64,000 nt of DNA from Mesorhizobium sp. B2-3-12 (lineage in GTDB: Bacteria; Pseudomonadota; Alphaproteobacteria; Rhizobiales; Rhizobiaceae). The DNA is taken from positions 744,001-808,000 of the forward strand of contig NZ_VFVR01000001.1 of assembly GCF_006442205.1 (NCBI RefSeq), read 5' to 3'. The notes beneath the pieces are model-generated. The model was not told the origin of the DNA and did no database searches. It was given only the letters and a program-made list of their open reading frames with translations. The position numbers and the translations under genes are program-made. This document shows, in pieces, positions 1 through 64,000 of this stretch; position 1 is the stretch's first letter; every line of letters begins with the position of its first letter.

Positions 1-95
1 CTGCAATTGCGATATCGTAGGAAATGCCGTTCCCCCAAGCCGAATTGGCCGGACAATCCTTCAGCCGCCTGACGAAATCAAGTCGCGACGGAGCG

Positions 96-518
96 CTAGC
101 CGCCTGGGTTCAAGCCTGCGGCGTCGAAACCAGCCCGCGCCTCGCGCACAGCGTCGTGGTTGTTTTCAGCCCACTGCAACAGATGCTGCAAAGCGTCGAA
201 CATCGAGCGTCCAAGCTCGGTCAGGCTGTATTCGACGCTGGGCGGCTTGGTCGGGAACACTTCGCGGTGCACATAGCCGTCGCGCTGCAGATCATAGAGC
301 GTCTGGGTCAGCATGCGCTGCGAGATATCGGGAACCAGCCGCCGCAGCTCGCCGAAGCGATAGGGCTGCTCAGCCAGGGCCGCTGTCAGCAGCGAACTCG
401 ATTTGCCATTGAGTCCCTGGATGACGTCGCGGACCGGGCAATCGGCAATGTTTCCTCCGTCGGTCATCGCTTTGTAGACTTCGAGTCTGGACCTCAGTTT
501 TACGAGCGAGCTGTCCAT
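96..518 (-). CDS. HxlR-family winged-helix regulator
   Basis: This 140-residue protein has the HxlR layout: a cysteine near the N-terminus (DCPVRDV, about residue 27), then a winged helix around residues 45-105 including the typical stretch RFGELRRLVPDISQRMLTQ and a wing ending in VEYSLTELG. HxlR proteins are DNA-binding repressors or activators that often sense electrophiles or redox stress. The gene is divergent from the NmrA-like reductase at 653. That layout is usual for HxlR regulators next to a quinone or NADPH reductase, so the neighbour is the likely target. The family call is firm; the inducer is unknown. Confidence 0.9.
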   Translation of the reverse strand: MDSSLVKLRSRLEVYKAMTDGGNIADCPVRDVIQGLNGKSSSLLTAALAEQPYRFGELRRLVPDISQRMLTQTLYDLQRDGYVHREVFPTKPPSVEYSLTELGRSMFDALQHLLQWAENNHDAVREARAGFDAAGLNPGG

Positions 519-596
519 GGCTGGTTCCCTGCGTGTGCCTACCTCCCGAAAAACTGCCTTCTTTACGGCAGTGGGTCAATTCCTATTTTAGTGCTG

Positions 597-611
597 GTCT
601 CTTTTTGAGAC
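597..611. promoter_or_regulatory. Candidate HxlR operator (inverted repeat)
   Basis: GTCTC-TTTTT-GAGAC is a perfect 5-bp inverted repeat with a 5-nt spacer. It lies in the divergent intergenic region between the HxlR gene and the reductase start at 653. Its position suits an operator, but the arms are short and no second copy was found. Confidence 0.35.
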
Positions 612-652
612 TATCACCCGAACCGCCCTTCCGGCGCAATGTCAGGATTCCC

Positions 653-1543
653 ATGACCGCAACTCTTCTTGTCACCGGCGCGTCCGGCCAGCTCGGCCGC
701 AGCGTCGTCAACCATCTGCTGGACACATTCGAGATACCGGCGGCCCGGATCATCGCCACGACGCGCACGCCCGCCAATCTTGCCGACCTGTCGGCGCGCG
801 GCGTCACTGTTCGCCAGGCCGACTTCGACGATCGGGCTTCGCTTGCCAAAGCCTTCGCCGGGGCCGACCGGGCCCTCATCATTTCGACCAACGAACTGGC
901 GATCCAGGGAAAGCGGCGCGAGCAGCAGCTTGCCGCCGTCGCGGCGGCCAGGGAGGCTGGCGTCGGCCACCTGCTTTACACTTCGCTGCCCAACACCGAG
1001 CCCGGCTCCGCCGTGCTTTTTGCTCCCGACCACTACGACACAGAGCAAGCGATCAAGGCCAGCGGCATCCCCTACACGATCTTCCGCAACGGCTGGTACG
1101 ACGAGAACCTATTCATGGCCATGCCGCAAATCCTCGCCTCGGGTCATTGGTACACATCGGCGGGCGATGGTGCCATTTCCTACGGCGCGCGTGACGATTA
1201 CGCCGCGGCCATAGCTGCTGGGCTCGCCTCGGACGCCAGCGAGAGCAAGACTTACACGCTGACTGGGCCCAAGGCCTATACATCGGCCGAGGTCGCGGCA
1301 CTCGTCACCGAGGTCACCGGCAAGCCGATCCAGGTCGTCCAGCTTTCCGATGAAGCACTGACCGAAGGCATGAAGGCAGCCGGGCTTCCCGAGCCGATCG
1401 CCAGGCTTCTGGTGTCCTTCGACGCCGCCACACGCGCTGGCGACCTCGGCATGGTGACGGACTCGGTCGCGACACTTTCCGGTCGGAAGTCGACACCGCT
1501 GAAGCAGTTCCTGGAAGCCAACAAAGCCGCCCTGGCTGGTTGA
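653..1543 (+). CDS. NmrA-like SDR NAD(P)-dependent oxidoreductase (QorB-type)
   Basis: The protein has 296 residues from the ATG at 653; longer in-frame upstream extensions look non-coding. It opens with the Rossmann motif TGASGQLGRSV (residues 7-17) and continues as an atypical short-chain dehydrogenase of the NmrA/YtfG type, with ISTNELA, LLYTSLPN and a downstream substrate region containing FRNGWYDEN. Members such as QorB reduce quinones or sense NADP. It is a soluble cytoplasmic enzyme and the probable target of the divergent HxlR regulator. The fold is clear; the substrate is inferred only from family and context. Confidence 0.85.
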   Translation: MTATLLVTGASGQLGRSVVNHLLDTFEIPAARIIATTRTPANLADLSARGVTVRQADFDDRASLAKAFAGADRALIISTNELAIQGKRREQQLAAVAAAREAGVGHLLYTSLPNTEPGSAVLFAPDHYDTEQAIKASGIPYTIFRNGWYDENLFMAMPQILASGHWYTSAGDGAISYGARDDYAAAIAAGLASDASESKTYTLTGPKAYTSAEVAALVTEVTGKPIQVVQLSDEALTEGMKAAGLPEPIARLLVSFDAATRAGDLGMVTDSVATLSGRKSTPLKQFLEANKAALAG

Positions 1544-1577
1544 GATCGGCGCGGCGGGAAGTCTTCCTCCCGCCGCG

Positions 1578-2618
1578 CTACTTCGATGCCTTGAGCAGCC
1601 CAAGCCGGATCAGGCTTTCGCCGGTCGCCGCCAGTGCGTCCTCGCGTGAGCGCGGCGCCCAGCCGAGCATGCGCACCGCCTTGGCGTTGGTGGCGTTCTT
1701 GACCTTGCCGAGTTCCGTCACGAGTTGCGCGGCTTCCGCGTTGAACAGCCCCACCACCCGCACCAGCCAATCGGGAAGCTCCCGCGTCGAGACCCGCGAT
1801 GCGGCCGCGCCGAGCCGCGTCTTCACTGTCCGCGCGATCTCGCGCACGGTCATGAAGTCGCCGGCGACGGCCAGGAAACGTTCGCCCCTGGCGGCGGGAT
1901 TGGTCATGGCGCGCACATGCAGGTCTGCCACGTCGCGCGCGTCGACCACGCCGAAGGACAGGCGCGGCAAGCCAGGCATTGCACCGTTCATCATGCGCTG
2001 GACGAATTCGGTGGAGGTCGAATGGTCGGAACCCAGCACCGGTCCGAAAATGCCGACCGGATTGACGACCGCCAGTTCCAGGCCGCCACCCTCGGCGGCG
2101 ATGAAATCCCAGGCCGCGCGCTCGGCAAGCGTCTTCGACTTCACATAGGCGCTGACCTTGGCCGTCGGATCGGTCCAGCTCTCCTCGGTGAACGGCTGGC
2201 CGCCGGGCGGCATCTTGCCATAGCCGATAGCGGCGAAGGATGACGTCAGCACGACGCGTTTGACGCCGGCGTCTCGCGCCGCCCTGAGCACCCGTAAGGC
2301 GCCTTCGCGAGCCGGAACGATGATCTCATCTTCATGTTTCGGCACGCCGGACGGGAACGGCGACGCAACATGCAGGACATAGTCGCAGCCGACGACGGCG
2401 TCTGGCCAGCCTACGTCGGCCGTGAGATCGGCGATGGCAAAGGTGAGCCTGTCGCCCGGCTCGGTCCCGGCGCCCTTCAGCATGGCGATAACGTTGGCTT
2501 CGCGCTTGCTGGACCGCACTGTCGTGCGCACGCGGTAGCCGGCGTCGAGCAAGGCCAGGATGCAGTGCGCGCCGAGGAATCCCGATCCGCCGGTGACAAG
2601 CACCAATTCACCACTCAT
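1578..2618 (-). CDS. NAD-dependent epimerase / dihydroflavonol-reductase-like SDR
   Basis: The 346-residue extended SDR starts at the ATG at 2618, directly before LVLVTGGSGFLGAHC. The Gly-rich motif is TGGSGFLG and the catalytic signature is YVKSK, about residue 160, with a preceding LTSSFAA serine segment. Family members are aldehyde or ketone reductases of the dihydroflavonol-4-reductase group. An open frame continues upstream into the kup gene, but that part is an antisense shadow. The gene follows kup with a 35-nt gap and may be cotranscribed with it. The substrate cannot be read from the sequence. Confidence 0.85.
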   Translation of the reverse strand: MSGELVLVTGGSGFLGAHCILALLDAGYRVRTTVRSSKREANVIAMLKGAGTEPGDRLTFAIADLTADVGWPDAVVGCDYVLHVASPFPSGVPKHEDEIIVPAREGALRVLRAARDAGVKRVVLTSSFAAIGYGKMPPGGQPFTEESWTDPTAKVSAYVKSKTLAERAAWDFIAAEGGGLELAVVNPVGIFGPVLGSDHSTSTEFVQRMMNGAMPGLPRLSFGVVDARDVADLHVRAMTNPAARGERFLAVAGDFMTVREIARTVKTRLGAAASRVSTRELPDWLVRVVGLFNAEAAQLVTELGKVKNATNAKAVRMLGWAPRSREDALAATGESLIRLGLLKASK

Positions 2619-2653
2619 GACCGCCTCCCCTCGAGCCGAGGCGATCGAACTCG

Positions 2654-4573
2654 TCAGATCGCCACCTGCGTGCCGATTTCTACCACACGGCCGGTCGGAA
2701 TCTGGAAATATTCGGTGGCATCGGCCGCCGTGCGCGCCAAGCCGATGAACAGCCGGTCCTGCCATACCGGCATGCCGGAATTGGGCGAGGCTTTCAGGGA
2801 GCGCCGTGACAGGAAGAAGGACGTCGTCATGATGTCGAACTTCCAGCCCTGCTTGCGGCAGATCGCCAGCGCGCGCGGAATGTTGGGCTGCTCCATGTAG
2901 CCGAAGGTCAGCGTCACCCGCATGAACAGCTCGTTGACCGTCTCCATCTTGACCCGGTCGCTGTCGGGCACGACGGGCTGGGGCGCGGTCACCACCGAAA
3001 GAATGACGTTCTGCTCGTGCAGCACCTTGTAGTGCTTGAGGCTGTGCATCAGCGCGGTCGGCGCGCTCAAGGGATCGCTGGTCAGGAACACGGCGGTGCC
3101 CGAGACCAGCTGCGGTTTCTTCTTCAACAGATTGCCGGCCAGGAAATCGAGCGGGATCTCGTTGCGGCGCGTCTTGTCGAAGAGATAGCGGCTGCCGCGC
3201 ACCCAGGTCCACATGCCGAGCACAATGGTGAAGGCCACGACCAGCGATGCCCAGCCGCCTTCGAACACCTTGACGATGTTGGAGGCGAAGAAGCCGACGT
3301 CGATGAAGGCGAACAGCACCGTCAGCGGGATCGCCACCGACAGCTTCCACTTCCAGATACGGGTCATGACGACATAGAGCAGTACCGTCGTTACCAGCAT
3401 GTTGCCGGTCACCGAGATGCCGTAGGCGGACGCCAGCTTGCTGGATTCACCGAAGCCGACCACCAGCATCATCACCACCAGGGCCAGCAGCAGGTTGACG
3501 CGCGGCATGTAGATCTGGCCGGACTGCTTTTCCGACGTATGCAGGATTTCAAGCCGCGGCAGCATGTTGAGCTGCACCGCCTGGCGGGTCAGCGAGAAAG
3601 CCCCCGAAATGACCGCCTGGCTGGCAATGACGGTCGCCGCTGTCGCCAGCACCACCATCGGGATCAACGCCCAGCCTTCGTTCATTTCGAAGAACGGATG
3701 CCCGACCACGCCGTTCTTCGCCAGCACGAAGGCGCCCTGCCCGGCATAATTCAACAACAGGCAAGGAAACACGATCGACAGCCAGGCCAGCACGATCGGC
3801 TTGCGGCCGAAATGGCCGAGATCGGCATAGAGCGCTTCGGCGCCGGTGACGGCAAGGAAGATGGCGCCGATGGTGACGAAGGCGACATCGGGCGAATGGA
3901 TCAGGAAGGCGACGATATAGTGCGGGCTGATCGCCCACAGGATCTCCGGATCGGCGATGATGTGGTTGAGGCCGGACAGGCCGATGGCCAGGAACCAGAT
4001 CGCGGTCACCGGGCCGAAGACCAGCCCCACGCCGCCGGTGCCGAAACGCTGAACCGCGAACACCATGGCCAGGATGACCAGCGTCAGCGGCACGACATAG
4101 GGCTGGAAGGTTGGGGTGACGACATTCATGCCCTCGACCGCCGACAGCACCGAAATCGCCGGCGTGATGACGGCGTCGCCGAAAAACAGCGAGGCGCCGA
4201 CGATGCCAATGCCGAGCATCAGCGCCGAGCGCTTCGGAAAGCTGCCGCGCGCCAGCGCCATCAGCGACAGCACGCCGCCCTCGCCGCGATTGTCGGCGCG
4301 CAGCACGAACATGATGTATTTGATAGTGACGATGATCGTCAGCGACCAGATGATCAGCGACAAGACACCGAGAATGTCGCCACGGTCGGCAACTTGCCCG
4401 CCCGACGACGCGACCAGCGCCTCGCGGAACGCATAGATCGGGCTGGTGCCGATATCGCCATAGACCACGCCCAGCGCGCCTAGCATCAACACCTTGGTGC
4501 TGTGCTGCTCGATTTCAGGATGGCTCGATTGGTCGACGGGTTCTGCCTCACTACCAGCATTGGCAAGGGCCAT
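2654..4573 (-). CDS. kup: KUP-family potassium uptake transporter, copy 1
   Basis: The protein has 639 residues and takes up K+ with protons across the inner membrane. It shows the KUP signature [22 protein letters not shown] (residues about 31-52), roughly twelve hydrophobic segments and the cytoplasmic C-terminal domain ending [15 protein letters not shown]. The ATG at 4573 was chosen because GGAG precedes it by eight bases; a GTG three codons upstream is less likely. It is tandem with a second kup at 4765-6678. The C-terminal 170 residues of the two copies are nearly identical while the N-terminal halves have diverged. Confidence 0.95.
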   Translation of the reverse strand: MALANAGSEAEPVDQSSHPEIEQHSTKVLMLGALGVVYGDIGTSPIYAFREALVASSGGQVADRGDILGVLSLIIWSLTIIVTIKYIMFVLRADNRGEGGVLSLMALARGSFPKRSALMLGIGIVGASLFFGDAVITPAISVLSAVEGMNVVTPTFQPYVVPLTLVILAMVFAVQRFGTGGVGLVFGPVTAIWFLAIGLSGLNHIIADPEILWAISPHYIVAFLIHSPDVAFVTIGAIFLAVTGAEALYADLGHFGRKPIVLAWLSIVFPCLLLNYAGQGAFVLAKNGVVGHPFFEMNEGWALIPMVVLATAATVIASQAVISGAFSLTRQAVQLNMLPRLEILHTSEKQSGQIYMPRVNLLLALVVMMLVVGFGESSKLASAYGISVTGNMLVTTVLLYVVMTRIWKWKLSVAIPLTVLFAFIDVGFFASNIVKVFEGGWASLVVAFTIVLGMWTWVRGSRYLFDKTRRNEIPLDFLAGNLLKKKPQLVSGTAVFLTSDPLSAPTALMHSLKHYKVLHEQNVILSVVTAPQPVVPDSDRVKMETVNELFMRVTLTFGYMEQPNIPRALAICRKQGWKFDIMTTSFFLSRRSLKASPNSGMPVWQDRLFIGLARTAADATEYFQIPTGRVVEIGTQVAI

Positions 4574-4764
4574 GTACGACACTCCGATAAACGCGCGGTG
4601 CTCTACGCTTGCTGCAATGCAATATCAAGTGCCGTAGCGTTAGGCACTCATATTCGCAGCGCGCGGCTTGTTGCGGGCGACTTCTCGCGGATGTCTGTCC
4701 AAGCGACGTTCGCAAGGCTCACGTCCAGAGCCATCGCGAACTCATGGGCCTGCGAGCAGGTCTG

Positions 4765-6678
4765 TTAAATGGCGACCTGCGTGCCGATTTCAACGACGCG
4801 GCCGGTCGGGATCTGGAAATACTCCGTCGCATCCGCCGCCGAGCGCGCCAGGCCGATGAACAGCCGGTCCTGCCATACCGGCATGCCGGAATTGGGCGAG
4901 GCTTTCAGGGAGCGCCGCGACAGGAAGAAGGACGTCGTCATGATGTCGAACTTCCAGCCTTGCTTGCGGCAGATCGCCAGCGCGCGCGGAATGTTGGGCT
5001 GCTCCATATAGCCGAAGGTCAACGTCACCCGCATGAACAGCTCGTTGACCGTCTCCATCTTGACCCGCTCGCTGTCGGGCACGACGGGCTGAGGAGCGGT
5101 CACCACCGAAAGGATGACGTTCTGCTCGTGCAGCACCTTGTAGTGCTTGAGGCTGTGCATCAGCGCGGTCGGCGCGCTCAAGGGATCGCTGGTCAGGAAC
5201 ACCGCGGTGCCCGACACCAGATGTGGCTTCTTCTTCAACAGATTGGCGGCCAGGAAATCGAGCGGGATCTCGTTGCGGCGCGTCTTGTCGAAGAGATAGC
5301 GGGTGCCGCGTATCCACGTCCACATGATCAGCCCCATCAGGCAGGCCACGGTGATCGATACCCAGCCACCTTCGACGATCTTCACGACATTGGCCAGGAA
5401 GAAGCCGCTGTCGATGACGCCGAACAGCAAGGTCAGCGCCAAAGCGAGCGCCAGCTTCCATTTCCACATCTTGCGCATGACCACGAACAGCAGGATCGTG
5501 GTCATCAGCATTTCGCCGGTCACCGATATGCCATAGGCGGAAGCCAGCGAACTCGAACTGCCGAAACCGACGACCAGCAGCATCACCCCCATCGCGATCA
5601 GCAGGTTGACGCGCGGCATGTAGATCTGCCCGGACTGCATTTCGGACGTATGCTGTACCTCGATGCGGGGCAGAAGATTGAGCTGCACCGCCTGGCGGGT
5701 CAGCGAAAAAGCCCCTGAAATGACCGCCTGGCTGGCAATGACGGTCGCGGCCGTTGCCAGTCCCACCATCGGCATCAGTGCCCAGTCAGGCAGCATCTGG
5801 AAGAAGGGATTGGTCGGTCTTCCGCCATTGGCGAGCACAAAGGCGCCCTGCCCGAAATAGTTGAGCAGCAGGCAGGGGAAAACCACGGAGAACCAGGCCA
5901 GCACGATCGGCTTGCGTCCGAAATGGCCGAGATCGACATAAAGCGCCTCGGCCCCGGTCACCGCCAGGAACACGGCGCCGACAGTGACGAAGGCGGCGGT
6001 GGGTGTGCTGGCCAGATAGGCGACCGCGTAATAGGGATTGATGGCCAGCAGGATCGATGGGTCGTCCAGCAAGTGATAGAGCCCCGCGACGCCGATGGCC
6101 AGGAACCACAGCGCCGTCACCGGCCCGAACACCGCCGCGACCTTTCCCGTGCCGAAGCGCTGCACGGAGAACAGGATGGCAAGGATGACCAGCGTGATCG
6201 GCACGACATAGGCGTCCAGCGTCGGGGTCACCACCGTCAGGCCTTCGACCGCCGACAGCACCGAGATGGCCGGGGTTATGATCGAATCGCCGAAAAACAG
6301 CGCCGCGCCGCAAAGTCCGATCACGAGGATCAGCCGGGCGCCTTTGGGATAGGCGCTGCGCGCCAGAGACATCAGCGACAGCGTGCCGCCTTCGCCCTTG
6401 TTGTCGGCGCGAAGCACGAAGGCGACATATTTGATGGTGACGATGATCGTCAGCGCCCAGACGATCAGCGACAGCACGCCTAGCACGTGAACGCGCGTAT
6501 CCATGCCGGGCGAAGCGTGAAGCGCCTCGCGGAAGGCGTAGATCGGGCTCGTGCCTATATCGCCATAGACGACGCCGAGCGCGCCCAGCATCAGAACCTT
6601 TGTGCTGTGCTGCTCGACCCCGGCATGGCTCGATTGCTCGACGGTTTCAGCCTCGCTCCCGCTATTGGCAAGGGCCAT
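4765..6678 (-). CDS. kup: KUP-family potassium uptake transporter, copy 2
   Basis: This 637-residue paralogue of the downstream kup has the same start context, [11 protein letters not shown], after GGGGAG, and the same KUP signature near residue 35. The membrane half differs clearly from copy 1, for example [21 protein letters not shown] against VASSGGQVADRGDILGVLSL. From [16 protein letters not shown] to the stop only four residues differ. Rhizobia often carry several kup genes, and tandem copies may differ in affinity or regulation. Recent gene conversion of the 3' part is the likely reason for the uneven divergence. Confidence 0.95.
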
Positions 6679-6776
6679 CGACCACTCCCCGACAAGCGCG
6701 CGGTGCTCTATGCATGCTGCGATACGACATCAAGGTGCACGCAATGGCTGCCATATTGCAAAGCGAAGCTCTACCC

Positions 6777-7517
6777 CTACCAGCCGCAAGCCTTGAGAAA
6801 CCGACCCACCGTGCCGGCCATGCCATACTCCAATGCGTCGGCTGTCAACCCATGTCCGATCGACACTTCGGCCAATGCCGGAACGCGCCTTGCCAGCGCG
6901 GGTAGATTGGCCACCGTCAGATCGTGGCCGGCATTGACCTGGAGACCGGCGGCAAAGGCCGCGTCGGCCGTTTTCCCCAGTCTTTCCAACTCCTTGGCCG
7001 CCTTGCCGGAATCGGAATGGTAACTGCCGTAAGGACCGGTATAGAGTTCGATGCGATCGGCGCCCGTATCGCGCGCGGCCGCTATCCCGGCGGGATCCGC
7101 GTCGGAAAACAGTGAGACCCTGAACCCGCCCTTCTTCAGACGCCTGACGACAGGCGTCAGGAACGCCGCTTGCGCCGCGAAGTCCCAGCCATGGTCGGAG
7201 GTCGCCTGTGCCGGATCGTCGGGCACCAGCGTCACCTGTTCGGGCTGATTCTTCTCCACGAGCGCCAGGAAATCCTCGCTTGGATAGCCCTCGATATTGA
7301 ATTCCGCCCGCGGGAATTCATCGTCGATCAGCGCCCTGATCAGAGGCAGGTCGGAATGCCTTGTATGACGTTCGTCGGGGCGCGGATGCACCGTCAGCCC
7401 ATGCGCTCCGGCGGCAAGGGCAAGGCGGCCGACACCGATCACATCGGGCCATGGCAGGTCGCGCCGGTTGCGCAGCATGGCGATGGCGTTGAGGTTGACG
7501 GAAAGCTTGGCGGGCAT
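6777..7517 (-). CDS. pdxJ: Pyridoxine 5'-phosphate synthase
   Basis: PdxJ condenses 3-amino-2-oxopropyl phosphate with 1-deoxyxylulose 5-phosphate to form pyridoxine phosphate in the DXP-dependent vitamin B6 pathway. The 246-residue TIM barrel starts at [19 protein letters not shown]. It carries [15 protein letters not shown] (active-site histidine and arginine), [28 protein letters not shown] and the terminal [12 protein letters not shown]. The length fits the family. An in-frame Met 26 codons upstream exists, but conserved homology begins at 7517. The ribosome-binding site before 7517 is weak. Confidence 0.95.
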
Positions 7518-7676
7518 GGTTTGGCGTCCGTGAAACAGGCGATCGAGGCGCGCCACGCTCATTCGTTCCGGCACGGCGCATTTGAGACGGCGCATCTATA
7601 GCGTCTTTGACGGGAACAGATAGGGCCTTTCCGGTGTTCCAGAAGACCAGGATATTCAGCGAAAGGAGGCACCGCC

Positions 7677-8111
7677 TTGAATTTCCTTCAATCCGTGCCG
7701 GCGATCCGCCGCATCGACACCAGCCGCGACGACCTTTTCGCCATCGATGTGGTCGGCCATGTCTCGGCCGCCGATGCCGAGAATCTGTTCGGCCTGCTGG
7801 AGGCGGCCTATTTGCTCCATCCGAGAATCGACGTGGCCGTGCGCATAATCGATCACGATGGCGTCGACTGGGTCGATATCTCCGATGAGACCATCAAGAA
7901 GGGCGCCGTTCACGCATTGGAACATATTGGCCGTTGCGCGGCGATCGGCACCCCTGACTGGACGCCGAACGCACGACACGCCTTGCCCGCTTCGTCGCCC
8001 GTCGAATTCAGGCATTTCAAGATCGAGGACGAAGCCGCTGCCTGGGAATGGCTCGGCGCGCGGCCGACGAGTGAGGAAGCCAAGGCCGCTCCCGCCGAGC
8101 CTTCTACCTGA
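7677..8111 (+). CDS. SpoIIAA/STAS-like protein
   Basis: The 144-residue protein starts at a TTG at 7677, supported by an AAAGGAGG ribosome-binding site at 7661-7668. The body (DLFAIDVVGHVSAADAENLF, then RIDVAVRIIDHDGVDW and IGRCAAIGTPDW) matches the SpoIIAA-like STAS-related family of small soluble proteins. A proline- and alanine-rich tail follows residue 125. It converges with the helicase gene at 8104, overlapping it by eight bases. The cellular role of this family is not established. Confidence 0.75.
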   Translation: MNFLQSVPAIRRIDTSRDDLFAIDVVGHVSAADAENLFGLLEAAYLLHPRIDVAVRIIDHDGVDWVDISDETIKKGAVHALEHIGRCAAIGTPDWTPNARHALPASSPVEFRHFKIEDEAAAWEWLGARPTSEEAKAAPAEPST

Positions 8112-9231
8112 CGATGGTCAGGCGTTCGGCGGCCCGGGTGATGGCTGTATAAAGCCAGCGCTGGCGCGTTTCCTTGAAAGCCCAGCTTTCGTCGAACAGC
8201 ACGATCTCGTTCCACTGCGAACCCTGCGCCTTGTGCACGGTCAGCGCATAGCCATAGTCGAAATCGTCGAAACGCTTCTTCTGCTGCCAGGGGATTTCGG
8301 CGTCGGGATCCTCGAACGCCGCCTTGAGCAGCTTGATCTTGGCGACACCGCGATCCGGATCGTCCTCTTCTGGCGAAACCAGAAGGTTGATGCCGGGCTT
8401 TATCGTCTCGCGCGACGAGGTCATCACCTTCCACAGTGACCCGTTGAGCAGGCCCTTGGCCGGATCGTTGCGCAGGCAGACCAGCTTGTCGCCCGCCTGT
8501 GGGTAATCGGCATTGAACCCCTTCAGTTCGCGCAGCCGCTTGTTGTAGCGTCGCCGCGTGCGGTTGGTGCCGACCAGCACCTGGTCCGCCTTCAACACCA
8601 GCTCCTGGTTGACGTCTTCCTTGCCGATCACCTGCGCCGTGCCATAGTCGCCCCGCATGAATTCGCGCCCCTCGCGCACATCGAGCGCCAGCCGGATGAT
8701 CGGATTGTCGCGGGCCTGCCGGTGAATTTCGGTCAGCAGCACATCCGGCTCGTGCTCGGTGAAATAGCCACCGCCCGAAATTGGCGGCAACTGCGCCGGA
8801 TCGCCCAGCACCAGGATGGGCGTACCGAAACTCTGGAGGTCGCGGCCAAGCTGCTCGTCGACCATCGAGCATTCGTCGATGACCACAAGCTTGGCGCGCG
8901 AGATCGGGCTTTGCCGGTTGAGCGAGAAGGTCGGCGACATCGAGGTTTTGCCGGTCACCTCGTCTTCGACCGATTCCTCGCCCTTGGGCCGGTAGATCAG
9001 CGAATGGATGGTGCGGGCATTGGTGGCGCCTTTGGAGCGCAGCACCTGCGCCGCCTTGCCGGTGAAGGCGGCGAACTGCACCTGCCCGTCGACATGTTCG
9101 GCGAAATGGCGCGCCAGCGTCGTCTTGCCGGTGCCGGCATAGCCGAACAGCCGGAAGATTTGCGGCCGGCCTTCCTTCAGCCAGCGGGCGACCGCCTGCA
9201 GCGCCTCATCCTGTTGGGGTGAAAATTCCAT
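8104..9231 (-). CDS. RecD-like ATP-dependent DNA helicase (UvrD/RecD superfamily 1B)
   Basis: The 375-residue protein starts at MEFSPQQDEAL. Walker A is GYAGTGKTT (residues 30-38), followed by FTGKAAQVLRSKGA (motif Ia), VIDECSMVD (Walker B, DExx), LVLGDPAQLPP (motif III) and the C-terminal UvrD_C2 element YALTVHKAQGSQWNEIVL with LYTAITRAAERL. The order and spacing match compact RecD-like helicases found as single genes in rhizobia, not the large RecD of RecBCD. No recB or recC partner is nearby. A role in DNA repair or processing is likely but not shown by context. Confidence 0.88.
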   Translation of the reverse strand: MEFSPQQDEALQAVARWLKEGRPQIFRLFGYAGTGKTTLARHFAEHVDGQVQFAAFTGKAAQVLRSKGATNARTIHSLIYRPKGEESVEDEVTGKTSMSPTFSLNRQSPISRAKLVVIDECSMVDEQLGRDLQSFGTPILVLGDPAQLPPISGGGYFTEHEPDVLLTEIHRQARDNPIIRLALDVREGREFMRGDYGTAQVIGKEDVNQELVLKADQVLVGTNRTRRRYNKRLRELKGFNADYPQAGDKLVCLRNDPAKGLLNGSLWKVMTSSRETIKPGINLLVSPEEDDPDRGVAKIKLLKAAFEDPDAEIPWQQKKRFDDFDYGYALTVHKAQGSQWNEIVLFDESWAFKETRQRWLYTAITRAAERLTIVR

Positions 9232-9372
9232 CAGATCGTGTGACCGGATTCGCGAGGCAAACACAAGACAGCCGCCATCATCAACGACACAGCCGATGGC
9301 GAACTCCCCTGCGGCTCAGGTTATCAGCCGCGAACAAGAACGTAAAGGGAACGACAAGGGCGACCGTGCACC

Positions 9373-9738
9373 TCAGCTGGTGGCGAGCGGATCGTTCTCC
9401 AGCAGGATCGGCCTGCCATGCGGCGTGGCATGCGCGGCGCGCTCCCAGGCCTGCGCCATCGCATCAACGTCAGGCTTGGCGGCAAACCCCTTCGCCGCCA
9501 GCAGCTTTTCCAGCGCCGCCAGCCAATGCTCGTAATAATCATGGCCGTCGGCGGCCGCACCCGGCCTCTTCACCTCGGCCGACAAGGCATCCGCCCATTC
9601 GCTCCACGAAAACAAACCCTTGTCGTGCAGCGCCACCGTCATGGCGAAGGCTTCGGCCTGCCATGGCTCGGCGAAAACAGGTGCGTCGAGCCCGGCGGGC
9701 AAACCGGCGGCGGGCCCGTTCGCCTCAGGCCGGCTCAA
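9373..9738 (-). CDS. Nitrile hydratase accessory protein
   Basis: This 121-residue protein follows the beta subunit and overlaps it by 14 bases. It starts at a TTG at 9738 behind GGGAGAG. The sequence (FAEPWQAEAFAMTVALHDKGLFSWSEWADALSAE and YYEHWLAALEKLLAAKG) resembles the N-terminal half of the beta subunit, as is typical of the small activator or metal chaperone of cobalt nitrile hydratases. It probably delivers cobalt to, or exchanges, the alpha subunit. No amidase gene is adjacent. Confidence 0.85.
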   Translation of the reverse strand: MSRPEANGPAAGLPAGLDAPVFAEPWQAEAFAMTVALHDKGLFSWSEWADALSAEVKRPGAAADGHDYYEHWLAALEKLLAAKGFAAKPDVDAMAQAWERAAHATPHGRPILLENDPLATS

Positions 9739-10384
9739 GATAACTCTCCCAGGCGTCGATCGAGACGGTCAATGTCGGGTCGGCGCCCTCGCCCCAGATT
9801 TCGCTCCCGTCGAAGACCACCGTGTAGACCCATTGCGGATTTTCGCCCCGGCCATGCGCGTTGCTGTCGGGAAAGACGAAGCCGTCGCGCACCGCCTCGA
9901 TCGTGCCCTGCTTGTCGCGCGCATAACGCGGCAGCCTTGTATGGCCGGTCGGGTTGAAGTTTTTGGTCCGCACCAGATCACCGGCCTTGAAGCGCGGCGC
10001 TGTGCCGACCGGCCGGTCGCACGGACCGCCCTTGGCCAGCACTGCCGGGACATTTTCCGCTTTCAGCACCCGTTTCGGGGTCGCCGCCGGATCGATCGCC
10101 TCGCCCGCCGCGAGATCGCGCGCGCTGACGAAACCATGCCGCTCGAGCAAGGTTTCCAGCGCCCTGATCCAGATCTCATAATAACTGGAGCCGTAATAGA
10201 CGGCCGGATGCAGCGATTCCCGCGCATGCCGGCTCTCGTCGATGTTCCAGGCGCCCATGGCGCCGGAACACAGCGTCACGCCAAGCGCCCGCCGCTCCCA
10301 GGCGGCATGGAAATAGGGCTCGTCCTTCTCTGGAGCAACCGGCCCGAAACCCATCTGCCCGCCGAGATCCTGCGGTCCGTTCAT
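9725..10384 (-). CDS. nthB: Nitrile hydratase beta subunit
   Basis: The beta subunit (219 residues) pairs with alpha to form the enzyme that hydrates nitriles to amides. The N-terminus [16 protein letters not shown] is diagnostic, followed by [18 protein letters not shown]. The C-terminal barrel has [32 protein letters not shown] and [18 protein letters not shown]. The start overlaps the alpha stop as ATGA, so translation is probably coupled. Its length is normal for the cobalt type. Confidence 0.95.
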
Positions 10385-10998
10385 GCCGGCTCTCCTTCCG
10401 GCTCTTTGGCCAATGCGGTGCCGATCATCGCATCGCGGCTGACCAGTCCCGCGAGCTGCTCCTCGCTCCAGCCATCCGTGCCTTTGGGTCGCATCGGCAC
10501 CACAAGGTAGCGAAGCTCGGCCGTGGAATCCCAGACCCGGATCTTCCTATCCTTGGGCAACGTCAGCCCGAACTCCTCGAGCACGCCGCGCGGATCGATC
10601 ACCGCGCGCGACCTGTAGGGCGGCGCCTTGTACCACACCGGCGGAAGGCCAAGCACGGACCACGGATAACAGGAGCACAATGTGCAGACGACGAGGTTGT
10701 GGGTATCCCCGGTATTGAACACCGCCTGCATATGCTCGCCTTGCCGGCCGGTATAGCTCAGCGATTCGATCGCCGCCGTCGCATCGCGCTTCAGCCAGTC
10801 GGCATAGGCGGGATCGTTCCAGGCTTTCGCGACGACCCTGGCGCCGTTGCGCGGGCCGATCTTGGTCTCATAGGTATCGACTATGACGTCGATCGCCGCC
10901 GGATCGATCAGCCCCTTGCGGGTCAGGATGGTTTCCAGAGCCCGCACGCGAGCGGCAAACGGATCGAGTTCGTTGTCGTGGTCATGATCATGGGACAT
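10381..10998 (-). CDS. nthA: Nitrile hydratase alpha subunit, cobalt type
   Basis: The catalytic subunit has 205 residues. The metal-binding motif VCTLCSCY (cysteines at 105, 108 and 110) carries Thr after the first cysteine and Tyr after the last, which marks a non-corrin cobalt enzyme; iron enzymes have CSLCSCT. In the family the last two cysteines are oxidised after translation. The N-terminus [10 protein letters not shown] is His/Asp-rich and may bind metal. [10 protein letters not shown] and [12 protein letters not shown] are conserved substrate-channel segments. The gene heads a three-gene operon with nthB and the accessory gene. Confidence 0.95.
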
Positions 10999-11074
10999 GA
11001 CGGCAAACTACGGTCCCGCCCCGCCGGCCGCAAGCGCCACGGCTTGGGCCAGCTTCTACCATACCGGTTGCTCG

Positions 11075-14000
11075 TTACTCGGCGGCCGTCTTCTGCGGCT
11101 CGCCCGGGATGTCGTCGTTGGTGCCGAACAGCGAAGGCTGATCGCCCTCTTCGACCACATGCAGCTCGGCCTTGCGCTTGGGCATGAGCCCGACCAGCCA
11201 GCCGGAGAAATTCTCCATGTAGACATAGATCACCGGCGTGACGAACAGGGTCAGCGCCTGCGAAGCCAGCAGGCCGCCGACGACGGCGACGCCCAGCGGC
11301 TGGCGCAGTTCGGCGCTGGCGCCGGTGCCGAGCGCGATCGGGAACGTGCCCATCAGTGCTGCCAGCGTCGTCATCATGATCGGCCTGAACCGCATCAGGC
11401 AGGCCTTGTGGATGGAGTCCCTGGCCGACATGCCTTCTCGTCGCAGCTCGAGTGCGACGTCGACCATCATGATGCCATTCTTCTTGACGATGCCGATCAG
11501 CATCAGGATGCCGATCACCGCGATCACGGACAGATCCATGCCGGCGAAGCGCAAGGCGACAACCGCCCCGAGCACAGCCGATGGCAGGCCGGTCAAGATG
11601 GTCAGCGGGTGAATGAAGCTCTCATAGAGGATGCCAAGCACGATATAGATGGTCAGGATCGCGCCACCGACCAGAAGACCCTGGTTGGCCAGCGAATCCT
11701 GGAAGGTCTTGGCCGTGCCGGCAAAGGAAGTCGAGATCGCCGTCGGCATGCCGATCTGCTCTTTCAGCGCATCGATGCGTTTCACACTGTCGCCCAGCGC
11801 CACGCCTTGCGGCAGATTGTAGGAGATGGTCACGGCCGGCAGCTGGCCGAGCTGATTGACGGTCAGCGCTCCGGCCGTGCGGTCGACCCGGGCGAAGGCG
11901 CCGAGCGGCACCAGGCTGCCGCTCGCCGTCCGCATCTGGATGGCGAGCATGCGCTCGGGCGACCATTCGATCTTGGGATCGAGCTCGGTGATGACCTCGT
12001 AGCTGTCGGCCGAGCCGAAGATCGTCGAGACCTGGTCGGTGCCGAACCCGCCATAAAGTGCCGAGCGCAGCGTGTCGGTGTCGATGCCGAGCTGGGCGGC
12101 CTTGTCGCGATCGACCACCAGCGACGCCTGCAGCGCATTGTTCTGCAGATCGCTGGTGACGTCGGTGAAAGTCGTATGGTCGGCCGCCATCGCGTCATTC
12201 AGTTTCTGCGCCCAAGTATCGGTCAATCCGGTATCGAGGCCCTGAACCACCAGCTGATAGGCGCTGGCCGACGAACGTGAGCCGAGCCGCAGATTCTGCA
12301 CCGGCTGCATGTAGGTCTCGATGCCCGCCACGCCGGCCAGTTGCTTGCGCAGATCCGAAAGCACCTTCTCGATATTGGGACGCTGGTCCTTGCCCTTGAG
12401 CTGGACGAAGAGCTGGCCCTGGTTGAGCGCATTGTTGCCGCTGCCCGCCGACCACGCGACATGGTCGACATAGGGCGACTTCGAGAAAACGGCCGCCACC
12501 TGCCCTTGCAGCTTCGACATGGCGTCGAACGAGATGTCCTGGCGCGCGATGGTCGTCACCGAGATCTGGCCGATATCCTCCTGCGGGAAGAAGCCCTTCG
12601 GCGAGGCCTCGATCAGCCACACCGATGCCGCAGCGGTGCCGATGAAGACCAGGAACACCAGGAAGGTGTGCCGCAGACAGAAGGTCAGGATCCGGTCGTA
12701 GCCGCGTGTGACGAGGTCGTGCTTATGGCCTGCACCGTGCGCCTCGCGGTCGGCCTTGGTCACCGACAGCAGCCGCGAGCACAGCATCGGCGTCAGTGTC
12801 AGCGACACGAACATGGAGGCCAGGATGGCGACGGTCACCACGACGGCGAACTCGTTGAAGATGCGCCCGATCACGCCGCCCATCAAAAGCACCGGGATGA
12901 ACACGGCCACCAGCGAGATGGAGATCGAGATGATGGTGAAGCCGATCTCGCGTGCGCCCTTCAGCGACGCGTCGAAGGCCGACAGCCCATCCTCCTCCAT
13001 GTGGCGGAAGATGTTTTCCAGCATCACGATGGCGTCGTCGACGACGAGGCCGACGGCGAGCGTCAGGCCCATCAGCGAAATGTTGTCGATGGAAAACCCG
13101 AACAGGAACATCGCGCCCAGCGTGGCGATCAGCGAGATCGGCACCGCCACGGCCGGAATGATCGTCGCCGTCACCCGGCGCAGGAACACGAAGATCACCA
13201 TCACCACCAGCGCGATGGTCAACAGCAGCGTGAACTGCACGTCGTCGACCGCCTGGCGGATCGAACTCGAACGGTCGTTGAGCAGCTTGATCTGGGCCGC
13301 CGCCGGCATCTGGTCCTGGAAGGACGGCAGCATCGCCTTGACCTTGTCGACGACGTCGACCGTGTTGGCGTCCGGCTGGCGCTGCACCGCCATGATGATG
13401 GCGCGGGTGCCGTCGTACCAGCTCGCCGTCGTCGTCGTCTGCACGGAATCGACGACACGGGTCACCTCGCCCAGCCGCACGGGATGACCGTTCTTGGTGG
13501 CGATGATCAGGTTGGAAAAGCCGGCGGCGTCGGTCAGCTGCGTGTTGGCGGTGATGGTCAGCTGCTGCTTGTTGTTCTGCAGCACGCCAAGCGGCGTGTT
13601 GCTGTTGGCGGACGCGACAGCCGCCTGCAGCTGGTCGATCGAGATGCCGCGCGCGGCAAGCGCGGTCGGATCGATCTGGATGCGCACCGCGTATTTCTGC
13701 TGGCCGAAGATCGACACCTGCGCGACGCCGTCGATGGTCGACAGCGACGGCGAGATGACGTTTTCGGCGAAGGCATCGAGGTCGGTCAGCGGCACCGTGT
13801 CGCTGACCAGCGACATCAAGAGGATCGGCGCGTCGGCCGGATTGACCTTGCGATAGCTCGGCGGCGCCGTCATCTGCGGCGGCAATGATTTCTGCGTGCG
13901 CGCGATCGCCGCCTGGACGTCTGCGGCGGCCGCGTCGATGTCGCGGTTGAGGACAAACTGGATGGCGATCGAGGTCTGGCCGAGCGAGTTGGTGGTCGAA

Positions 14001-14236
14001 ATGGAATCGATGCCGGCGATGGTCGCGAACTGCTTGATCAGCGGCGTCGCCACCGATGTCGCCATGGTCTCCGGCGAGGCGCCAGGCAGCGAGGCCGAGA
14101 CGTTGACGACAGGGAATTCGGCGCTGGGCAGCGCCGCCACCGGCAGGAATTTGTAAGCGAACAGTCCGCCCAGCACCAGGGCGAACGACATCAGGAGGGT
14201 GGCGACTGGTCGGCGGATACAGAATTCGGAGATCAT
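11075..14236 (-). CDS. RND efflux transporter permease (HAE1/MdtB-like)
   Basis: The inner-membrane proton-driven pump has 1053 residues, the normal RND length. It starts MISEFCIRRPVATLLMSFALVLGGLFAYKFLPVAALP and shows duplicated six-helix halves with large periplasmic loops. Conserved motifs include GLTLAVGLVVDDAIVMLENI, with the proton-relay aspartates, and ALTLFVTPVIYVYMENFSG near the end. It overlaps the adaptor gene by four bases (ATGA). No outer-membrane factor is present, so a TolC encoded elsewhere would complete the pump. Its close match to MdtB-type pumps suggests export of drugs, bile-salt-like or plant compounds. Confidence 0.95.
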   Translation of the reverse strand: MISEFCIRRPVATLLMSFALVLGGLFAYKFLPVAALPSAEFPVVNVSASLPGASPETMATSVATPLIKQFATIAGIDSISTTNSLGQTSIAIQFVLNRDIDAAAADVQAAIARTQKSLPPQMTAPPSYRKVNPADAPILLMSLVSDTVPLTDLDAFAENVISPSLSTIDGVAQVSIFGQQKYAVRIQIDPTALAARGISIDQLQAAVASANSNTPLGVLQNNKQQLTITANTQLTDAAGFSNLIIATKNGHPVRLGEVTRVVDSVQTTTTASWYDGTRAIIMAVQRQPDANTVDVVDKVKAMLPSFQDQMPAAAQIKLLNDRSSSIRQAVDDVQFTLLLTIALVVMVIFVFLRRVTATIIPAVAVPISLIATLGAMFLFGFSIDNISLMGLTLAVGLVVDDAIVMLENIFRHMEEDGLSAFDASLKGAREIGFTIISISISLVAVFIPVLLMGGVIGRIFNEFAVVVTVAILASMFVSLTLTPMLCSRLLSVTKADREAHGAGHKHDLVTRGYDRILTFCLRHTFLVFLVFIGTAAASVWLIEASPKGFFPQEDIGQISVTTIARQDISFDAMSKLQGQVAAVFSKSPYVDHVAWSAGSGNNALNQGQLFVQLKGKDQRPNIEKVLSDLRKQLAGVAGIETYMQPVQNLRLGSRSSASAYQLVVQGLDTGLTDTWAQKLNDAMAADHTTFTDVTSDLQNNALQASLVVDRDKAAQLGIDTDTLRSALYGGFGTDQVSTIFGSADSYEVITELDPKIEWSPERMLAIQMRTASGSLVPLGAFARVDRTAGALTVNQLGQLPAVTISYNLPQGVALGDSVKRIDALKEQIGMPTAISTSFAGTAKTFQDSLANQGLLVGGAILTIYIVLGILYESFIHPLTILTGLPSAVLGAVVALRFAGMDLSVIAVIGILMLIGIVKKNGIMMVDVALELRREGMSARDSIHKACLMRFRPIMMTTLAALMGTFPIALGTGASAELRQPLGVAVVGGLLASQALTLFVTPVIYVYMENFSGWLVGLMPKRKAELHVVEEGDQPSLFGTNDDIPGEPQKTAAE

Positions 14237-15483
14237 TGGGCTGCCTCGGCAACCTTGGGCGCCTCGCCGCTGGCCGTCGCCTTGCCTTCATGCACGGCGG
14301 CGCCGTCCTTCAGCCTTGTCTGGCCTTCCGTGACGACCTTCTCGCCGCTTTTCAGCCCCTGGCTGATGGCGCTGTTCTCGCCTTCGGTCAGCGCCACCTG
14401 CACCGGCCGCATCTCGACCGTGTTGTCAGGCTTGACCACATAGACGAACGGCCCCTTTTGGCTGGGCTGGACGGCGACGGTCGGGACCGATGTCATCTTC
14501 GGCATGATGCCGGCATCGAGGATGACGTTCACATACTGGCCCGGCCACAGCGAAAGATCGGCATTGGGAATGCTTGCCCGCGTGGCGATCGTGCCCGAAG
14601 CGGTGTCGACGCTGGAATCGACGAAATCGAGCGTGCCCTTGCCGATCGGCGTCGGGTCGCCATCCTTGGTCAGCGTCACCGCGTTCTGCTGCGGGTTTGC
14701 AAGCGCCTTGTGCAGCAGCGCCAGGTTGCTTTCCGGCAGGTTGAAGTTGACCTGCAGCGGGTCCATCTGGGTGATGGTCACCAGCGGCGTCGCCGTGCTG
14801 CTGTTGCCATTGCTGACGGTCACGAGGTCGCCGACGGCGACATTCACGGCACCCAGCCTGCCAGCGATCGGCGCGGTGATGGTGGCGAAGCCAAGCTGGA
14901 CATTGTCCGCGTCGATCGTTGCCTTGTCGGCATCGACGGTCGCCGCCGCCGCCTTCTGCGCGGCAACGGCCTGGTCGTAAGTCTGCTGCGTGCCGGCCTG
15001 CTTGGCGACAAGGTCCTTGGCGCGCTGGAGATCGGAATTCGAGCTGGCAAGCAGCGCCTGGTCCTTGGCGAGCGCTGCCTGGTCTTTGGCGAGTTGCGCC
15101 TTCAGCGCCCGGTCGTCGAGCGAGAACAGGAGGTCGCCCGCCTTCACCATCTGCCCGTCCTTGACGTCGATGGACACGATCTGGCTGGAAACCCGCGCGT
15201 TGATGTTGACCACGGCCGGAGAGGAGACGAAGCCGATGGCATAGCGGCGGATCGGGAAATCCGCGGTCGTCGCCGTCGCCGAGACGATCGAGGCCGAACG
15301 CGCACCATTGCCGGCCGCCTTGTTCCCCGCCGCTGGCTTGTCGGTCGCCGGCTTGTCTGTCGCGGCGACCTGCTTTGCGCCGAGGATCTGCTGAGCCTTG
15401 TTCAGCGCGTCAGGCGACAGATAGAGCCAGGCCGCGCCGACACAGGCGACCGCCAGCAATGAAAGAATGACTTTTCCACGCAT
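14233..15483 (-). CDS. RND efflux periplasmic adaptor (membrane fusion protein)
   Basis: The 416-residue adaptor begins MRGKVILSLLAVACVGAAWLYL, an N-terminal membrane anchor, followed by an Ala/Lys linker (TDKPAAGNKAAGNG). The lipoyl half-motif VSSQIVSIDVKDGQMVKAGDLLFSLD, a coiled-coil hairpin rich in Ala, Asp and Gln, and beta-barrel segments (ATPLVTITQMDPLQVNFNLPE) identify the HlyD/AcrA class. The ATG at 15483 is preceded by GGAGAGG. It is cotranscribed with the permease. An upstream TTG two codons earlier is an alternative start. Confidence 0.93.
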   Translation of the reverse strand: MRGKVILSLLAVACVGAAWLYLSPDALNKAQQILGAKQVAATDKPATDKPAAGNKAAGNGARSASIVSATATTADFPIRRYAIGFVSSPAVVNINARVSSQIVSIDVKDGQMVKAGDLLFSLDDRALKAQLAKDQAALAKDQALLASSNSDLQRAKDLVAKQAGTQQTYDQAVAAQKAAAATVDADKATIDADNVQLGFATITAPIAGRLGAVNVAVGDLVTVSNGNSSTATPLVTITQMDPLQVNFNLPESNLALLHKALANPQQNAVTLTKDGDPTPIGKGTLDFVDSSVDTASGTIATRASIPNADLSLWPGQYVNVILDAGIMPKMTSVPTVAVQPSQKGPFVYVVKPDNTVEMRPVQVALTEGENSAISQGLKSGEKVVTEGQTRLKDGAAVHEGKATASGEAPKVAEAAQ

Positions 15484-15805
15484 CGACAAAAGACCTCTCC
15501 GTCCGACACGCCATAGCCAGGTGGTCGTAATCTAGCGCAATTCACGGCTCACTGCCGCGATTTCGCCGAATAGATAGGACGCGCGTTTGTCGGAAAAGGG
15601 CCAAAACACGGCATTACGAAGATTTAATGTGCACTGCACAATAGGTAGGCAGCCGGGTCCAAAGAACACATTCGGCGAAATCACGCCTTATCGCCCGGTC
15701 TCCACCAGGCCGGCTTTGGGAGCTTTTCGCGCCGTGAGCTACGGGGCCAAGCCATCTCGTCGAAGCCAGCGGACGCTACGTTGGCCGCATCGCTTCCGTG
15801 GCGAG
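15484..15805. other. Intergenic stretch upstream of the RND operon
   Basis: This 322-nt region lies between the adaptor start and the antitoxin stop. The only feature recognised in it is the palindrome at 15628-15640. No open frame looks coding and no terminator was recognised. Confidence 0.6.
15628..15640. promoter_or_regulatory. Palindrome TGTGCA-C-TGCACA, candidate operator
   Basis: This is a perfect 6-bp inverted repeat around one central base, in an AT-richer patch about 145 bp upstream of the RND adaptor start. It looks like a transcription-factor site, but no adjacent regulator gene explains it. Confidence 0.35.
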
Positions 15806-16126
15806 TTAGCTTGCTAGGCGTGCCTCGGCATGATTGTCGGTTGGTACGGGCTCGGCCGTCAATCTGAGCCCGAGCGCCTTCATGACGCCGAGCAAGGTTG
15901 AAAGCTTGGGATCGCCCTTGTCGCTTAGAGCCTTGTACAGCGCCTCGCGCGTCACGCCGGCATCCTTGGCAATGGATGTCATGCCCCGCGCCCTGGCCAC
16001 GTTGCCGAGCGCATGGGTGATGAGGGCGGGATCGCCGTCTTCGAAGGCCGCTTCGATATAGGCAAGGATTGCCTCCTCGCTATCGAGGAATTCTGAAGCA
16101 TCCCATTTGGTGGTTTCGATGGTCAT
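15806..16126 (-). CDS. higA: HigA-like antitoxin (XRE helix-turn-helix)
   Basis: The 106-residue protein belongs to the probable addiction-module antidote family. Its N-terminal region, TKWDASEFLDSEEAILAYIEAAFEDGDP, is followed by a helix-turn-helix (GNVARARGMTSIAKDAGVTREALYKALS) and LSTLLGVMKALGLRL. It should bind and neutralise a RelE/ParE-fold toxin and repress the operon. Its ATG overlaps the toxin stop (AAATGA), giving the toxin-first order typical of HigBA. The antitoxin frame is intact although the toxin frame is broken. Confidence 0.88.
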   Translation of the reverse strand: MTIETTKWDASEFLDSEEAILAYIEAAFEDGDPALITHALGNVARARGMTSIAKDAGVTREALYKALSDKGDPKLSTLLGVMKALGLRLTAEPVPTDNHAEARLAS

Positions 16127-16414
16127 TTGACCTCCTTCGCCATGCCGATGGCTTTCTTGATGTCGGCCTTTTGTGATGACTTGTCGCCGCCGCAGAGCAG
16201 GATGATGATCGTATTGCCCGCCTTGACGAAATAGATGCGATAGCCAGGCCCATGGTCGACCCGCAATTCGCCGATACCATCGAAAAACTTGGCATCGCCA
16301 AGATTGCCAAGCTCGACGCGATCGATCCGAATTTGAATGCGAGCCTTCGCGCGGACATCCTTGAGGGACTTGAACCAGCCGACGAATTCAGCTGTTTTTC
16401 CGGACTTCGATCAT
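16123..16414 (-). pseudogene. higB: HigB/RelE-type toxin gene, frameshifted
   Basis: The frame from ATG 16414 reads M-I-E-V-R-K-N-S and stops. Removing one base from the A5 run (five T on the plus strand, 16395-16399) restores about 96 residues: MIEVRKTAEFVGWFKSLKDV, then IQIRIDRVELGNLGDAKFFDGIGELRVDHGPGYRIYF, then IIILLCGGDKSSQKADIKKA. That is a complete addiction-module killer protein of the RelE/ParE superfamily. The region is 292 nt, one more than a multiple of three. The downstream frame has no early start codon; the first is a TTG midway. It is either a real inactivating frameshift or a homopolymer sequencing error. Confidence 0.85.
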
Positions 16415-16516
16415 CGATCGTTTGTAATCCACAGTTCACAAATAGTCAAACAGATGTGAACTGGAATTCACAGAATGTCCCCGCCCTGCACGTACCGCGC
16501 TTTGAAGCGCTTTCAC

Positions 16517-17113
16517 TTACCGAAGCATCGGCCAAAGCGTCGCCGCCAGCAGCGCACCCATGGCAATGTTGAACCATTTCAGCCGCACCGGGTCCGACAG
16601 GAAACCGCGAAGCGCCGTGCCGAACCCTGCCCACACCGAAACGCTTGGCAGGTTGACGATGGTGAAAGCCACGCCGATCAGAATGACGGACAGGAATGGC
16701 CGCTCCGGATTGGTGTAGACGGCCATCGCGGTGATGGCCATCACCCAGGCCTTGGGATTGACCCATTGGAAGGCCGCCGCATCGATGAAGCGCATCGGCC
16801 GCGCATTCGTCTCACCCTTGCCGCTGAGCGAGCGCGACATGGCGATCTTCCAGGCCAAGTAGAGCAGATAGATGGCACCGGCGATCTTCAGCCCGGTGTG
16901 CAATGCCGGGAATGCGGTCAGCACCGCGCCAAGCCCGAAGCCGACAGCGAGCAACAGGACGAGAAAACCAATGCTGATGCCCAGCATGTGCGGTATCGTC
17001 CTGGCGATGCCGAAATTCACGCCGGAAGCCAGCAGCATAAGGTTGTTCGGCCCCGGCGTGATCGAGGTCACGAAGGCGTAGACGAGCAGAGCAAGGAATG
17101 CGTCGAGTGACAT
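16517..17113 (-). CDS. LysE-family amino-acid exporter
   Basis: The 198-residue protein has six hydrophobic segments and the LysE/RhtB signature FVTSITPGPNNLMLLASGVNFG near residues 15-36. Members export amino acids such as lysine, threonine or homoserine lactones. Conserved QWVNPKAWVMAI follows about residue 116. The gene stands alone between the toxin-antitoxin remnant and the desaturase. The substrate cannot be assigned from sequence. Confidence 0.9.
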   Translation of the reverse strand: MSLDAFLALLVYAFVTSITPGPNNLMLLASGVNFGIARTIPHMLGISIGFLVLLLAVGFGLGAVLTAFPALHTGLKIAGAIYLLYLAWKIAMSRSLSGKGETNARPMRFIDAAAFQWVNPKAWVMAITAMAVYTNPERPFLSVILIGVAFTIVNLPSVSVWAGFGTALRGFLSDPVRLKWFNIAMGALLAATLWPMLR

Positions 17114-17234
17114 CGGGCCTACACAAGGTCAGCAATCCTGACTTAAATAGCTGGCATGCCGGACGCAATCCTAATCCTTTGGTCCAGCCGCCGGCCGCAT
17201 GATCGTAACTTCGCTCCACCGAAACGGCATGCCT

Positions 17235-18194
17235 TCATCCGCCGTGAGGCTGCGCCGACAGCCGCGTGTCTGCGGAGGGCATAGTCTGTCCCTCGCCGCG
17301 CAGGCGCCGCAACCCCTTCCGCCGTGGCGTATTCTCCGGAAGTTTTACGCCATGGGCAAGGCCGAGGCTGGCAAGAACCCGGATGAAGATCCAGCCCAGA
17401 TCAATCTGTCCCCGCTCCAGGCCGAGCTTCGCGGATTCGGGAAATGCGTGATGATTGCCGTGAAAACTCTCGCCGAAGGTGACCAGTCCGAAACGTGGCA
17501 GATTATAGCCCTGCACCGCCACGCCATCGACGCACCATCCCTGGTCCCCGCCCCGATGCGCGAAATGGCCGACCAGCCAATGTCCGGTAAGGGATACCGA
17601 AACACGCACCGCGATGCCCCAGACCACCCAGCTCCAGCCGCCGATGACCAGGAACAGAATGGACCATGGCAGCTGCTGCAGCATCCACGTGCGCTCGAGG
17701 AATTTGTAGAAGCGGTCATTCCGGATCGACGGCTCGATGACGAAATCGGGCGGATTGCGCAAGGCGACCGCGCAGTGCATCTGCCAGAACGCATCGATGA
17801 AGAAGGGCCGGCGATGAGCGTGCAGGTCGTGGCAGGCAGCCTGTCGCTGTGCCCAGTCTCTGATGTCATGCGCATGGATCATGCCGAAAGGGCCGGCCAT
17901 GCCGACGAGCACGCCGAGATAGACCAGCGCATGCTCGATCCAGATATGGACCTTGAAAGAGCGATGGATGAGCAGACGGTGCATGCCGACCGAATGCCCG
18001 GCGCAGATCGTCACCGCGCTCGTCACGACGAACAGCAGAAACGCGCTCCAGCTGAAGGTCAGCGGGCCGAACACGATCGCGACAAGCGTCATCGCGCCGA
18101 CCCAGATCGACTTGGCCGGCATCCAGACAACGCTGCCGTCCCGCGCGTCGCTGTCCTGCCGGGAAATCATCCTGCCCGTGGAAATGGTCTTCAT
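17235..18194 (-). CDS. Membrane acyl-CoA/acyl-lipid fatty acid desaturase
   Basis: The 319-residue integral-membrane di-iron protein starts at MKTISTGRMISRQ behind GAGGAGG. It has hydrophobic pairs and histidine boxes: HRLLIH near residue 70, HDLHAHRRP near 120 and HGNHHAFP near 245. The arrangement matches delta-9-type desaturases, which insert a double bond into acyl chains to tune membrane fluidity. The gene is divergent from an ArsR-type regulator, and two TTAG-N8-CTAA motifs lie between them. The regiochemistry is inferred from the family. Confidence 0.85.
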   Translation of the reverse strand: MKTISTGRMISRQDSDARDGSVVWMPAKSIWVGAMTLVAIVFGPLTFSWSAFLLFVVTSAVTICAGHSVGMHRLLIHRSFKVHIWIEHALVYLGVLVGMAGPFGMIHAHDIRDWAQRQAACHDLHAHRRPFFIDAFWQMHCAVALRNPPDFVIEPSIRNDRFYKFLERTWMLQQLPWSILFLVIGGWSWVVWGIAVRVSVSLTGHWLVGHFAHRGGDQGWCVDGVAVQGYNLPRFGLVTFGESFHGNHHAFPESAKLGLERGQIDLGWIFIRVLASLGLAHGVKLPENTPRRKGLRRLRGEGQTMPSADTRLSAQPHGG

Positions 18195-18261
18195 CGGGAT
18201 CCCCTCCTCGCGTGAACATTTTCCGAACCACAGCCTTGCCTTTTGGCGCCTCGGCCAGTAT

Positions 18262-18277
18262 TTAGGCAATAAGCTAA
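18262..18277. promoter_or_regulatory. ArsR-type operator copy A (TTAG-N8-CTAA)
   Basis: TTAG-GCAATAAG-CTAA lies in the divergent promoter region, next to the desaturase start. Six of the eight spacer bases (GCAATA) are shared with copy B, and the copies' centres are 41 bp apart, about four helical turns. Confidence 0.55.
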
Positions 18278-18297
18278 TCATCTATTATGCCGGATTA

Positions 18298-18323
18298 GGC
18301 ATTTAGGCAATAGTCTAAATGCC
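18298..18323. promoter_or_regulatory. ArsR-type operator copy B (9-bp inverted repeat)
   Basis: GGCATTTAG and CTAAATGCC form a perfect 9-bp inverted repeat with an 8-nt spacer. It contains the same TTAG-N8-CTAA core as copy A and lies about 60 bp upstream of the regulator start at 18381. The best candidate binder is the adjacent ArsR-family protein. Confidence 0.6.
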
Positions 18324-18380
18324 GGTCGGGAAAATACCGGCAGGCATCTCGAAGACGCCTGCGATTACGAGGTACCCACA

Positions 18381-18776
18381 GTGGTCGAAAAAGCGGAACA
18401 GACAGCGGAGGGCGGAGCCGAGATCGGCGCCAGCGGAGCGATCCAGCGCGTGTTCGAAGCGCTGTCGTCGGCGCCCCGGCGCCGGATCCTCGCTTATCTC
18501 GCCCATTCCTCGCTGACCGCCGGCGAGATCGCCGCCCGCTTCGACATGTCGAAGCCGTCGATCTCGCAGCATCTGAACATTCTGGAAACGGCCGGCCTCA
18601 TCGCCAGGGAGCGGCAGGGACAGTTCATCCACTACTCGCTGGTCGAGAACAATCTGGTCAACACCTTGAACGGCTTCGTTCAGGATGTCTGCCCGGTATC
18701 GCGTCCGCTCAAACGGGAGAGCAAGGAACTGGCGAACGGTAAGGCCGATGCTAGGCCAGCAAAATCTGGCGGCTAG
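18381..18776 (+). CDS. ArsR-family winged-helix repressor
   Basis: The 131-residue protein starts at a GTG at 18381. The winged helix is canonical: RVFEALSSAPRRRILAYLAHSSLTAGEIAARFDMSKPSISQHLNILETAGLIARERQGQFIHYSL. No metal-binding CxC motif is present, so it is nearer the SdpR-like non-metal branch. It is divergent from the desaturase and probably controls both that gene and itself through the two motifs at 18262-18323. The tail after residue 110 is basic and low-complexity. Confidence 0.88.
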   Translation: MVEKAEQTAEGGAEIGASGAIQRVFEALSSAPRRRILAYLAHSSLTAGEIAARFDMSKPSISQHLNILETAGLIARERQGQFIHYSLVENNLVNTLNGFVQDVCPVSRPLKRESKELANGKADARPAKSGG

Positions 18777-18841
18777 TTCACGCGTCTTTAGATTGGGCCA
18801 CTTGCCGTTGAAGTTCTTGGCGTTTCCGCCGATAAGGGGCC

Positions 18842-20113
18842 ATGGATCACGCCCTCCTTGACGCAATCGCGGGCCTTTTCATCGATAGTGCCAAGCGTGG
18901 AGGTTTCAATGGGGTCGTAGCGTCCGTGCTACTGCAACTTGAAGCCAGTCCCGAAGTACTCCGCAGTGCGCTTTCAAAGCTGGTTCGAGACGGCCAGATC
19001 AGCGCCGTTTTCTCACGTGTGTCAGCAAACATGCACATTAAACGCCTTCCGGATCTTCCCATAGCGGAGCAGCAGGAACTACTAACGGCCGAGCCTCTGA
19101 ACGAGATTTGTGTGTATCCCACGGCATCAACAGTACAGCTGCGTGTTGATCTCAATGCTTGGCGAGATCGCCCCTTTAGCAAGGCTTTGCTGCTTGCGGA
19201 CCCTCAACTCTCTTTTCGGGCCTTCGACATGGGTGCGTTGGAACGATACATTTCCGATCCACGCTATGTCGTCCACTTCGCTGACTATATTGGAACGATG
19301 TCGATCGGTGACGAATACTTCGTGGACTCTCACCAACCCGAACGCGACATGGTTTCCCTGCAGACCTTTGGGCTTGGGTTTGATGACAAGCGAAATCCGT
19401 ATGTAGTAGTCTATCTACGTTACCTCGCGGGCCTGTCAGACGAACACCAAAAATACTGGCATAGCTACCTAGCCAGTGGCGACGTCCGCATTAGTGAGCC
19501 CTACTTCCGATCCAGCATCTACGGTGAGTACTGGAGAAACCGCTCCGTGCGCAATGCGATAGTGGAGGAAATGCGGCTAATCCGTGCGCTGACCAATGCG
19601 ATTTGGGGCAGGAGTTTGTTCCGCAATTCTATCGGAGGTGATGTTCCCATCGGTCTCACATCCTTCCTCCGTCCTACTGCAGAAAATTTCAATCGCTTTG
19701 TAATGGCATTAGATAAGCTACTATCTGAGGGCATCGACTCTAAATTTTTTGAGGGAAAGGTACCGCTTGAGACAGAAACCCTTCGCCCAGATGGAAAGAT
19801 CATTGTTCAGAACAAGGGAACGCTGACCCTACTGGAAGAATGGCTACTTGCGGAAATCGTCTGGGAGGATCCGGCCGCCTTCCGCGAAATAGTCATTCGG
19901 CCGTTGCGCAAAATACGCCGACTTCGTCAGACGCCCGCCCACACCTTCACCCTGGACAGCTTTTCGGAAGAATATCATAAGAAGCGAAAACAGCTGCTGT
20001 CGGACGTATTCAACAGCCTCTCCAACATACGAGCGACGTTCTCAAAACATCCGCTCGCTCACCATGTTCAGATACCGGATTGGCTCGACGGTGGTCGCAT
20101 CGACGTCTTCTAA
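18842..20113 (+). CDS. Orphan protein of unknown function, AT-richer accessory gene
   Basis: This 423-residue protein is not recognised. It has no signal peptide or membrane segment. The first 60 residues (LLQLEASPEVLRSALSKLVRDGQISAVFSR) could form a winged helix. The middle region is rich in Tyr, Arg and Asp (SDEHQKYWHSYLASGDVRISEPYFRSSIYGEYW), and a basic helical region lies near residue 370 (RPLRKIRRLRQ). Codon use is visibly less GC-rich than in flanking genes (runs such as AAATTTTTT), which suggests horizontal transfer. It stands alone between the ArsR gene and ilvH. A defence or regulatory role is possible, but nothing in the sequence proves it. Confidence 0.7.
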   Translation: MDHALLDAIAGLFIDSAKRGGFNGVVASVLLQLEASPEVLRSALSKLVRDGQISAVFSRVSANMHIKRLPDLPIAEQQELLTAEPLNEICVYPTASTVQLRVDLNAWRDRPFSKALLLADPQLSFRAFDMGALERYISDPRYVVHFADYIGTMSIGDEYFVDSHQPERDMVSLQTFGLGFDDKRNPYVVVYLRYLAGLSDEHQKYWHSYLASGDVRISEPYFRSSIYGEYWRNRSVRNAIVEEMRLIRALTNAIWGRSLFRNSIGGDVPIGLTSFLRPTAENFNRFVMALDKLLSEGIDSKFFEGKVPLETETLRPDGKIIVQNKGTLTLLEEWLLAEIVWEDPAAFREIVIRPLRKIRRLRQTPAHTFTLDSFSEEYHKKRKQLLSDVFNSLSNIRATFSKHPLAHHVQIPDWLDGGRIDVF

Positions 20114-20181
20114 GCCAGCAAGTTTGCATGCGCCATTCGCAAGGTATGGCGCCTGAATCCGCTAAAACGGAAGTGATGTTC

Positions 20182-20754
20182 CTACATCCCCTGTGGGCCG
20201 CGGTTCATCGCCGCCACGCCGGTGCGGCAGATTTCGACCAGGCCGAGCGGCTTCATGATGGCGATGAACTGGTCGAGCTTGGAGCCCTTGCCGGTGATCT
20301 CGAAGATGAAATGCTCGGTGTTGGCGTCGATGACGCTGGCGCGGAAGGCATCGGCGAGCCTGAGCGCCTCGACCCGGGAATCGCCGGTGCCGGCAACCTT
20401 GACCAGCGCCAGCTCGCGCTCCAGCGGCCGCTCCTGGCCAAGCTCGTGCGAGCGCACGGTCAGATCGACCACGCGGTGCACTGGCACGATGCGTTCGAGC
20501 TGGTTCTTGATCTGCTCCATCACATGCGGCGTGCCGCGCGTCACGATGGTGATGCGCGACAGGTGCTTCTCATGTTCGGTCTCCGAGACCGTCAGGCTCT
20601 CGATGTTGTAGCCGCGCCCTGAAAACAGGCCGATCACCCGGGCAAGCACGCCGGGCTCGTTGTCGACCAGGACGGAAAGCGTATGGATCTCGGGCCGCTC
20701 CGTCTCCTTGGCGATGAAGTAGGCCGAACCGGTGGGTTGAAGGTGCTGTGCCAT
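20182..20754 (-). CDS. ilvH: Acetolactate synthase small (regulatory) subunit
   Basis: The 190-residue regulatory subunit of acetohydroxyacid synthase gives the enzyme its valine feedback sensitivity. The N-terminal ACT domain is plain (HTLSVLVDNEPGVLARVIGLFSGRGYNIESLTV), followed by the C-terminal domain (REREL-type segments, HFIFEITGKGSKLDQFIAIMKPLG and VEICRTGVAAMNRG). It is the last gene of the ilvI-CHAT-ilvH unit, 39 bases after the CHAT gene. The usual direct ilvI-ilvH adjacency is broken here. Confidence 0.96.
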   Translation of the reverse strand: MAQHLQPTGSAYFIAKETERPEIHTLSVLVDNEPGVLARVIGLFSGRGYNIESLTVSETEHEKHLSRITIVTRGTPHVMEQIKNQLERIVPVHRVVDLTVRSHELGQERPLERELALVKVAGTGDSRVEALRLADAFRASVIDANTEHFIFEITGKGSKLDQFIAIMKPLGLVEICRTGVAAMNRGPQGM

Positions 20755-20793
20755 GGTCTTGTCCTGTGTCTGGCCGGTCTGTGGCCGGTTCTG

Positions 20794-23700
20794 TCAATGT
20801 TCAAAGAGAATGTAGGCGCTGGTCAATTCGGGCGCGAAGCCGTCGATCTTGCCGGCCCAGGCCTCGCGTTTGGTCTTGATGAAGGCATCGGCATAGCTGA
20901 TGCGGCCATCGAACAGGTTCTCGTAGAAGCGCGCCATGAATTGCATCGTCGCCGCGTCGTCGACTTCCTCGACGGTCAGCAGCGTGCGCCGCGCGCCGGC
21001 GACCGACAGCGCGAGCGGCAGGCCGCGCACGGTGGAGGTGACCCCGATATCGCCGAGCGCTGTGTCGCAGGCAGAAACCACGACGAGTTGCGAGGAACGC
21101 AGGTTCCAGCTCAACAATTCGCGCGCATAGACGATGTTGTCGCCGTCCCACTCCTTCGGCTCGTCCGCCGGCTTGGCATCGGACAGCACGAAGCCGGCAT
21201 TCATCAGCCGCTCGGACAGCCCTTCGCCGCGTTCGAAGAAGCCATGCGTCGAAAAATGCACGATCGCCTTGCCGTCGGCTGCAGCGCGCATCGCCGCCTC
21301 GCCGCCGTCATTGCCCTCGGCGAGTCGTACCGCCATGCCCTTGTCGCGGGCGAGCTTTGCGATCTTCTCGACCTCCGTGCGCGACCCCGGCAGGTAGCCG
21401 TCGCCGACACCGTTCCCGTAGAAAAGACCCCCCGCCAGAAGCATCGCGTCGCTGGCCGACGGCCGGTCTTGCCTGGCCCGGAATTCGTAGGCCTGCCGGC
21501 TGGTGGCCGTGTGCATGTCGACCAGTTCGCCCAGCCGCTTGCCGCCGCCCGGCCGCAGTTCTGCGAAATCGACCTGATAGAGAAAATCGGCGGGAATGAC
21601 GTAGAGCGCCTTGGCGTCCTTCGCGGCGTCGCCGAGGACAGTGGCGAGCTTGGCGGTGAAGCTTTGTCCCGAACCGGTCTTGCCCTTACGCGCGTCGACC
21701 GCATCGACTTCGATCACCTGTGCCGGCCCGGACGCGCGCGAGATCGTGGCGAAGACCCGGTATCGATCCGGCGTGCCGCCCCTGTCCGCTGGCCATTCGC
21801 CTATGATCGCCAAATCGACGATGACGTCGCCCTCGGCCGGCCTGGCAAGCGGCTTGGCCTCTTGCGGCGCGCTGTAGATCCACGATGCGACCGGTTGTTC
21901 GGCGCGCTTTTCCAACGCCGCGTTCAACGCCTTGCGGGAGTCCTCCATCGCCTGCCGCTGCGGTGCCAGCGCGTCCGTATAGAGCGTTGCCGTGACGACC
22001 TCGCGGAAGCGGCCGAAATTGCTGAAATAGGTCTTGATGAGGTCGCGAAGCGCCTTGTCGTCGGAGGTCTCGGCCTCGGCGCGCAACTGCCGCTCGGCGC
22101 CGCGCGTCAGCGTCTTCCAATTGTCGAGCATGGCGGCGAACAGGTCCGCCGCGTCTGCATTGCGGGTCGCGAAATCGGCGAGCGAGCCCAGCATGTCGTC
22201 GGCAAGGACGCGCTCGGCCTGCCCGGCGCGCAGGCTCCCCGAGGCCGACACGCTGGACTGCCCCCAGTCGAACATGACGGCGTCGAGCTTGCGGTAGCTG
22301 TCCACCGCGGCCTTGGGGTCCATCTTCTCCTGCAGCCTGGCCTGCGCGAGTTCGGCCTCGAAAGTCATCGGCTGCGCGTCGCCGAGGCTCTCCTTGGCGA
22401 TCGCCACCGCATGTTCGCGATAGGCTTCGGCATCCTCGGTCAGCCCCATCGCCTCCGCCTTGTCGGCGAAGAGGTCGAAGAAGGCCAGCGACTGCTCGAT
22501 ATCGGCGCGGTCGGTGAAATCGGTCGTGTCGCGCGCCTGGATCTGCTTGCGGCTCAATTGGCGCTCCCCAAGACGCAGTTGCGCATAGGCCTGCCAGCGC
22601 TCGATCTGCCTGCGGTAGCCCTCGTTGAACCCCGGCTGGACAACGATCCCGGAGATCACCGCCAGCACCGACCGGGCATCCTTCCAGCGCTCGGCCTCGA
22701 GCAGGTCGTGCGCCATGTTCATGGCCGAAATCACCGTGTCGCCGGCGCCGCCGCCAAGCGCCTTGAAGCGCTTGTCGTAGGCGTATTTGTCGAATTCGAG
22801 TGCCGCGGCCGGCAATTTCAGCGAGCGCAGCACCGCGGCGCGGTTGTTCATCATGCGCCAGAGATCGGCATTGTCCTCGCCCAGAGACTTCAGGCCGGTC
22901 TCGTAGATGAACTGGTAGGCGGCCTCCGCCGACGCGAGCTGACCCCAGGCATGCAGCGTCTGCGCCAGCCCGTCATAGGCCGACAGGGCCTCGGTGCTTC
23001 CCATGCCGAAATGATCGGCCAGGATGTTCAGGGCGCGCAAACCGAACCGGTTGGCCTGGTCATACTCCTTCTGGTCGCGCAGAAAGGCGGCGAGGTTGAA
23101 CTGGAGGAACCCCGGGCCCGGCCCGGTATCGGTCTCCATCAGGTTGGAATCGAGGCCGCGCTGGAAGATGCGCTGCGCCGCATCGGCGTCGGCAAAACGG
23201 TTGAAGCTGTCGCCGGCCTGCCCGACCGTCTTGAAGAACAGATCGCCATGGCCGCCGAGTTCCATCGCATTGAGCGCCGACAGCAGCCGTTTTTCGGCGA
23301 CGTCGGCGCGCTTGGCGGTGAGCTGCGAATAGGCGGCGTCGACACGCGCATTGAGCGAGTCTTCCGAATCCGGACCAGACCGCTGCGCGATCGCCTCGAC
23401 ACGTAGGTCGAGCAGCCTGTCCTGTTCGTCCGCCCGGCCTATGCGGCCGGCGGCGTCGGCCAGAAGCAGCGCGAACTCGTCCGCGCGCGTCTGGTCCAGG
23501 TCGCGGATGATGCCGTCCGCGCGCCCGATCAGCGTGTCGTGGAGGTCCTGCCATTCACCGGCGAACATGTCGGCCCGCGCCAGCATGTAGCCGGCATAGG
23601 CGGCCGCTTTCGGATCGCGCCTGGCGAAACTTCCGTCCATCAGGGCCAACGCCTTCTTGCGGGCGCCGGCAAAATCCGATTTGCGGATCGCCGTCTCGAT

Positions 23701-23883
23701 CGCCTGGATCTCCGGCGGCCAGGGCGCGGCCTCCGTGTTCGTGGAGGTCCGCGCGCCGGTCGCCGGCGAGGCCTGTTCGGCCAAGGCGGCCGTGGCCGAT
23801 GCAAAGGTAAGCGCGCCCGCCAGCGCGAGACGCACTATTCGCCGGCGCGGCGAACAGATCGTGGCAAGGTCCGGACGCGCCAT
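20794..23883 (-). CDS. Secreted TPR-CHAT domain protein (caspase-like)
   Basis: The protein has 1029 residues. The N-terminus RRRIVRLALAGALTFASATAALA is a Sec signal peptide, predicting export. A long alpha-helical region of degenerate tetratricopeptide repeats spans roughly residues 50-600. The C-terminal CHAT domain (about 720-1029) holds the His-Cys pair in VHFSTHGFF (His about 880) and VVVSACDTALG (Cys about 939). CHAT is a caspase-fold peptidase family. The ATG at 23883 was chosen; a TTG six codons upstream is possible. The gene sits between ilvI and ilvH on the same strand, which is an unusual place. Its substrate and role are unknown. Confidence 0.88.
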   Translation of the reverse strand: MARPDLATICSPRRRIVRLALAGALTFASATAALAEQASPATGARTSTNTEAAPWPPEIQAIETAIRKSDFAGARKKALALMDGSFARRDPKAAAYAGYMLARADMFAGEWQDLHDTLIGRADGIIRDLDQTRADEFALLLADAAGRIGRADEQDRLLDLRVEAIAQRSGPDSEDSLNARVDAAYSQLTAKRADVAEKRLLSALNAMELGGHGDLFFKTVGQAGDSFNRFADADAAQRIFQRGLDSNLMETDTGPGPGFLQFNLAAFLRDQKEYDQANRFGLRALNILADHFGMGSTEALSAYDGLAQTLHAWGQLASAEAAYQFIYETGLKSLGEDNADLWRMMNNRAAVLRSLKLPAAALEFDKYAYDKRFKALGGGAGDTVISAMNMAHDLLEAERWKDARSVLAVISGIVVQPGFNEGYRRQIERWQAYAQLRLGERQLSRKQIQARDTTDFTDRADIEQSLAFFDLFADKAEAMGLTEDAEAYREHAVAIAKESLGDAQPMTFEAELAQARLQEKMDPKAAVDSYRKLDAVMFDWGQSSVSASGSLRAGQAERVLADDMLGSLADFATRNADAADLFAAMLDNWKTLTRGAERQLRAEAETSDDKALRDLIKTYFSNFGRFREVVTATLYTDALAPQRQAMEDSRKALNAALEKRAEQPVASWIYSAPQEAKPLARPAEGDVIVDLAIIGEWPADRGGTPDRYRVFATISRASGPAQVIEVDAVDARKGKTGSGQSFTAKLATVLGDAAKDAKALYVIPADFLYQVDFAELRPGGGKRLGELVDMHTATSRQAYEFRARQDRPSASDAMLLAGGLFYGNGVGDGYLPGSRTEVEKIAKLARDKGMAVRLAEGNDGGEAAMRAAADGKAIVHFSTHGFFERGEGLSERLMNAGFVLSDAKPADEPKEWDGDNIVYARELLSWNLRSSQLVVVSACDTALGDIGVTSTVRGLPLALSVAGARRTLLTVEEVDDAATMQFMARFYENLFDGRISYADAFIKTKREAWAGKIDGFAPELTSAYILFEH

Positions 23884-23922
23884 GTTCTCGGCCGCAAGCA
23901 AAGCCTAGGTCCCTATCCCGGT

Positions 23923-25719
23923 CTACACCAGTTCCCTGCCCTTGGCGTCGATGGCATTGGCCACGGCCTCGTCGGTGGCCTCGTCGGGCAACAGCATCTC
24001 ATTGTGCGCCTTGCCCGAAGGGATCATCGGGAAGCAGTTGGCCAGTGTCGCCACGCGGCAGTCGAACAGCACCGGCTTCCTGACCGAGATCATCTCCTTG
24101 ATCGCATCGTCCAGCTCGTCGGGCTTCTCGCAGCGAATGCCGTGGCCGCCATAGGCCTCGGCCAGCTTGACGAAATCAGGCATCGCCTCGGTGTAGGAAT
24201 GCGACAACCGATTGCCGTGCAGCAATTGCTGCCACTGGCGCACCATGCCCATATACTGGTTGTTGAGGATGAAGATCTTGATCGGCGCGTCGTGCTGCAC
24301 GGCCGCACTCATCTCCTGCATCGTCATCTGCACCGAGGCGTCGCCGGCGATGTCGACGACCAATGCGTCGGGATGCGCGATCTGCACGCCGAGCGCGGCC
24401 GGCAGGCCGTAACCCATCGTGCCCAGGCCGCCCGATGTCATCCAGCGGTTCGGCTTGTCGAAATGATAATGCTGCGCCGCCCACATCTGGTGCTGGCCGA
24501 CCTCGGTGGTGATGTAGGTGTCCATGTCCTTGGTCAGTTCATAGAGCCGCTGGATGGCGTATTGCGGCATGATCACGTCGTTGTTCATCTTGAAGGCGAG
24601 TGAATCGCGCGCGCGCCATTTGGCGATCTGCTCCCACCAGGGATAGAGCGCCTTCTTGTCGGTCTTGGCGGTCGCCCGCCACAGCCGCACCATGTCTTCC
24701 AGCACCCGGCCGACATCGCCGATGATCGGCACTTCGGTGTGGACGTTCTTGTTGAGCGAGGACGGATCGATGTCGATATGGATCTTGCGCGAGTTCGGCG
24801 AAAAAGCGGTCAACCGTCCGGTGATGCGATCGTCGAAACGCGCGCCGATGCAGATCATGACGTCGCAATCATGCATGGCCATGTTGGCTTCGTAGGTGCC
24901 GTGCATGCCGAGCATGCCCAGCCAGTTCTTGCCTGACGCAGGATAGGCGCCGAGACCCATCAGCGTCGAGGTGATCGGGAAGCCGGTGAGATCGACCAGT
25001 TCGCGCAGGAGATGGCTCGCTTCCGGACCGGAATTGATGACACCGCCGCCCGAATAGATGATCGGCTTCTTGGCGCCAGCCATCAGTTCGACCGCGGCCT
25101 TGATCTTCTCCAGGTCACCCTGGACCTTGGGCTGGTAGCTGGTGCGCGGCGCGATCTGCGGCGGGACGTAGGTCCCCCTGGCGAACTGCACGTCCTTCGG
25201 GATGTCGACCACCACCGGACCGGGACGGCCGGTCGTGGCGACATGGAAGGCCTCATGGATGGTCGCGGCGAGCTCGTTAACGTCCTTCACCAGCCAGTTG
25301 TGCTTGGTGCAGGGCCGCGTGATGCCGACCGTGTCGCATTCCTGGAACGCGTCGGAGCCGATCAGCGAGGTCGGCACCTGGCCGGTGAGACACACCAGTG
25401 GGATCGAATCCATCAGCGCGTCCTGCAACGGCGTGACAGCATTGGTGGCGCCCGGACCCGAAGTCACCAGCATGACGCCGGCCTTGCCGGTCGAGCGCGC
25501 ATAGCCCTCCGCCGCATGGCCCGCGCCCTGCTCGTGCCGCACCAGAATGTGCTCGACCTCTTCCTGCTGGAAGATTTCATCGTAGATGGGAAGGACGGCG
25601 CCGCCGGGATAACCGAAGACGTGCTTGACGCCATTGTCCTTCAGCGCCTGCACCACCATTTCGGCGCCCGTCATTTCCCTGCTTGCCATCTCGCGCCGCT
25701 CGCTCTGTCCATTGCTCAT
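23923..25719 (-). CDS. ilvI: Acetolactate synthase large (catalytic) subunit
   Basis: The 598-residue ThDP- and FAD-dependent enzyme makes acetolactate and acetohydroxybutyrate, the first common step of valine, leucine and isoleucine synthesis. The catalytic glutamate lies in LVRHEQGAGHAAEGYARSTGK. The FAD-region motif is VTSGPGATNAVTPLQDALMDS, and the ThDP motif is GDASVQMTMQEMSAAVQHDAPIKIFILNNQYMG. The start at 25719 (MSNGQSERREM) was preferred to one 21 codons upstream because it gives the usual length. It is preceded by a leader peptide and terminator, so attenuation is likely. Confidence 0.97.
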   Translation of the reverse strand: MSNGQSERREMASREMTGAEMVVQALKDNGVKHVFGYPGGAVLPIYDEIFQQEEVEHILVRHEQGAGHAAEGYARSTGKAGVMLVTSGPGATNAVTPLQDALMDSIPLVCLTGQVPTSLIGSDAFQECDTVGITRPCTKHNWLVKDVNELAATIHEAFHVATTGRPGPVVVDIPKDVQFARGTYVPPQIAPRTSYQPKVQGDLEKIKAAVELMAGAKKPIIYSGGGVINSGPEASHLLRELVDLTGFPITSTLMGLGAYPASGKNWLGMLGMHGTYEANMAMHDCDVMICIGARFDDRITGRLTAFSPNSRKIHIDIDPSSLNKNVHTEVPIIGDVGRVLEDMVRLWRATAKTDKKALYPWWEQIAKWRARDSLAFKMNNDVIMPQYAIQRLYELTKDMDTYITTEVGQHQMWAAQHYHFDKPNRWMTSGGLGTMGYGLPAALGVQIAHPDALVVDIAGDASVQMTMQEMSAAVQHDAPIKIFILNNQYMGMVRQWQQLLHGNRLSHSYTEAMPDFVKLAEAYGGHGIRCEKPDELDDAIKEMISVRKPVLFDCRVATLANCFPMIPSGKAHNEMLLPDEATDEAVANAIDAKGRELV

Positions 25720-25782
25720 CGGTCTGGTCCCGTACTGTCCGCCATCTGGCGTTTGCTGGTCGTTTAGTCGTGTTTCAGGCAA

Positions 25783-25805
25783 TAAAAAAGGCCCCCGAGG
25801 GAGCC
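25783..25805 (-). terminator. ilv attenuator terminator
   Basis: Read on the minus strand, GGCTCC-CTCG-GGGGCC forms a 6-bp stem (one G-T pair) with a tetraloop, followed at once by TTTTTTATT. It lies between the leader peptide stop and ilvI, about 64 nt before the start codon. It is a classic intrinsic terminator in attenuator position. Confidence 0.85.
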
Positions 25806-25839
25806 TGTGTGTTGCGCATGGGAGGTTTTCGCCCGGCGG

Positions 25840-25890
25840 TTACACCGCCTTGCCCACGCGCCTTCCTACGAGAATGAGTGCCGTTTTCAT
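25840..25890 (-). CDS. ilv leader peptide
   Basis: The 16-residue frame MKTALILVGRRVGKAV ends in TAA, 34 nt before the attenuator terminator. Six of its sixteen residues are branched-chain (L, I, L, V, V, V), the end products of the pathway encoded downstream. A hairpin of GGCGG and CCGCC spans its stop codon and could act as the pause structure. In ribosome-mediated attenuation, stalling at Leu, Ile or Val codons prevents the terminator from forming. No strong ribosome-binding site is visible upstream of the ATG, which lowers certainty slightly. Confidence 0.82.
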   Translation of the reverse strand: MKTALILVGRRVGKAV

Positions 25891-26086
25891 GGTGGCGGAC
25901 CATAAAGGCGAACGCGCGGGGTCGTCAATGGGGTACGGCACGAATTCACTCAGCCGTGAGATCGGCTCCGCCGCGCGCTACCATAGTACAGTTGAGCCCG
26001 TCTCGTCGACGCACCACTATGCCAGGCCAGTTGCCGGCCTGCCGATGTCGTTAGCCGGGCTGACGACATGTCTGGGAGGACGAGGT

Positions 26087-26350
26087 TTGGCAGGCGAACG
26101 GGAGCATATCCGTGAGATCGAGCAGGTCCTGTCCGGCGGGCGATCGGCGCGCGACGAGGTCGTGGTGAAGTCGTGGCTGCGCTGTGTCGGCACCCATCGC
26201 CTCGACCCGGCCAGACCGACCGAGGCCTATATCGTGCCCGATACCCAGTTGCGCGAACACCGCGAACAGTCCGAGCGGCTGATCGCCATCGCCCGCAGCG
26301 GCCTGGAGACGCTTTTCAAGCAGGTGGCAGGCCAGAACTACGTGCTCTAG
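26087..26350 (+). pseudogene. Truncated AcoR-like sigma-54 activator (N-terminal fragment)
   Basis: A TTG at 26087 follows GGGAGGA and opens an 87-residue frame. It reads EREHIREIEQVLSGGRSARDEVVVKSW, then RLDPARPTEAYIVPDTQLREHREQSERLIAIARSGLETLFKQVAGQNYVL, and then stops. This matches the N-terminal region of AcoR/GAF-type enhancer-binding proteins, cut off where the GAF core should begin. The AAA+ and Fis domains are missing, and the flavin monooxygenase follows after 28 nt. The reading is a deletion remnant that kept its start signals. An expressed short peptide cannot be excluded. Confidence 0.7.
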
Positions 26351-26378
26351 GCACGATCTGGCGCCTGGAGGAGGAGCC

Positions 26379-28214
26379 ATGAACCCGACAACCGGAGGAG
26401 AAACCATGCTCGAAAGAACACCCACCACGAAGGCGCAGGCGCTGCTCGACAAGTTCGGCAAGGCGCTGGAGACCGGCGACATCGATGCGGCGGCCAATTG
26501 CTTCCAGGCGGATTGCTACTGGCGCGACCTCGTCACCTTCACCTGGAACCTGAGAACGATGGAGGGCCAGGACCAGGTCCGCGACATGCTGAAGGCGACG
26601 CTGGCCGAGACCGGGCCGAGCGACTGGAAGGTGGCGCAGGGCGAGGAAGCGACCGAGGCTGATGGCGTCACCACCGCCTGGATCACCTTCGAGACCAAGG
26701 TGGCGCGCGGCTTCGGCCTGGTGCGGTTCAAGGGCGAGCTGATCTGGACCTTGCTCACCACCATGGCCGAACTCAAGGGCCATGAGGAGAAAGCCGGCTT
26801 CACCCGTCCGCTCGGCGCCAAGCATGGCCATGGCAAGGACAGGAAATCCTGGCGCGAGGAGCGTGACGACGAACTCGCCGAGCTTGGCCGCGGCAAGCAA
26901 CCTTATGTCGTGATCATCGGCGGCGGCCAGGGCGGCATTGCGCTCGGCGCGCGCCTGCGCCAGCTTGGCGTGTCGGCTATCATCATCGAGAAGAACGAGC
27001 GTCCCGGCGATTCCTGGCGCAAGCGCTACAAGTCGCTCTGCCTGCACGATCCGGTCTGGTACGACCATCTGCCCTATATCGACTTCCCCAAGAACTGGCC
27101 GGTCTTCGCGCCGAAGGACAAGATCGGCGACTGGCTCGAGATGTACACGAAGGTGATGGAGCTGAACTACTGGTCCTCCACCTCGGCGAAATCCGCGAAA
27201 TATGACGAGAAGGCCGGGGAATGGACCGTCGTGGTCGAACGCGACGGCGAAGAGATCGTGCTTAGGCCCAGGCAGTTGGTACTGGCCACCGGCATGTCCG
27301 GCAAGGCGAACTGGCCGAAATACAAGGGCCAGGACATCTTCAAGGGCGAGCAGCAGCATTCCTCGACCCATCCCGGCCCGGACAAATACCGCGGCAAGAA
27401 GGTCGTGGTCATCGGTTCCAACAACTCCGCCCACGACATCTGCGCGGCTCTGTGGGAGGCAGGCGCGGACGTCACCATGGTGCAGCGTTCCTCCACGCAC
27501 ATCGTCAAGTCCGACACGCTGATGGATATCGGGCTGGGCTCGCTCTATTCCGAGCAGGCGGTCGAGAACGGCATGACGACACGCAAGGCCGACCTCATCT
27601 TCGCCTCCCTGCCCTACCGCATCCTGCACGAATTCCAGATCCCGCTTTACCAGCAGATGAAGGAACGCGACGCCAAGTTCTACGCGGATCTGGAAAAGGC
27701 CGGCTTCCTGCTCGACTGGGGCGATGACGAATCGGGCCTGTTCATGAAGTATCTTCGCCGTGGTTCGGGATACTACATCGATGTCGGCGCCTGCGACCTC
27801 GTCATCGACGGCTCGATCAAGCTCAAGAGCGGACCGGGCGCGGCGGTGGAGGAGCTGACGCAAACCGGTGTCAAATTCGTCGATGGAAGCGAGTTACCGG
27901 CAGATCTGGTGATCTACGCCACCGGCTACGGCTCGATGAATGGCTGGGCGGCGGACCTCATCTCGCAGGAGGTGGCGGACAAGGTCGGCAAGGTCTGGGG
28001 TCTTGGCTCCGACACCGCCAAGGACCCCGGCCCCTGGGAAGGCGAGCAGCGCAACATGTGGAAGCCGACCCAGCAAGAGGCGCTGTGGTTCCACGGCGGC
28101 AACCTCCACCAGTCGCGCCACTATTCGCAGTATCTGGCGCTGCAGCTGAAGGCCCGGCAGGTCGGATTGCCGACCCCGGTCTACGGGCTGCAGCAGGTCC
28201 ATCACAAGGCTTAG
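26379..28214 (+). CDS. Flavin-containing monooxygenase with N-terminal NTF2-like domain
   Basis: The protein has 611 residues, or 602 if translation starts at the second ATG (26406); both starts follow GGAGGAG. Residues 15-150 form a SnoaL/NTF2-like domain (ALETGDIDAAANCFQADCYWRDLVTFTWN). The FAD Rossmann motif is VIIGGGQGGIALGARL near residue 180, and the NADPH motif VVVIGSNNSAHDICAAL lies near 345. YATGYGSMNGW near the end completes the class B monooxygenase pattern. It probably oxidises an organic nitrogen, sulfur or ketone substrate. The AcoR-like fragment upstream may be what remains of its activator. Confidence 0.85.
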   Translation: MNPTTGGETMLERTPTTKAQALLDKFGKALETGDIDAAANCFQADCYWRDLVTFTWNLRTMEGQDQVRDMLKATLAETGPSDWKVAQGEEATEADGVTTAWITFETKVARGFGLVRFKGELIWTLLTTMAELKGHEEKAGFTRPLGAKHGHGKDRKSWREERDDELAELGRGKQPYVVIIGGGQGGIALGARLRQLGVSAIIIEKNERPGDSWRKRYKSLCLHDPVWYDHLPYIDFPKNWPVFAPKDKIGDWLEMYTKVMELNYWSSTSAKSAKYDEKAGEWTVVVERDGEEIVLRPRQLVLATGMSGKANWPKYKGQDIFKGEQQHSSTHPGPDKYRGKKVVVIGSNNSAHDICAALWEAGADVTMVQRSSTHIVKSDTLMDIGLGSLYSEQAVENGMTTRKADLIFASLPYRILHEFQIPLYQQMKERDAKFYADLEKAGFLLDWGDDESGLFMKYLRRGSGYYIDVGACDLVIDGSIKLKSGPGAAVEELTQTGVKFVDGSELPADLVIYATGYGSMNGWAADLISQEVADKVGKVWGLGSDTAKDPGPWEGEQRNMWKPTQQEALWFHGGNLHQSRHYSQYLALQLKARQVGLPTPVYGLQQVHHKA

Positions 28215-28247
28215 CCGGCATCCCTGGGAGCACCCCTGCTTCCTTAT

Positions 28248-28291
28248 CACCAAGGCCCCGCGCGGCATATCCGCCGCGCGGGGCCTTGGTG
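28248..28291. terminator. Bidirectional terminator, 19-bp stem
   Basis: A perfect 19-bp inverted repeat (CACCAAGGCCCCGCGCGGC and its complement) surrounds a 6-nt loop between the convergent monooxygenase and PcfJ-domain genes. The far arm abuts the PcfJ-domain stop codon. No long T-run follows, but the stem is very stable. Confidence 0.75.
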
Positions 28292-29437
28292 TCAGTTCCT
28301 CAGCATCACGCCCCTCGCCTTGGCCCAGCGCTCTATGACCTTGCGCTCATCGGGCAAGGCGACGCGGTTGGAGAAACCGCGCACCTGCACGGCACGGTTC
28401 TGCGAATCGAGTTCGATCGTCAGCAACCGCTCGATCTTGCCGAGTGCCGTACGCCGCAGCACCCAGATCGAGGCGTTGCCGGCGATGCATTTGGCCGCAT
28501 AGGTCGACACGCAGTGATGCATCGCCCTCGACTCCGCGACCAGGTCCTCGGCCGTCCGCAACTGGCGAACGAAGAAGCGCTCGCCATGGGCTTTCGCTTC
28601 CTTGGCCGAAGGCTGCCACTCCCAATCCTCGAGCCGCGAGCCATCCCAGGCACCATCCTTTGTCGGCGAAGCCCGGCCGGCGGCGCGGCGGCGCATGGCC
28701 TCGATACGCTCGATCGCGGCAATGTCGCGGTGCCATTCCGACATCTGCCGGCGCAGCGAGCCGAGCGTGCGGCCCTTCAGGCTGTAGGCCGCATCGCGCC
28801 GGTGCATGGCGCCGACATAATCGCAGAGATCGTCGACCTCCTCCCTCGACGTGGGCTGTGCGCAGAAGAAACGCGCCACCTCACGCCAGAAGGCCAGATC
28901 GGCGCGCGGCGTGCGCGCGATCTTCGTGCGGGCAAGCCGTGCCGCCAGGCCGAGATCATCCGTGCAGGACCGAATGATCGCCACCCAGAACGCCTCCTCG
29001 AAGGTGAAGTCGCCCGACAGGTTCAGGAAGCAATGCACCTCCTTGCGCGAGAGCCACGCATTGGCGCCCGCCTTGTAGAGCGAGTCGCCGCGCGCGACCG
29101 CGACATACCAGGCCTTGCGCAGCGCGATCTCGTCGGCATTGAGCCCCGAGCCATCCTGCCAGATGGCCTCGAGCGCGGCCGAGACAGGGTAGCGCGCATA
29201 GAGATGACGAGCAGCGGCCAGTCGCAGGCGCGCGGGGTCGCGCGTCTTCAGCTTCGGACGCCACAGCCCGCCATCGCGGATCGCCACGCCGGCAAAGCCC
29301 CGGCGCACCTCGTCAAGCGCCCGCTCGAAATCCGGAGCGGGACGCGGCATGGCGCAAACCCGCCGCAGCGTTGCATCATATGCTTCAGTACGTTCGCGCT
29401 CGGCCTCGTGCCTGCGCTGGATCATGGACCTGGCCAT
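28292..29437 (-). CDS. PcfJ-like domain protein
   Basis: The 381-residue basic protein starts at MARSMIQRRHEAER. The C-terminal part (AEDLVAESRAMHHCVSTYAAKCIAGNASIWVLRR, then RLLTIELDSQNRAVQVRGFSNR) matches the PcfJ-like domain, first known from a conjugative plasmid. The rest is Arg-rich and helical, without membrane segments. Chromosomal relatives occur in many rhizobia and have no proven role. No conjugation genes are nearby. The domain call rests on the MHHCV and RGFSN signatures. Confidence 0.7.
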   Translation of the reverse strand: MARSMIQRRHEAERERTEAYDATLRRVCAMPRPAPDFERALDEVRRGFAGVAIRDGGLWRPKLKTRDPARLRLAAARHLYARYPVSAALEAIWQDGSGLNADEIALRKAWYVAVARGDSLYKAGANAWLSRKEVHCFLNLSGDFTFEEAFWVAIIRSCTDDLGLAARLARTKIARTPRADLAFWREVARFFCAQPTSREEVDDLCDYVGAMHRRDAAYSLKGRTLGSLRRQMSEWHRDIAAIERIEAMRRRAAGRASPTKDGAWDGSRLEDWEWQPSAKEAKAHGERFFVRQLRTAEDLVAESRAMHHCVSTYAAKCIAGNASIWVLRRTALGKIERLLTIELDSQNRAVQVRGFSNRVALPDERKVIERWAKARGVMLRN

Positions 29438-29923
29438 GGCCGTTCTTCCCAATTGGAACCCTGTCAACCGCACGCTCTTCCAGCGCCGGCACGGACTGTG
29501 TCGATCTGGGTTGGCGTGACATTTGACGGGTCTCCTTTGGGGACGACGGGGTTGGACTGGGCGGGCTCTCTAGGCTTCTATCAATGTCGGAGCAAGAGCC
29601 ATTCCTTCAATGTTTCCAACGGCGTGGTGAGGTGTTGCAAAGACGCATCTCAAGGTTTCAGGCGGCCGCCAGCGTCGGCCGAGAGCTTCTCTGCTCCCAC
29701 CGCGTCAGTGACATGGGGTGACGCCGATGTCGCGCATGGAATTAGCTGCGCGCGTCGCGGCCAGACGGTTGCCGGATCGTGGGAAAATTAGAAATCCGCT
29801 AAGGCGCGGATCAGCCGGTTCGACCGCCGTGCAGGCGCGAAATGGGTGAACAAGATCTCATCTTCGCCTCCATCATGCGTGTGGTCGCTATCCGCGGCAG
29901 CTCTGGCCGCAGGTTGGGCGCGG
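29438..29923. other. Intergenic stretch without a recognisable gene
   Basis: This 486-nt gap holds no convincing coding frame on either strand. Base composition is close to the surroundings but with scattered AT patches. It may hold decayed sequence between the PcfJ-domain gene and the phosphonate operon. No terminator or repeat was recognised. Confidence 0.5.
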
Positions 29924-30130
29924 CTAATATCTGGAAATAGAGGCATCGACAAGACGGCGGGCCTGGTCGGCTTTCACGACATGGAGAAAAGTGGCAGCGG
30001 CAAGGTCATGCGGCTCACTGCCTGGGGTGACCGGCGATGGCGCGAAAATGTCCGCGCCGGCCAATCTCTCGCGGCAAGCCTCCGGCCGGTATGCGGCCAC
30101 CGCTTCTTCGCCGTCGAAGCAGAAACACAT
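29924..30130 (-). CDS. Small hypothetical protein after tmpB
   Basis: The 68-residue frame MCFCFDGEEAVAAYRPEACRER continues to KADQARRLVDASISRY. It lies 27 nt after tmpB on the same strand, behind GAGGGGA eight bases before the ATG, so it may be the third gene of that operon. It is not recognised, and no domain or membrane segment is visible. It could also be the start of a larger gene lost by deletion. Confidence 0.4.
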   Translation of the reverse strand: MCFCFDGEEAVAAYRPEACRERLAGADIFAPSPVTPGSEPHDLAAATFLHVVKADQARRLVDASISRY

Positions 30131-30157
30131 GAGTTGTCCCCTCGGTGGTTGGTTGCG

Positions 30158-31977
<1,820 letters not shown>

Positions 31978-32007
31978 CATTTTTTAGCCAATGACATCGA
32001 TTTACTA

Positions 32008-32895
32008 ATGACTCGACGAACCATACCCACCTTGCCCCCGCTCGACTGGCTGCGCAGTTTCGAAGCAGCGGCGCGGTTGTCGAATTTCACGGCTGCGGCG
32101 GCCGAACTCGGCCTGACCCAGGCGGCGGTCAGCCAGCACATCCGGCTGCTCGAGGAGCGGCTGAAGACGCGGCTGTTCTCGCGGCTGGCGCGCGGCGTCG
32201 CGCTGTCGCCGGAGGGTGCGGCCTACCTGCCCCACATCCAGTCGGCCTTCGCCACCATTGGCAGCAGCACCGCGGAACTGTTCGAACCGCGCGCCGTCCA
32301 GACCGTCTCGATCCGGGTGCCGATCTCGTTTGCCCTGCTGGCGCTGGTGCCGGCGCTGCCCGATCTCGCCGAGGCGTTGCCGCGCATCCAGGTCGATCTG
32401 GTGACGATCCATCGCCCCACGGATTACGATCTGCCGGGCTCGGCGCTCGACATCCGGTTCGGAAACGGATCCTTTCCCGGACGCGAGGCCGAGAGGCTGA
32501 CCACCGAACGGCTCGTGCCGGTGGCAAGCCCGGTTTTGGCCGACGCCGCCGACTGGACCTCGCTGCCGCTGCTGCTCGTGGCCGGCGCGCGCGAGATGTG
32601 GGCGGAATGGTTCGCGGCGGCCGGATTGGCCGGCCATGCGCAGCGGTCGCATCGCTTCGACAGTTTCGTCGCCGCGATGGGGGCGGCGAGCGCCGGCGCC
32701 GGTGTGCTTCTGGGATCGCGCCCCCTGGTCGACGCGGCGCTTGACAGCAGGGCGCTGGTCCGGCTTTCCGATTTTGAACTCTCCAGCACGTCAGGGCATT
32801 TTCTGACCAGGCCGTCATCCGCGCGGCTGACCAGCGCCGAGCAGGATTTCCGCCACTGGCTGCTCAGGCGTCTTGCCGGAAAGGCCTGGGCCTGA
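32008..32895 (+). CDS. LysR-family regulator (GcvA-like)
   Basis: The 295-residue protein has the N-terminal helix-turn-helix of GcvA-type regulators (PPLDWLRSFEAAARLSNFTAAAAELGLTQAAVSQHIRLLEERLKTRLFSR) and a periplasmic-binding-protein-like effector domain (residues 95-290) with YDLPGSALDIRFGNGSFPG. It is divergent from tmpAB and probably activates that operon with a phosphonate-derived inducer. It ends seven bases before the convergent GNAT stop. Confidence 0.9.
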   Translation: MTRRTIPTLPPLDWLRSFEAAARLSNFTAAAAELGLTQAAVSQHIRLLEERLKTRLFSRLARGVALSPEGAAYLPHIQSAFATIGSSTAELFEPRAVQTVSIRVPISFALLALVPALPDLAEALPRIQVDLVTIHRPTDYDLPGSALDIRFGNGSFPGREAERLTTERLVPVASPVLADAADWTSLPLLLVAGAREMWAEWFAAAGLAGHAQRSHRFDSFVAAMGAASAGAGVLLGSRPLVDAALDSRALVRLSDFELSSTSGHFLTRPSSARLTSAEQDFRHWLLRRLAGKAWA

Positions 32896-32901
32896 CTGGT
32901 G

Positions 32902-33432
32902 CTAGCGCAAGGCTGTGCCGATACGCTTCCAGTAGATCAGCGTGCCCGTCAGCCCGCCATGCGGCTTCAGCGCATAATCCGGTATCTCGCCGGCCAGGGT
33001 GAAGCCAAGCGTCTCGTAAAGTCCTGAAGCCCCCTCCTCCGTCGCCGTGTCCAGAACCAGCAGCGTGCGACCCTTTTCCGCCGCCAGACGCTCGGCGGCC
33101 CGCATCAGGCGCGTCCCGACACCCCGGCCCCGGTATTCGACCGACGTCATCAGCTTGGCGATCTCGGCCCGGTGCGGCTGGTTGGGCGGGCAATCGAGCA
33201 ACAAGGTGACAGTACCGACCAGGGCTTTACCGTCCCAGGCCCCGAGCACCATTCTTTCGCCTTTTGCCGCCGAGGTCAGGGACTTCTCCCAGAACGCGCT
33301 TGCCGCCTCCAGCGCCAGCGGATGCATGAAGCTGACCGATCCGCCGGCGGCAACCGTTTCGACCAGCAGATCGGCTAGGACTGCCAGGGTTCCCGTGCTG
33401 GCGGCCAAGGGCCCGATTTCGATGGCATTCAT
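32902..33432 (-). CDS. GNAT-family N-acetyltransferase
   Basis: The 176-residue protein starts at MNAIEIGPLAAS behind GGAGGA. The acetyl-CoA loop is SVEYRGRGVGTRLMRAAERLAAEKG (motif A, R/Q-x-x-G-x-G/A) and the C-terminal motif B is GLYETLGFTLAGEIPDYAL. It is a soluble acetyltransferase. It follows the small hypothetical gene at 33476 and the XRE-cupin gene, so the three may be one operon under the cupin regulator. The acceptor is unknown. Confidence 0.88.
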   Translation of the reverse strand: MNAIEIGPLAASTGTLAVLADLLVETVAAGGSVSFMHPLALEAASAFWEKSLTSAAKGERMVLGAWDGKALVGTVTLLLDCPPNQPHRAEIAKLMTSVEYRGRGVGTRLMRAAERLAAEKGRTLLVLDTATEEGASGLYETLGFTLAGEIPDYALKPHGGLTGTLIYWKRIGTALR

Positions 33433-33475
33433 AGCTGGTCCTCCGGAAATGAATGATAAGTCGGTGGCGCCGGCG

Positions 33476-33784
33476 TCAGTCGAGATGGCGCACCCGGCGT
33501 CGCTTGCGCGCGGCCTTGATGGCGCTGATACGCTCGGTGTCTTCGTCCCTGAGATGCCGACCGCGCTCGAGGATTTCGAGCGTGTATTCCTCATAGGTCA
33601 GGCCCAGCCGTTCCGCCCTGTCCATGCGCATCAGCATCACCTCGCGGCTCGGCGCCTTCCACGCCTTGGCGTGTGCTGCCTGCCAGGCCAGGAAGATGTA
33701 AGGATCGCCCTTGCCCCATGGCGGCCCCTTGTAGTCATCAAGAGGCGGCCCCCCATTGTGGGAGCGCTTTGGCCAGTTCGCCAT
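33476..33784 (-). CDS. Small conserved hypothetical protein
   Basis: The 102-residue protein starts MANWPKRSHNGGPPLDDYKGPPWGKGDPYIFLAWQ. The SHNGGPPLDD motif recurs in short rhizobial proteins of unknown function. The C-terminal half is basic and helical (MLMRMDRAERLGLTYEEYTLEILERG). Its start lies four bases after the XRE-cupin stop, so translation is probably coupled. No function can be assigned. Confidence 0.7.
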   Translation of the reverse strand: MANWPKRSHNGGPPLDDYKGPPWGKGDPYIFLAWQAAHAKAWKAPSREVMLMRMDRAERLGLTYEEYTLEILERGRHLRDEDTERISAIKAARKRRRVRHLD

Positions 33785-33788
33785 GATG

Positions 33789-34352
33789 TCAGCCCCTGAC
33801 CAGCGCGACGAGATAGTCGGCGCCCGGCTCCAGCGCGTGGAAGATGCAATCCGAAGGCGCGCCCAGCGCCAGGCAGTCGCCGGGTTCGAGCTTGTGCACC
33901 TGATCACCTTCGGTGAATTCGAGTTTTCCCGAGATCAGCCAGATCTGCTGCTTGATGAAAGCGTAGGACGCCGCGGGCAAGCTGACCTTGGCGCCCGCCG
34001 GCAGGTGGACCTTGATCAGTTCGAGCGGCATCTCGCTCGCCGGCGACAGATGCTGTCTGACATAGCCCGTATCGGGGTCACGCCACACCGGCTGGTCGGC
34101 CGCGCGCAGCAGCCCGCCGCCTTGCAATTCCGCACGCGCGATGAGGGTTGACAGCGTTATGCCGAAGGCCGCCGCGATGCGCACCAGAAGTGCTGCGGTC
34201 GGGCTGGTCATGCCGCGCTCGATGGTGCTCAGCATTGCCTTGGAAACGCCGGACCGTTCGGCGAGTTCGGCCAACGACCAGTCCCGCACGGTCCTTTCGG
34301 TGTGAATCCGCTTGCCGATGGTCGAGGAAATATCGTTCGCTATATCATCCAT
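33789..34352 (-). CDS. XRE helix-turn-helix regulator with cupin domain
   Basis: The 187-residue protein has an N-terminal Cro/CI helix-turn-helix (IGKRIHTERTVRDWSLAELAERSGVSKAMLSTIERGMTSPTAALLVRIAAAFG) and a C-terminal cupin (about 105-187) with LWLISGKLEF-type beta strands and GDCLALGAPSDCIFHAL. Such regulators control small-molecule or amine catabolism and sense a ligand through the cupin. A perfect inverted repeat spans its own start codon, which suggests autoregulation. Confidence 0.9.
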   Translation of the reverse strand: MDDIANDISSTIGKRIHTERTVRDWSLAELAERSGVSKAMLSTIERGMTSPTAALLVRIAAAFGITLSTLIARAELQGGGLLRAADQPVWRDPDTGYVRQHLSPASEMPLELIKVHLPAGAKVSLPAASYAFIKQQIWLISGKLEFTEGDQVHKLEPGDCLALGAPSDCIFHALEPGADYLVALVRG

Positions 34353-34369
34353 TCGTCCATTATAGCGAA
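34336..34369. promoter_or_regulatory. Candidate autoregulatory operator over the XRE-cupin start codon
   Basis: TTCGCTATA (34336-34344) and TATAGCGAA (34361-34369) are perfect 9-bp inverted arms with a 16-nt spacer. The start codon at 34350-34352 lies inside the spacer. Bound protein would block transcription through the start, and a transcript hairpin could also hide the start codon. Confidence 0.6.
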
Positions 34370-34487
34370 ACAACAAGACTCGTGAAGAGCCATTTCGCCA
34401 CAATTTGCATCGGGGCCTTAATCCTCTCTACACCATCCGACCTCATCCGACCTTAACCCCGTTCCTGTAGGTTCCGTCTCCAGGGAA

Positions 34488-36338
34488 ATGGGGATTGGCC
34501 TGTCCATGTATGTCGAACGCGAAGCTTCCGTCGGAGAACCGATATCGCAGGAGCGCCGCAACGCAGAGCAGAACGACAGGCGCATCCTCGGCAACGTCGT
34601 GCAATGCGACGGCGCGCGCGCCACCATCGCCGCCTACGCGGACGATCACGACGGCGCAATCACCGGCCTGTGGACGGTCGGCAAGATGATCTCGATCAAT
34701 CTGGGCACAACGCGCACCGTTGGCCTGGTCTATGCGATCGGCAAGTCGGATCGCGCCTGGAGCAACGAGGGCCAGAACGCCATCGAGGTCAGCATCGAGC
34801 TGATCGGCGAAGTGCGCGACGGTGCCGAACCCGGCGCCAAGCCGATCTTCGACCGCGGCATCACCACCTATCCGCATATCGGCGCCGTCGCGCACCGCAT
34901 CCGCACGCGCGACCTGCAGGCCGTCTACGATCTGGCCGGCCGCCATTCGATCACCATCGGCTCGCTGGCACAGGACGAGGCGATCGCCGCCAACATCGCC
35001 ATCGACGATACGCTGGCGCGCCACTTCGCCATTGTCGGCACGACCGGCGTCGGCAAGTCGACCGCCGTGTCGCTGCTGCTGCGCAAGTCGATCGCGGCGC
35101 GACCCGACCTGCGCATCCTGATCCTCGATCCGCACAACGAGTTCGCGGCCTCGCTGCCCGAATATTGCGTCAAGGTCGATGCCAAGACACTCGACCTGCC
35201 GTTCTGGATGTTCACGCTGGAGGAATTCGCCGAAGTGCTGTTTCGCGGACGCGAAACGGTGCCGGAAGAGATCGACGCCCTTCGCGACCTCATTCCGCTC
35301 GCCAAGAACCTCTATCGCAACCCCAATTCAGGCGCCTACCTCAGGCGCGGCAACGATGCGCTGACCGCCGATACGCCGGTGCCTTACCGCATCGCCGACC
35401 TGCTCAAGCAGATCGACGAGCGCATGGGCATGCTCGAAAGCAAGACCGACCGCCCGACGCTCAAATCGCTGAAGACGCGCATCGAATCGGCGGCCGCCGA
35501 TCCCCGCTACCGCTTCATGTTCAATTCACGCCTGATCGAGGACACCATCCACGAGACGATCGGCAACATCTTCCGTGTCCCGCATCATGGCCGCCCGGTG
35601 ACCTGCTTCGAGATGGCCGGCATGCCATCGGAGGTGGTCAATTCCGTCTGTTCGGTGCTGGCGCGTCTGGCCTTCGACCTCGCTCTGTGGAGCGAAGGCA
35701 AGCTGCAACTCCTGTTTTTATGCGAGGAAGCGCATCGCTACATGCCCGCCGACCCGCGCCTCGGCTTCGCGCCGACCCGGCACGCTCTGTCGCGCATCGC
35801 CAAGGAAGGCAGAAAATATGGCTGCTATCTCGGCGTCGTCACCCAGCGTCCCGGCGAGCTCGACCCAACCATCCTGTCGCAATGCTCGACATTCTTCGCC
35901 ATGCGGCTCGCCAACGAGCAGGACCAGGCGATCATCCGCTCGGCCATCGCCGACTCTTCCGCTTCCACGCTGGCTTTCCTGTCCTCCATGGGCCAGCGCG
36001 AAGCGATCGCCTTCGGCGAAGGCGTGGCGACGACCATGCGCCTGAAATTCGAAAGGCTGCCCGCTCACCTATTGCCCGGCACGGCCAAGCGCGAGGAAGA
36101 AGTCACGTCGAAAACCGGCGACGTCGATCTGGTGGCGATCGTCGAGCGGCTGCGCAACGTGCCGAAACCGACGCAGCAGGCGATGGCTTTCGCCGAGGTG
36201 GTCGATTCCGGCCGGCAGGCCGGCGACCCCGACTACCGCAAGCCGCCATCGGGTGCACGCGTGCAGTCGGACGAGGATTTCGATACGCGCTACGGCCTCA
36301 AACCCGCCACCTTCGGCCTGCGTCCGCAGAACGATTGA
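34488..36338 (+). CDS. HerA/DUF87-family ATPase
   Basis: The 616-residue protein has an N-terminal beta-barrel (HAS-barrel, residues 30-125) and a HerA/FtsK-type motor. Walker A is GTTGVGKST (184-192), and Walker B is LLFLCEEAHRY near 410 with the double acidic pair. VVTQRPGELDPTILSQCSTFFAMRLAN provides sensor and arginine-finger elements. HerA proteins are hexameric DNA translocases, in archaea paired with NurA nuclease. No NurA, SIR2 or other nuclease gene is adjacent here, so the gene stands alone. A role in DNA processing is probable. Confidence 0.88.
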   Translation: MGIGLSMYVEREASVGEPISQERRNAEQNDRRILGNVVQCDGARATIAAYADDHDGAITGLWTVGKMISINLGTTRTVGLVYAIGKSDRAWSNEGQNAIEVSIELIGEVRDGAEPGAKPIFDRGITTYPHIGAVAHRIRTRDLQAVYDLAGRHSITIGSLAQDEAIAANIAIDDTLARHFAIVGTTGVGKSTAVSLLLRKSIAARPDLRILILDPHNEFAASLPEYCVKVDAKTLDLPFWMFTLEEFAEVLFRGRETVPEEIDALRDLIPLAKNLYRNPNSGAYLRRGNDALTADTPVPYRIADLLKQIDERMGMLESKTDRPTLKSLKTRIESAAADPRYRFMFNSRLIEDTIHETIGNIFRVPHHGRPVTCFEMAGMPSEVVNSVCSVLARLAFDLALWSEGKLQLLFLCEEAHRYMPADPRLGFAPTRHALSRIAKEGRKYGCYLGVVTQRPGELDPTILSQCSTFFAMRLANEQDQAIIRSAIADSSASTLAFLSSMGQREAIAFGEGVATTMRLKFERLPAHLLPGTAKREEEVTSKTGDVDLVAIVERLRNVPKPTQQAMAFAEVVDSGRQAGDPDYRKPPSGARVQSDEDFDTRYGLKPATFGLRPQND

Positions 36339-36510
36339 GACCTGGGCGCTACAAATCTCTGCGAACATTTCCAATAATCCGCGCAAGCGGATCACATCCC
36401 GTGTTCGTCGGCAAGCTTGGGTAAATCCCGTCAGGGAATTCGTCAGGCTGAATCGGCTGGCGTCGGTTTCGAGAACCGGAGCGGAGCGGACATTCAGTCC
36501 GTGAGCACAG

Positions 36511-36531
36511 TTCTACTGCGACGCAGTAGAA
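36511..36531. repeat. Palindromic intergenic repeat
   Basis: TTCTACTGCG-A-CGCAGTAGAA is a perfect 10-bp inverted repeat around one base. It lies in the 251-nt gap between the HerA-like and GGDEF genes, inside a stretch (about 36460-36560) with GGAGCGGAGCGG and GGAC...GTCC motifs typical of rhizobial intergenic repeats. It may also terminate the convergent transcripts. Confidence 0.5.
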
Positions 36532-36589
36532 TGGGGAAGCGCAGAAAACGGCGCCAGACGGCCGGCCTCACGAATTCAGTGACGGGATT

Positions 36590-37384
36590 TTAGGCGCAGA
36601 CGCGGTTGCGGCCCTGCCTCTTCGCCTCATAGAGCTGGCGGTCCGCCCGGCGGTAGAACTCCTCGGCCGTTTCCTTGCGGTCCCAGACGGCAAGCCCGAC
36701 GCTGGTGGTGATCTTGAGCCGGACATTGTTGCCGGAGAGGATCGACATGTTGGCGATCGCCTTGCGGATGCGCTCGGCGAATTTGGCCAAAAGGTCCGCC
36801 TCCATGTTGGGCGTGACCACGGCGAACTCCTCACCGCCCAGCCGTGCCACCACGTCATGATAGCGGGTCATGTCCTTGAGGCAGCTGGCGACGGCCTTGA
36901 GCACCTCGTCGCCAACATCGTGGCCATGCGTGTCGTTGACCTGCTTGAAATGATCGAGGTCGAGGATCATCAACCCGACCGGCTTCTCGATGCGCCGGAA
37001 TTCCTCGAGATATTCCTTGAGCGCGTCGTCGAAATAACGCCGGTTCTGCATGCCGGTCAGGCCGTCGGTCAGGGCGGCGTGCTCGAACGTCTCGGAGCGG
37101 GCACTGAGCGAAACCGTCATGGCGCGCAGCTTGCCTTCTTCCGTCGCCTGTCTGCGGATCAGCGGATAGATGAAGAAGATGCCGAAAAACAGCGCGGTGG
37201 CAAGCAGTACGCCGGTCGCGAACAGGAGCTTGTTGAGGTAGATGACCTTGTCCAGGCCCGAGGGTGTATGCAATTCCGTGGAGAAGGATTGTAGTTGTCC
37301 ATAGGCGTGCAGCGTCACCAGGCCCGCGGCCAGGATCACGAAGATAAAGACGAAAAAAGCGGATTCCGCCTTATGGAAACGCAT
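36590..37384 (-). CDS. Membrane-anchored diguanylate cyclase (GGDEF)
   Basis: The 264-residue protein has two membrane helices (residues about 8-28 and 52-76) around a short periplasmic loop, then a cytoplasmic GGDEF domain. The active site is GGEEF (183-187). RYHD lies exactly five residues upstream, an intact RxxD inhibitory site, so product feedback is expected. It should make cyclic di-GMP, which controls biofilm formation and motility. A GTG nine codons upstream is an alternative start. No EAL domain is present. Confidence 0.92.
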   Translation of the reverse strand: MRFHKAESAFFVFIFVILAAGLVTLHAYGQLQSFSTELHTPSGLDKVIYLNKLLFATGVLLATALFFGIFFIYPLIRRQATEEGKLRAMTVSLSARSETFEHAALTDGLTGMQNRRYFDDALKEYLEEFRRIEKPVGLMILDLDHFKQVNDTHGHDVGDEVLKAVASCLKDMTRYHDVVARLGGEEFAVVTPNMEADLLAKFAERIRKAIANMSILSGNNVRLKITTSVGLAVWDRKETAEEFYRRADRQLYEAKRQGRNRVCA

Positions 37385-37489
37385 CTGCTCCCCGATGGAA
37401 AAGTGCCCCACGACCTTATGGCACGGACGGACTTACGGAGCGTTAATTCCGACAACTTCGGCGGGAACCCTGACCGCCGGGTCAACTTT

Positions 37490-38455
37490 TTAAGTTGCAT
37501 TAGCAACAAGTGTTTGGATCGTCGTTTCGAAATCGTCACCGGGGCACAATCTCCGCCATTCCGGCCCCAACTGATGACGAAACCACGTCGCCTGCCGCTT
37601 GGCATATTGCCGTGTTGCGATCTTGGCGCGTTCGATCGCTTCGGGAAAGCTCGATTGCCCCGCCATGGCGGCCTGCAGCTCACGAACCCCGATCGCCTTC
37701 ATCGCCGGCAGGTCCGGATCGAGACGCAGGGCCGCAAGCTGCTCGACTTCCTCCAGCGCGCCCTTGTCCAGCATCTGGTCGAAGCGCCTTTCGATACGGC
37801 CGACCAGCGCCGGCCGATCCGGCTCGATGACCAGGAAATGCGCGCTCCGCCTGTCGATGAGCGGCTGGCCGCGCTCGGCCTGCCATTCCAGGATCGACCG
37901 GCCGGATGCGTCAAGCACTTCGAGCGCGCGTACGATGCGATGGCTGTCGGTCGGCTTCAGCTGCATGGCGACTTTCGAATCCTCGCGCAGCAGGATGCCG
38001 TGCAACTTGACCGCGCCGTGCTCCTTCAACTCATAGCGCCAGCGGTCACGAATCCGCTGCGGAATGTCGGGCATTTCCGAAATGCCCTCGGCCAGGGCGC
38101 GAAAGTAAAGGCCGGTGCCGCCGACGAAAATTGGTCGCCGCGCGAGCGTTCCCTCGTCGATGAGTTTCATGACGTCGCGCAGCCAGGCGCCGGTCGAGTA
38201 GGCGGTGCCTGGATGGACATGCCCGTAGAGAAAATGCGGCGCTCGTGCGAGGTCGGCCGCCTCGGGCCTGGCGGTCAGAACGTCGAGAACCGAATAACCC
38301 TGCATGGAATCGGTGTTGACGATGACGCCGCCTGTGCGTTCGGCCAGGTCGAGCGCCAGCGCCGACTTGCCGCTGGCGGTCGGCCCGGCTATCAGGATCG
38401 CGTTCTTCACGCGGCCTTCGTCCGCATCCGCGCCGGAATTCTCGATGCCGCTCAT
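37490..38455 (-). CDS. miaA: tRNA dimethylallyltransferase
   Basis: MiaA adds a dimethylallyl group to A37 of tRNAs reading UNN codons. The 321-residue protein carries the P-loop GPTASGKS (24-31), VNTDSMQGY, GGTGLYFRALAEG, and KIATRQYAKRQATWFRHQ near the C-terminus. The ATG at 38455 gives the family length. The start overlaps the divergent serB start by 11 bases, so the two 5' ends share DNA. A longer upstream open frame is an antisense shadow of serB. Confidence 0.95.
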   Translation of the reverse strand: MSGIENSGADADEGRVKNAILIAGPTASGKSALALDLAERTGGVIVNTDSMQGYSVLDVLTARPEAADLARAPHFLYGHVHPGTAYSTGAWLRDVMKLIDEGTLARRPIFVGGTGLYFRALAEGISEMPDIPQRIRDRWRYELKEHGAVKLHGILLREDSKVAMQLKPTDSHRIVRALEVLDASGRSILEWQAERGQPLIDRRSAHFLVIEPDRPALVGRIERRFDQMLDKGALEEVEQLAALRLDPDLPAMKAIGVRELQAAMAGQSSFPEAIERAKIATRQYAKRQATWFRHQLGPEWRRLCPGDDFETTIQTLVANAT

Positions 38456-39332
38456 CGCCACGCTTGTGTCCCGTCCCATTGACCGCGCTTTGTCGCCGTC
38501 GCTTGCGAATATGGCCTCAGGATCGGTGGGCGCAAGCGCTGTCGTCTGGCTTGCCGAAGGCATTGCCTGCGATCTGGCCCTGCCGCAAGGGGCCGATGCC
38601 GCCGACATGACCGCCGCGTTGCGCGCCGCACTGGCCTCGGAGCCGGTCGACGTCATCGTCCAGCAGGCTGAAACGAGGCGGAAGAAAATCCTCATCGCCG
38701 ACATGGATTCGACCATGATCGACCAGGAGTGCATCGACGAACTGGCCGATGAGATCGGCGTCAAGGACCGCGTCGCTTCGATCACAGCGCGGTCGATGAA
38801 TGGCGAGATCGCCTTCGAGCCGGCGCTGCGCGAGCGCGTGGCATTGCTGAAAGGGCTCGACGCGGCCGTGGTCGACCGTATCGTCGCCAACAGGTTGACA
38901 TTGGCCTCGGGCGGCCGCGCGCTCGTCCAGACCATGCGCGCCGACGGCGCCTGGACGGCGCTCGTCTCGGGCGGCTTCGAGGTGTTCACCACGCGCATCG
39001 CCGCCATGCTCGGCTTTCAGGAGAACCGCGCCAACCGCCTGCTCGAACAGGACGGACGCTTCACGGGACTGGTCGGCGAGCCGATCCTCGGCCGCGCCGC
39101 CAAGGCCGATGCATTGCTCGAAATCTCGGCGCGTCTTGGCCTGACGCCGGCCGATGCCATCGCCGTCGGCGACGGCGCCAACGATCTCGACATGATCCGC
39201 CTCGCCGGCACCGGTGTCGCGCTGCACGCCAAACCGACGGTGGCGGCACAGGCCAGGGTTCGCATCGACCATGGCGACCTGACCGCATTGCTCTATCTGC
39301 AGGGCTACCGCCAGGAAGACTTCGTGCAATGA
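38445..39332 (+). CDS. serB: Phosphoserine phosphatase
   Basis: SerB catalyses the last step of serine synthesis. The 295-residue protein has an N-terminal ACT-like region (residues 1-75) and a HAD phosphatase domain. The nucleophile motif is DMDSTMID (Asp86), motif II is LVSGGFEVF, and motif IV is GDGANDLDMI. The ATG at 38445 opens MPLIATLVSRPIDRALSPSL, the usual N-terminus of rhizobial SerB. The next gene overlaps it by four bases. Confidence 0.95.
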   Translation: MPLIATLVSRPIDRALSPSLANMASGSVGASAVVWLAEGIACDLALPQGADAADMTAALRAALASEPVDVIVQQAETRRKKILIADMDSTMIDQECIDELADEIGVKDRVASITARSMNGEIAFEPALRERVALLKGLDAAVVDRIVANRLTLASGGRALVQTMRADGAWTALVSGGFEVFTTRIAAMLGFQENRANRLLEQDGRFTGLVGEPILGRAAKADALLEISARLGLTPADAIAVGDGANDLDMIRLAGTGVALHAKPTVAAQARVRIDHGDLTALLYLQGYRQEDFVQ

Positions 39333-39901
39333 AACCACTCCGTACCGAACGCCTTATCCTGCGCAATTGGGAGGATCGCGACCGCGGATTGTTCCACCGC
39401 ATCAATTCCGACGAACGCGTGATGGAGTTCTTCCCGTTTCGCCGCGATCGGGCGACGGCGGATGCCAAGATGGACGAATTGCGCGCCGCCATCGATCGCG
39501 ACGGCATCGGCTTCACCGCGGTCGAGGTCGCCGCCACTGGCGAATGCATCGGCTTTGTCGGCATAACCGGAACCGACCACCTCGACTTCCTGCCGGCCAG
39601 CATGATCGAGATCGGCTGGCGGCTGGCGCCTGAATTCTGGGGCAAGGGTTACGTCACCGAGGCCGCCGAGGCATGGCTCACTCACGGCTTCGAAACGCTG
39701 GGGCTCGACGAGATCGTCTCCTTCGCGGTCGCCAACAACGACCACTCGACAGCGGTCATGCGGCGCCTGGGCATGAGCGCCGATCCATCCGCCGATTTCG
39801 ATCATCCCGGCATTCCCGACAGCCATCCCGCGCTCAAGCGGCATGTATTCTACCGGCTGTCTCGCCAAGACTGGCAGGCAAGAAAGAGGGCGGCCCGTTA
39901 G
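39329..39901 (+). CDS. RimJ/RimL-type GNAT acetyltransferase
   Basis: The 190-residue protein begins with the family hallmark KPLRTERLILRNWEDRD. It has IEIGWRLAPEFWGKGYVTEAAEAWLTHGF (acetyl-CoA binding) and VAVANNDHSTAVMRRLGM-like motif B. It acetylates an unknown amine or a protein N-terminus. It overlaps serB by ATGA and so is translationally coupled to it. The stop codon sits inside the long terminator hairpin. Confidence 0.9.
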   Translation: MKPLRTERLILRNWEDRDRGLFHRINSDERVMEFFPFRRDRATADAKMDELRAAIDRDGIGFTAVEVAATGECIGFVGITGTDHLDFLPASMIEIGWRLAPEFWGKGYVTEAAEAWLTHGFETLGLDEIVSFAVANNDHSTAVMRRLGMSADPSADFDHPGIPDSHPALKRHVFYRLSRQDWQARKRAAR

Positions 39902-39916
39902 CCGCCCTCTTTCTTG
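39879..39916. terminator. Bidirectional terminator, 16-bp stem
   Basis: CAAGAAAGAGGGCGGC and its exact complement surround the loop CCGTTA. Each orientation ends in a T-rich arm (CTTTCTTG), so it can end both the serB-GNAT transcript and the convergent degP transcript. It includes the last seven codons of the GNAT gene. Confidence 0.85.
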
Positions 39917-39945
39917 AAATCAAAGCGTTGCAGGGTTTACCGGAT

Positions 39946-41463
39946 TCAATCCATCCGGATCGTCACGAACCTCAACTCACCGGTCTTCGACGCCAGCATC
40001 AGCAGCGCGTTCTTGCGCCCCTGCTCCTTCAGCGCGCCGATCCGGTCCATGACGTCCTTGGGCGTCGCGACCGATTCCTGCGCGATCTCGGTGATCACCT
40101 CCCCCGGCTGGATACCGCGTTCGGCAGCGGCCGAATCCTTGGCCACGTCGGTGATGACGACGCCGGAGACATCGGCGGCGATGCTGAACTTCTTGCGCGT
40201 CTCGTCATTGAGCTCGCCGACCGTCATGCCGAGCACCGCGGCGGTCGAAACGGCCGGAGCCTTGTCGCCGCCCTTGTCCTGGTCGGTGTTGCCATTCTCG
40301 CCGCTGGCGAGCTTTTCGCCATCCTCGAGCCGGCCGAGCGTCACCTTCGCCGTCTGCTCGACGCCCTTGCGCACGATCAGCACGTCGACGGCCTTGCCGA
40401 CCGGGCTTTCGGCGACGACGCGCGGCAGGTCGCGCATTTCATGGATATCCTTGCCGTCGAACTTGATGATGACGTCGCCGGCCTGGATGGTGCCGTTGTC
40501 GACAGGGCCGCCCTTGATGACGCCGGCCACCAGCGCGCCCTTGGCGGTCGCCATGCCGAGGCTTTCGGCAATGTCGTCCGTCACCGGCTGGATACGCACG
40601 CCGAGCCAGCCGCGCCGCGTCTCGCCATACTGGCGCAACTGGTCGACAACGCCCGAGGCGAGCTGCGAGGGAATGGAAAAGCCGATGCCGATCGAGCCGC
40701 CGGACGGCGAAATGATCGCCGTGTTCATGCCGATGACCTCGCCGGCGCTGTTGAACAGCGGTCCGCCCGAATTGCCGCGATTGATCGCCGCGTCGGTCTG
40801 GATGAAGTCGTCATAGGGTCCCGAATTGATATCGCGGTTGCGCGCCGAGACGATGCCGACCGTGACCGTGCCGCCGAGGCCGAACGGATTACCGACCGCC
40901 ATCACCCAGTCGCCGACGCGCATCTTGGTGGAATCACCGAATTTCACCGCCGTCAGCTTGTGGCCTTTCGGGTCGACCTTCAGCACCGCGACGTCGGTCT
41001 TGGTGTCGGTGCCGACCAGCGTCGCCTTCAAGGTCACGCCATCGGAGAAATTGACCTCGATGTCATCGGCGTCGGCGATCACGTGGTTGTTGGTGACGAC
41101 GATGCCTTGCTCGGCGTCGATGACGAAGCCGGAGCCCAGCGACTGCACCTTCTGCGAGCCGCCATCCTTCTCGCCGCCCCGATTCTTGAAGAAATCGTCG
41201 AAGAAATCCTGGAAGGGCGAGCCTTCGGGAAGCTGCGGCATCGGCACCGCGCCCGGCCCTTCCGTGCCCTTCACCGTCTGCGAGGTCGAGATGTTGACCA
41301 CGGCACCGAGCACGCGTTCCGCCAGGTCGGCGACCGAGGCAGGTCCATCCGCGGCGAATGCCGGTGCCACGAAGGACGGAACGGCCGCGGTGCCCAGGAC
41401 AAGCGCCGCGGCGCCGGCGACCAGCGTCCGTCGAGCGGCGCGCAAAAAGGTGTTGGATGTCAT
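39946..41463 (-). CDS. degP: Do/DegP-family periplasmic serine protease
   Basis: The 505-residue periplasmic protease-chaperone starts at MTSNTFLRAARRTLVAG behind GGGAGG, with a signal peptide ending near AFA-AD (residue 38). The catalytic triad is His127 (VVTNNHVIAD), Asp157 (KTDVAVLKVD) and Ser232 (RGNSGGPLFN). Two PDZ domains follow (about 265-360 and 400-500), the second after a Gly/Asp-rich linker. It degrades misfolded envelope proteins. It is downstream of hflK, hflC and the DUF2065 gene, which is typical for alphaproteobacteria. Confidence 0.95.
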   Translation of the reverse strand: MTSNTFLRAARRTLVAGAAALVLGTAAVPSFVAPAFAADGPASVADLAERVLGAVVNISTSQTVKGTEGPGAVPMPQLPEGSPFQDFFDDFFKNRGGEKDGGSQKVQSLGSGFVIDAEQGIVVTNNHVIADADDIEVNFSDGVTLKATLVGTDTKTDVAVLKVDPKGHKLTAVKFGDSTKMRVGDWVMAVGNPFGLGGTVTVGIVSARNRDINSGPYDDFIQTDAAINRGNSGGPLFNSAGEVIGMNTAIISPSGGSIGIGFSIPSQLASGVVDQLRQYGETRRGWLGVRIQPVTDDIAESLGMATAKGALVAGVIKGGPVDNGTIQAGDVIIKFDGKDIHEMRDLPRVVAESPVGKAVDVLIVRKGVEQTAKVTLGRLEDGEKLASGENGNTDQDKGGDKAPAVSTAAVLGMTVGELNDETRKKFSIAADVSGVVITDVAKDSAAAERGIQPGEVITEIAQESVATPKDVMDRIGALKEQGRKNALLMLASKTGELRFVTIRMD

Positions 41464-41597
41464 CGAGAAGCCTCCCGGCATTTCTGAAAGAGAAAAGCGC
41501 TTCGACGAAAACGCCGTGTCGCGCCATGATGGCAAGAAATACGGCACGTTTGCGGCTTTGACTATCGGCAGAGTGTAAATCAAGCGTTATTCCGATT

Positions 41598-41786
41598 CTA
41601 CCCGCCCCGCACCAGCCAGACGACACCGACGCCGATGGCGATCGCCACCAGCCCGCCGATCCGCAACGCATTCTCCGGCGTCGACAGCACCTCGCCGGCG
41701 AGCTTCCTCGCAAAGCCGGGAAAGCCGCCATAGACCAGGCCCTCTATGACGAGGACCAGGCCTATCGCCGCGAAGAAGTCCTGCAC
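41598..41786 (-). CDS. DUF2065 small membrane protein
   Basis: The 62-residue protein has two hydrophobic helices separated by GFPGFARKLAGEVLSTPENALRIGG, diagnostic of DUF2065. It starts at a GTG six bases after the hflC stop. The family is regularly found beside hflKC in proteobacteria. The role is unknown; a link to FtsH-HflKC quality control is suggested only by position. Confidence 0.88.
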   Translation of the reverse strand: MQDFFAAIGLVLVIEGLVYGGFPGFARKLAGEVLSTPENALRIGGLVAIAIGVGVVWLVRGG

Positions 41787-41792
41787 CGGCCG

Positions 41793-42734
41793 TTACTGGC
41801 CGGTGCTTGGTTGTGCCGCCGGCGCGGCGGGTGCCGGCGCTTTCGCCGGGCCATCCTTGCCGTCGGGGTCGCGGAAGTAGCGGAAGAACTCCGAACTTGG
41901 CGACAGCACCATCGTCGTCCCGGTATTGTCCAGCGCGGTGCCATAGGCATTCATCGACCGGTAGAAGTCGAAGAAGGCGGGATCGCGCTTGTAGGCGTCG
42001 GCGAAGGTGGCGCTTCGCTGGGCTTCGCCCTCACCGCGCAGGATCTCGGACTCCTTCTGCGCCTCGGCGATGATCTCGACGACTTCGCGGTCGGCGCGGG
42101 CGCGGATGCGCTGCGCCGCCTCGTTGCCGCGCGCCCTCAGCCTTTCGGCCTCGGCCAGACGTTCGGCCTTCATGCGGTCGAAGGTCTGCTGCGAGACCTC
42201 GGCCGTGAGATCGGTGCGGCGGATGCGGACATCCTCGATCTGCAGGCCGAGCGAGGTTGCGTCGGGCCGCAGTTGATCGCGCACTTCGCGCATCATCACC
42301 GCGCGCTCCTCGGAGAGCGCGGCCTCGAAGTCGCGCAGACCGTAGACGCGGCGGAGCGCTGCGTCGAGACGGGTCCTGAGCCGCGCCTCGGCCAGTTCGA
42401 TCTGGCCGGACACCGCGGCGCGGAACACGCGCGGATCCGAGATCCGGTAGGCGATGAAGGCATCGACCTCGTAGAACTTGCCGCCCGAGACCTGGACACG
42501 GATGTTGTCGAGGTCGAAGCGCAGCACGCGGTTCTCGATCAGTTGCACCGTATCGGCGTCGAAGAACGAGAAAGGCGCCTTGAAGTAGATGCCGGGCTCG
42601 GTCTTGACGTCGACGATCTCGCCGAAGCGCAGCACCAGCGCCTGCTGGCGCGCATTGACCACGAAGACCGACGAATAGATGAGGAACAGGATGACCGCCA
42701 CGATGACGACGAATACGGGAAGACGGTTACCCAT
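41793..42734 (-). CDS. hflC: HflC, SPFH/band-7 regulator of FtsH
   Basis: The 313-residue protein has one N-terminal membrane helix (LPVFVVIVAVILFLIYSSVFVV) and a periplasmic SPFH domain with the HflC segment QQALVLRFGEIVDVKTEPGIYFKAPF. A coiled coil rich in Ala, Glu and Arg (AERLRARGNEAAQRIRARADREVVEIIAEAQKE) follows. HflC pairs with HflK to form a large cage around the FtsH protease. The ATG at 42734 overlaps the hflK stop by one base (TGATG). Confidence 0.95.
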   Translation of the reverse strand: MGNRLPVFVVIVAVILFLIYSSVFVVNARQQALVLRFGEIVDVKTEPGIYFKAPFSFFDADTVQLIENRVLRFDLDNIRVQVSGGKFYEVDAFIAYRISDPRVFRAAVSGQIELAEARLRTRLDAALRRVYGLRDFEAALSEERAVMMREVRDQLRPDATSLGLQIEDVRIRRTDLTAEVSQQTFDRMKAERLAEAERLRARGNEAAQRIRARADREVVEIIAEAQKESEILRGEGEAQRSATFADAYKRDPAFFDFYRSMNAYGTALDNTGTTMVLSPSSEFFRYFRDPDGKDGPAKAPAPAAPAAQPSTGQ

Positions 42735-43849
42735 CACTGGCTACCTCCCGTGGTCGCGCCAAGTGCCGCCGGAGCCGGCGGTTTCTGCTGCAATGCCGGC
42801 AGCGGCAGATAGGGAACGACCCCTTGCCCGTTGCCCTGCTCGACGATGACCTTGCCGGAGTCCTTCAGAACCTTCTCCATGGTTTCCAGATAAAGCCGCT
42901 TGCGCGTCACGTCGGGCGCCTTGGCGTATTCGTCATAGACCGAGATGAAGCGCTGCGCCTCGCCCTCGGCTTCCTGCACGACCCTGTTCTTGTAGGCGGC
43001 CGCGTCTTCGCGGACCTGTGCGGCCTCGCCGCGCGCCTGGCCGAGCTTCTGGTTGGAATACTGGTTGGCCTGCTCGACGAACTTGTCCTCGTCCTGCTCG
43101 GCGCGCTGCACCTCGTCGAACGCATCGGCCACTTCGCGTGGCGGCGCGGCGTCCTCGATCGAGATCGCGTTGACCTGCAGGCCGGCCTTGTAGCCGTCGA
43201 GCGTATTCTGGATGATCTCGCGCACCGAGGCCGCGATGCCCTGGCGGTCGTCGCGGAAAATGTCCTGCGCCGGCCGGCGGCCGACGGCTTCGCGCATGGC
43301 GCTCTCGGCGACCTGCCGCAGCATGCCGTCCGGATCGGAGACGTCGAACAGGTAGGCGCGCGGGTCGGAGACCTGGTAGGCCACCGAAAACTGCACATTG
43401 ACGATGTTCTGGTCGCCCGACAGCATCAGGCCGTTGCCGCTGGTGTTGCCGCCGCCGATGTCGACGAGCTGCTCGGAGATCTTGGCGGTCTCGACGGTCT
43501 CGAGCGGCCACCAGTGGAAATGCAGGCCTGGTTGGGAAAGTTCGGCCTTCGGTTTGCCGAAGCGCAGTTCGACCGCGACCTCGTCGGGCTGCACGGTATA
43601 GACCGCCTGGAACGCCCACAACACGACCAGCGCCGCCGCGATCAGGCCGAAGACGGCCGGACTGGCGCCACCGCCGCCGGGCAACGCGCGCCTCAGCCGA
43701 TCCTGGCCGCGGCGGATGATGTCTTCGAGGTCGGGAGGGGACCCCTGCGGGCCGCTCGGTCCCTTTGGTCCCTGCCCCCAGGGTCCCTGATTGTTACCGC
43801 CGCCGCCCCATGGGCCGCCGCCTCCGCCACCTTTGTCGTTCCAGGGCAT
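42734..43849 (-). CDS. hflK: HflK, SPFH/band-7 regulator of FtsH
   Basis: The 371-residue partner of HflC starts MPWNDKGGGGGGPWGGGGNN, a Gly/Trp-rich cytoplasmic tail typical of HflK. A membrane helix lies near residues 66-87, then the SPFH domain with QPDEVAVELRFGKPKAELSQPGLHFHWWP and a coiled coil (RGEAAQVREDAAAYKNRVVQEAEGEAQRF). The start was set by the PWNDKGGGG motif; the longer open frame upstream is not conserved-looking. Confidence 0.95.
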   Translation of the reverse strand: MPWNDKGGGGGGPWGGGGNNQGPWGQGPKGPSGPQGSPPDLEDIIRRGQDRLRRALPGGGGASPAVFGLIAAALVVLWAFQAVYTVQPDEVAVELRFGKPKAELSQPGLHFHWWPLETVETAKISEQLVDIGGGNTSGNGLMLSGDQNIVNVQFSVAYQVSDPRAYLFDVSDPDGMLRQVAESAMREAVGRRPAQDIFRDDRQGIAASVREIIQNTLDGYKAGLQVNAISIEDAAPPREVADAFDEVQRAEQDEDKFVEQANQYSNQKLGQARGEAAQVREDAAAYKNRVVQEAEGEAQRFISVYDEYAKAPDVTRKRLYLETMEKVLKDSGKVIVEQGNGQGVVPYLPLPALQQKPPAPAALGATTGGSQ

Positions 43850-44016
43850 GAATGTCCTTTCGCTTGGAATTCCCTCAAGCGCCGGAGTTACGGCGCAAAT
43901 CCAGTGTCGTTCTTCTATAGGGACGCCACGGCGCGCTTTCAACGCGATGCGCCGAAGACTTCATCCGTTTTGGGCCGGTAGCGACCCTTTGTCGTCCTTC
44001 AATGCCCTTTTTGTCT

Positions 44017-44535
44017 TCAAACCGTCTCGCGACGACGCTCGTAAACCGTGTAGCGCGTCGCATGGCTGTCCTTTTCGCCTGACGGAATCTCCTGCGAACT
44101 GACCACGCGCCATTTATCAGGGTCGATCGGCGGGAAATGCGCATCGCCGTCGACGGCGGCAAGGACATGGGTGACGTGCAGACGATCGGCGAGCGGCAGC
44201 GCCTGCGCATAGATCTCGCCGCCGCCGATGACGCAGACCTCGTCGATGCCGCTCATGCAGCGTCCCCGCACCGTTGCCAGCTGGATCGCCGCTTCCAGCG
44301 TGTGCGCCACCTCGACGCCCTCGGCGCGCCAGGCCTTGTCGCGGGTGACGACAATGTTCAACCGGCCCGGCAGCGGCCGGCCAATGCCTTCATAGGTCTT
44401 GCGGCCCATGATGATGGGCTTGCCCATCGTGTCGGCCTTGAAGCGCTTGAGATCGGTGGAGAGCCGCCACGGCAACCCGCCATCGCGCCCGATCACGCCG
44501 TTCTCGGCGATGGCGACATAGATCGCGACATCCAT
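44017..44535 (-). CDS. folA: Dihydrofolate reductase
   Basis: FolA reduces dihydrofolate with NADPH. The 172-residue protein has the full signature: VAIAENGVIGRDGGLPWRLSTDLKRFKADTMGKPIIMGRKTYE, then GRLNIVVTR and VCVIGGGEIYAQALPLADRL. Its start overlaps the DUF4424 stop by one base. In many rhizobia thyA lies directly beside folA. Here thyA is 5.5 kb away, with cobF and the mod genes between, so the folate pair has been separated. Confidence 0.95.
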   Translation of the reverse strand: MDVAIYVAIAENGVIGRDGGLPWRLSTDLKRFKADTMGKPIIMGRKTYEGIGRPLPGRLNIVVTRDKAWRAEGVEVAHTLEAAIQLATVRGRCMSGIDEVCVIGGGEIYAQALPLADRLHVTHVLAAVDGDAHFPPIDPDKWRVVSSQEIPSGEKDSHATRYTVYERRRETV

Positions 44536-45551
44536 CAGTTGGCATCCCCTGTGTTGCTGTCCGAAGGATTGAGGATCAGGATGTCGATGTCGTGGTCCGG
44601 ATAAAAGTCGTCCGCCGTCATCTCGAAACGAGTCGGCTCGACCTTCTTGACATTGTCGCCGCAGAACGAGACCAGCGCCTTCGGATTGCCCTTGTCGACG
44701 GTCAACTTGAATTTGCCGATGCTGCCCGTCGCCCAGTTGCCGCCGGTGGTCAGGATATAGGCGATGCGGCTTTCGTAGAATTTGGGATATCCGTCCGGAT
44801 TGTCCGTCGCCGCCTTGCGCACCGCGTTCTCGAAGGTGCCGTCCATGCAATAGCGGGTCTTGTAGGCGGCGTATGAGCCCTGGAACTGGCCGTCATTGAA
44901 AAAACTGACCGATGAGGTGCCGCCGACGCTGGGCTTGTAGCGGTGCGAGACGTGAACGTCCTTGTTGGCCGGAAAGGTCGAGCGCCACCAATAGGTCGAG
45001 CGCAACTGCCAAAACGGCGCATAAGCCTGTTTCTGGCCGCCACTATCGGCTCCCGGATCCTCGATGATGATGCCGCGGCCGACCCAGTCGTCGGCCACCG
45101 CTTGCGGCAGCTTCGCCAACGCCGCCTTGGCCGCGTCGCTGAACGGGTTGAGCGGCACACTCTGCGCCTTGAGGTCGGCGCTGATGTCGATGCCGAGCGC
45201 GAACACCTTCTGCTCGAGCTGCGGCTTTGCCGGCGCGCCGTCGATGGTCACCTCGAAACCCAGGAAATTATCGCTTTGGTCTTCAGGGATCGCCAGCATC
45301 CCTTCGGGATCGCCCGAAATGTCGGGCATCGGAAAGGCGACGATCGCCTCGACATCCTTGTCGGTGTTGTTGTGGAAGACGTAGTCGACCGTCACTTTTT
45401 CAGGCGAGATGAAGAGGTCCTCGCTTTGCATCGCCACGGCATCGCTACGCGACAGGATCAGGCCGCCGGTGCCGAGCTCTGCGATCGAGTCGTTGGCCAG
45501 GGCAGGCGCGGCCGAAAGCGCCAACGCCAAAATCAAACCATGTCGCAACAT
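44535..45551 (-). CDS. DUF4424 secreted protein
   Basis: The 338-residue protein has a signal peptide MLRHGLILALALSAAPALA before NDSIAELGTGGLILSRSDAVAMQSEDLFIS, the conserved DUF4424 opening. DYVFHNNTDKDVEAIVAFPMP and YWWRSTFPANKDVHVSHRYKPSVGG follow. No catalytic motif is visible. It is probably periplasmic. It is translationally coupled to folA (TGATG), a pairing with no obvious functional reason. Confidence 0.82.
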   Translation of the reverse strand: MLRHGLILALALSAAPALANDSIAELGTGGLILSRSDAVAMQSEDLFISPEKVTVDYVFHNNTDKDVEAIVAFPMPDISGDPEGMLAIPEDQSDNFLGFEVTIDGAPAKPQLEQKVFALGIDISADLKAQSVPLNPFSDAAKAALAKLPQAVADDWVGRGIIIEDPGADSGGQKQAYAPFWQLRSTYWWRSTFPANKDVHVSHRYKPSVGGTSSVSFFNDGQFQGSYAAYKTRYCMDGTFENAVRKAATDNPDGYPKFYESRIAYILTTGGNWATGSIGKFKLTVDKGNPKALVSFCGDNVKKVEPTRFEMTADDFYPDHDIDILILNPSDSNTGDAN

Positions 45552-45633
45552 CGGAGCCCCCCTCGGCTGGAATGCCTGGATGACCCTAGCTGTTTCAATG
45601 TGGCGTTTCAAAGCCCTTCCACGACAGTCCTCA

Positions 45634-45690
45634 GGTCTGACACGCACGCGGTCTGGACACGCACGCGGTCTGACACGCACGCGGTCTGGA
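45634..45690. repeat. Short tandem repeat upstream of cobF
   Basis: Three copies of GGTCTG(G)ACACGCACGC, with periods of 16, 17 and 16 nt, are followed by a partial fourth (GGTCTGGA). They lie 35-90 bp before the cobF start, in the divergent gap with the DUF4424 gene. Confidence 0.85.
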
Positions 45691-45723
45691 CTAACAGGTT
45701 GCGATCGGGCAGGAGTGCGCCGC

Positions 45724-46485
45724 ATGCGCAAGCTTCTCGTCATCGGCATCGGCGCCGGCAACCCCGACCACATGACCGTGCAGGCCATAACAGGCCTAAA
45801 CAGGGCGGACGTCCTGTTTATTCCGGACAAAGGCGCCAGGAAGAATGACCTTGCCGACCTGCGGCGCGAGATCTGCGACCGCTTCGTCACCAATCCGGCC
45901 TCACGCCGCGTCGAGTTCGACGTGCCGGTGCGCGCCGAGCCAACGTCTTCCTATCGCTCGACCGTCGACGATTGGCACGAAGCCATCGCGGCCATCTACG
46001 AGGGCCTGATCCGCGACGAGATTACCGGGGATGGCTGCGGCGCTTTCCTGATCTGGGGCGATCCCTCGCTTTACGACAGCGCCCTGCGCATCCTGGAGCG
46101 GGTTCGCCTGAGGGGCAATGTCGCCTTCGACCTCGAAGTCATCCCCGGCATAACAGCCATCCAGGCCCTGGCCGCCAGCCACAAGACGGCGCTGAACCGC
46201 ATCGGCGATTCCGTGCTGGTCACCACCGGCCGCCGCCTGGCCGAGGAAGGCATGCCGGAGAATGCCGGCAGCGCCGTCGTCCTGCTCGACGGCAAATGCG
46301 CCTTCACCACGCTTCCCGACCAGGATCTTTTCATCCAATGGGGCGCCTATCTCGGCACGCCGGATGAAATCATCATTTCCGGCCGCCTCGGCGATGTCGG
46401 TGAAGAGATCAAAAAGCGCCGCGAGGAAGCCCGCAAGGAGAAGGGCTGGATCATGGATACGTATTTGCTGCGAAAGCAGGAGTAA
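45724..46485 (+). CDS. cobF: Precorrin-6A synthase (deacetylating)
   Basis: CobF methylates C1 of the corrin ring and removes acetate in aerobic cobalamin synthesis. The 253-residue SAM-dependent methylase starts MRKLLVIGIGAGNPDHMTVQAI. It carries GDPSLYDSALRILERVR, EVIPGITAIQALAASHKTALNRIGDSVLVTTGRRL and WGAYLGTPDEIIISGRLGDVG. It is alone here, away from any other cob gene. A tandem repeat lies just upstream and a repeat hairpin just downstream. Confidence 0.93.
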   Translation: MRKLLVIGIGAGNPDHMTVQAITGLNRADVLFIPDKGARKNDLADLRREICDRFVTNPASRRVEFDVPVRAEPTSSYRSTVDDWHEAIAAIYEGLIRDEITGDGCGAFLIWGDPSLYDSALRILERVRLRGNVAFDLEVIPGITAIQALAASHKTALNRIGDSVLVTTGRRLAEEGMPENAGSAVVLLDGKCAFTTLPDQDLFIQWGAYLGTPDEIIISGRLGDVGEEIKKRREEARKEKGWIMDTYLLRKQE

Positions 46486-46488
46486 TGG

Positions 46489-46600
46489 GTAGTGAGTAGT
46501 GAGTAGTGAGTAGTGAGTAGTGAGGCCGCCTAATTCCCTACTGACTACTGACTACTGACTACTCCCTACTCCCTACCCTACTCCCTACTCCCTACTCTAC
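46489..46600. repeat. Heptamer repeat hairpin between cobF and modE
   Basis: Five perfect tandem copies of GTAGTGA (46489-46523) are followed by a 14-nt spacer, then CTACTGA three times and CTACTCC about four times with one slip (46538-46600). GTAG and CTAC cores pair across the two arrays, giving a long imperfect hairpin. The modE stop codon lies inside the second array. It may end both convergent transcripts. Confidence 0.85.
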
Positions 46601-46938
46601 CCCGCCTCGATCTCCGCCTGCAGTGCATCCATATGCGTCGCCGCCGCCGCGCTCGCCGCGCGTTCGATGGCGCGAAAACGGCTGACCACGGCCAGGCCGA
46701 CCGTCGTCAGTTGCGCGCCGCCGCCCTTGCGGCCGCCGGTCTGCGCCGCCACCAGCGGCTTGCCGAACACCCGGTTCATGTCCTCGACCAGGTCCCAGGC
46801 GTGCTTATAGGACATCTCCATGCCGCGCGCGGCGGCCGAGATCGAGCCGAAGGTGGCGATGTGCTCCAGGAGCTCGATCTTGCCAGGACCGATCCGTCCG
46901 TCCGGATCGAGATTTATCCGCAGGCTCAGCGATGGCAT
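46597..46938 (-). CDS. modE: ModE-type molybdate regulator, helix-turn-helix domain only
   Basis: The 113-residue protein is the N-terminal winged helix of ModE (GRIGPGKIELLEHIATFGSISAAARGMEMSYKHAWDLVEDMNRVFGKPLV, then TGGRKGGGAQLTTVGLAVVSRFRAIE). The C-terminal Mop/TOBE pair that binds molybdate in E. coli ModE is absent, so it cannot sense molybdate alone by the known mechanism. It follows modC on the same strand. A candidate ModE box lies in the gap before it. A single-domain molbindin is encoded nearby and may supply sensing. Confidence 0.88.
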   Translation of the reverse strand: MPSLSLRINLDPDGRIGPGKIELLEHIATFGSISAAARGMEMSYKHAWDLVEDMNRVFGKPLVAAQTGGRKGGGAQLTTVGLAVVSRFRAIERAASAAAATHMDALQAEIEAG

Positions 46939-46973
46939 TTATGGTCCTCCACGGTCGCTTCAGTCTCGACGAC

Positions 46974-46996
46974 CGTTATTCCAAAACAATATAGCG
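46974..46996. promoter_or_regulatory. Candidate ModE box upstream of modE
   Basis: On the minus strand CGCTATATT-GTTTTGG-AATAACG forms an imperfect palindrome resembling the ModE recognition pattern (TATA-type half sites). It lies 36 bp upstream of the modE start and just after the modC stop. Confidence 0.55.
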
Positions 46997-47012
46997 CCGG
47001 TCGCTGCCCCTG

Positions 47013-48125
47013 TCAGCCGTCGGCTCCGAGCGGCAAGCCGGCGCCGGTGTTGGCGCGGTCGAAGCTCACGGTCTTGACCACCGCGAAAACCTTGCCGCCG
47101 AGCCGCAGCTTCAGCGCCTGCCGCGACTGTTCGGTGATGCGGGCGAGCACGGTTGCGCCATTGCAGTCGATGCCGACCTCGACCGTCGGCCCCTCGCCCG
47201 GGCTGATCGCGACAATCGTGCCGGGCAGGATGTTGAGGGCGCTGAGGCCCGTCGGTTTCTCCGTGGCGATCATCACGTCGCGGGCGCGAATGCGGATACG
47301 CACGGAAGCCCCGGGCCTCATTTCAAGGCGCGGCACGCGGATCTCGCCGGCGGCCGAGCCGAGCACGGTCATGCCGAAAGCCTCGTCGTGACGCAGCACC
47401 TTGGTGTCCAGCACGGCCCCGCCTTCACCGCGCTCCTCGGACGGCAGCAGGTCAAGCCTTTGCATGACAGCCTCGGTCGGACCGCTGGCCGTGACCTTGC
47501 CCCGCGCCAGCATCACCACGTCGCTCGCCAGCCGGGCCACCTCGGCAACCGAATGGCTGACATAGACGATCGGGATCTTCGTCTCGTCGCGCAGCCGCTC
47601 GATATAGGGCAGGATCTCGGCCTTGCGCGCTTCGTCGAGCGAGGCCAACGGCTCGTCCATGAGCAGCAGCCTTGGGCTCGCAAGCAGCGCCCGGCCGATC
47701 GCCACCCGCTGTTTCTCGCCGCCCGAGAGCTTTGCCGGGCGCCTGTTCAGCAACGGCCCGATGCCGAGCAGTTCGACGACAGCGTCCACATCCGCGTAGC
47801 GTTCCGCCGCCGGCGTGAACCAGCGGCCGTAGCGCAGATTGCTCATCACGCTCATATGTGGAAACAGGCGTGCGTCCTGGAACACCATGCCGATGCGGCG
47901 CTTGTGCCTTGGTACGAAAATGCCGGCACCGGTGTCGACCAGCACGCGGCCATCGACCTCGATGCGGCCCTTGTCGGGCCGGATCAGCCCGGCGATCATA
48001 TTGATCAGCGTCGTCTTGCCGGAGCCCGAGGGTCCAAACAGCGCCGTCAGCCGCCCGGCGCTCTCGAAACGAGCGTCTATGGCGAAATCGTCAAGCCGGT
48101 GGCTGATGTCGACAAGCACGCTCAT
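47013..48125 (-). CDS. modC: Molybdate ABC transporter ATP-binding protein
   Basis: The 370-residue protein has an ABC domain (1-230): Walker A GPSGSGKTT, signature LSGGEKQRVAIGRALLASPRLLLMDEPLASLD, and a switch histidine in VYVSHSVAEV. A C-terminal Mop/TOBE domain (about 295-360) contains LNILPGTIVAISPGEGPTVEVGIDCNGATVLARITEQSRQALKL and probably gives molybdate feedback. It powers ModB for molybdate import. The start overlaps modB by four bases. Confidence 0.96.
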   Translation of the reverse strand: MSVLVDISHRLDDFAIDARFESAGRLTALFGPSGSGKTTLINMIAGLIRPDKGRIEVDGRVLVDTGAGIFVPRHKRRIGMVFQDARLFPHMSVMSNLRYGRWFTPAAERYADVDAVVELLGIGPLLNRRPAKLSGGEKQRVAIGRALLASPRLLLMDEPLASLDEARKAEILPYIERLRDETKIPIVYVSHSVAEVARLASDVVMLARGKVTASGPTEAVMQRLDLLPSEERGEGGAVLDTKVLRHDEAFGMTVLGSAAGEIRVPRLEMRPGASVRIRIRARDVMIATEKPTGLSALNILPGTIVAISPGEGPTVEVGIDCNGATVLARITEQSRQALKLRLGGKVFAVVKTVSFDRANTGAGLPLGADG

Positions 48126-48826
48126 TCGATGTCCATCCGCCGCCCGACGCGCCGCGCCAGCACTTCCGAGGCGACCAGTGCCGCCATCGAGATGACGATG
48201 GAAATCAGCGTCAGCCGCAGCGCCCCGTCATCGCCGCCCGGCACCTGGGTAAAGGTATAGATCGCCGACGGCAGAGTCTGCGTCTCGCCAGGGATGTTGG
48301 AGACAAAAGTGATGGTCGCGCCGAACTCGCCCATCGCCTTGGCGAACGACAAGATGGCGCCGGCAATCAGCCCGGGCAGGATCAGCGGCAGCGTGATGGT
48401 GCCGAACACCCACAAAGGGTTGGCGCCGAGCGTGCCCGCCGCCGCCTCCATCTTGCGGTCGACCGCCTCGATCGACAGCCGGATCGCCCGCACCATCAGG
48501 GGAAAGCCCATGACGCCGCAGGCGAGCGCCGCGCCCGTCCAGCGAAACGAGAAGACGATGCCGAAATGGTCGGCCAGGAAGGCGCCGGCCGGACCGCGTT
48601 TACCGAAAGCCAGAAGCAGGAGATAACCGGTCACCACCGGCGGCAGGATCAGAGGCAGGTGCACCAGCCCGTTGAGCAGTGTCTTGCCCCAGAATTTCCC
48701 CCGGGCAAGCAGCAGTGCGATCGCTATGCCCGGCGGCAGGCTGGCGAGCATCGCCACCGTCGCCACCTTGATGGACAGCCGGACCGCATTCCATTCGTCG
48801 GGAGTGAGGTCCAGCAGCCAGTTCAT
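48122..48826 (-). CDS. modB: Molybdate ABC transporter permease
   Basis: The 234-residue inner-membrane permease has five or six hydrophobic helices. The coupling motif is EAAAGTLGANPLWVFGTITLPLILPGLIAGAILSFAKAMGEFGAT, in the EAA-loop position. It forms the channel for molybdate together with ModC and the binding protein ModA. It lies between modA (25-nt gap) and modC (ATGA overlap). Confidence 0.96.
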   Translation of the reverse strand: MNWLLDLTPDEWNAVRLSIKVATVAMLASLPPGIAIALLLARGKFWGKTLLNGLVHLPLILPPVVTGYLLLLAFGKRGPAGAFLADHFGIVFSFRWTGAALACGVMGFPLMVRAIRLSIEAVDRKMEAAAGTLGANPLWVFGTITLPLILPGLIAGAILSFAKAMGEFGATITFVSNIPGETQTLPSAIYTFTQVPGGDDGALRLTLISIVISMAALVASEVLARRVGRRMDIE

Positions 48827-48851
48827 CGTGCGGTATCAGGGCCTTTCGAAC

Positions 48852-49646
48852 TCAGTTGCTCGGCGTGAGCACGGTAAAACCCTGTTCCTTGAAGAGCGTG
48901 CCGGCCTTGGCGGACTGCAGGCATTTCAGGAAGGCCGGCGTTTCCTTGTCCTTCGAATCGGCGGTCTGGGCAACCGGATAGATGATCGGCGGATGTGAAT
49001 CCTCGGGGAAGGTGCCGACCACCTTGACGCCCTTTTCGGCATGCGCATCGGTGGCATAGACGATGCCGAGGGCGGCCTCGCCCGTCGACACCAGTTTCAG
49101 CGCCGCACGCACATTCTCGGCCTGTGCAACCTTGGCCTCCACCGAGGACCAGACGCCGAGCGATTCGAGTGCAGCCTTGCCGTATTTGCCGGCCGGCACC
49201 GCCTTGAAGTCGCCCATGGCGAGCTTGCCGTCGCCAACCAGCTTGGCGAGGTCAAAACCCTTCTCGATCTTGGTTTCGACCGTCGAGTCCTTCGGCGCCA
49301 CCAGCACGATCTCGTTGCCGAGCAGCTTCACTTCGGTGTCGGGCTTGGTCAGCTTCTTGTCGGAGAGATATTTCATCCAGTCGAGATCGGCCGAGATGAA
49401 GACGTCGGCCGGTGCGCCGCCCTCGATCTGCTTGGCCAATGCCGAACTCGCGGCATAGGAAACGGTCGCGGCTTCGCCGACATCGGCCTCGCAGGCCTTG
49501 TTCACCGCATCGAGCGCATCCTTGAGGCTGGCTGCGGCAAACACTACCACCTTGTCCTCCGCGTGCGCTGCCGGCACCGGGGCCATGAATGTCGCTGCAA
49601 AACCGCCAATGGCGATCGCCCTCAACCCGAAACCTATGCGCGTCAT
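48852..49646 (-). CDS. modA: Periplasmic molybdate-binding protein
   Basis: The 264-residue protein starts at MTRIGFGLRAIAIGGFAATFMAPVPAAHA, a signal peptide, then EDKVVVFAAASLKDALDAV, the ModA opening with the ligand-binding serine. SYAASSALAKQIEGGAPADVFISAD, AALKLVSTGEAALGIVYATDA and YPVAQTADS are conserved pocket segments. It captures molybdate for ModBC. A candidate ModE site lies 54-71 bp upstream. Confidence 0.96.
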   Translation of the reverse strand: MTRIGFGLRAIAIGGFAATFMAPVPAAHAEDKVVVFAAASLKDALDAVNKACEADVGEAATVSYAASSALAKQIEGGAPADVFISADLDWMKYLSDKKLTKPDTEVKLLGNEIVLVAPKDSTVETKIEKGFDLAKLVGDGKLAMGDFKAVPAGKYGKAALESLGVWSSVEAKVAQAENVRAALKLVSTGEAALGIVYATDAHAEKGVKVVGTFPEDSHPPIIYPVAQTADSKDKETPAFLKCLQSAKAGTLFKEQGFTVLTPSN

Positions 49647-49699
49647 CGAAAACTCTCCCTGGGTCCAAAAATCCGATCGGCTCGAAGCCTGTGGACCGA

Positions 49700-49717
49700 T
49701 ATATCCGCATGGATATA
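49700..49717. promoter_or_regulatory. Candidate ModE operator upstream of modA
   Basis: TATATCC-GCAT-GGATATA is a perfect 7-bp inverted repeat in the divergent region between modA and the molbindin gene. The TATA-rich half sites suit ModE, though the spacing differs from the box at 46974. Confidence 0.5.
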
Positions 49718-49821
49718 ACAAGGGAAGGCCCGCCCCGCCGAAACTCCATCTGGTCTTCTGGGTGGTGCGGCGCGATTGTTCTGATAAGACGACCGCGGAA
49801 CAGACCGCGAAAGGAACGCCA

Positions 49822-50031
49822 ATGAAGATCAGCGCCCGCAACGTCCTCAAGGGGACGATCACCGAAATCGTCAAGGGAGCCACCACCTCGCATGTCCGGA
49901 TCGACATCGGTGGCGGCACTGTCGTCACCGCCTCGATCACCAACGAGGCCGTCGCCGATCTCAAGCTCAAAAAGGGCAAGCAGGCCTATGCCGTGGTCAA
50001 GGCGTCGGACGTGATGGTTGGCATCGACTGA
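49822..50031 (+). CDS. mop: Single-domain molbindin (Mop)
   Basis: The 69-residue protein MKISARNVLKGTITEIVKGATTSHVRIDIGGGTVVTASITNEAV is one complete Mop domain. Molbindins assemble into hexamers that bind several molybdate ions in the cytoplasm, as a store or sensor. It is divergent from modA and convergent with thyA. With a ModE that lacks Mop domains 3 kb away, it may take part in sensing. That link is inference. Confidence 0.92.
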   Translation: MKISARNVLKGTITEIVKGATTSHVRIDIGGGTVVTASITNEAVADLKLKKGKQAYAVVKASDVMVGID

Positions 50032-50043
50032 GAAAGCCGCGGC

Positions 50044-50838
50044 TCAGACCGCGATGGGCGCCTTGATCGAGGCGTCGGCGACGTAGTTTTCCAGGCGGAA
50101 ATCCTCGAAGCGGAAAGCGAACAGGTCTTTCACGTCAGGATTGATCCACATCGTCGGCAGCGCCCTCGGCGTGCGCCGCAACTGTTCGCGCGCCTGCTCG
50201 AAATGGTTCGAGTAGAGATGGGCGTCGCCGAGCGTGTGGACGAAATCACCCGGCTTCAACCCGGTCACCCGCGCCACCATCAGCGTCAGAAGCGCATAGG
50301 ACGCGATGTTGAACGGCACGCCGAGGAAGATATCGGCGGAGCGCTGGTAGAGCTGGCAGGAAAGCCGGCCCTCCGAGACGTAGAACTGGAACAGGCAGTG
50401 GCAGGGCGGCAGCGCCATGGCTTCCACCTCGGCGGGATTCCAGGCCGAGACGATCAGCCGCCGCGACTGAGGATTGCGGCGTATCTCCTTGAGAAGATTG
50501 GCAATCTGATCGATCGATCCGCCGTGACCGTCCGGCCAGGAGCGCCATTGCTTGCCATAGACCGGGCCGAGGTCGCCATTCTCGTCGGCCCATTCGTCCC
50601 AGATCGTAACGCCGTTGTCGGTCAGATATTTGATATTGGTGTCGCCGGCCAGGAACCACAGCAGCTCATGGATGATCGACTTCAGATGCAGCTTCTTGGT
50701 GGTGGTGACGGGAAAGCCACGCGCCAGGTCGAACCGCATCTGGTAGCCGAACACGGAGCGCGTGCCGGTGCCGGTGCGGTCGCCGCGATCGGCGCCGTTT
50801 TCCAACACATGCTGCAAGAGGTCTAGATACTGGCGCAT
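50044..50838 (-). CDS. thyA: Thymidylate synthase
   Basis: ThyA makes dTMP from dUMP with methylenetetrahydrofolate, producing dihydrofolate for FolA. The 264-residue protein has the standard E. coli-type length and motifs: [30 protein letters not shown], the active-site cysteine in [13 protein letters not shown] and the dUMP-binding [37 protein letters not shown]. It ends APIAV as in other bacteria. A rhizobial repeat element lies upstream. Confidence 0.97.
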
Positions 50839-51259
50839 CGGTTCCGGCTCGATTCGAGTATTTGGGCATTATAGCGGCCAGACCGGCGGCCGAACACAGC
50901 AAAACGGTACTAAGCGACGCTTGCCCCACCACTCTTTCCAGCGTCGGCGCTGCCCCTCATTGCCCTGCCGGGCATTTCTCCCCGTATAGTGACGGAGAGA
51001 AAGAAGCTGGCCGCTACGCTGGCGCCCTTTTTGCAACGTTGGTCATTGGCGAAATCATCGATGACAGATCCCCTCTCCCCGTCATTATACGGGGAATTGA
51101 GGAATGGTCCGCGTAGCGGATGAAAAGCCAACTGCTTGGCTTTTCGAATGACGAGTGCCGGCAGCCAGGTGAGGGGCGGTGCAAACCCCCGACAAAGCGA
51201 AAATAAAAGCTGGAGCGGCTATTCTGCCGTACCAGCCTTCGCAAACTGATGCGCGAGCG
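50839..51259. repeat. RIME-like palindromic mosaic element between thyA and the DUF2853 gene
   Basis: This gene-free gap holds a composite inverted-repeat element at about 50949-51180. The outer arms are CTGCCCCTCATTGCCCTG (50950) and CAGCCAGGTGAGGGGCG (ending 51178), diverged complements of each other. Inside are hairpins CCCCGT-N6-ACGGGG (about 51077-51094) and AAAAGCCAA-CTGC-TTGGCTTTT (51123-51144), plus TCTCCCCGTATAGTGACGGA. The motif style matches rhizobial intergenic mosaic elements. Open frames inside it are chance. Confidence 0.7.
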
Positions 51260-51571
51260 TCACAGGGAAGCGAGCTTGCCCAGATCCTTGGCCACCAGAT
51301 AGTAGAAGGTCACGCGGCCCTTGCTGTGATCCGCGGCCATCGCCTTGCAGGTCTTCTCGATCGCCGCATCGGCCTTCGCCCCGTCGCTGACGCCGAGCTT
51401 CTTGGCCACCCAGCTCTCCTTGACGCGCTCGAGCTCCTTCGGGTCCGTGCAGGACACCAGCGAGGAGTCGCGGTTCCTGAGCGCAATGCCCAGATGCTTG
51501 ACGATCTTTTCGACCACGTCGGCGCTTGCCGCGCCGTCATACTTCTTCACATCCGCAAGATAGTCGGCCAT
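51260..51571 (-). CDS. DUF2853 protein
   Basis: The 103-residue cytoplasmic protein MADYLADVKKYDGAASADVVEKIVKHLGIALRNRDSSLV, with RVKESWVAKKLGV and ATYYLV-like RVTFYYLVAKDLGKL, belongs to DUF2853. The family has a known small helical fold and no assigned function. It starts at ATG 51571 behind GAGGGG. It is divergent from ssrA. Confidence 0.85.
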   Translation of the reverse strand: MADYLADVKKYDGAASADVVEKIVKHLGIALRNRDSSLVSCTDPKELERVKESWVAKKLGVSDGAKADAAIEKTCKAMAADHSKGRVTFYYLVAKDLGKLASL

Positions 51572-51766
51572 CAAAAATTCCCCTCGTCGGCGCCACCGAT
51601 CCGATCGATGAGGGCTGTGGCGCGCTTCGCAATTTGTGCGCTAGGTCGGTAACTCCTCACCGCCGCAAAGCTTCGGTTGAGACCGCGCCCAAGTCAACCC
51701 ATGCCGTCGCGATTTGACACAGGCACAAAGCCCCATTGCGGTCTTTCATTTCTCGCCGCCACCCCC

Positions 51767-51772
51767 TATATT
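51767..51772 (+). promoter_or_regulatory. Probable ssrA promoter -10 element
   Basis: TATATT lies about 10 bp before the expected 5' end of the tmRNA acceptor piece. TTTCAT at 51744-51749, with a 17-bp spacer, is a possible weak -35. Confidence 0.4.
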
Positions 51773-51778
51773 CGTTTT

Positions 51779-52095
51779 GTCGGCTTGACCGACTATGGCG
51801 ATAAATGGGCGATGAAATAAGCCGTTCGGACCCGGGGGCGGTACCCGGCGCCTCCACCAAAAGCCGCTGTCGAGGACAGAGCGGTTTTTGATGGGGGCGA
51901 AATAGGATCGACGAAGGTGTAAAGATCGTACTTTTGCCCGGCATTGTACCACCGTCATCGGGCTAAACTTATAGTTGCCAACGACAACTATGCGGAAGCA
52001 CGTCTCGCTGCTTAATGCAGTGCGATAGCTTCAAATCAAGCCCTAGGGGTTCGCACTTCTAGGCGGGGTTCGGAGGTACCTGGCAACAGAAACCT
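51779..52095 (+). ncRNA. ssrA: Two-piece (circularly permuted) tmRNA
   Basis: The acceptor piece comes first and ends GCGCCTCCACCA at 51859. A spacer of about 33 nt (51860-51892) follows, then the coding piece starting GGGGGCGAAATAGGATCGACG at 51893. The two ends pair over seven base pairs with a G-U at the third position (G51895, U51853), the alanine identity element. The tag frame is 51977-52015, reading ANDNYAEARLAA and stop, preceded by TTATAGTT. The coding piece ends near the GGAGGT/ACCTCC hairpin around 52060-52093. Both ends are approximate. It rescues stalled ribosomes. Confidence 0.93.
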
Positions 52096-52202
52096 CCACT
52101 TCTCCCCTCTCGATATCATCACGCAACGGCAGGCTCGCACCGGCCGGCTTCGCATGGCCGTTGGGGCGCGAAACCGTCGCGCATTCTCCCCATGGACAAG
52201 AG

Positions 52203-52769
52203 ATGCAAAACGATCTCGATCGATTCTTCGTGCTGACCGGCGGTCCGGGTTCCGGCAAGACCACTTTGATCGAAGCCTTGCGTCGAGCAGGCTTTGCGAC
52301 ATCCGTCGAGGCGGGACGCGGCATCATCCGAGACCAATCCGCCATCGGTGGAACGGCCCTGCCCTGGAGCGATCGCGCATTGTTCGCCGAACTGATGCTG
52401 TCTTGGGAGATGCGCTCGTATCGGAATGCGAGCGAACAGGAAGGGCCCGTCTTTTTCGACCGCGGCGTGGCCGACACGCTCGGCTACCTCAGGCTTTGCG
52501 GCCTGCCGGTGCCCGATCATGCCGTCAACGCGGCGGAAAAAATCCGCTATGCGCGCCGCGTCTTCATTGCCCCACCCTGGCCGGAAATCTTCGCGCAGGA
52601 CGAAGAACGCAAGCAAACGCTCGACGAGGCCGAGCGCACCTATCACGCGCTGGTCGGCGTCTACACGGAACTGGGCTATGAACTGGTGACCTTGCCGCTT
52701 GCCCCAGTCGAGGAACGTATACGCTTCCTCCTCGACGCTGCTGGATTGCCGCCGACGTCGCGGACATAA
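52203..52769 (+). CDS. AAA-type NTPase/kinase-like protein
   Basis: The 188-residue protein starts MQNDLDRFFVLTGGPGSGKTTLIEALRRAGF, with a P-loop at residues 13-20. FFDRGVADTLGYLRLCGLP is a DRG-type Walker B segment, and DEAERTYHALVGVYTELGYELVTLPLAPVEERIRFLL closes the AAA_28-like fold. Relatives are predicted nucleotide or metabolite kinases with no proven substrate. It follows ssrA and stands alone. Confidence 0.8.
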   Translation: MQNDLDRFFVLTGGPGSGKTTLIEALRRAGFATSVEAGRGIIRDQSAIGGTALPWSDRALFAELMLSWEMRSYRNASEQEGPVFFDRGVADTLGYLRLCGLPVPDHAVNAAEKIRYARRVFIAPPWPEIFAQDEERKQTLDEAERTYHALVGVYTELGYELVTLPLAPVEERIRFLLDAAGLPPTSRT

Positions 52770-52859
52770 AGAGGTCGGAGAAATCCGGCCCTTTCCTGTG
52801 CGTTGTTGGGCCAGGCGATGCCTTGTAGACTGAAACGACACCCCTTGGAGATCGGAAAT

Positions 52860-53297
52860 ATGGCGCTCAAGCGAATGGACAACGTGGGAATCGTCGTCGA
52901 GGACCTCGCGGCGACGATTGATTTCTTTCGCGAACTCGGCCTCGAACTCGAAGGGCGGGCCACGGTCGAAGGAGAATGGGCCGGGCGTGTCACCGGACTG
53001 GGCGATCAGCATGTCGAGATCGCCATGATGCGTACGCCGGACGGCCACAGCCGGCTGGAGCTCTCCCGCTTCCTCAGGCCGACCGTCGTCGAGGATCACC
53101 GGGATGCCCCGGTCAACGCCTTGGGCTACCTGCGCGTCATGTTCACCGTGGACGACATCGACGCTACGCTTGAAAGGCTCCGCACGCGCGGTGCGCAGCT
53201 CGTGGGCGAAGTGGTCGAATACCAGGACGTGTATCGGCTCTGCTATATCCGTGGGCCTGGCGGACTTCTCATCGGCCTCGCTCAGGAACTCGGCTGA
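52860..53297 (+). CDS. VOC-superfamily (glyoxalase-like) protein
   Basis: The 145-residue protein starts MALKRMDNVGIVVEDLAATIDFFRELGLELEGR behind GGAGA. It has paired beta-alpha-beta-beta-beta units with GDQHVEIAMMRTPDGHSRLELSRF and YRLCYIRGPGGLLIGLAQELG, including the usual metal-ligand positions. VOC enzymes are metal-dependent lyases, isomerases or dioxygenases, or drug-binding proteins. The substrate is unknown. Confidence 0.88.
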   Translation: MALKRMDNVGIVVEDLAATIDFFRELGLELEGRATVEGEWAGRVTGLGDQHVEIAMMRTPDGHSRLELSRFLRPTVVEDHRDAPVNALGYLRVMFTVDDIDATLERLRTRGAQLVGEVVEYQDVYRLCYIRGPGGLLIGLAQELG

Positions 53298-53339
53298 GCG
53301 CGTCAGCCGGACAGCAGTCTTGTGCCGGATGCCCTGCAC

Positions 53340-53367
53340 AAAAAAGGCCGGGATCGACCCGGCCTTT
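53340..53367. terminator. Terminator between VOC and Bcr/CflA genes
   Basis: GGCCGGG-ATCGA-CCCGGCC is flanked by A6 on the left and TTT on the right, a 10-bp stem counting the A-T pairs. On the minus strand the stem is followed by T6, a strong intrinsic terminator for the efflux gene. It also works weakly for the VOC gene. Confidence 0.85.
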
Positions 53368-53387
53368 CCCGCTTCAGTGAGCCGTGC

Positions 53388-54593
53388 CTATTCCGCCGGC
53401 GCTTCGACCGCGTCCCGCGAACGGCCCAGGGTGACCTTCGCCAGTGCGAACGAAATCACCGCGCACAGCGTGATGCCGGCGACCATCGGCAGCGGCGTGC
53501 CGTCGAAGAACACGCCGGCAACGCCCATGGCGAGCGCGCCGATGGCAAAATGCAGCGTGCCCATCAGCGCCGACGCCGTGCCGGCGATCTCGCCATGCTC
53601 TTCCATCGCCAGCACCGACGTGGTCGGGATGACGAGGCCAAGGAAGCCGTAGCCGACGAACAGCAGCGCCGCCATCACATCGAGTCTGTCGACACCGGAA
53701 GCCATGATCGCGAACAGCGCCACCATCGTCGTGGCATAGCCGGTCACCGCCACCCACACCACGCGCTTCAGCCCGAAGCGTTCCGAAAGCAGGCCGGTCA
53801 ACTGCGACATGCCGATGAAGGCGACCGCGTTGATCGAGAAGAACACGCTGTAGACCGAAGGCGACAGGCCGTAATGGTCGATCAGGATGAAGGACGAACT
53901 CGACAGATAGACAAAGAAGCTCGCAATGCCGAAGCCGGCGATCGACACCAGGCCAAGGAAGTTGCGGTCGCCCATCAGGAAGCGGTAGCCGGCAAGCGCG
54001 GTGCCGAAGGAGGACCCGACGCGCTCTTCCGCCGGCCGCGTTTCCTTGAGCGAGGTCGCGAGCAGGATGGTGGCAAGCACCGCCGCACCCGTAACCGTCC
54101 AGAACACGGCGCGCCAGCCGAAATTCTCGATGATCTGGCTGCCGGTCAGCGGCGCCAGGATGGGCGACACCGAGAACACCAGCATCAAGAGCGACATCAG
54201 CCTGGCGGCCTCGTTGCCGGTGTGCAGGTCGCGCACGATGGCACGCGGAATGGCCATGCCGGCACTGGCGCCAAGCCCCTGCAGGAAGCGGAAGGCGATC
54301 AGCCACTCGATGGTCGGCGCCATTGCCGAGCCGATGCCGCCGGCCATGAACAGCGCCAGGCCGCCATAGAGCGGCAGCTTGCGGCCGACCATGTCGGAGA
54401 TCGGCCCGACGACGATCTGGCCGAAACCCATCGACAGGAAGAAGATCAAAAGGCTCATCTGCACGGCGGCGGTGCCGGCATGCAGATCGGTGCCGATCGA
54501 GGGCAGCGCGGGCAGATACATGTCGATTGCGAACGGGCCGATGGCGGACAACAGGCCGAGCACGACCGCGATGCGGAGGAATTTGGGACTCAT
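53388..54593 (-). CDS. Bcr/CflA-family multidrug MFS exporter
   Basis: The 401-residue protein has twelve hydrophobic helices. It begins LGLLSAIGPFAIDMYLPALPSIGTDLHAG, the Bcr/CflA drug-antiporter opening with the conserved Asp in helix 1. The loop GPISDMVGRKLPLYGGLALF is the MFS motif A, and FRFLQGLGASAGMAIPRAIVRDLH matches motif B/C. It should export drugs or metabolites with proton exchange. The divergent TetR gene probably represses it. Confidence 0.93.
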   Translation of the reverse strand: MSPKFLRIAVVLGLLSAIGPFAIDMYLPALPSIGTDLHAGTAAVQMSLLIFFLSMGFGQIVVGPISDMVGRKLPLYGGLALFMAGGIGSAMAPTIEWLIAFRFLQGLGASAGMAIPRAIVRDLHTGNEAARLMSLLMLVFSVSPILAPLTGSQIIENFGWRAVFWTVTGAAVLATILLATSLKETRPAEERVGSSFGTALAGYRFLMGDRNFLGLVSIAGFGIASFFVYLSSSSFILIDHYGLSPSVYSVFFSINAVAFIGMSQLTGLLSERFGLKRVVWVAVTGYATTMVALFAIMASGVDRLDVMAALLFVGYGFLGLVIPTTSVLAMEEHGEIAGTASALMGTLHFAIGALAMGVAGVFFDGTPLPMVAGITLCAVISFALAKVTLGRSRDAVEAPAE

Positions 54594-54721
54594 GATATTG
54601 GCTTCTTTCGAATCTGGTTGCCGCCGCCAGGCGACGTCTGACCCCAGGACGTTCCATCCCGTGGAGTTCCGACTCCTGGAGCGAATTTATTCGTCCCTTT
54701 GGAGTGAAACCCCTTATATCG

Positions 54722-54739
54722 TGTCCACAAATTTAGACA
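54722..54739. promoter_or_regulatory. Candidate TetR operator
   Basis: TGTCCACAAATTTAGACA is an imperfect palindrome with outer TGTC/GACA arms, in the AT-rich gap between the exporter and the TetR gene. A further TGTCC follows about six bases later. Confidence 0.45.
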
Positions 54740-54778
54740 CTCTTGTCCAAATCGTCAATCACCTCTATATAGATTTTC

Positions 54779-55468
54779 ATGAGACCGGGCGTTTCTCCTG
54801 ACACTTTTCCGCCACGCGGCCACGAGGCCAAGCGCATGTCGATCGTCGACGCCGCCGCCGGCGTGTTCTGCCGCGAGGGTTTCGCCGGCGCCAATATCGA
54901 CCTGATCGCGGCCGAGGCCGGCGTTTCGCGCCAGACCGTCTATAACCACCATCGCGACAAGGAAAAGCTGTTCATCGCCGTGGTGCGCGACCTGACCGAG
55001 CGCTGCAACGCCGGCATTTTCGCCACCATCGCCACCTTTCCCGACCAGCCTGGGGATCTCGAGGCCGACCTGATCGCCTTTGCGGTTCGGCTGAACCAGA
55101 ACTGCATCTGCAACCGCGACGGAAAATTCCTGCGCAAGCTGATCCAGACCGAGGGTGAGCGCTATCCGGAGCTGTTTGCCGAGTGGCGCGAACAGGGGCC
55201 TGGCAGGACATGGCCGGCAATAGCCGCCCGTTTCGCCCGCCTCGCCTATGGCGGCCATCTCACGATCGACGATCCCGACGTGGCGGCGCGCCAGTTCCTC
55301 GGCCTCGTCAATGCCGAATTGCAGACCACCTTCATGCTCGGCGGCACGCCGAGCGAGGATGAAGTGGTGCAGTCGGCGACATCAGGCGTGCGCACCTTCC
55401 TGCGCGCTTTCGGCAAGCGCCCTTCCCCGACCAGCGTCAAAAGACACACTGCGCTGGCTAACGCATAA
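54779..55468 (+). CDS. TetR/AcrR-family repressor
   Basis: The 229-residue protein has the TetR helix-turn-helix (SIVDAAAGVFCREGFAGANIDLIAAEAGVSRQTVYNHHRDKEKLFIAVV, residues about 20-70) and a helical ligand domain. The segment KFLRKLIQTEGERYPELFAEW and the C-terminal AARQFLGLVNAELQTTFMLGG match AcrR-type drug sensors. It is divergent from the Bcr/CflA exporter, its likely target. Confidence 0.92.
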   Translation: MRPGVSPDTFPPRGHEAKRMSIVDAAAGVFCREGFAGANIDLIAAEAGVSRQTVYNHHRDKEKLFIAVVRDLTERCNAGIFATIATFPDQPGDLEADLIAFAVRLNQNCICNRDGKFLRKLIQTEGERYPELFAEWREQGPGRTWPAIAARFARLAYGGHLTIDDPDVAARQFLGLVNAELQTTFMLGGTPSEDEVVQSATSGVRTFLRAFGKRPSPTSVKRHTALANA

Positions 55469-55614
55469 CATTTGCGGTTGCGGCGAAGCCGCCTTGCCGA
55501 TCAAATCATTTGCAATAGTCCTGGCTTCGGCGCGGCGGCGATCTATATCAGGTTTACGCCGCCCTCAAGCTTGATTACAGCTATGCGGACGATTCAACGG
55601 AACCCGACCACCTC

Positions 55615-56154
55615 ATGGCCGACGACCACATCCGCTACGACATTCTGGCCCAGGAGGCGTTGCGCGGCGTCATGCGCAAGGTCCTGGCCGAGGTCGCGCG
55701 CACCGGCCTCCCCGGCAACCATCATTTCTTCATCACCTTCCTGACCGGCGCGCCCGGCGTGCGCGTCTCGTCGCGGCTGCGCGAGCGCTATCCCGAGCAG
55801 ATGACCATTGTCATCCAGTTCCAGTATTGGGATCTGAAGGTCACCGACACCGGCTTCGAGGTCGGCCTCTCCTTCTCCGACGTGCCGGAGAAACTCGAGA
55901 TCCCGTTCTCGGCCGTGCGCGGTTTCTATGATCCTTCGGTCAATTTCGAGCTCGAATTCGACGTCAAGACCGATGCGCAGCCCGAAGAGGAACCGGCCGC
56001 ACCGGCGCCCGAACCGCTGACCATCGTCTCCGAGAAGAAGCCGAAGGCGGACAAGAAGGCCGCCGCCGCAGAACCGGAAAAGAAGCCCACCGCCGCCGAT
56101 GCCGGCACCAAGGGCGCCGAAGTGGTTTCGCTCGACGCCTTCCGCAAGAAATAG
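55615..56154 (+). CDS. sspB: SspB-family ClpXP adaptor (alpha type)
   Basis: The 179-residue protein MADDHIRYDILAQEALRGVMRKVLAEVARTG, then GNHHFFITFLTGAPGVRVSSRLRERYPEQMTIVIQFQYWDLKV, is the SspB fold that holds ssrA-tagged substrates. A flexible acidic/Pro linker and Lys-rich tail follow residue 120, ending VVSLDAFRKK, the ClpX-binding tail. It delivers tagged proteins to ClpXP. The tag itself is encoded by ssrA 4 kb upstream in this window. Confidence 0.92.
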   Translation: MADDHIRYDILAQEALRGVMRKVLAEVARTGLPGNHHFFITFLTGAPGVRVSSRLRERYPEQMTIVIQFQYWDLKVTDTGFEVGLSFSDVPEKLEIPFSAVRGFYDPSVNFELEFDVKTDAQPEEEPAAPAPEPLTIVSEKKPKADKKAAAAEPEKKPTAADAGTKGAEVVSLDAFRKK

Positions 56155-56161
56155 GCTTGGG

Positions 56162-56371
56162 ATGGCCGACATCGTCAACCTTCGTCAGGCCCGCAAGCAG
56201 AAGGCACGGGCCGGCAAGGAACAGACGGCCAGCGAGAATCGCACCTTGCACGGCCGCACCAAGGCCGAAAAACAACGCGACCGCCTGATCGCCGACAAGA
56301 GCGCAAGGTTCGTCGCCGGGCATCGTCGCGAAAAGTCCGGCGAAACGAGCGAGCCCAGTGACGGTCAATGA
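56162..56371 (+). CDS. DUF4169 small protein
   Basis: The 69-residue very basic protein MADIVNLRQARKQKARAGKEQTASENRTLHGRTKAEKQRDR matches DUF4169. It lies seven bases after sspB and overlaps the next gene by four. It is probably an operon member of unknown role. The helical Lys/Arg-rich composition could suit nucleic-acid binding, but this is not shown. Confidence 0.8.
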   Translation: MADIVNLRQARKQKARAGKEQTASENRTLHGRTKAEKQRDRLIADKSARFVAGHRREKSGETSEPSDGQ

Positions 56372-56598
56372 GCGCCGTCGAAAAACGCTCGGTGACCATT
56401 CGCGGCCATCGCACCAGCTATTCCCTCGAAAAGCCTTTCCATGACGATCTCGTCGCGATGGCGGCGGCAAGGAAGCTGACGCTCGCCGCCCTGGTCGCCG
56501 AAGTCGACGAAACGCGGCCCCGCGACACCAACCTGTCCTCGGCGCTCAGGCTGCGTGTCCTGGAGTGGGCAAAGCGCGGCGCCGCCGGCGAGGTTTAA
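56368..56598 (+). CDS. Ribbon-helix-helix domain protein
   Basis: The 76-residue protein KRSVTIRGHRTSYSLEKPFHDDLVAMAAARKLTLAALVAEVD has the beta-strand and two-helix layout of a ribbon-helix-helix DNA-binding domain (RHH_4 type). It is the last gene of the sspB-DUF4169 unit. It overlaps the convergent ClC gene by four bases. The target is unknown. Confidence 0.8.
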   Translation: MSAVEKRSVTIRGHRTSYSLEKPFHDDLVAMAAARKLTLAALVAEVDETRPRDTNLSSALRLRVLEWAKRGAAGEV

Positions 56599-58394
56599 GA
56601 AGAAACCTCGCCTTCCTCTTTCCGGCGTCGGATGCCGAAGCCAAGCAAGGTCGAGCGATCGCGCTCCTCGGCCTGCTTGCGCGAGCGCACCCGCATAAGA
56701 TCCTTCCACCCGACATAGCCGACCAGTTGCTGGTCTGCGCGAGTGACGACCGGCAGGTGCGATACATTGGCCGTCAACAATTTGTCCGACAGCCCTTCCA
56801 GATATTCGTCGGGATAGGCGAGCGTCACCTTGCTGCCGTTAAGCAGTTCGCCGAGCGTCGTGGTCCGGTGCTTGCCGGCACGGCGCCAGCGCAGGATCGC
56901 CGGCGGATCGATAAGGCCGAGCACCTGCCTGTTTTCGTCGATCACGGGAAAGCTCGGATGCCGGGTTTCCGGTGCGGTCAGGAAGGCGGCCGCCCCATGC
57001 AGCGTCATCGTCGCCGGCACGCTCTCGACCTGCGATGTCATCACCTCGCGCACCCTGGTCAGCGCGAAGGGGTCGACGCGGTATTCGCGCACAAGGTGGT
57101 GCCCTCGCCTGGCGATCTTCTCGGTCAGGATCGAACGCTTCATCAACAGCACGGTGACCGCGTGCGCCGCGGCACAGGCCGCGATAAGCGGCACCAGCAC
57201 ATGCGTGTTGCCGGTCAGCTCGACGGCGAAGAAAGTGGCCGTCAGCGGCGCGCGCATCGTGCCGCCCATGGTGGCGGCCATGGCCAGCAGCGGCCAGAAG
57301 CCCGGGTCCGCCGCCGGCAGGACCCCGGCAAGCACCGCCCCCATTGCCCCGCCCATGATCAACAGCGGCGCAAGCACGCCGCCCGAGGTCCCCGAACCGA
57401 GCGCCACCGACCAGATGACCGCCTTGACCACCAAAAGCAGCAGCGCCGCGGTGGCGATCGTGCGGCCGTCCAGCATGTCGGCGATGTTGTCATAGCCGAC
57501 GCCGAGCGCCCGAGGGTCGATCAGGCCGCCTATGCCGACCGCAAGGCCGCCGAGCATCGGCCACCACATCCAGTGGATCGGCAGCTTCTGGAAGCCGTCC
57601 TCGCAGGCATAGACCATCTGCGTCAGCAGCCCGGACAAAAGACCCGCGCAAATGCCGACCAGCACCCAGCCGCCAAGACCGAGGAAGGAAATCGCCATGC
57701 TGCCCTGGAACGGAAAGATCGGCCCCGGCATGTGCAGCATCGTGCGCTCCACCTCCGCCACGATGGCCGCCACCGCGACAGGGATGAAGCTGCGCGGCGT
57801 CCATTCGAACAAAAGCAGTTCGACGGCCAGCATGATGGCGGCGACCGGCGTGCCGAACACGGTGGTCATGCCCGCCGCCGCACCCGCTACCAGCAGCGTC
57901 TTGCGCTCGTTGTCGCTGACCGGCAGCATCTGCGCGATCAGCGAGCCGATGGCGCCGCCGGTCATGATGATCGGACCCTCGGCGCCGAACGGCCCGCCGG
58001 AGCCGATCGAGATCGCCGACGACAGCGGCTTCAGGATCGCCACCTTGGCGTCGAGCCTGGAGCGCCCGAGCAGGATCGCCTCGATGGCTTCGGGAATGCC
58101 GTGGCCGCGGATCTTCTCGCTGCCATATCTAGCCATCAGGCCGATGATCAGTGCGCCGATGACCGGAACGACGACGGCGGCGAGCCCGAGCGGCGTATCC
58201 TGCAGCTTCAGCTCGGCAAGCGAGAACTGGCCGAAATAGGCGATGTTGGTGGCCAGCCGTATCAGCTTCAGAAGCGCGATGCCGGCAAACAGCCCCGCGG
58301 TCGCCACCACCACCGCTATCGCGGCGACAAGCAGCACCCTGGCATCCGTGGTGAAATCCCTGAGATGACCGGGATTGGAATTGTGGGTCTTCAT
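56595..58394 (-). CDS. ClC-family chloride transporter with CBS domains
   Basis: The 599-residue protein has an N-terminal ClC membrane domain (about 1-435) and a tandem CBS pair (about 445-580). The anion-site motifs are GSGGPFGAEGP (131-141) and GSGTSGG near 340. Glu139 is the gating glutamate, so chloride-proton exchange is possible. The first motif has Gly-Gly where many have Gly-Ile. The ATG at 58394 was chosen over a GTG 15 codons upstream. The CBS pair suggests nucleotide control. The divergent MarR gene may regulate it. Confidence 0.93.
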   Translation of the reverse strand: MKTHNSNPGHLRDFTTDARVLLVAAIAVVVATAGLFAGIALLKLIRLATNIAYFGQFSLAELKLQDTPLGLAAVVVPVIGALIIGLMARYGSEKIRGHGIPEAIEAILLGRSRLDAKVAILKPLSSAISIGSGGPFGAEGPIIMTGGAIGSLIAQMLPVSDNERKTLLVAGAAAGMTTVFGTPVAAIMLAVELLLFEWTPRSFIPVAVAAIVAEVERTMLHMPGPIFPFQGSMAISFLGLGGWVLVGICAGLLSGLLTQMVYACEDGFQKLPIHWMWWPMLGGLAVGIGGLIDPRALGVGYDNIADMLDGRTIATAALLLLVVKAVIWSVALGSGTSGGVLAPLLIMGGAMGAVLAGVLPAADPGFWPLLAMAATMGGTMRAPLTATFFAVELTGNTHVLVPLIAACAAAHAVTVLLMKRSILTEKIARRGHHLVREYRVDPFALTRVREVMTSQVESVPATMTLHGAAAFLTAPETRHPSFPVIDENRQVLGLIDPPAILRWRRAGKHRTTTLGELLNGSKVTLAYPDEYLEGLSDKLLTANVSHLPVVTRADQQLVGYVGWKDLMRVRSRKQAEERDRSTLLGFGIRRRKEEGEVSS

Positions 58395-58474
58395 GGTGGC
58401 TTTGCTTCCTGGCGGCGGCCGTGTCTGGTTTTGCGGCACGGTCGAAGTGGCCAGCCGATTGTCGGTCGGCTATG

Positions 58475-58489
58475 TATCGTAACACGATA
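58475..58489. promoter_or_regulatory. Candidate MarR operator
   Basis: TATCGT-AAC-ACGATA is a perfect 6-bp inverted repeat followed by ATATATCTT. It lies between the divergent ClC and MarR genes, about 80 bp from each start, in an otherwise GC-rich region. Confidence 0.6.
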
Positions 58490-58558
58490 TATATCTTCAA
58501 GCCGGTTTCGTTCGAAATTTCGTTTGAGCTTTCACCGGAAAACGAAGACATCTGCGAC

Positions 58559-59002
58559 ATGACACAGCCGCCCAAGACACAGTCCAAGACACCCCGCCCG
58601 GCCATCCGGCAATCCGACTACGAGCGGCTGTCGGAATTCCGCTACCTGCTCCGCCGCTTCCTCGAATTCAGCCAGGTGCAGGCCGAGGACGCCGGCCTGA
58701 CCCCGCGCCAGCACCAGGCGCTACTGGCGATCAAGGGTTTTCCAGGTGGCGGGCCGGTGACGGTGGGCGACCTGGCGGAGCGCCTGCGCATCCGCCACCA
58801 CAGCGCCGTCGAACTGGTCAACCGACTCGGCGAGGCAGGACTGGTCGTGCGTGATCAGGACAAGGACGATCACCGCCGCGTGCTGCTGCGGCTGACCGGG
58901 CGCGCCGACGATTGGCTGGCCGAACTGTCTGCCGCGCATCTCGACGAACTCTCGCGCATCGAACCCATGCTGCGGCGCCTGCTCGACCAGGCCCACGACT
59001 GA
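58559..59002 (+). CDS. MarR-family regulator
   Basis: The 147-residue protein has the MarR winged helix: LTPRQHQALLAIKGFPGGGPVTVGDLAERLRIRHHSAVELVNRLGEAGLVVRDQDKDDHRRVLLRLTGRADDWL. The conserved wing D-x-D-D-x-R-x-x-L-x-L-T is present. The ATG at 58559 removes an upstream extension that does not look like MarR. It is divergent from the ClC transporter, the likely target, with a perfect palindrome between them. The ligand is unknown. Confidence 0.92.
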   Translation: MTQPPKTQSKTPRPAIRQSDYERLSEFRYLLRRFLEFSQVQAEDAGLTPRQHQALLAIKGFPGGGPVTVGDLAERLRIRHHSAVELVNRLGEAGLVVRDQDKDDHRRVLLRLTGRADDWLAELSAAHLDELSRIEPMLRRLLDQAHD

Positions 59003-59040
59003 CGCCTCGGCGTCCCGCTGCAGGCCCGCCGAACGTATGC

Positions 59041-60723
59041 TCAGCCCGCGAAATACAATCGCCGAGCCATGCGAGCGCTCCTGTCCTGAGGATCGAAATA
59101 GGAAGTGGTCCAGTCTTCCTTTTCGATCAGAAAGCCCTGCTTCATATCCTCGGGCTTGGCGTCTGGATTTTTCTGCAAGAATATCTGGACAGCCTCGCGG
59201 AAAGCGTAGTGGGAATAGAGCCGCATATACTCTCCCAGATAGATGTCGGCGACCCGGGTATCGCCCTTGATGACGAGCATGTTCTCGTCGTTGGTTTTTG
59301 TGCTCGCCTCGCTGAAATTGGCCGAGCCGGTCACCACGACAGGCTCGTCCGACAAGGGGTCGACCAGCATGAATTTCAGGTGAATCCAGTGAACGTTGAC
59401 GGGATTGGTGATGCGATCCAGCTCTTTCAGCCACTGGTCGAAATTGTTGAGCGTGATCCGATTGCCAATGGCCACGACAACGTTGGTTCGCGCCTGAAGC
59501 TTACGGACGGCCGCAATCTGGGCTTCCTTGTTTCTGCCGTTCCACTCCTTTTCCATGAGGCCGAAGCGTAGCACGGCGTCGTCCTTTCCGTAGACATCGC
59601 GAAAGGTCTCGTTCATGCCGAATGCGAACGTCATGAAAAGCGCATCCTTGGCGCTCCCGGCGAGCTCTCCGTACCAATCCATCGCGTCGAGATTTGCGCG
59701 AGGGGAAAAGACCGGCGCCATCCCTTCCACGAATGTCGTCGCCGGAGCCGGCGTCTGGTCGATCGTCCAGGTTTTGTAGGGGCTGCCGCTGGAGGTCTCC
59801 GGGTCGGTTCTGAGCTTTTCGTAGAAGGCGAGGTACTTGTCCGCGATGTCCTTGTTCTCGGTGACATGTGTGCAGTTCGCGTGTCCGAACAGGCCGTTTT
59901 CGGTAAGATTTGTCGAACCGAACAGCACGGCCTGGGATACCCCATTCTCCGTCAGCACTAGGAACTTGTTGTGCATCAAAGTGCCTTTGGTGCGAGGCAC
60001 GGTGATCGATTTTATCTTGCTGGCGCCAATCGCGGTTTCGTTTTTCGTGTGTGGTCCCGTCGCGTTGTCGATATCATCGAAGACCACGGAGACGTCGACA
60101 CCGCGGGCCTTTGCCGCTCGCAGTTCGTTGAGCACTGTCGGCCATTGGAATTCGTAGAACGCTCCTCTCAGGGCAAAGCCGTTACCCGTGGCGCGTTGAA
60201 TGAACGCGATGATACTCTCGATAAGCCCGCGCGAAAGCCAGTCATAGGCGGCCGGCCCGACATCCTTTGGCATCTTGTTTTGAAAACGACGGGCATATTC
60301 CTGCGTTGCGGGTGAACCGCGATTGAAGTTGATCGTGTGCTTGGCTCCGACGATCGGCTCGGTGGTGACTTCGACATCGACTGAAACACGCTGCTCAAGT
60401 GCTCTCGGGTCACCATACATCGCGACGATCGTGTAAACGTAGTTGTGAGCGGGCTTGGCACTATAGTCCGCCCATTGGAAGCTCTGGAACGGATGAAACA
60501 AACTGGAGTATTGTCCTCCCGCGGCCGGATGCGGCACAACGCTTTCAAAAACCTTCGCGCCGGACATCCAGTAAAATTCGCCTTCCGACTTGTCGGCACG
60601 CTTGATGCCAAAACCGCGAAGACCTTGACGCATCGCATCGGTAATGTTCAGGCCGAGAATGACGACGTGAGATCCAGCCACTGCATTGACTGTAAGCCCT
60701 TTGTTTGTCTGATGATTTCTCAT
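59041..60723 (-). CDS. Phospholipase-D-fold protein (PLDc_2)
   Basis: The 560-residue protein has no signal peptide. Residues 10-130 look like an all-beta accessory domain. Two HKD-type motifs follow: MHNKFLVLTENG with GSTNLTENGL (about 265-295), and IHLKFMLVDPLSDEPVVVTGSANFSEAS (about 450-478). The first lacks the usual Asp; the second has H-x-K-x4-D. The family includes lipases, nucleases and phosphodiesterases. Codon use is less GC-rich and the upstream region is AT-rich, consistent with transfer. The substrate is unknown. Confidence 0.8.
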   Translation of the reverse strand: MRNHQTNKGLTVNAVAGSHVVILGLNITDAMRQGLRGFGIKRADKSEGEFYWMSGAKVFESVVPHPAAGGQYSSLFHPFQSFQWADYSAKPAHNYVYTIVAMYGDPRALEQRVSVDVEVTTEPIVGAKHTINFNRGSPATQEYARRFQNKMPKDVGPAAYDWLSRGLIESIIAFIQRATGNGFALRGAFYEFQWPTVLNELRAAKARGVDVSVVFDDIDNATGPHTKNETAIGASKIKSITVPRTKGTLMHNKFLVLTENGVSQAVLFGSTNLTENGLFGHANCTHVTENKDIADKYLAFYEKLRTDPETSSGSPYKTWTIDQTPAPATTFVEGMAPVFSPRANLDAMDWYGELAGSAKDALFMTFAFGMNETFRDVYGKDDAVLRFGLMEKEWNGRNKEAQIAAVRKLQARTNVVVAIGNRITLNNFDQWLKELDRITNPVNVHWIHLKFMLVDPLSDEPVVVTGSANFSEASTKTNDENMLVIKGDTRVADIYLGEYMRLYSHYAFREAVQIFLQKNPDAKPEDMKQGFLIEKEDWTTSYFDPQDRSARMARRLYFAG

Positions 60724-60955
60724 TTTCCACCCCACCCCCTGCTTTCCCCGCCGCGCACTTCGGCGCGGCCAGCAAGTTATAGAGTACTCCCAATACCCTC
60801 GGTTTTAAATGGACATGAACTCTGCTCTACGGGTATTTTACTTGCGGCATACCAATCATTCCTGACACTATACTTAGCCGGCTTGGCAAGGCAGCGTTCC
60901 AAGATTGCGTGCGCGGGCGCCCGAAACCGGGGAAAGGCTGTCCTTGTAGGGCCAG

Positions 60956-63900
60956 CTACTGCAGCGACTTCAACAGATTGTCGACCGTGAAGGGATTGGC
61001 TTTCGGCTTGGCCGGAGCCGGATTGTCGTTGGCCGGCGCAGGCTCGGCTTTGGGCGCCTGCTGCGCCGCCTTACGCTCGGCTTCGAGCCTGGCTTTTTCC
61101 TGGGAGGCGATGCGCATCGCCTCCTCCGCCTTCTGGCGCTCCTGCTCGGCCTGCGCCTTGGCCGCCTCGTCGGCTGCCTGCTGTTCCGCCGCGGCCTCGG
61201 CATCGGCCTTAGCCTTCGCGTCCGCGTCCGCCTTGGCCTTTGCTTCCGCCTCGGCCTTTGCTTTAGCCTCCGCTTCGGCCTGTGCCCGAGCGTCGGCTTC
61301 CGCCTTCGCCTTGGCGTCGGCCTCGGCTTGCAGGCGCGCCGCTTCCTCCCGTTGGCGCAGTTCCTCAGCGGCCTTGTCGCGGGCATCCTGAAGTGCCGCG
61401 TAGTAGCGTACCTCGCGCCGCAACCGTTGTTTCTCGAGCAGCGCGGCCTGCATCGCCTCGACGCGCTGCTGTTCTTTTTCCAGCGCGCGCTGGGTCAGGA
61501 ACTGCGCCAGTGGCTCGCTGTCGAACTGTCGTTTGACGGCGCCGAACGGCCCCTCGGCGGTGAAATTCACGGCCGGTTCGGAGCCGACCAGCGCTTCGTC
61601 GCCGGGCCGATAGGTGACCGCGCCCTTGGCCGAAACCGTGCTGGCGTTGAGGTCGGCCGTGATGTCGGCCGACAAGGTCGCCGCCGGATTTTCAAGGCTG
61701 ATCGGCGGCGCCCTGAGCGTGCCACCGGCAATCGTGAAGGCGACCTCGGCGTCCTTTGCCTTAAAGCTGCCGTCGGCGGCGATGCCGGGCGCGAAGCCGG
61801 CGGTCTTGGCGGCGTCGATATCGCGGCCGATCGCATCCGCCTTGGCGAGGAAGGCGCTGAAGGCATCGGGATTGACGCCGGCGATTTGCAAACCCTTCAG
61901 CGTCGCCGTGCCGGATCCCGACAGGGCGGCAATCATTGCGTCGACCGACTTGCCGCTGGTCGACAGCGTCGTCGAAAAATCGCCAGTGCCGCCGATGCCC
62001 GCATCCGGCAACACGTCCGCCAGATCGGCGCCCGCCAGTTTCATCTGCCCCGTGAAAAGCCCCGTGCCCTCATTGTTCTTCAAGTCGAACAGACCGGTCA
62101 GCGCCCCGCCGAGGAACTTGGCCTTGAGATCAGCCACTCGAATGCCATCCGGGTCGAGCTTGAGCGAGAAGGCCGCGTCATAGGCGGTGGCGAACGGGCC
62201 GGCGGCCAGCGACGCCGTGGTCAGGTCGAGATCGGCGGTGAACGGCAGGCTGGACTTCTGGCTGAACGGCGCCGACGGCCATACGCCGGGCCTGTCACTC
62301 TTGTCGGCATTGTCGCTCTTGTCGGCCCCGTTCTTGTCCAGGAGAAAAGCGGAATCGCCAAACAGCGCCACCGCCATCGGATCGAGGTCGAGTTCGTCGA
62401 GCGCCAGCGCCCCTGCCAGATGCGGCACGCCGTCCTTGCCGTCCACGCCCGGCTTCACATCGAGATTGATGTCGCCGGACACGGCCGCCTCGTTGATGGC
62501 GCCACTGAGCCCGGAGAGCACCAGCAGGCCGTTGCCGTAATCGGCCTGCGCGGCCAGCGATGTCGACATGCCCGCCCCCATGCCGGGCAGGCCGATGCCC
62601 GTCGTCATCAGCCATGGCTCGATGTCGGAGGCGTCGAGGTTGACCTTGCCCTTGGCCATCGGACCTTGTGGCGTGTCGGCGAGCGTTCCCTCGAAGCCGG
62701 CCTTGAAGTCGTTGCCGGCAAGGCTGAAGCTTGTCGTCAGGCCGCCGCCAAACGTGCCCTTGGCCTGGATGTCGGTGCTTGCCTCGCCAAGCATGCCGAG
62801 TGGCAGCGCCGGCAGACCGTAGAGCGCCAGCAAGGCGGTGGCGTCCGGGTTTTTGGCATTGAAAGTCAGTGTAACCGGGGCGTCGGCTAGCTTGTCCACG
62901 GCGCCCTTCCCCGACAACGAGGCGGAAAAGGCCGAGCCGCCGGCCTTGCCCTGCCCGCTCACCGCCAGGCCGGTCGTGCCGTCGCCATTGTCGGCGGCAC
63001 TGGCCACGAGGTCGATGCGTGCATCCTGGAAAAGGTCGGGATAAGCGGCGGCGCGGCCTGCGAGCCCCTTCAGCACGGCATTGTCCGGATAATGCCGTGC
63101 CGCGACATCGATCAGCGGTTTCAGGTCGACGGCGACCACCGAGGCGTCGAGCTTGCCGGTCGGGCTCGCCGGGAAATCCTTGATCCGGCCGGTGGCGCTG
63201 ATCGAGGCGCCAGCCAGTCCCCCGACCGACAGCCGGTCGATTTCGAGCAGCCCATCCCGCAGCCTGAGCGCGGTATCGACCGTGTCGGCGGTCAAGCCGC
63301 CGGCGCTGACCGGCCCGGCCTTGATCTGGAAATCGAGGTCGCGGTCGGCGAAGCGATTGGCGCCCTTGTCGCTGACGAAGATCGAGGCGAAGGCCGCCAG
63401 CCCGTCGACATCGAGATCGCCGCCCTCGAGCCGCATCAGCACCGAGGGCCTGGCGTCGTCGGGCTGGCTGGAATCGATGCGGCCGGAAAACTTCGCCTTG
63501 CCGAGGATCAATTCGAGATCGCTGAAGGACTGATGGTTGGCTGAAAGGTTGACCTTGGCCTTGAAGCCGGCGGCGGGCAGACGGCGGATCGCCTCGTCGA
63601 CATCCTTCGACAGCCACGCCGCGAAACCTGAAGGTTGCGCCACCGCCAGCAGCAACGAGCCGGTGAAGCCGAAATGGCTCTGCACGTTGAGCATGACCTT
63701 GCCGTCGGCTTCCAGCTTGGTGCGGCCGGGCAATGTCGCGGCGAGCGATTTCACCAACCAGCCGTCATCGACCGGCTCGGCGGAAAGATGGACATCACGC
63801 ACCGTGGTGTCGCCGGCCACCACCGCCGGCAGCTTGACCTCGACCGTGCCGGGAATGGTCGGCTTCGGCAGGTCGAGCAGCGCCTGTTCCAGCCCCGCGA

Positions 63901-64000
63901 TGCGCTGGTCGAGCGTCAGGCCGGCACCAGCCTGGGCGCCCACCGCCTCGTCGAACTGCACCTGCGCGCCATTGGCCTCGATGGCAAAACTCGGCTTCTG
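60956..64000 (-). CDS. AsmA-family outer-membrane biogenesis protein (5' end beyond window)
   Basis: The gene runs off the right edge; over 1010 residues are visible. The repetitive beta-rich body contains typical AsmA segments (LDASVVAVDLKPLIDVAARHYPDNAVLKGL, GGTGDFSTTLSTSGKSVDAMIAALSGSGTATLKGLQI and APPISLENPAATLSADITADLNASTVSAKGAVTYRP). AsmA proteins are periplasmic lipid-transfer-like bridges. The last 170 residues are a highly charged Ala/Lys/Glu coiled coil built from AKAEAEAKAKA-type repeats, which ordinary AsmA lacks. The frame continues open to base 64000, so the N-terminus is not seen. Confidence 0.85.
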   Translation of the reverse strand, partial: QKPSFAIEANGAQVQFDEAVGAQAGAGLTLDQRIAGLEQALLDLPKPTIPGTVEVKLPAVVAGDTTVRDVHLSAEPVDDGWLVKSLAATLPGRTKLEADGKVMLNVQSHFGFTGSLLLAVAQPSGFAAWLSKDVDEAIRRLPAAGFKAKVNLSANHQSFSDLELILGKAKFSGRIDSSQPDDARPSVLMRLEGGDLDVDGLAAFASIFVSDKGANRFADRDLDFQIKAGPVSAGGLTADTVDTALRLRDGLLEIDRLSVGGLAGASISATGRIKDFPASPTGKLDASVVAVDLKPLIDVAARHYPDNAVLKGLAGRAAAYPDLFQDARIDLVASAADNGDGTTGLAVSGQGKAGGSAFSASLSGKGAVDKLADAPVTLTFNAKNPDATALLALYGLPALPLGMLGEASTDIQAKGTFGGGLTTSFSLAGNDFKAGFEGTLADTPQGPMAKGKVNLDASDIEPWLMTTGIGLPGMGAGMSTSLAAQADYGNGLLVLSGLSGAINEAAVSGDINLDVKPGVDGKDGVPHLAGALALDELDLDPMAVALFGDSAFLLDKNGADKSDNADKSDRPGVWPSAPFSQKSSLPFTADLDLTTASLAAGPFATAYDAAFSLKLDPDGIRVADLKAKFLGGALTGLFDLKNNEGTGLFTGQMKLAGADLADVLPDAGIGGTGDFSTTLSTSGKSVDAMIAALSGSGTATLKGLQIAGVNPDAFSAFLAKADAIGRDIDAAKTAGFAPGIAADGSFKAKDAEVAFTIAGGTLRAPPISLENPAATLSADITADLNASTVSAKGAVTYRPGDEALVGSEPAVNFTAEGPFGAVKRQFDSEPLAQFLTQRALEKEQQRVEAMQAALLEKQRLRREVRYYAALQDARDKAAEELRQREEAARLQAEADAKAKAEADARAQAEAEAKAKAEAEAKAKADADAKAKADAEAAAEQQAADEAAKAQAEQERQKAEEAMRIASQEKARLEAERKAAQQAPKAEPAPANDNPAPAKPKANPFTVDNLLKSLQ

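Follow-up and report, generated by a model that had tools for sequence, protein, structure and literature searches.

CHAT caspase-like proteases have been known chiefly as switches in the cytoplasm or bound to a membrane, and the domain owes its name to HetF of filamentous cyanobacteria. HetF is described in passages of PMC8406250 as a putative protease whose active site is needed in vivo. Csx29, the TPR-CHAT protein of Craspase in type III-E CRISPR, is a cytoplasmic partner of Cas7-11 and RNA. Excerpts of PMC10028731 and PMC9729208 report its allosteric activation via the TPR part. DdvA is presented in sections of PMC4374960 as the transmembrane anti-sigma factor of M. xanthus DdvS. Eukaryotic separase also combines a helical region with a caspase-like protease domain that follows it; it is cytoplasmic or nuclear, controlled by securin and not exported. 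The TPR-CHAT fold and its dyad are already known. In a search of open-licence PMC papers, no paper was found on a TPR-CHAT protein that is apparently both soluble and exported and is encoded in an amino-acid operon, nor on the ilvI-ilvH slot described below.

The locus considered here lies in a stretch of 64,000 nucleotides from Mesorhizobium sp. B2-3-12, hereafter the window, and is read on its minus strand in the order ilv leader, ilvI, CHAT gene, ilvH. The longest frame of ilvI, the gene for the catalytic subunit of acetolactate synthase (Pfam TPP_enzyme N, M and C), spans 23923..25782 on the minus strand, within which ATG 25719 is probably the start. The TPR-CHAT gene with its export-like signal follows at 20794..23901 (minus strand; stop at 20794-20796), with a start at either TTG 23901 or ATG 23883, and then comes ilvH at 20182..20754 (minus strand), the gene for the regulatory subunit (Pfam ALS_ss_C and ACT_AHAS_ss). 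The gap between ilvI and the CHAT gene measures 39 bp from ATG 23883 or 21 bp from TTG 23901, and 39 bp separate the CHAT gene from ilvH. The CHAT frame is intact and encodes 1029 aa from the ATG or 1035 aa from the TTG. As the in-frame TTG is better conserved (four of four orthologues) than the ATG (three of four), translation may begin 18 bases upstream and yield the product of 1035 aa. The first-pass annotation had placed a 1029-residue TPR-CHAT protein between the two ilv genes, on their strand and with short gaps, and both the coordinates and the Pfam matches agree with this. No other CHAT match was found in a search of the window genome, and a neighbouring protein of 423 aa gave no Pfam match.

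At its N-terminus, the protein carries a Sec-like signal sequence (23779..23883, minus strand; residues 1-35 in ATG numbering) made of an Arg-rich n-region, the hydrophobic stretch LALAGALTFASATAALA and a cleavage-like site between ALA and E. Sec-like N-termini were also read by eye in all four orthologues and in the relatives with credible starts, some aligned relatives starting too far upstream for their N-terminus to be judged. This anatomy is in keeping with the export signal claimed earlier, and the protein is probably exported. Cys939 is the one Cys in the mature part in all four orthologues, where 6.9 would be expected from the window frames; this census supports export weakly, since other window frames likewise have 0-1 Cys.

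Pfam CHAT (PF12770) covers residues 753-996 (E 6e-34, 118.2 bits for a cut-off of 24), so that the score lies above the curated cut-off in a protein that also has the His-Cys dyad, and TPR_12 covers residues 262-324. NCBIfam gave only an FxSxx_TPR match, which was sub-threshold. An AlphaFold2 model built from 21 sequences (mean pLDDT 81.5, pTM 0.75) predicts helices at 57-659 and a mixed domain at 686-1028. The helices and TPR_12 delineate a TPR-type helical solenoid (residues 57-659; 21907..23715, minus strand), while the Pfam CHAT match and the strands and helices of the mixed domain outline a caspase-like CHAT region (residues 686-1029; 20797..21828, minus strand). The catalytic pair lies where it had been claimed, with the His880 codon at 21244..21246 and the Cys939 codon, the sole Cys codon beyond the signal sequence, at 21067..21069, both on the minus strand. 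The two residues are invariant in an alignment of 21 rows, which argues for catalysis. Loss of the pair in homologues, which would have spoken against the first annotation, was not seen: each of the 24 distinct full-length relatives (29 aligned rows minus three duplicates and two pieces of L162) retains both residues. L162 is a frame-split relative in which both dyad residues are present in the C-terminal piece.

Upstream of the ilv leader, a consensus scan found a promoter-like site, TTGACG-18-TATGGT (25899..25928, minus strand), which was the sole minus-strand match in 20100-26400. An ilvI leader/attenuator-like RNA, Rfam RF02502 (Atu_C8), follows at 25774..25888 on the minus strand (100.9 bits for a gathering score of 50, E 6.8e-22) and spans the short frame MKTALILVGRRVGKAV and then a hairpin with a T run. 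This frame would encode a leader peptide with Leu, Ile and Val codons (25840..25890, minus strand). The terminator-like hairpin with its T tail was located by scan at 25789..25806 (minus strand), the total of such matches in the region (3 observed, 3.9 in shuffles) being not above that of shuffled sequence. RF02502 also matches the leaders of the other carriers of the CHAT gene, L042, L043 and L044, and thus of all four, as well as those of two non-carriers tested. The peptide is likewise present in all four carriers, as MKTALILVGRRVGKAV in L042 and L043 too and as MNKTVLILVGRRVGKAV in L044, so the leader region that the three genes had been proposed to share recurs wherever the arrangement does. 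Folding of the leader was no better than that of shuffles (z -0.91), and it is from the anatomy of peptide and hairpin that we infer a branched-chain amino-acid attenuator. A separate promoter for ilvH had been named as a possible objection; from the leader to ilvH, the consensus scan found no sigma-70-like site on the coding strand in the window, and no promoter-like site was found in the corresponding part of L042 (5900-9800). A weak terminator-like match lies at 23827-23812, just within the start of the CHAT frame. With a common strand, gaps of at most 39 bp and no promoter-like site found between the genes, the CHAT gene is probably cotranscribed with ilvI and ilvH.

The adjacency of ilvI and ilvH, taken as the normal state by the first-pass annotation, is borne out only in part. 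Among 145 Mesorhizobium genomes with both genes, the gap (read by eye, as for the family) is 65-215 bp in 136, about 0.75 kb in three, about 1.1 kb in two and about 3.15 kb in the four with the CHAT gene, the spacer holding genes in nine. Outside the genus, the gap reaches at least 250 bp in 37 of 111 family genomes, a count from which two genus genomes, five genomes without ilvH match, G463 (no ilvI at threshold) and G521 and G511 (genes on separate contigs) were excluded. The neighbourhood survey suggested earlier shows that the CHAT insertion recurs, in four of 146 genus genomes, and that unrelated cargo occupies the same gap elsewhere. Each 1.1-kb insert carries a gene of 328 codons, Sec-like at the N-terminus and found in two of 146 genus genomes; its 328-aa secreted product has LpqN-like Pfam matches at sub-threshold level only. 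The 0.75-kb inserts are AbrB/MazE-PIN modules, in L112 by Pfam and in L219 and L220 by similarity. A palindromic element was observed in several of the sequenced longer short spacers.

In the family, 28 of the 37 large gaps are occupied by an AbrB-PIN toxin module or by a gene for an EamA transporter. PIN toxin frames occur in 13 gaps, 10 of which have a called partner of AbrB type, and EamA-type transporter frames in 15. Five gaps, one of them also with EamA, have an opposite-strand gene of a single family, and the remaining ones hold two small related frames, a GST, a DUF559 protein and one unclear locus. These contents were assigned through Pfam on 10 representative proteins from eight fields and through BLAST linkage for the others. 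The PIN toxins of these loci share 27-70% identity between genera, a spread that suggests either repeated capture or rapid divergence. The control was hflK-hflC, a conserved pair from the window, which showed a gap of at least 250 bp in none of 60 genomes among the matches listed (read by eye: 57 with both halves and three with one continuous match), compared with 37 of 111 for ilvI-ilvH (Fisher p 1e-8 on these matches). Two of the 60 control genomes belong to the genus, and 18 of the remaining 58 have a large ilvI-ilvH gap. The control is imperfect, because hflK and hflC overlap or abut and perhaps tolerate insertion less than ilvI-ilvH.

The reading that these comparisons favour is that the CHAT gene is one among the cargoes of a recurrent ilvI-ilvH insertion slot. 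Since the gap is often taken by genes of unrelated kinds in related bacteria, the role of passenger is more likely than that of valine regulator, and location alone, in a slot common to unrelated cargo, does not speak for a part in making valine.

The four carriers are the window genome, a Mesorhizobium MAG, M. comanense and Mesorhizobium sp. 1M-11. The gene lies on the same strand in the ilvI-ilvH gap in each, and the other three proteins are 86, 83 and 74% identical to that of the window. A search for related loci returned these three close orthologues and no others. Chance is excluded by the intact 1029-codon frame, the Pfam E-value and the three orthologues at the same site. A pseudogene or chance insertion was considered and ruled out by these orthologues together with dN/dS of 0.14-0.18 between carriers (five of six pairs computed), which indicates purifying selection. 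The dS of the CHAT gene between carriers, 0.33-1.14, equals or exceeds that of ilvI and ilvH, and this high dS with low dN/dS indicates that the arrangement is old and maintained.

At E 1e-60, 16 of the 146 genus genomes match the protein, four with the ilvI-ilvH copy and 12 with a second CHAT family, of which three further members are split matches. The second family (e.g. L080:6243-9065) resembles the first in its Sec-like signal, TPR, CHAT, dyad and length. It differs in being only 29-30% identical and in lying outside ilvI-ilvH. All 11 loci examined place it between FAD-monooxygenase and GST genes; ilvC is close by in 10, the contig of the other being too short. M. comanense has both families, and the window genome is without the second.

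In a tree of ilvI-ilvH from 63 sequences (row L088 with a partial ilvI), the carriers fall in three places, requiring at least three changes. A recent spread with long recombined flanks was rejected from pairwise windows, ranking and dS. In these pairwise comparisons, the 3' end of ilvI and the 5' end of ilvH from the window sequence are no nearer to those of carriers than to those of the non-carriers L096, L116 and L129, and the same ends of L044 are nearer to the non-carriers L101 and L140 than to the window. In a ranking of 50 equal-length rows, which left out the window sequence and L042, the rows nearest L044 were non-carriers in every window, L043 coming 8th in one. The three places may go back either to an old presence in common that the plain allele later displaced or to several gains, likewise old; deletion alone would not recreate the plain spacer, as carrier and non-carrier spacers have no recognisable likeness. 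In the four annotated regions of Shinella and Paracoccus plasmids that carry a relative, it has only unrelated genes around it and no ilv genes, which fits a self-sufficient protein. A distant relative, L163, has as upstream neighbour a PAAR-motif protein with a signal-like N-terminus.

We consider it on the whole probable that the gene encodes an exported cysteine protease of separase/Craspase type, an old cargo of the ilvI-ilvH spacer that is driven by the ilv promoter and acts in the envelope. The first-pass annotation had instead tied the protease to valine synthesis by its position, a claim that found no support given the unrelated genes in the gap elsewhere and the annotated plasmid relatives without ilv genes. 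Under functional coupling, branched-chain amino-acid starvation would open the leader and raise all three genes, ilvI, CHAT and ilvH, at once, and the protease, once exported, would free amino acids or an envelope signal when Val, Leu or Ile is short. The leader with Leu, Ile and Val codons upstream in all four carriers, the persistence of the arrangement down to 74% protein identity and a second CHAT family adjoining ilvC in other strains (the same two flanking genes in 11 of 11, ilvC in 10 of 11) are all in keeping with it. Yet PIN toxin modules and other unrelated genes occupy the same gap, annotated plasmid relatives lack surrounding ilv genes and only four of 146 genus genomes have CHAT at this site, so that we regard coupling as unlikely.

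The predicted fold brings the described systems back into the comparison. Foldseek ranked DdvA first (8rot, E 3.8e-11) and separases next, while VIA-align gave Z 21-22 for Craspase TPR-CHAT, 20.6 for DdvA and about 20 for separase, with an rmsd of 3.7 over 283 residues in one separase alignment. Because proteins with TPR alone score up to Z 20 as well, part of the full-length match is due to the solenoid; when a CHAT-only profile was compared with the PDB, DdvA was the best match (E 1.8e-5). Like separase, the protein has a helical region and then a caspase-like domain, and it differs by its predicted export. CHAT and TPR occur within one protein in HetF as well, but there CHAT is N-terminal (aa 1-555) and one transmembrane segment is present, whereas in the Mesorhizobium protein CHAT is C-terminal and the signal looks cleavable.

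With Csx29, which gave the best VIA-align matches but is only 10-13% identical in the structural alignments, the protein shares an N-terminal TPR solenoid, a C-terminal caspase-like CHAT domain and the His-Cys dyad. Its Sec-like signal and its ilv operon set it apart from Csx29, and cas7-11/gRAMP and csx30 are absent from the five proteins and gene calls around the locus. The CHAT protein may at most work like Csx29 and is not filed as a Craspase member. This structural likeness, the patchy distribution over three places of the tree and the toxin-antitoxin modules that use the same slot could suggest a protease of defence or cell death (Craspase-like or gasdermin-activating) lodged in the operon by chance. 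It appears improbable all the same: PADLOC-DB 2.0.0 has no family matching the protein at E 0.01, the signal is Sec-like, the loci called show no adjoining defence partner, and no cell-death-partner-like gene was recognised among the genes seen beside the CHAT gene.

DdvA (PDB 8rot and 8rw5, identified by PDB titles) shares a TPR-like part and the CHAT fold, but its transmembrane-plus-cytoplasmic anti-sigma part is not seen here, where only about 12-18 residues precede the hydrophobic stretch and Pfam finds no anti-sigma domain. An envelope pseudo-protease or ligand-binding sensor using CHAT for signalling as DdvA does would suit the first rank of DdvA in both the CHAT profile and Foldseek, but the invariant His and Cys, the lack of such a membrane part and a neighbourhood in which no sigma factor was noted make it a poor prospect.

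In the preferred reading, that of an exported envelope protease carried as old cargo, the ilv promoter would drive a transcript that runs through the branched-chain amino-acid leader into ilvI, CHAT and ilvH, the CHAT gene lying in a spacer that accessory genes have entered repeatedly in this family. The protein would leave the cytoplasm, and its TPR solenoid would bind a ligand or partner and thereby switch the C-terminal CHAT domain with His880 and Cys939, much as reported for Csx29. It would act on a separate substrate in the envelope and not on acetolactate synthase, since an exported protein would not meet this cytoplasmic enzyme.

A broader proposal, which we put forward as doubtful, sees a cargo bay in the ilvI-ilvH spacer of Rhizobiaceae-type bacteria. 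Lying within an operon under amino-acid attenuation, the spacer would time and again capture toxin-antitoxin modules, EamA exporters and secreted proteins, and their expression would go up when branched-chain amino acids run short. The Mesorhizobium CHAT protein would then be a starvation-dosed envelope protease and the first TPR-CHAT system wired in such a way. A small family of apparently soluble, exported CHAT proteases with an intact site in a core biosynthetic operon would widen the known working places of these enzymes. Moreover, with one third of the sampled non-genus genomes having extra sequence between the subunit genes of one enzyme, the spacer offers a testable case of a recurrent slot, and, if this reading is true, the genes inserted in it gain the regulation of the operon.

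Outside Mesorhizobium, a gap of at least 250 bp between ilvI and ilvH, which encode the subunits of acetolactate synthase, was found in 37 of the 111 family genomes surveyed (loci L182-L218). Frames for EamA-type transporters were observed in the gap at 15 of these 37 loci and PIN toxin frames at 13. At L204, for instance, the gap contains an EamA gene along with a gene for a PLP-dependent enzyme (L204:1018-2028; Pfam PALP) whose product is possibly a threonine dehydratase. Mutually related genes were also present in the gap on the opposite strand at L197, L202, L207, L213 and L216, with N-termini that resemble signal peptides. A Pfam search returned no match for the L197 gene, and the sole Pfam match of its L202 relative is doubtful.

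Within the genus, the spacer is replaced in 2 of 146 genomes, belonging to two separate Mesorhizobium lineages, by a 328-codon gene with a Sec-like N-terminus (L079:5464-6450 and L135:5293-6279), for which Pfam gave nothing above cut-off. Several Mesorhizobium genomes (loci L097, L098, L125, L126 and L133) have a palindrome, roughly 50-60 bp long (GAGCATGATGCCGAAAAGTG...), inserted directly 3' of the ilvI stop codon. In the window, a 423-aa frame (18842-20113, + strand) is convergent to ilvH; its third-position GC of 0.57 is below that of its neighbours, and Pfam and NCBIfam searches gave no match.

At L163, which carries a more distant CHAT relative predicted to be exported, the gene directly upstream of the CHAT gene (8003-8317 in L163) encodes a small protein that has a PAAR motif and an N-terminus resembling a signal sequence. 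The second TPR-CHAT family, also with predicted export, was found at L075, L078, L080, L081, L083, L085, L087, L090, L092, L094 and L157, flanked by an FAD-monooxygenase gene and a GST gene near ilvC, and on complete contigs it is 15-23 kb from ilvH. Both CHAT families, the ilvI-ilvH copy and the one close to ilvC, have ilv genes nearby.
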